A program made the translations under genes and the position numbers. Positions 1-20,000 of a stretch of DNA of 20,000 nucleotides are shown here, in pieces. Every line of letters starts with the position of its first letter. Position 1 is the stretch's first letter. Origin of the DNA: Theodoxus fluviatilis (lineage: Eukaryota; Mollusca; Gastropoda; Cycloneritida; Neritidae); NCBI GenBank assembly GCA_034096865.1, contig JAWQFJ010012216.1:1-20000 (forward strand), written 5' to 3'. The notes beneath the pieces are model-generated. The model saw only the letters and a list, made by a program, of their open reading frames with translations. It was not told where the DNA came from and did not search any database.

Positions 1-2380
1 GATGGAGGGTGGGGCTATATGGATGGAGGGTGGGGCTATATGGATGAAGGGTGGGGATATATGGATGGAGGGTGGGGATATATGGATGGAGGGTGGGGAT
101 ATATGGATGGAGGGTGGGGATATATGGATGGAGGGTGGGGATATATGGATGGAGGGTGGGGATATATGGATGGAGGGTGGGGATATATGGATGGAGGGTG
201 GGGATATATGGATGGAGGGTGGGGATACATGGATGGAGGATGGGGATATATGGATGGAGGGTGGGGCTATATGGATGAAGGGTGGGGATATATGGATGGA
301 GGGTGGGGATATATGGATGGAGGGTGGGCCTATATGGATGGAGGGTGGGGATATATGGATGAAGGGTGGGGCTATATGGATGGAGGGTGGGGATATATGG
401 ATGGAGGGTGGGGATATATGGATGGCGGGTGGGGCTATATGGATGGAGGGTGGGGATATATGGATGGAGGGTGGGGATATATGGATGGAGGGTGGGGATA
501 TATGGATGGAGGGTGGGGCTATATGGATGGAGGGTGGAGATATATGGATGAAGGGTGGGGATATATGGATGGAGGGTGGGGCTATATGGATGGAGGGTGG
601 GGATATATGGATGGAGGGTGGGGCTATATGGATGGAGGGTGGGGCTATATGGATGAAGGGTGGGGATATATGGATGGCGGGTGGAGATATATGGATGGAG
701 GGTGGGGATGTATGGATGGAGGATGGGAATATATGGATGGAGGGTGGGGCTGTATGGATGGAGGGTGGGGATATATGGATGGAGGGTGGGGATATATGGA
801 TGGAGGGTGGGGCTATATGGATGGAGGGTGGGGCTGTATGGATGGAGGGTGGGGATATATGGATGGAGGGTGGGGATATATGGATGGAGGGTGGGGCTAT
901 ATGGATGGAGGGTGGGACTATATGGATGGAGGGTGGGGCTATATGGATGGAGGGTGGGGATATATGGATGGAGGGTGGGGCTATATGGATGGAGGGTGGG
1001 GCTATATGGATGGAGGGTGGGGCTATATGGATGGAGGGTGAGGCTATATGGATGGAGGGTGGGGCTATATGGATGGAGGGTGGGGATGGAGGGTGGGGAT
1101 ATATGGATGGAGGGTGGGGCTATATGGATGGAGGGTGGGGCTATATGGATGGAGGGTGGGGCTATATGGATGGAGGGTGGGGCTATATGGATGGCGGGTG
1201 GGGATATATGGATGGCGGGTGGGGATATATGGATGGAGGGTGGGGATATATGGATGGAGGGTGGGGCTATATGGATGGAGGGTGGGGCTATATGGATGGA
1301 GGGTGGGGCTATATGGATGGAGGGTGGGGCTATATGGATGGCGGGTGGGGATATATGGATGGCGGGTGGGGATATATGGATGGAGGGTGGGGATATATGG
1401 ATGGCGGGTGGGGATATATGGATGAAGGGTGGGGATATATGGATGGAGGGTGGGAATATATGGATGAAGGGTGGGGATATATGGATGGAGGGTGGGGATA
1501 TTATGGATGGCGGGTGGGGCTATATGGATGGAGGGTGGGGCTATATGGATGGAGGGTGGGGCTATATGGATGGAGGGTGGGGCTATATTGATGGAGGGTG
1601 GGGCTATATGGATGGAGGGTGGGGCTATATTGATGGAGGGTGGGAATATATGGATGGAGGGTGGGGATATATGGATGGCGGGTGGGGATATATGGATGGA
1701 GGGTGGGGCTATATGAATGGAGGGTGGGGCTATATGGATGGAGGGTGGGGCTATATGGATGGCGGGTGGGGATATATGGATGGCGGGTGGGGATATATGG
1801 ATGGAGGGTGGGGATATATGGATGGCGGGTGGGGATATATGGATGGCGGGTGGGGATATATGTATGGCGGGTGGGGATATATGGTTGGAGGGTGGGGCTA
1901 TATGGATGGAGGGTGGGGCTATATGGATGGAGGGTGGGGCTATATTGATGGAGGGTGGGAATATATGGATGGAGGGTGGGGATATATGGATGGCGGGTGG
2001 GGATATATGGATGGAGGGTGGGGCTATATGAATGGAGGGTGGGGCTACATGGATGGAGGGTGGGGCTATATGGATGGCGGGTGGGGATATATGGATGGCG
2101 GGTGGGGATATATGGATGGAGGGTGGGGCTATATGGATGGCGGGTGGGGATATATGGATGGCGGGTGGGGATATATGGATGGAGGGTGGGGCTATATGGA
2201 TGGAGGGTGGGGCTATATGGATGGAGGGTGGGGCTATATGGATGGAGGGTGAGGCTATATGGATGGAGGGTGGGGATATATGGATGGAGGGTGGGGCTAT
2301 ATGGATGGAGGGTGGGGATATATGGATGGCGGGTGGGGATATATGGATGGCGGGTGGGGATATATGGATGGCGGGTGGGA
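1..2380. repeat. 21-bp G-rich minisatellite (about 113 copies, runs off the left edge)
   Basis: The unit is GATGGAGGGTGGGG followed by a seven-base CTATATG or ATATATG, 21 bp in all. It is repeated head to tail from the first base. Variants are few: GA or GC after the G-run, GGCGGG for GGAGGG, GAAGGG for GAGGG, and rare TGATGG and GAATGG units. A unit shortened to 12 bp lies near 1081-1092, and a 1-bp insertion near 1500 shifts the frame. The period is a multiple of three and lacks stops, so it yields false open frames of several hundred codons on both strands. Each unit has adjacent GGG and GGGG runs, so the plus strand could form G-quadruplexes. The array starts outside the window. After 2380 it decays into about 100 bp of purine-rich sequence. 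Confidence 0.98.
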
Positions 2381-2744
2381 ATGGAGGAGGAAGGTTTAGA
2401 GAGAGGAATCAGGGCTAGGGATGGAGGGTGTAGATAGAGGGGGATGGAGGAAGGGTGCGGGGATGGGGGTGGGGTTGAGGGAAGGCGCGTCATGCAGACA
2501 GGTTGCCGGTCATCTAACCATATTTTACCATGCATTACACTACTTCACTTCCAGCTAGTTAAACCAAACAAATGCAGCCAAGTACACACATGCACACAAA
2601 CACGCGCGCGCACGAATACATGCATGCATAAACGCACAAACAAAAACATGCATGCAAAAGGAAAAATGCATTAAAAAGACCGTTCCTATAACCAGGCAAA
2701 CACTCCGGTCATGAACGAGGTTTACAGTATATACAGTGTTCCCA
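2381..2744. other. Decayed satellite edge and CA/TGCATG-rich spacer, no gene seen
   Basis: 2381-2480 is purine-rich, degenerate sequence derived from the neighbouring minisatellite. 2580-2660 is low-complexity CACACA / CGCGCG / TGCATGCA sequence. Short open frames on both strands here have no recognisable domain. Confidence 0.6.
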
Positions 2745-3265
2745 GGGGCGAGTTTCAATATGCTAAGATCTCGGTAGAGCTACGCAGATCTCGCCGATTG
2801 GGCAGTTTCATTCTTTACTTCCTCGCGAGCCAATCGTAGATGAGGGGAGATTGAGCGAGGCAGCTGGGGAGGTGCCTAGCTAGTGAGATTCAAGATGGCG
2901 GACAGCAGGAGTATCGTGACGTTAGGAGTGACGTTTTTGGACGAGTCTTCGGTTAACTTTGAGGTGCCAACTTCGGAATGGAGGAATGTGAAGCACTGAG
3001 TGTAGAAAATTACTTATTTTATATTTTGAGTTATTGTGCATGTTAAGTTATGGAATGAGAAAAAGATGCAAGTTAGATTTCAGAATGTTGTTGGATTATG
3101 GTGATGTCGAAGTACACGGATATTTGTGTACGCTGTGACCATGGAGACGAAAGTTCGAAATGAGGCTAGAACGAGGGAATGTTGGGTAGTTTCTTTCTTA
3201 GCTAGCTCCTACTGCGAAGCAAGATCTTGCGACCAAGATCGACTACCTATTTTGAAACTCGCCCC
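2745..3265. mobile_element. Possible small non-autonomous DNA element bounded by 14-bp inverted repeats
   Basis: GGGGCGAGTTTCAA at 2745-2758 is matched exactly in inverse orientation at 3252-3265 (TTGAAACTCGCCCC). The match extends weakly on both sides, with C(A/T) outside and ATA or AATA inside. The interval of about 520 bp has no coding capacity. I could not find a convincing target-site duplication outside the ends, so the class is open. The alternative is two independent copies of a dispersed repeat in opposite orientation. The interior contains a CAAGATGGCGG word at about 2891-2901, which looks like a YY1 core. Confidence 0.35.
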
Positions 3266-3595
3266 AGGACTTTCGCTGGCTGGGCGCACAGATCGCCAGT
3301 TTCCCTCAGCTCGCACGTAAAACGCTCATTTTGAGGATTACTGACACACGTACAAAGAAACCACAGAAAAATTATACTATCAATTTATATAAGCACTATG
3401 TAGAGTACACCAATACTTTATGATAACTGCTATTTTATTTAAATCGAGCTGTGAGTCCAAGTCAATTCCAGTCGAAAGTCCGACCATAGAGCTGCATGAT
3501 ACTACGAAGCTTCTCATGTAACTACGTACTTGCACTTGATTATAAAAAAAACGTTTCGTGATGTGTATATTTATTTCCGCTCCGGATTCAGTTAA
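3266..3595. other. AT-rich spacer, nothing recognised
   Basis: I see no repeat, RNA gene or supported coding sequence in these 330 bases. A short open frame ending near 3320 is unsupported. Confidence 0.5.
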
Positions 3596-3938
3596 CTAAA
3601 GCCTCACAAACTGCGTTACAATCTAGACTCTCCAGATGCTCTGTATGTTTGTCTTGCTTGTCGGGAGGAATTGGAATGTGAATTTCATATAGTGTATGCA
3701 TGCCCAGTTTATGAAGATCTTAGACAGAAATACTTTTACAATAATGCCGCCTTCAGAAATGTTGGAAATTTATTTTCCTCTAGCGATCATTATGTGATAA
3801 GATCAATTGCCATGTATTTGCATTATGCCTATAAGAAGAGGCGTGAAGCTCTGGAAAATGTATCTGCAGATAAGGTAAACATTTGGTTATTGTGAAAGGC
3901 CGGAGCCTAACAAATAAACCAGTTCGTTTGTTCGTTCC
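3596..3938 (+). pseudogene. 5'-truncated LINE: C-terminal end of ORF2 plus 3' tail
   Basis: This is a remnant of the last part of a LINE ORF2 polyprotein. About 100 codons are open from just after a TAA near 3593 to the TGA at 3893-3895. The frame contains a Cys-x2-Cys then His-x4-Cys arrangement (VCLAC, then FHIVYAC). Such a zinc-binding-like cluster is found near the C-terminus of many APE-type LINE proteins. After the stop come a short 3' UTR, an AATAAAC at about 3913-3919 and a GTTCGTTTGTTCG tail. The minus-strand LINE at 14261-17752 has the same order: Cys/His cluster, short basic end, AATAAAC, GTTC-rich tail. The two are therefore probably related families. Nothing upstream of the C-terminus is preserved, as expected of incomplete reverse transcription. 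Confidence 0.65.
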
Positions 3939-4055
3939 GTCTCTCTCTCCCCCCTCCCTCTCCCCCTTATCTCTCTCTCTTCATCCCACCCACCCACCCC
4001 CTTCTCTCTTTTCTACACCCCCCACCTTCCCCCTTACTCTCTCTCTCCCTCCATT
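3939..4055. repeat. Pyrimidine-rich low-complexity tract
   Basis: A run of CTCTCT, CCCTCC and CCCACC on the plus strand, almost free of purines, directly follows the LINE tail and directly precedes the 25-bp minisatellite. Homopurine/homopyrimidine tracts of this kind can adopt triplex DNA. I see no gene. Confidence 0.85.
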
Positions 4056-5670
4056 GGCCGAGCTACTGGAGCAGGCCCCTGACAGAGCTACTGAAGCAGT
4101 CCCCTGGCAGAACTACTGGATCAGGCCCCTGGCAGAGCTACTGGAGCAGGCCCTTGGCAGAGCTACTGGAGCAGGCCTCTGACAGAGCTACTGGAGCAGT
4201 CCCCTGGCTGAGCTACTGGAGCAGTCCCCTGGCTGAGCTACTAGAGCAGGCCCCTGGCTGAGCTACTGGAGCAGGCCCCTGGCTGAGCTACTAGAGCAGG
4301 CCCCTGGCTGAGCTACTAGAGCAGGCCCCTGGCAGAGCTACTAGAGCAGGCCCCTGGCTGAGCTACTAGACCAGGCCCCTGGCTGAGCTACTAGAGCAGG
4401 CCCCTGGCTGAGCTACTGGAGCAGGTCCCTGGCTGAGCTACTGGAGCAGGCCCCTGGCTGAGCTACTAGAGCAGGCCCCTGGCTGAGCTACTAGAGCAGG
4501 CCCCTGGCTGAGCTACTGGAGCAGGTCCCTGGCTGAGCTACTGGAGCAGGCCCCTGGCAGAGCTACTGGAGCAGGCAGCTGGCTGAGCTACTGGAGCAGG
4601 TCCCTGGCTGAGCTACTGGAGCAGGTCCCTGGCTGAGCTACTGGAGCAGGCCCCTGGCTGAGCTACTGGAGCAGGTCCCTGGCAGAGCTACTGGAGCAGG
4701 CCCCTGACTGAGCTACTGGAGCAGGCCCCTGGCAGAGCTACTGGAGCAGGCCCCTGGCTGAGCTACTGGAGCAGGCCCCTGGCTGAGCTACTGGAGCAGG
4801 CCCCTGGCTGAGCTACTGGAGCAGGCCCCTGACAGAGCTACTGGAGCAGGTCCCTGGCAGAGCTACTAGAGCAGGCCCCTGGCTGAGCTACTGGAGCAGG
4901 CCCCTGGGTAAGCTACTGGAGCAGGCCCCTGGCTGAGCTACTGGAGCAGGTCCCTGGCTGAGCTACTGGAGCAGGCCCCTGGCTGAGCTACTGGAGCAGA
5001 CCCCTGGCTGAGCTACTGGAGCAGGCCCCTGGCTGAGCTACTGGAGCAGGCCCCTGGCTGAGCTACTGGAGCAGCCCTGGCTGAGCTACTGGAGCAGGCC
5101 CTGGCTGAGCTACTGGAGCAGGCCCCTGGCTGAGCTACTGGAGCAGGCCCCTGGCTGAGCTACTGGAGCAGGCCCCTGGCTGAGCTACTGGAGCAGGCCC
5201 TGGCCGAGCTACTGGAGCAGGCCCCTGGCTGAGCTACTGGAGCAGGCCCCTGGCTGAGCTACTGGAGCAGGCCCCTGGCTGAGCTACTGGAGCAGGCCCC
5301 TGGCTGAGCTACTGGAGCAGGCCCTGGCTGAGCTACTGGAGCAGGCCCTGGCTGAGCTACTGGAGCAGGCACCTGGCTGAGCTACTGGAGCAGGCCCTGG
5401 CTGAGCTACTGGAGCAGGCCCCTGGCTGAGATACTGGAGCAGGCCCCTGGCTGAGCTACTGGAGCAGGCCCCTGGCTGAGCTACTGGAGCAGGCCCTGGC
5501 TGAGCTACTGGAGCAGGCCCCTGGCTGAGCTACTGGAGCAGGCCCCTGGCTGAGCTACTGGAGCAGGCCCCTGGCAGAGCTACTAGAGCAGGCCCCTGGC
5601 AGAGCTACTGGAGCAGACCCCTGACAGAGCATCTGGAGCAGGCCCCTGACAGAGCTACAGGAGCAGTCCC
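4056..5670. repeat. 25-bp minisatellite (about 64 copies)
   Basis: The unit is GGCTGAGCTACTGGAGCAGG followed by CCCCT. Common variants are GGCAGAGCTACT, GACAGAGCTACT, CTAGAGCAGG, and GGTCCCT for GGCCCCT. The 25-bp period is not a multiple of three and creates stops, so no long open frame arises. Units shortened by about two bases (CCCT in place of CCCCCT-type spacing) cluster in the right half, about 5070-5510. The first and last few copies are the most divergent, as is usual for minisatellites that turn over in the centre. Confidence 0.97.
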
Positions 5671-6216
5671 CAAGCCCAGCGACTCCAGCTGATAAGGTGG
5701 ACATCAACGGGCTTCTGCGTCAGAAAGCAAGCTCGAGTGACTGCACCCACAACATCTCTTTTCTCCAAATATAAGTTTAGACTTCTGTGTTATATTTTGA
5801 TGCAACTATTCTCAAGAGTTTAAGAAATACCCTGGAAGATACCAATATTGTCAAACATGTCGTGCAAAAGGATGGGAAGAGATAATACAATAACAAACAT
5901 GATCCATACTTTTTCATGCATTTAATATAAAGATGGGAAGACAGCCAGTACAGAACGTAAAAAATGCAAAGCAACTGTATGTGACCACAGATGATATCTT
6001 CGTGAGCAGCTACAAAGTACACGAATAAGTAATGATGAATGGAAAACATTTCACAAAAGCGTGCCACAAAATAAAATGTGGTTCGAGTTTCATAGAAGTA
6101 ATGCCAAAACAAATGTTAAAGTCGACATGAAAGTTAAACATTGGATTAAAAATACGTCTACGGCTTAGCAAGGGAATTGAAACTTTTCCTTGTGGTGCGT
6201 GATTTTAGCCAACGTG
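5671..6216. other. AT-rich spacer, nothing recognised
   Basis: A minus-strand open frame of 111 codons (5777-6112) is rich in Phe, Tyr and Cys, as random AT-rich frames are, and matches no family I know. I see no splice-supported exon or RNA gene. Confidence 0.5.
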
Positions 6217-7072
6217 AAGCAGTGACCTTGAAAGGTGTGCCGGTGGAGCAGTGGCCTTGAAAGGCATCCCAGTGGAGCAGTGGCCTTGAAAGGTGTGCCA
6301 GTGGAGCAGTGGCCTTGAAAGGCGTGCCAGTGGAGCAGTGGCCTTGAAAGGTGTGCCAGTGGAGCAGTGGCCTTGAAAGGCGTGCCAGTGGAGCAGTGGC
6401 CTTGAAAGGCGTGCCAGTGGAGCAGTGGCCTTGAAAGGCGTGCCAGTGGAGCAGTGGTGGAGCAGTGGCCTTGAAAGGCGTGCCAGTGGAGCAGTGGCCT
6501 TGAAAGGCGTGCCAGTGGAGCAGTGGCCTTGAAAGGCGTGCCAGTGGAGCAGTGGCCTTGAAAGGCGTGCCAGTGGAGCAGTGGCCTTGAAAGGCGTGCC
6601 AGTGGAGCAGTGGCCTTGAAAGGCGTGCCGGTGGAGCAGTGGCCTTGAAAGGCGTGCCAGTGGAGCAGTGGCCTTGAAAGGCGTGCCAGTGGAGCAGTGG
6701 CCTTGAAATGCGTGCCGGTGGAGCAGTGACCTTGAAAGGCGTGCCAGTGGAGCAGTGGCCTTGAAAGGCGTGCCAGTGGAGCAGTGGCCTTGAAAGGCGT
6801 GCCAGTGGAGCAGTGGCCTTGAAAGGCATGCCAGTGGAGCAGTGGCCTTGAAAGGCATGCCAGTGGAGCAGTGGCCTTGAAAGGTGTGCCAGTGGAGCAG
6901 TGGCCTTGAAAGGTGTGCCAGTGGAGCAGTGGCCTTGAAAGGTGTGCCAGTGGAGCAGTGGCCTTGAAAGGTGTGCCAGTGGAGCAGTGGCCTTGAAAGG
7001 TGTGCCAGTGGAGCAGTGGCCTTGAAAGGCGTGCCAGTGGAGCAGTGGCCTTGAAAGGCGTGCCGGTGGAGT
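6217..7072. repeat. 29-bp minisatellite (about 29 copies)
   Basis: The unit is GTGGCCTTGAAAGGCGTGCC followed by AGTGGAGCA, 29 bp in all. Variants are GGTGTGCC, GGCATGCC and CGGTGG. One partial unit of about 12 bp is duplicated near 6452-6462. GCCTT-GA-AAGGC inside the unit is a short self-complementary hairpin. Read on the minus strand, the unit has no stop in any frame. Because 29 is not a multiple of three, a single frame passes through all three phases and gives a 29-residue periodic translation 329 codons long (6158-7147). It lacks any recognisable domain or signal and I treat it as a by-product. Confidence 0.96.
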
Positions 7073-9349
7073 CACTGCTGTGCCGAGCCAGGGGAAGGGT
7101 ATTTTAGTCTGAATTTGGAGCTGGCCGGAATGAAACGGAGCACGCACCTCACAGACTCAACACTGGATGAACGGGTCGGGCCGTTTCATGTCAAAGATCC
7201 ATCAATACAGTGGTCAAGTTGACGACGTACAAGATTACACATAGAGTTTGGGGAGGAGGGGGGGGGGGAGGGGGGCGCTCGCCCTATGCTGGTGCCATCG
7301 GTCAAAAGTTCGAAAAAGACGTGAATGACGCACTTTGGTTCATTCTTACTCAAAATGGCCAAAGAGATGCGATCACTTGTATGAAGAAGGGTCAAATTTG
7401 GAAGAAAATAAAAAGTGTATGCACATATCAAACTCTTCATTGGAAATGAAAGTCAGGGGAGACAACTACAGTGCTTCGCCCTTCAACAGCTGCCTGACAA
7501 GAAAACTGTAGCACAGAAAGTAACCCACGTGCCTCAATGCAAACTGAGAAAACCACCCATGCCTATGAAATATTTCTGCAGTTAAAATAATTTTGTAGAA
7601 CACTGCAGAGGGATGACACTGAAAAATATGTAACATGGAAATGAAATGACAAAATAAAAGTAACTTTTCTTAGTGGTTCTCTCACATCCATCGTCATGCT
7701 GAGATCAGATCAAATGTTTCCCAGACAAATGTTTACTCCAATGGAACGAATGATCATGTGGAATGTATTGTTTTCGGCTGGGACTGTTACGGATATGTGT
7801 GTCATTTCCTAGACCTTTAAGAAACTTGCAAGAGGTCAAAGATATAGGGCCTTCTTAATTCACAGGTATCGGTGAAGCATTTCATTTTAATCTCGGAACC
7901 TCACTCTCACTGAAGTTTACATTTAAAATATTTCTAAAGTACATCGCAGACTTATCAGTGTCCTGAAACTTCAAAGCCTTGACATTTTCGTCACCGTTAT
8001 AAGTAAAAATTCAGAATTACCATTAGTCAGAATGTTGAAATTGTTTGCAGTTTTAACGAATGATTCGTCGTGGGGACATTTTCCACGATGACCCTGAAAA
8101 CATGATGGAGATGTTTACAAAATGTCGACACGTGGGGATTTACATTAACGGCTCAAATTCCCAAGAAGATGCATCTACCAAAATCTGTACACAAGAGCAG
8201 CATCCTTCAGTGAATAAAATTTAGGGGGGGGGGATCCAGAGATCATGAAACACATGTAGCTATGACAAAATAAATTCAAAAGGACACAAACACCCCACAA
8301 GGAGCCAGAGAGTAATGCAATAGTTACGCAGAGAAATAAAAAGATTTAACATCTCTAGTTTAAAATGTATTCAAAATATATTTTGTACCCTACTGACAGG
8401 AGCAAATCATTAAGTGGTTTCAGCAGAAAAACGCCATACTTTCTTTGTAACGAGCAGTAATGCATCCTTAAATTCCTTATTGTTGACTATGCAAATATAC
8501 CACCACTCAAATCATGATATCATTACCCCCAAAAATAAATCCTTTAAAACATTCTGGAAGATATCGGTACCAAATCATCCGCAAGCTATTTCCCCATTCG
8601 ACAGGTTGATTCATAAATACTTTCAAGATTTTCACAGAATTACACCAGGATTTCATTTATATTTTGCCCTTAAAACCTTCATCTTTACCTTAAACCCAAA
8701 GGACAAATACAATGTAATTTCAGATTTAACTGTCAATGGTGTTCCTTCAAGTCCAGTTTGTCTCACGTTTGAATACATTTTCTGGACTTCAAGACAGAGT
8801 TATCTTTGGGATCAGTAATATATTTTAAACCTCGTATTAATTTTCAGTCTTTAGTTATGGTCTCTCAGTGTTGGTGACGAGAGTCCCATGAAATAAGATA
8901 TCCATGCAAATTTACATCTCTCTTTCAACACAAACATCTTCGACTGAATGGTGCTTTCCCTCTATTTTCTGTGACTTGCTGAAAGCACATCTCCTGGCCA
9001 CCAAACAATGTCCATAAGAGTTTCAGTTTTTCTTCTATTTTCTTCTGCACACAACAAACGCTTTGAGTTCCATGAAGAAAGGAATGTGGCTTTTACAAAA
9101 GCAGATGTCCACAATTTCCGCTAAGTATGGGGGAGACATAAAAGAGGGTGATGCAGGTACAAAACACCGAATAGTGATCAGACAGTAAGGCTTCGGGGAG
9201 TAGGATAAAAATTCCGCACAAAACCATTAGTCATCTTTTTAAAAAAGGGTATGCATAGGGTAAGGAGGGAGGAGATAGGAGTAGGAGTGGGGGTGGGGTG
9301 GGGTGGGAGGTCATGCAGACATGAGAGAGAGGTGATAGTTGGGGTGAGG
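7073..9349. other. Long AT-rich region with two poly-G tracts, no supported gene
   Basis: About 2.3 kb without tandem repeats. Poly-G tracts occur at about 7250-7276 and 8224-8233. The best open frame (8414-8818, plus, 134 codons) has no recognised motif and ordinary AT-rich composition. The region lies downstream of the minus-strand gene and may contain its 3' UTR. I could not identify a convincing polyadenylation site on that strand. Confidence 0.45.
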
Positions 9350-9790
9350 TGAGATGCCGGGTAGGGTTGGGAGGTCGGGTGTGGGGCCGGGTAGGGGTGT
9401 GGGGTCGGGTAGGGATGGGAGGTCGGGTAGGCGTGGGAGGTCGGGTGTGTGGCCGGGTAGGGGTGTGGGGTCGGGTAGGGATGGGAGGTCGGGTGCGTGG
9501 TCGGGTAGGTGTTGGAGGTCGAGTGTGGGGTCGGGTAGGGGTGTAGGGTCGGGTAGGGGTGGGAGATCGTGTGTGTGATCGGGTAGGGGTGTGTGATCGG
9601 GTAGGGGTGTGTGATCGGGTAGAGGTGTTGGGTCGGGTAGGGGTGGGAGGTCGGGTAGGAGTGGGAGGTCGGGTAGGGGTGGGAGGTCGGTTAGAGGTGT
9701 GGGGTCGGGTAGGGGTGGGAGGTTGGGTAGGGGTGGGAGGTCGGGTAGGGGTGGTAGGTCGGTTAGGGGTGGGAGGTCGGGTACAGGTGA
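9350..9790. repeat. 18-bp G-rich minisatellite just 3' of the Env/F-like gene
   Basis: The unit is roughly GTGGGAGGTCGGGTAGGG, with GTGTGGGGTCGGGTAGGG and GTGTGTGATCGGGTAGGG variants, about 24 copies. The period is a multiple of three, which produces a Pro-Leu-Asp-rich open frame on the minus strand (9311-9838) and Gly/Arg/Val-rich frames on the plus strand. The array ends about 50 bp from the stop codon of the minus-strand gene, so it probably lies in its 3' UTR or immediate 3' flank. Repeated GGG runs on the plus strand could form G-quadruplexes. Confidence 0.93.
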
Positions 9791-9840
9791 GAGAGAGGAT
9801 GGTTCAGGCACGGCAGGACGCCACACCAAGGAGGCCACGT

Positions 9841-10449
9841 TCAGATCTCTTCCGATTCGACCACCATCTTGGACTTCTCCCCTGGGGGGCAGACCTGCTC
9901 GTTGGCCCCGAGTTTCTTCATGGGGATCATCTCGTGCTGCTCCTGCTGCTGCTCCTTCTTCCGGCTCTCGATCTTGGCGACTTTATCCACGAAGGGCCTC
10001 ATCTTGCAGTAGAGCAGGGCCAGGGTGACGATGGCCACGAGGGCGAGCGACCACACCAGGCTGGGGAGGACGTACGACCACATGATGAAGTCGTCGTTCA
10101 GCTCGGAGAAGTCCACGCTGCGGAAGACCTGCACGTCGTTCTGGAAGATCTCATTGTCCCCCACGATCTTCTTCATGGCGCCGTCCAGGGAGAGTCCGAG
10201 CTTCTGGTCCACCTCCCTGTACTTGGACAGGTCGACTGAAGACAGGCGCGGCTTGGGCAGCGAGATGTCCATGTCCTTGTCGAAGAGGCTGCTGCCTGTG
10301 AACTGGTCAAGGAGAGTGTGGTTCTCCAGGGTGATGAGCAGGGCCAGGTTGACGGGGTGCAGGATGGAATAGTCGCCAGAGTCATTGCAGGCCTTCACGC
10401 GCTCCGTGTAGAAGCCCTGCCCAGAGTGCAGCCGGCACTTGCAGGGAAC
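9841..10449 (-). CDS. Env/F-like membrane glycoprotein gene, last coding exon (membrane-proximal region, TM helix, tail)
   Basis: This exon encodes 202 residues and ends in TGA at 9841-9843. It opens after a strong acceptor (pyrimidine run, then TGTGCAG) at 10450-10452. It starts in phase 0, matching the donor of the exon at 12631-13459. It begins with a Cys-x-Cys pair (exon residues 3 and 5) and a further Cys at 21. The motif HPVNLALL follows at residues 31-38, then an N-x-T site at 43-45 and about 70 residues of predicted mostly helical sequence. A hydrophobic helix at about residues 123-148 (10006-10083) is the evident membrane anchor. The remaining ~54 residues are a charged Lys/Glu/Gln-rich cytoplasmic tail. 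The exon is unbroken, and its third positions are far richer in G and C than the flanking DNA. The HPVNLALL block resembles, as far as I recall, uncharacterised Env-like ORFs of invertebrate LTR elements. The F/Env-family assignment is inferred from the whole gene's layout. Confidence 0.85.
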   Translation of the reverse strand, partial: VPCKCRLHSGQGFYTERVKACNDSGDYSILHPVNLALLITLENHTLLDQFTGSSLFDKDMDISLPKPRLSSVDLSKYREVDQKLGLSLDGAMKKIVGDNEIFQNDVQVFRSVDFSELNDDFIMWSYVLPSLVWSLALVAIVTLALLYCKMRPFVDKVAKIESRKKEQQQEQHEMIPMKKLGANEQVCPPGEKSKMVVESEEI

Positions 10450-10594
10450 CTGCACAGACAAAGTCAAGCCAGGCAGCTGATAACCATGAATGAAGAGAAA
10501 AACGGCTGCTGCCGCTAGACGAGCACAAGCCAGACACATTTTAAGCATGACTGGAGGGGTGGACTGATTCGGAAATTTGCGGTTGAAAGGAAAA

Positions 10595-10850
10595 CTGGAT
10601 GAGGGTGAATCGGAAGATGGAGGAATGGATGAATTGACGGACTGATTGGAAGATGGATGAATTTATGGACAGATTGGTAGATGGATGGATGGATGGATGG
10701 ATGGATGGATGGATGGATGGATGGATGGATGGATGGATGGATGCATGGATGGATGGATGAATTAATGGACAGATTGGTGGATGAAATTGTGGACAGATTG
10801 GAGGATGGATGGATGATAAATGAATGCATAGACGGATGAACGGATGGAAA
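10595..10850. repeat. GATG/GGAT tetranucleotide microsatellite with degenerate flanks
   Basis: The core at about 10678-10762 is nearly pure ATGG repeats with a single interruption (ATGCATGG) near 10741. Imperfect copies extend on both sides to about 10595 and 10850. It yields a Ser/Ile/His/Pro-rich false frame on the minus strand. Confidence 0.95.
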
Positions 10851-10874
10851 GAACAAGAAGGGCAAACCCCATAC

Positions 10875-12153
10875 GACTCACATGCTTGAAAATGACCTAT
10901 ACATGACCTTGACCTTCAGGTGACCTTCAAGGTCAAGGTCAAACAACTAAACCTAGCAATGACATCATACACTAAGAAATGCTTTACACCTTTTCCTACC
11001 AAAATACATGTGGCCTTGAGCCAAGGTCAAGGTCATCCAGGCCATGCAACACAAATCTGTTAATTCAAGACAGGAAGCACAATGGTGCTTATTGAAACTT
11101 TCTACCATGAGATATGGTCACTTTTAGTGGGTCACTACCCCATGTTGGTCACATTTCATAAGGGTCAAAGTGACCTTGACCTTGATGATATGTGACCAAA
11201 AGTGTCTTACGATGAAAGTATAACATGTCCCCCACATAATTATTAAGTTTAAAACAGTTATCTTCCATAGTTCATGGTCAAGGTCACTTCAAAATATGTA
11301 TACAATCCAACTTTGAAGAGCTCCTGTGAACTTGACCTTGAAGCAAGGTCAACCAAACTGATATCAAAAGATACGGCTTACTTTGCCCTATATACCATAT
11401 ATAGGCGCAGTATTCAATCTCACAAACTTCAGAGAAAATTGAGAAAATGTGAAAAATGGCTGTTTTTTAGACAACATTTATGGCTCCTGCGACCTTGACC
11501 TTGAAGGAAGGTCAAGTAACTCTGTATGTTTTTTGACGCCTTGTCATCATACACCATCATGCCAGATTGGGTGTTGATAGACTTAATAGTCTCCGAGAAA
11601 AATCCTACGTTAAATTTGTTTACGGACGACAGAATGCCCGGACGCCCAGATGCCTGGACGGACAACACGGGTGACCTAGTATGAAAGTATAACATGTGTA
11701 CTACAATGTTATGAAGTTTGGAAGAGTTATCTTCCATAGTTCAGGGTCAAGGTCACTTCAAAATGTGTATACAATCCAACTTTAAAGAGCTCCTGAGACC
11801 TTGACCTTGAAGCAAGGTCAATCAAACTGGTAACAAAAGATAGGAATTATTATGCCCTATACACCATATATAGGTCAGGTATCCAATCTAAAAAACTTCA
11901 GAGAAAATTGGGGAAATGTGAAAAATTGCTGTTTTTTAGACAACATTTACGGCCCCTGCGACCTTGACCTTGAAGCAAGGTCAAGTCAATATGACTGTTT
12001 TTTGACGCCTTGTCATCATACACCATCATGCCAAATTGGATTTTGATAGACTTAATAGTGTCCAAGAAAAATCCAACGTTAAAGTTTTTTACAGACGCCA
12101 GGATGGACGACACGGGTGAGTAGATAGACTCACTTTTGCTTCGCATGTGAGTC
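10875..12153. mobile_element. Non-autonomous element with short terminal inverted repeats, terminal hairpin and internal tandem duplication
   Basis: GACTCACATGC at 10875-10885 is matched inversely by GCATGTGAGTC at 12143-12153. The right end also forms its own hairpin: GACTCAC at 12128-12134 pairs with GTGAGTC at 12147-12153. The body starts with about 330 bp rich in TGACCTTGACCTT and AAGGTCAAGGTCA. Two tandem copies of a 469-bp block follow (11211-11679 and 11680 to about 12115). There is no transposase. Short inverted ends, a 3' hairpin and a tandem-repeat core recall Helitron2/Helentron-type non-autonomous elements and the bivalve 'pearl' repeats. Without a sure target site or CTRR end, that class is only a suggestion. 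It sits inside an intron of the Env/F-like gene. Confidence 0.55.
11211..12115. repeat. 469-bp tandem duplication inside the intronic element
   Basis: Two head-to-tail copies align closely from ATGAAAGTATAACATGT (11214 and about 11682) to ACACGGGTGA (about 11665 and 12109). Landmarks such as TCTTCCATAG (11261 and 11730) and the TTGACCTT/AAGGTCAA palindromes (11332 and 11801; 11495 and 11964) are all displaced by exactly 469 bp. Matching short open frames on both strands simply reflect the duplication. They are mutated differently in each copy and do not look coding. Confidence 0.92.
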
Positions 12154-12264
12154 AAAACAAGGATGAGAAGATATGTCGTCACTGTTTCCCTATGTATTTC
12201 ACTTTTTATTAATTATGTAGGGATATGTGGTGTGTCTATTCCAACACTCCCATCCCACAGAAGG

Positions 12265-12316
<52 letters not shown>

Positions 12317-12321
12317 GCGCC

Positions 12322-12354
<33 letters not shown>

Positions 12355-12560
12355 GTTCACACATACACACACACACACACACACGTTCGCACACACATAC
12401 ACACACAGACAAATACACACACACACGTTCGCACACACATACACACACACACGTTCACACACACACATACACACACACACGTTCACACACACATATACAC
12501 ACACACACGTTCGCACACACACGTTCGCACACACATACACACACACGCACACACACACAC
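12265..12560. repeat. CA microsatellite with CG core, grading into a CACGTTC-containing minisatellite
   Basis: Pure CA repeats at 12265-12313 are followed by an alternating CGCGCGCCCGCGCGCGC block (about 12314-12330) and more CA. From about 12354, TCACACATAC / ACGTTCGCACAC modules recur at roughly 30-bp spacing. Alternating purine-pyrimidine sequence of this length is prone to Z-DNA. Both strands are open in all frames, which explains several His/Thr- or Cys/Val-rich false frames here. Confidence 0.97.
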
Positions 12561-12630
12561 TCTTAACACCTGGAGAGAGCAACAAGTGGGGCCAAGCTAA
12601 GGACGGACACAGACACAGAGAGTGACTGAC

Positions 12631-13459
12631 CGTGACGAGGCAGAGGTCACACGAGGGCAGCTGCTTCAGGCCGGCGTGGCAGTCCAGGTAGGGGCGGGTG
12701 GCGTTGCTGAGAAGGACGCGACTGGGCTCCACCTCCAGCATGAACTCCTGCAGCGAGTTGGGGAAGAACTTGAACTGGCACTGCTCCCGCACCATGTCCT
12801 TGTGGTCAGTGTAGATGCCCAGCATGCACGACGGGACGCTGGCCTTGACCTCCGCCCTCATCCCAGGGCAAATGTCGTCACGGCACTGGGAGGGGTCGTA
12901 GTCCTCCAGCTCCATGTAGTACTGGGCGTCCCTGGTCACAGCGAAGTACCTGGGCAGGTTCGTCACCTGGGTGCTGTGGCCCGTGCTCTGCCCGTAGGGC
13001 GAGGGGACCACGGTCACCCGGTACACGTCGAAGTAGCGAGGTTTGATGCTTGTGACGGGCGCGTTCAGCAAGATGGCGACGTGGTCCTCTCCCTTTGCGT
13101 CCTTGGCCAGGAAGGCGTGGGCAGCGTACACGTGGTAGTAGTACAGGGGGTTGCGCTCCTTCAACTCGTACTGGCCGTAGAAGCTGTTCACCTTCCTCTC
13201 CAGCACGTCCAGAGTACTCTGCAGCACGTGTGGGGCCACAAAGAAGCGGGACAGACGTCCCATGGACAGCGTGCGGACAGCCACCCGGAAGTCGTTCACC
13301 AGCATGCGCGCCATCCACAGCGTCCGCGACTGGACAGCCACGAACATGGCCGAGTCCACACTGAGCTGGCCAGAGTGCTCCTCGGCCTTCCGCAGGGTGT
13401 CGTACTTGAAGATCATCTGGCGGTACAGCTCCCCCATCTCGTCCTGGAAGCTGTCGAAC
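12631..13459 (-). CDS. Env/F-like membrane glycoprotein gene, central exon (fusion-subunit core and Cys-rich region)
   Basis: This 829-nt exon is one nucleotide plus 276 codons. The acceptor is a strong pyrimidine stretch ending GTCCTCAG (13460-13467), and the donor is ACG|GTCAGT. The one-nucleotide start completes the two-nucleotide end of the exon at 19437-19596, so the phases agree. It begins with helical, heptad-like sequence. At residues 67-80 comes GRLSRFFVAPHVLQ, which fits the conserved G-x-LS-x-x-x-V-(S/A)-P pattern of baculovirus F-like and errantivirus Env-like fusion subunits. Then come a YYY block (106-108), STQVTNLPRYFAV (162-174) and seven cysteines at 192, 197, 211, 227, 260, 270 and 273. 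There is one N-x-T site (252-254). Such an order (helix, core, dense cysteines) is typical of the family. The minus frame stays open past both splice sites only because the flanking repeats lack stops. The exon is intact and GC3-rich. The family call rests on pattern recognition, not on a search. Confidence 0.85.
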
Positions 13460-13602
13460 CTGAGGACAGCACGGGGAGGAAGGGACTTGATAAGTGGTTC
13501 TCCAGTATATTTCAAAACGGTTTCCTTCTCCATATCATTTCCTTCTTTTAAAATTATCACACTAATAGATGACATAAAGAAAAATGCACACCAAGATAAG
13601 GC

Positions 13603-14258
13603 TATACCAACACCACACCACATACCAAAACCGCACCACCATACCAACATCACACCACATACCAACACCACACCACCATACCAACATCACACCACATACC
13701 AACACCACACCACCATACTAACACCACACCACCATACCAACACCACACCACATACCAACACCACACCACCATACCAACACCACACCATCATACCAACACC
13801 ACATCACCATACCAACACAACAACACACCACCATACCAACATCACACCACATACCAACACCACACCACCATACCAACACCACACAACAATACCAACACCA
13901 CACCACCATACCAACACCACACCACATACAACACCACACCACCATACCAACACCACACCACATACCAACACCACACCCCCATACTAACAGCACACCACCA
14001 TACCAACACCACACCACAATACCAACACCACACCACAATACCAACACCACACCACCATACCAACACCACACCACATACCAACACCACACCACCATACCAA
14101 CACCACACCCCCATATCAACACCACACCATCATACCAACACCACACCACCATACCAACACAACAACACACCACCATACCAACACCACACCATCATACCAA
14201 CACCACACCACCATACCAACACAACAACACACCACCACACCACGACAATACCACGCCA
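13603..14258. repeat. CACCAC/ATACCAACAC satellite, left block
   Basis: The units are 17-19 bp, such as ATACCAACACCACACCACC with a CACATACC variant, about 35 copies. The plus strand is almost free of G. The last ~30 bp switch to CCACGACAATACCAC, a variant common at the start of the right block. This fits one original array later split by the LINE. Confidence 0.95.
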
Positions 14259-14260
14259 CT

Positions 14261-17200
14261 ATAAAGAACAGAACAGAACAGTTTATTAGTGAAAGGCCAT
14301 TTGGTCATTACAAAGGGGGGATTCATACATATACAAGACAAACTAATATGGATTAATTCATGGGCACTGCGGGTGTAGCATTAGTGTCAAAGTCAGTTTA
14401 GTTTCTTCTCCGTTTCAGTGCTTTTTAAATGAACCAAGCAAGCGAACGACTTTTGGTGCCTGTGTACTTCATGACTTGTTGATAAAATATGGCCTGAAAT
14501 AATCATATTCATGACATGCAAATAAAAGATGCTCCTCGTTCTCCATTTGCCCACAGAATGGGCAAGATAAGATATTGTTATCAGCGATTGCGGTGTATCT
14601 CTTTGCATGACAGTTTATTTCACTAACGCCCATTCTAAATCTTGCATAGGATGCTCTAGCAGGCATGAGCAGACTTTGCAGATAAGATTCCATATCATGG
14701 TTTGGTTTAAATAGGAAGTACTTGCTTAGTCGGCTGCTTTCTTTTACAGATGATGCCCAAGCCTGTTTATAACAATCTTTTAGTCGCTGTTCTGGCTCAC
14801 ATAGAAAGAGTTTCCTACATCCAACTCCTTGATTGTACCAAGCCTCTCCAGACTCATAACTGCTTAGCAATTGTTTCATTCTGAGGGCCCAGCATGGCAC
14901 ATTCTTGTCAGCTAGGTCTAGAGACATAGCATAACCTTTTCTCGGCAGTCTATCGCTTTCCAGTGTCTGTAGTTTCAACCAGTATCGTACAGCTCTGAAA
15001 GACGTAACTACGTATAAAGGGATTCTGCCCAAGTCCCCCAAAACTGCGTTGTTTGGTGTACTTATAGTCAAACCTAGAAAACGATTGAAAGCAAACATAT
15101 GGACTCGTTCAATTACATCAGCTTTCTGCATTTCCATACTTCACTAGCATAGCATAGCGTACTCTGTACCTGGGTATCCCAAAATTTAGTAAAGACGTCG
15201 ATGTTGCAGCACTTTATACATGATAACACTTTCAAACTATTGATAACTTTGCTTTTGGCCGTCACAGCTATATTTTTCAGCGACACACTGACACTTACCT
15301 TTGTAGTGAGCACAAGTGCAAGATAGTTCTACGAGTTTTTTGTCTAAACGTAAGTACCCGCGTAAAGCCACTTTTCGTGTTTCTTCATGGGACCTCCTTT
15401 TCTAAATACTACTATATTAGTTTTCTGCAAATTCACTGTTAGGCATAGTTTTCTAGATTCTTGTTCTAGGGTATTTAATAGTTTATGTAGGCCTAGTGCT
15501 GTGTTTGAGAGAAGGATAAGGTCATCTGCAAACAACAACAAAAATAACTCTTGATCGTTTGGATTGAGTTGTACTCCATGCTTCCCTTGCTGAATTACTT
15601 CTTTGCCGAGCTCGTTAATAAAAAGGAAAAAAGAATCGTGCTGGTATTTTCTCCTTGCTTTAGGCCCGAAGGGCACGTAAACGACTTCGACAGGGTCCCG
15701 TTTACTCTTACGGTGGCTCTTACAGATCTGTAAATTGATTTCAATGCAGTCAACATTTTCCTTTTTACCCCGTTTTGTATAAAATGCTCCACAACATGAC
15801 TCTATTAACATAATCAAAGGCTTTCTTAATATCTACGAAGGCTACATACAGACGTACCTTCCTTTTGAACATATATTTTTCTACTAAATTGAATAGAACA
15901 AAAATGTGGTCCACATTCGAATAGTTTCTTCGAAATCCAGTCTGTTCTTCTAATATTTTATCATTGCTTCGGCTCACTGCTCGAGACGTTTACTTAGAAG
16001 AGAAGTGTAACACTTGCTTACGGTGCACAACAGAGCTATTCCTCTATAGTTATCTGGATCATCTTTCTCCCCCTTCTTGTGGATTGGTGCAAATATCGAC
16101 GTGCACCATATCTCTGGGAAGTGACCACTTACAAACAATCTGTTTAAAAGATCAACCAGAAATGTCATGGCTAATTTGCCAGCCGTTTTAAGCATTTCAA
16201 TCGCAACACCGTCTATCCCTGCTGCTTTGCCATTGTTGCTCCTTCTGATAGAATCCATAACCTCTTGCTCTGTTATTTCACAGTCTAGTGTGTTGTCACG
16301 TATTTCTGTGTACTCGCAATCATCAATCATGTCGATTTGTCGCGACTGAAAAACTTCCTTAAATTGCGCGACCCACTGGTCTTAAGTTACGTTACTAAAT
16401 CTACTTTGTCGGAATGATAAATGACGTATTTCCCTCCAGAATTGTTTGGGCTTGCTGCAGTTATTGACCAAATTTTCTGTTTTATGCAAACTGTAGATTT
16501 TCCGTTTACTACCTAAGGTTTTCTTGTATTCTTTACGCAGGTTTGTGTACGATTCTCTGTCGCTTTTCAATCCTGATTTTCTGTACTTACGTAACGTCTG
16601 CCTCACTTCCCTTCTCTTTTTTGGTACTCCCCATCGAACCATCTTGGACGAGTGGTGTGTTTTTTCCGATTTACAATACGTTTATGCATACATATACCCG
16701 CGTCTCGAATGCAGTTGATAAAGCAAGATAAGGCTGCCTCTGTATCAGTTGTTAGTAGAGATTTCGCCTTCTCTATTCTATCGATTCATCAGATTTTATT
16801 TGGCTGGAAAATTCTTCTGTTTTATAATCATCCCATCTAATAAATTCATATATTTGCACTTTAATTTCGTCAGACTGTTTATCGCGCCGATGACAGTTTA
16901 ACAATACTTCCAAGGGCATATGCGCCTACTCAATTCTAGATCTCATCTCCAGATCTAAATTCACAAATTGGTCTCGTAGGTCAACAGCCATTAGGGCATA
17001 GTCGATCGAGCTGCAACCTTGGTCAGACAAGTAGGTAAATTCTACTTTCCTATCACCCGTACACGCTCCATTTTTTATTTCTAACCCATAAACCTGACAT
17101 AAGTCAATGAGTTCCCGTCCAAAACGGTTAAATATGTTATCTTTCGCCTGTCTTAAAAAGTGAACTTCATAATCATTGTCAATTTAGGAAGGATTATTAT

Positions 17201-17752
17201 AAGCACTTACATATGATAGTGTCAGTATATTTCTATTTGATGTTCTGGCATTCAGATCGCCCATGATAAACATACAAATATCTCCAAATTCATCTACTAG
17301 ATTCAAAATGCATTGTTCCAGTAGAACTATGTTACAATTGTAGTCTTTATCCCTGTAATACGGTGAACCCTCAGGAGGTATGTATGTCACAATCATGAAG
17401 ATGTCGTGCCGAGTGAACAGGAATTGTTTCGAAATCTTGCAGATAATGATATTGGATGACTTGTTTGAAGAATTTACTCTTTTCTTTCCTAATAAGCATA
17501 ATTACTCCTCCTGAGCGTCTTCCGCTTCTAGACAGCTTGATAGCAGTATTAATATTGCAACATTACTCGGGGAACTTGTAACTACATTCAAAATTATCCA
17601 AAACGTTTATATTAAACAGATCACATCAAAGCAATGTACACAGCTAATGAATTCGCCATCACCGAGATGGCTAGTAATCCACAAACGTTCCAACTTATCA
17701 GTTTTAGCTCATTTTCTTTTCAGCAGCTCTGGGCCTGGCCGATTTCTTATCG
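14261..17752 (-). mobile_element. Decayed APE-type LINE retrotransposon (about 3.5 kb), inserted in the satellite
   Basis: Read on the minus strand, the element runs from an endonuclease start near 17700 to a 3' tail at about 14261-14287. The tail consists of AATAAAC followed by GTTCT repeats, at the plus-strand words GTTTATT and GAACAGAACAGAACAG. It carries endonuclease, reverse transcriptase and a C-terminal Cys/His cluster in the normal order. No ORF1 is visible, because the 5' side passes into satellite almost at the beginning of ORF2. Satellite of the same kind lies on both sides. I could not define a target-site duplication in such repetitive flanks. The clade is uncertain (I/Nimb-like or RTE-X-like by general appearance). 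The short-repeat 3' tail instead of poly(A) is seen in several LINE clades. Confidence 0.88.
14393..17703 (-). pseudogene. LINE ORF2 (endonuclease-reverse transcriptase), broken by stops and frameshifts
   Basis: The domains appear in order on the minus strand. SWNVCGL near 17676-17696 is the start of an APE endonuclease. GDLNAR (17244-17261) is its catalytic Asp/Asn motif. IDYALMAV near 17000 belongs to the late endonuclease region, and the usual closing SDH was not found. The RT begins with KAAGIDGVAIEML (near 16215-16255) and HKKGEKDDPDNYRGI (near 16030-16080). The catalytic motif AFVDIKKAFD follows at about 15813-15842, then GLKQG near 15655 and FADD at 15521-15532. The C-terminal Cys-x2-Cys...His-x4-Cys cluster is near 14512-14568. 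The frame is interrupted many times: by several stops between 17400 and 17680, by shifts around 16650-17180, 15975, 15790 and 15340, and by one near 14470 that displaces the basic C-terminus. The copy cannot make a full protein. Confidence 0.88.
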
Positions 17753-19377
17753 CACCACCATACCAACACCACACCACCACATACCACACCACCATACCAA
17801 CAGCACACCACCCCACCACGACAATACCACACCACCACACCACGACAACAACACACCACCACACCACACCACGACAATACCACACCACCATACCACGACC
17901 ACACCACACCACTACACTACGACAACAACACACCACCACACCACGACAATACCACAGCACCATACCACGACCACACCACACCACCACACCACGATAACCC
18001 CACACCACCACACCACGACAATACCACAACACCATACCACGACAATACCACACCACCACACCAACATCACACCATGACAATACCACACCACCACACCACG
18101 ACAATACCACACTACAATACCAACACCACACCACACCAACACCACACCACACCACCACCACACCACACCACCCCACCGCCATACCACCCCACCACACCGC
18201 ATAACACAATCATACCACACCATACCACACCATACAACACCACCATACCACAACACACCACACCACCATACCACAACACACCACACCACCATACCACAAC
18301 ACACCACACCACCATACCACAACATACCACACCACCATACCACAACACACCACACTATCATACCACAACACACCACACTATAATACCACAACACACCACA
18401 CTATCATACCACACAACCCCACCACACCACAACACCATGCCATACCACACCATCATACCACGCCATTCCACAACAAAATACCACGCCATTCCACATCACA
18501 ATACCACGCCTTTCCACACCACCATACCACACCACCATTCCACACGACCACACCACACCACACCACCATACCACATCACACCACACCACCATACCACATC
18601 TCACCACACCACCATACCACATCTCACCACACCACCATATTACGCCATACCACACCACACCACCATACACCACCATACAACACCACCATACCACATCACC
18701 ATACCACACCACCTCACCACACCATGCCAATCCGCTTCACCATACACCACCATACAACACCACCATACCACATCTCACCACACCACCATACCACATCTCA
18801 CCACACCACCATATAACGCCATACCACACCACACCACCATACACCACCATACAACACCACCATACCATACCACACCACCACACCACATCACAGCACACCA
18901 TCATACCACACCACACCACCATACACCACCATACAACACCACAATACCACACCACCACACCACATCACAACACACCATCATACCACACCACACCACCATA
19001 CCATGCCATACCACACCACCACACCACATCACAGCACACCATCATACCACACCACACCACCATACACCACCATACAACACCACCATACCAAACCACACCA
19101 CCACACCACATCACAGCACACCATCATACCACACCACACCACCATACACCACCATACAACACCATCATACCACACCACACCACACCACCACATCACAGCA
19201 CATCATCATACCACACCACACCACCATACCATGCCGTACCATACCACTACACCACACCACACCACCATACCACACCATACCACTACACCACAGCACACGA
19301 TCATACCACAGCATACCACACCACCATACCACACCACCATACCACACCATGTCAATACCACTCCACCACACCACACC
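17753..19377. repeat. CACCAC/ATACCAC satellite, right block, with higher-order structure
   Basis: This is 1.6 kb of plus-strand sequence made almost only of C, A and T. The basic modules are CCACGACAATACCAC near 17800-18110, then ACCACCATACCACAACACAC (about 23 bp) near 18240-18400, then longer composite units. A CACAGCACACCATCAT-type landmark recurs at about 18892, 18967, 19032, 19113 and 19196 (65-83 bp apart). An ATCTCACCACACCACC landmark pair recurs near 18600 and 18775. It generates a 457-codon His/Pro/Thr-rich frame on the plus strand and Trp/Val/Cys/Gly-rich frames on the minus strand, all by-products. Confidence 0.95.
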
Positions 19378-19436
19378 TTGGTCTAGGCAAGCATGCGGGC
19401 AGAGATGGACAGAGACAGGCGGGGAGATATGCCTAC

Positions 19437-19596
19437 CTTTTCTGTGACACTTTCTGGATTTCCTGCAGGAACCTGGTGTTTGCAGCAATGGTGTCACTGA
19501 GGTTGCCCACCTTCTGTTGATAGGCAGCCACGATGTCCAGTATCTTGTCGTTTTCCAGAGTGGATCCCGAGCCAAATAGGAACTTCCCAATCACCC
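19437..19596 (-). CDS. Env/F-like membrane glycoprotein gene, upstream exon (hydrophobic Gly-rich segment and heptad repeat)
   Basis: This 160-nt exon is two nucleotides, 52 codons and two nucleotides. The acceptor is a run of ten T followed by ACAATGACAG; the donor is AAAAG|GTAGGC. It opens with a short hydrophobic glycine-containing stretch with an LFG triplet (exon codons 1-8). About 35 residues of heptad-patterned helix follow, with L, I, V and A at a/d-like positions and one N-x-S site. A hydrophobic G-x-x-x-LFG segment before a coiled coil is what baculovirus F-like and errantivirus Env-like proteins show at the start of their membrane-fusion subunit, just after the cleavage site. That is family knowledge applied to a short exon. 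The outgoing phase (2) fits the incoming phase of 12631-13459. The receptor-binding part and signal peptide are not present here and would lie upstream or be missing. Confidence 0.75.
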
Positions 19597-19829
19597 CTGT
19601 CATTGTAAAAAAAAAAGCTGGTTAAATGCCGTCCTTATCACACCACAAGAAAACTGATGTTCTCCAGCTGACTGCCACCTCTGCGTGACGTAGAACGAAA
19701 GCTAACAACACAGGGCTGCAGCCAGCATTACATCCCACGTGTCAAGATATTCAAATAAGGGGATGTTCCAAGATGACAAAAGTAATATTTTTCTTCTTCA
19801 CATTTTTAAGTTAAGATGTACGCACTCAC
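19597..19829 (-). other. Short putative intron (233 bp), only if the 19830-19944 exon is real
   Basis: It is bounded by GTGAGT (minus strand, 19824-19829) and the T-rich acceptor CAG (19597-19599). No other content is recognised. The acceptor side is well supported and the donor side is tentative. Confidence 0.35.
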
Positions 19830-19944
19830 TCCTCCCGGCAGTGCCAGAGCCTCTGCAGTTGGGAGGCCCGGCTGGGAATTTCCTGCCTGCCATGACCGGT
19901 GTGACATCGCCGATGGTAACTTCATCGCGCATGGTTCTGCGCAT
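19830..19944 (-). CDS. Possible first coding exon of the Env/F-like gene (tentative)
   Basis: On the minus strand an ATG at 19942-19944, preceded in frame by TGA two codons earlier, opens 38 codons plus one nucleotide. It ends at a good donor (GGA|GTGAGT). The single leftover nucleotide is the phase required by the two-nucleotide start of the next exon. A second in-frame ATG lies four codons on. The translation is Arg-, Gly- and Pro-rich with no signal peptide and no similarity I recognise. If genuine, the product would lack the usual surface subunit and its ER targeting. The agreement of phase has a one-in-three chance of being accidental. The sequence could equally be a dispersed repeat or a 5' untranslated/promoter stretch, since it contains a TGCGCATGCG word like an NRF1 site (about 19938-19947). 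Confidence 0.3.
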
Positions 19945-20000
19945 GCGTCAAAGCCGAAAGTGAGGCGTGTATCGCGCCTTGTTCAAAGGTGATGTGCCGC

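What the first reader, a model, noticed from the sequence alone, without database searches (positions are those of the whole stretch)
9841..19596. Intron-split, intact Env/F-like fusion-glycoprotein gene: candidate host-captured viral envelope
The sequence shows three minus-strand exons with GT/AG borders and agreeing phases (2/1, then 0/0). Together they specify a hydrophobic Gly/LFG segment, heptad repeat, conserved core, ten or so clustered cysteines, a TM helix and a basic tail. From family knowledge, this is the order in the fusion subunit of baculovirus F and insect errantivirus Env proteins. From inference, retroelement env genes are normally uninterrupted and flanked by pol and LTRs, whereas this one has large introns, an open frame, GC-rich third positions and no visible retroelement neighbours. 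That suggests capture and long retention as a host gene, analogous in kind to Drosophila Iris or mammalian syncytins but in a different animal group.
Basis: partly seen in the sequence, partly recalled or inferred. Interest (0 to 1): 0.9.

Follow-up and report, generated by a model that had tools for sequence, protein, structure and literature searches.

The report
Host gene resembling viral fusion glycoprotein
A stretch of what is likely an animal genome carries three open reading frames separated by gaps with splice-like borders, and the middle one matches the fusion-protein family of insect baculoviruses, so this is likely an old viral envelope gene kept by its host and predicted to make a surface protein that merges membranes.

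Summary
Three minus-strand open frames (19596-19437, 13459-12631, 10449-9841) have GT/AG borders and compatible phases. Four of the five splice borders rank high on a generic matrix; the exon 2 donor is weak. In order they encode a fusion-peptide-like start, a long predicted helix, a core with clustered cysteines, a transmembrane segment and a basic tail. Exon 2 alone matches Pfam Baculo_F at E=1.4e-4, below the curated cut-off (21.0 against 24.1 bits); exons 1 and 3 match nothing relevant. Third-position GC is 0.91 in exons 2 and 3 against 0.39-0.42 in nearby stretches. Intron 1 holds a decayed retrotransposon, so the split is probably old. No LTR pair or integrase was found where I looked. 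'Intact' is not shown: signal peptide, receptor-binding half and cleavage site are not visible, and exon 1 looks internal. No relative was found in the collections searched; species, splicing, expression, orthologues and selection were not testable. Best reading: the fusion-subunit part of an F-type Env kept as a host gene, a new member of a known kind (Iris, syncytins).

The parts
19437..19596 (-). Exon 1 (likely internal): fusion-peptide-like start and long helix
   Evidence: Acceptor rank 4 of 1065, donor rank 5 of 1577; phases; open in 265 of 2000 shuffles, so the open frame alone is weak evidence
19571..19596 (-). Fusion-peptide-like segment (split Gly codon, then VIGKFLFG)
   Evidence: Pattern GxxxKxxxGxx[DESTN] once in 39,996 six-frame residues; compared with the consensus in PMC6085415 (passages): Gly-Lys-Gly spacing fits, the two Asp positions do not (Ser and Glu here)
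19445..19561 (-). Predicted continuous helix, exon 1 residues 12-50
   Evidence: AlphaFold2 on exon 1 alone, block pLDDT up to 98
13460..19436 (-). Intron 1 (inferred), 5977 bp
   Evidence: GT/AG borders, phase match
14290..17700 (-). Decayed retrotransposon inside intron 1, probably non-LTR; limits approximate
   Evidence: RVT_1 E=7.2e-8 at 15344-15832 (above cut-off); weak, sub-threshold zf-RVT and Exo_endo_phos_2; pieces in changing frames with stops
12631..13459 (-). Exon 2: core of the fusion subunit, seven cysteines
   Evidence: Open in 0 of 2000 shuffles, GC3 0.91; acceptor rank 13 of 1065, donor only 109 of 1577
12775..13311 (-). Baculo_F match, exon 2 residues 50-228 on profile 228-405 of 609
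   Evidence: E=1.4e-4, 21.0 bits, cut-off 24.1
10450..12630 (-). Intron 2 (inferred), 2181 bp
   Evidence: GT/AG borders, phase 0/0
9841..10449 (-). Exon 3: cysteine motif, transmembrane segment, tail, stop
   Evidence: Open in 6 of 2000 shuffles, GC3 0.91; acceptor rank 9 of 1065
10015..10071 (-). Transmembrane segment, exon 3 residues 127-145
   Evidence: Mean hydropathy 2.35, the highest in each of the three exons' own maxima (0.58, 0.97, 2.35)
9844..10014 (-). Tail after the transmembrane segment, basic at its start
   Evidence: Sequence
19830..19951 (-). Possible upstream exon or 5' leader; weak
   Evidence: Donor at 19830 rank 63 of 1577 and frame-compatible with exon 1, a 1 in 3 chance; no signal peptide by eye

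Best explanation
Three exon-like frames at this locus encode, in order, features of the fusion subunit of an F-type (baculovirus F / errantivirus) Env, and they are likely the 3' part of a host gene made from a captured viral envelope gene. The mechanism predicted from the anatomy is class I membrane fusion: a membrane-anchored, probably trimeric glycoprotein would use the start of exon 1 as fusion peptide and the following long helix as refolding rod, with the transmembrane helix of exon 3 as anchor, to pull two membranes together. Its use in the animal (cell-cell fusion being my choice, interference with env-carrying retroelements the alternative) is inferred and untested. Shown: open frames, borders, phases, the Baculo_F match of exon 2, hydrophobic anchor, cysteines, no LTR pair found in the window. 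Inferred: splicing, capture, host function, and an N-terminal part upstream.
For: Baculo_F match of exon 2, E=1.4e-4, the only family listed for it; four shuffles and the reversal do not match Baculo_F (best chance match to any family E=0.062). Fusion-peptide-like pattern once in 39,996 residues, at the expected place. Long helix right after it. Ten ectodomain cysteines, one anchor, four sequons. Open frames and GC3 beyond shuffles in exons 2 and 3. Splice ranks and phases. Decayed reverse-transcriptase element within intron 1. No LTR-like repeat pair flanking the gene after masking arrays; no integrase or gag among 17 non-exon stretches searched, of 114 open frames listed.
Against: Baculo_F score is below the curated cut-off and exons 1 and 3 match nothing relevant. 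No relatives: 0 of 391, 0 of 568 and 0 of 235 candidates, none in three viral-contig scans. Exon 2 donor weak. Two Asp positions of the published fusion-peptide consensus are not met and its first Gly lies outside the exon. Heptad signal of exon 1 weak. Exon 2 fold without an alignment failed, pLDDT 29.7. No signal peptide or cleavage site beside the join seen. No RNA, orthologues or dN/dS.
Confidence: 0.6

Rival explanations
1. It is the env of an old envelope-carrying Ty3/gypsy element or other viral insert, interrupted by later insertions that only look like introns, with no host function.
For: Envelope-carrying gypsy elements are reported as widespread in animals (PMC13172572 and PMC12859917, passages). 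The region is full of repeats. The upstream side is not in the window.
Against: Interruptions fall at GT/AG borders with matching phases at both places, and no LTR-like pair or integrase was found. Exons stay open while the element in intron 1 has decayed.
Confidence: 0.13
2. It is a captured or ancient gene that is now a relic, still open by chance or recent loss.
For: No expression or selection data; the N-terminal half is not seen; exon 1 stays open in 265 of 2000 shuffles, so its frame says little.
Against: Exons 2 and 3 stay open in 0 and 6 of 2000 shuffles and keep GC3 of 0.91.
Confidence: 0.1
3. It belongs to an old cellular fusogen family from which viruses took their F genes, that is, transfer from host to virus.
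For: Intron-rich structure and lack of close viral relatives.
Against: No cellular relatives were found either; the searches reach only close relatives. Host-to-virus direction is not suggested by the papers seen.
Confidence: 0.1
4. It is an unrelated membrane glycoprotein with a chance resemblance to Baculo_F.
For: Sub-threshold Pfam score; exons 1 and 3 unmatched.
Against: E=1.4e-4 where control peptides reach 0.062 at best and none hits Baculo_F; motif, helix, cysteine and anchor order agree independently.
Confidence: 0.05

Closest known systems
Baculovirus F protein family (Pfam PF12259, Baculo_F), fusion subunit
   Same: Sequence match of exon 2 at profile 228-405; order of fusion-peptide-like start, helix, cysteines, transmembrane segment, tail.
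   Different: Split by two inferred introns; no furin site, signal peptide or N-terminal subunit seen; score below the cut-off.
Env of errantiviruses (envelope-carrying Ty3/gypsy elements)
   Same: F-type Env class; the conserved motifs named in PMC12992720 (passages) include fusion peptide, transmembrane domain and cysteines, of which counterparts are seen here.
   Different: No LTR pair, gag or integrase found here; introns inside the fusion-subunit part.
Iris of Drosophila (env-derived host gene)
   Same: [quoted passage not shown] relation to F-type Env is recalled.
   Different: Insect; no sequence comparison made here; paper not held.
Mammalian syncytins
   Same: Kind: captured envelope kept by the host; class I fusion (recalled).
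   Different: Different envelope families (recalled); no sequence relation tested.

Membership tests
F-type fusion glycoprotein (Baculo_F) | Profile match | tested here: inconclusive
   Exon 2 E=1.4e-4, 21.0 bits against cut-off 24.1; exons 1 and 3 no match
F-type fusion glycoprotein (Baculo_F) | Fusion peptide with the published consensus | tested here: inconclusive
   Gly-Lys-Gly spacing fits (first Gly depends on the split codon), two Asp positions are Ser and Glu, the leading Gly is outside the exon
F-type fusion glycoprotein (Baculo_F) | Furin-type cleavage site before the fusion peptide | tested here: inconclusive
   Not beside the join in the 400 bp upstream; likely in an unseen exon
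F-type fusion glycoprotein (Baculo_F) | C-terminal transmembrane anchor and clustered cysteines | tested here: met
   Hydropathy 2.35 at exon 3 residues 127-145; ten cysteines before it
F-type fusion glycoprotein (Baculo_F) | Class I trimer fold | tested here: inconclusive
   Exon 1 helix predicted with confidence; exon 2 prediction failed
Envelope-carrying Ty3/gypsy element (errantivirus) | Flanking LTRs, gag and pol with integrase | tested here: not met
   None found within the window; beyond 20000 not seen
Env-derived host gene (Iris-like capture) | Open frame without retroelement genes around it | tested here: inconclusive
   Frames of the three exons open and no LTR pair or integrase found, but the 5' part is unseen
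Env-derived host gene (Iris-like capture) | Shared locus in related species and purifying or positive selection | not testable with these tools
Env-derived host gene (Iris-like capture) | Host transcription and splicing | not testable with these tools
   No RNA data

The most novel reading that the evidence does not exclude
An intron-bearing fusogen of the baculovirus-F class is a long-kept gene of a non-insect animal, where it fuses cells or gametes: an invertebrate counterpart of syncytins, old enough for kilobase introns to form and to collect a dead retrotransposon.
Probability: 0.2. Interest if true: 0.85.

Novelty: new member of a known kind. Interest (0 to 1): 0.5.

Why it matters
F-type envelopes are reported in retroelements across animal phyla, so host genes made from them may be expected there too, yet the one example I can name, Iris, is from an insect. 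An intron-split, open F-like gene elsewhere would let its capture be dated by its introns and would give a specific candidate for cell fusion or antiviral interference in a little-studied animal group.

Tried and rejected
Homologues: protein searches with the exon 2 and exon 3 regions and viral-contig scans with each exon gave none.

A degenerate motif scan of viral contigs gave three loci. L001 carries the eight residues inside an open frame of more than 1,680 residues; L002 and L003 have the pattern on the strand opposite a proline-rich open frame. Judged by eye, not by family search, none looks like a fusion glycoprotein, and I dropped them.

Structure of exon 2 without an alignment failed (pLDDT 29.7), so no fold library was searched. 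PHROGs and NCBIfam gave nothing useful for the exons; PDB sequence searches with each exon gave only chance matches; Rfam and tRNA scans found nothing.

Exon 1 starting at the ATG at 19603 is not excluded; the strong acceptor just downstream and the lack of a signal peptide make an internal exon likelier. A donor at 19830 is in frame with exon 1, but that is a 1 in 3 event; the frame shows no signal peptide by eye, and its only RxxR-like stretch is more than 30 residues before the join.

Full report
What is there. On the minus strand, three open frames lie at 19596-19437, 13459-12631 and 10449-9841, separated by gaps of 5977 and 2181 bp with GT/AG borders; the phases agree at both junctions. 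On a generic splice matrix whose frequencies I recalled, the three acceptors rank 4, 13 and 9 among 1065 AG sites of the strand, the first donor 5 among 1577 GT sites, and the second donor only 109. Dinucleotide shuffles leave the frame open in 265, 0 and 6 of 2000 for exons 1, 2 and 3. GC3 is 0.65, 0.91 and 0.91, reached by 7, 0 and 0 of 2000 shuffles, while three stretches outside the exons have GC 0.42, 0.40 and 0.39. This is a coding signal well beyond chance for exons 2 and 3 and a modest one for exon 1.

What it resembles. Exon 2 by itself matches Pfam Baculo_F with E=1.4e-4 (21.0 bits, cut-off 24.1), residues 50-228 on profile 228-405 of 609, the only family listed for it at E up to 1 and up to 10. 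Four shuffles and the reversal of the same peptide do not match Baculo_F; their best chance match to any family has E=0.062. Exon 1 matches no family, and exon 3 only a sub-threshold, unrelated one (E=0.068). Exon 1 opens with a segment whose Gly-Lys-Gly spacing fits the published fusion-peptide consensus GxxxxxGxxxKxxxGxxDxxD (PMC6085415, passages); the two Asp positions are Ser and Glu here, and the leading Gly lies outside the exon. The pattern I tested, with one loosened extra position, occurs once in 39,996 six-frame residues of the window, at this place. Its first Gly is in a codon split by the upstream junction, so it is certain only if there is no splice at 19596 or if the upstream exon ends in G. 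Directly after it, AlphaFold2 on exon 1 alone predicts one helix, residues 12-50, with block pLDDT up to 98. Heptad regularity is weak in exon 1 (332 of 5000 shuffles reach it) and better at the start of exon 2 (64 of 5000). Ten cysteines precede a 19-residue segment of hydropathy 2.35, which is followed by a basic stretch.

What is missing. Exon 1 starts at a strong acceptor in mid-codon, so the gene probably continues upstream. The 400 bp that remain show no signal peptide by eye and no RxxR beside the join; a donor at 19830 is frame-compatible but may be chance. Only the fusion-subunit part is seen, so 'intact' is not established. The species is not given; that the CAAGGTCA-rich repeats of intron 2 suggest a mollusc is recalled, not tested, and that the genome is an animal's is inferred.

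Host gene or retroelement. Of 114 open frames of 60 residues or more, 17 stretches outside the exons were searched against Pfam: none matched gag or integrase, and one matched a reverse transcriptase (RVT_1, E=7.2e-8, above its cut-off) inside intron 1. Weak, sub-threshold matches to an endonuclease and to zf-RVT on either side suggest a non-LTR element. Its pieces lie in changing frames with stops, between two microsatellite arrays. After the arrays were masked (11,833 bases left), repeats in the window were a pair at 11212-11636 and 11681-12105 in intron 2 (87%), short related pieces beside it, and one 39-base inverted pair; none flanks the gene as LTRs would. The exons stay open while the passenger in intron 1 has decayed, which argues for an old intron and a kept gene; it does not prove selection.

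Relatives. Three protein searches (0 of 391, 0 of 568 and 0 of 235 candidates passing E 0.01, 1 and 10) and three viral-contig scans found none. These searches need exact shared words, so distant relatives can be missed. The window's own genome could not be queried: six identical requests did not complete.

Literature. Errantivirus Env proteins are related to baculovirus F, with furin site, fusion peptide, transmembrane domain and cysteines among the most conserved motifs (PMC12992720, passages; PMC4276936, passages). Envelope-carrying gypsy elements are reported as widespread in animals, including cnidarians, ctenophores and tunicates (PMC13172572, passages; PMC12859917, passages); the primary paper is not held. 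PF12259, then named DUF3609, is listed in a table of insect protein-family expansions with Nasonia vitripennis (PMC4528696, passage). Iris was seen only as a title in reference lists. In the listings of ten searches of the held library, most of them capped at 15 to 20 rows, I saw no paper on an F-type env-derived host gene outside insects; the library omits most subscription journals.

Verdict. The most likely reading is the fusion-subunit part of a captured F-type Env kept as a host gene, working by class I membrane fusion. Splicing, expression, the 5' half, orthology and function are inferred.

Noticed in passing
14290-17700 (-): Decayed, probably non-LTR retrotransposon inside intron 1 on the same strand, with reverse-transcriptase pieces in changing frames, sitting between two GGTGT-type microsatellite arrays.
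   Followed up: partly
3596-3895 (+): Open frame that by eye resembles the cysteine/histidine tail of a second non-LTR element; Pfam gave only a sub-threshold, unrelated match.
   Followed up: partly
1-2379, 4055-5671, 6214-7071: Three large tandem arrays, 21 bp x 113.6, 25 bp x 65.0 and 29 bp x 29.2.
   Followed up: no
11212-11636 and 11681-12105: A 425-bp direct repeat pair, 87% identical, in intron 2, in a stretch rich in CAAGGTCA-like motifs; such motifs are recalled as common in mollusc genomes, not tested.
   Followed up: partly
19938-19946 (-): GCATGCGCA, like the binding motif of the transcription factor NRF1 (recalled), upstream of exon 1; could mark a promoter or be chance.
   Followed up: no
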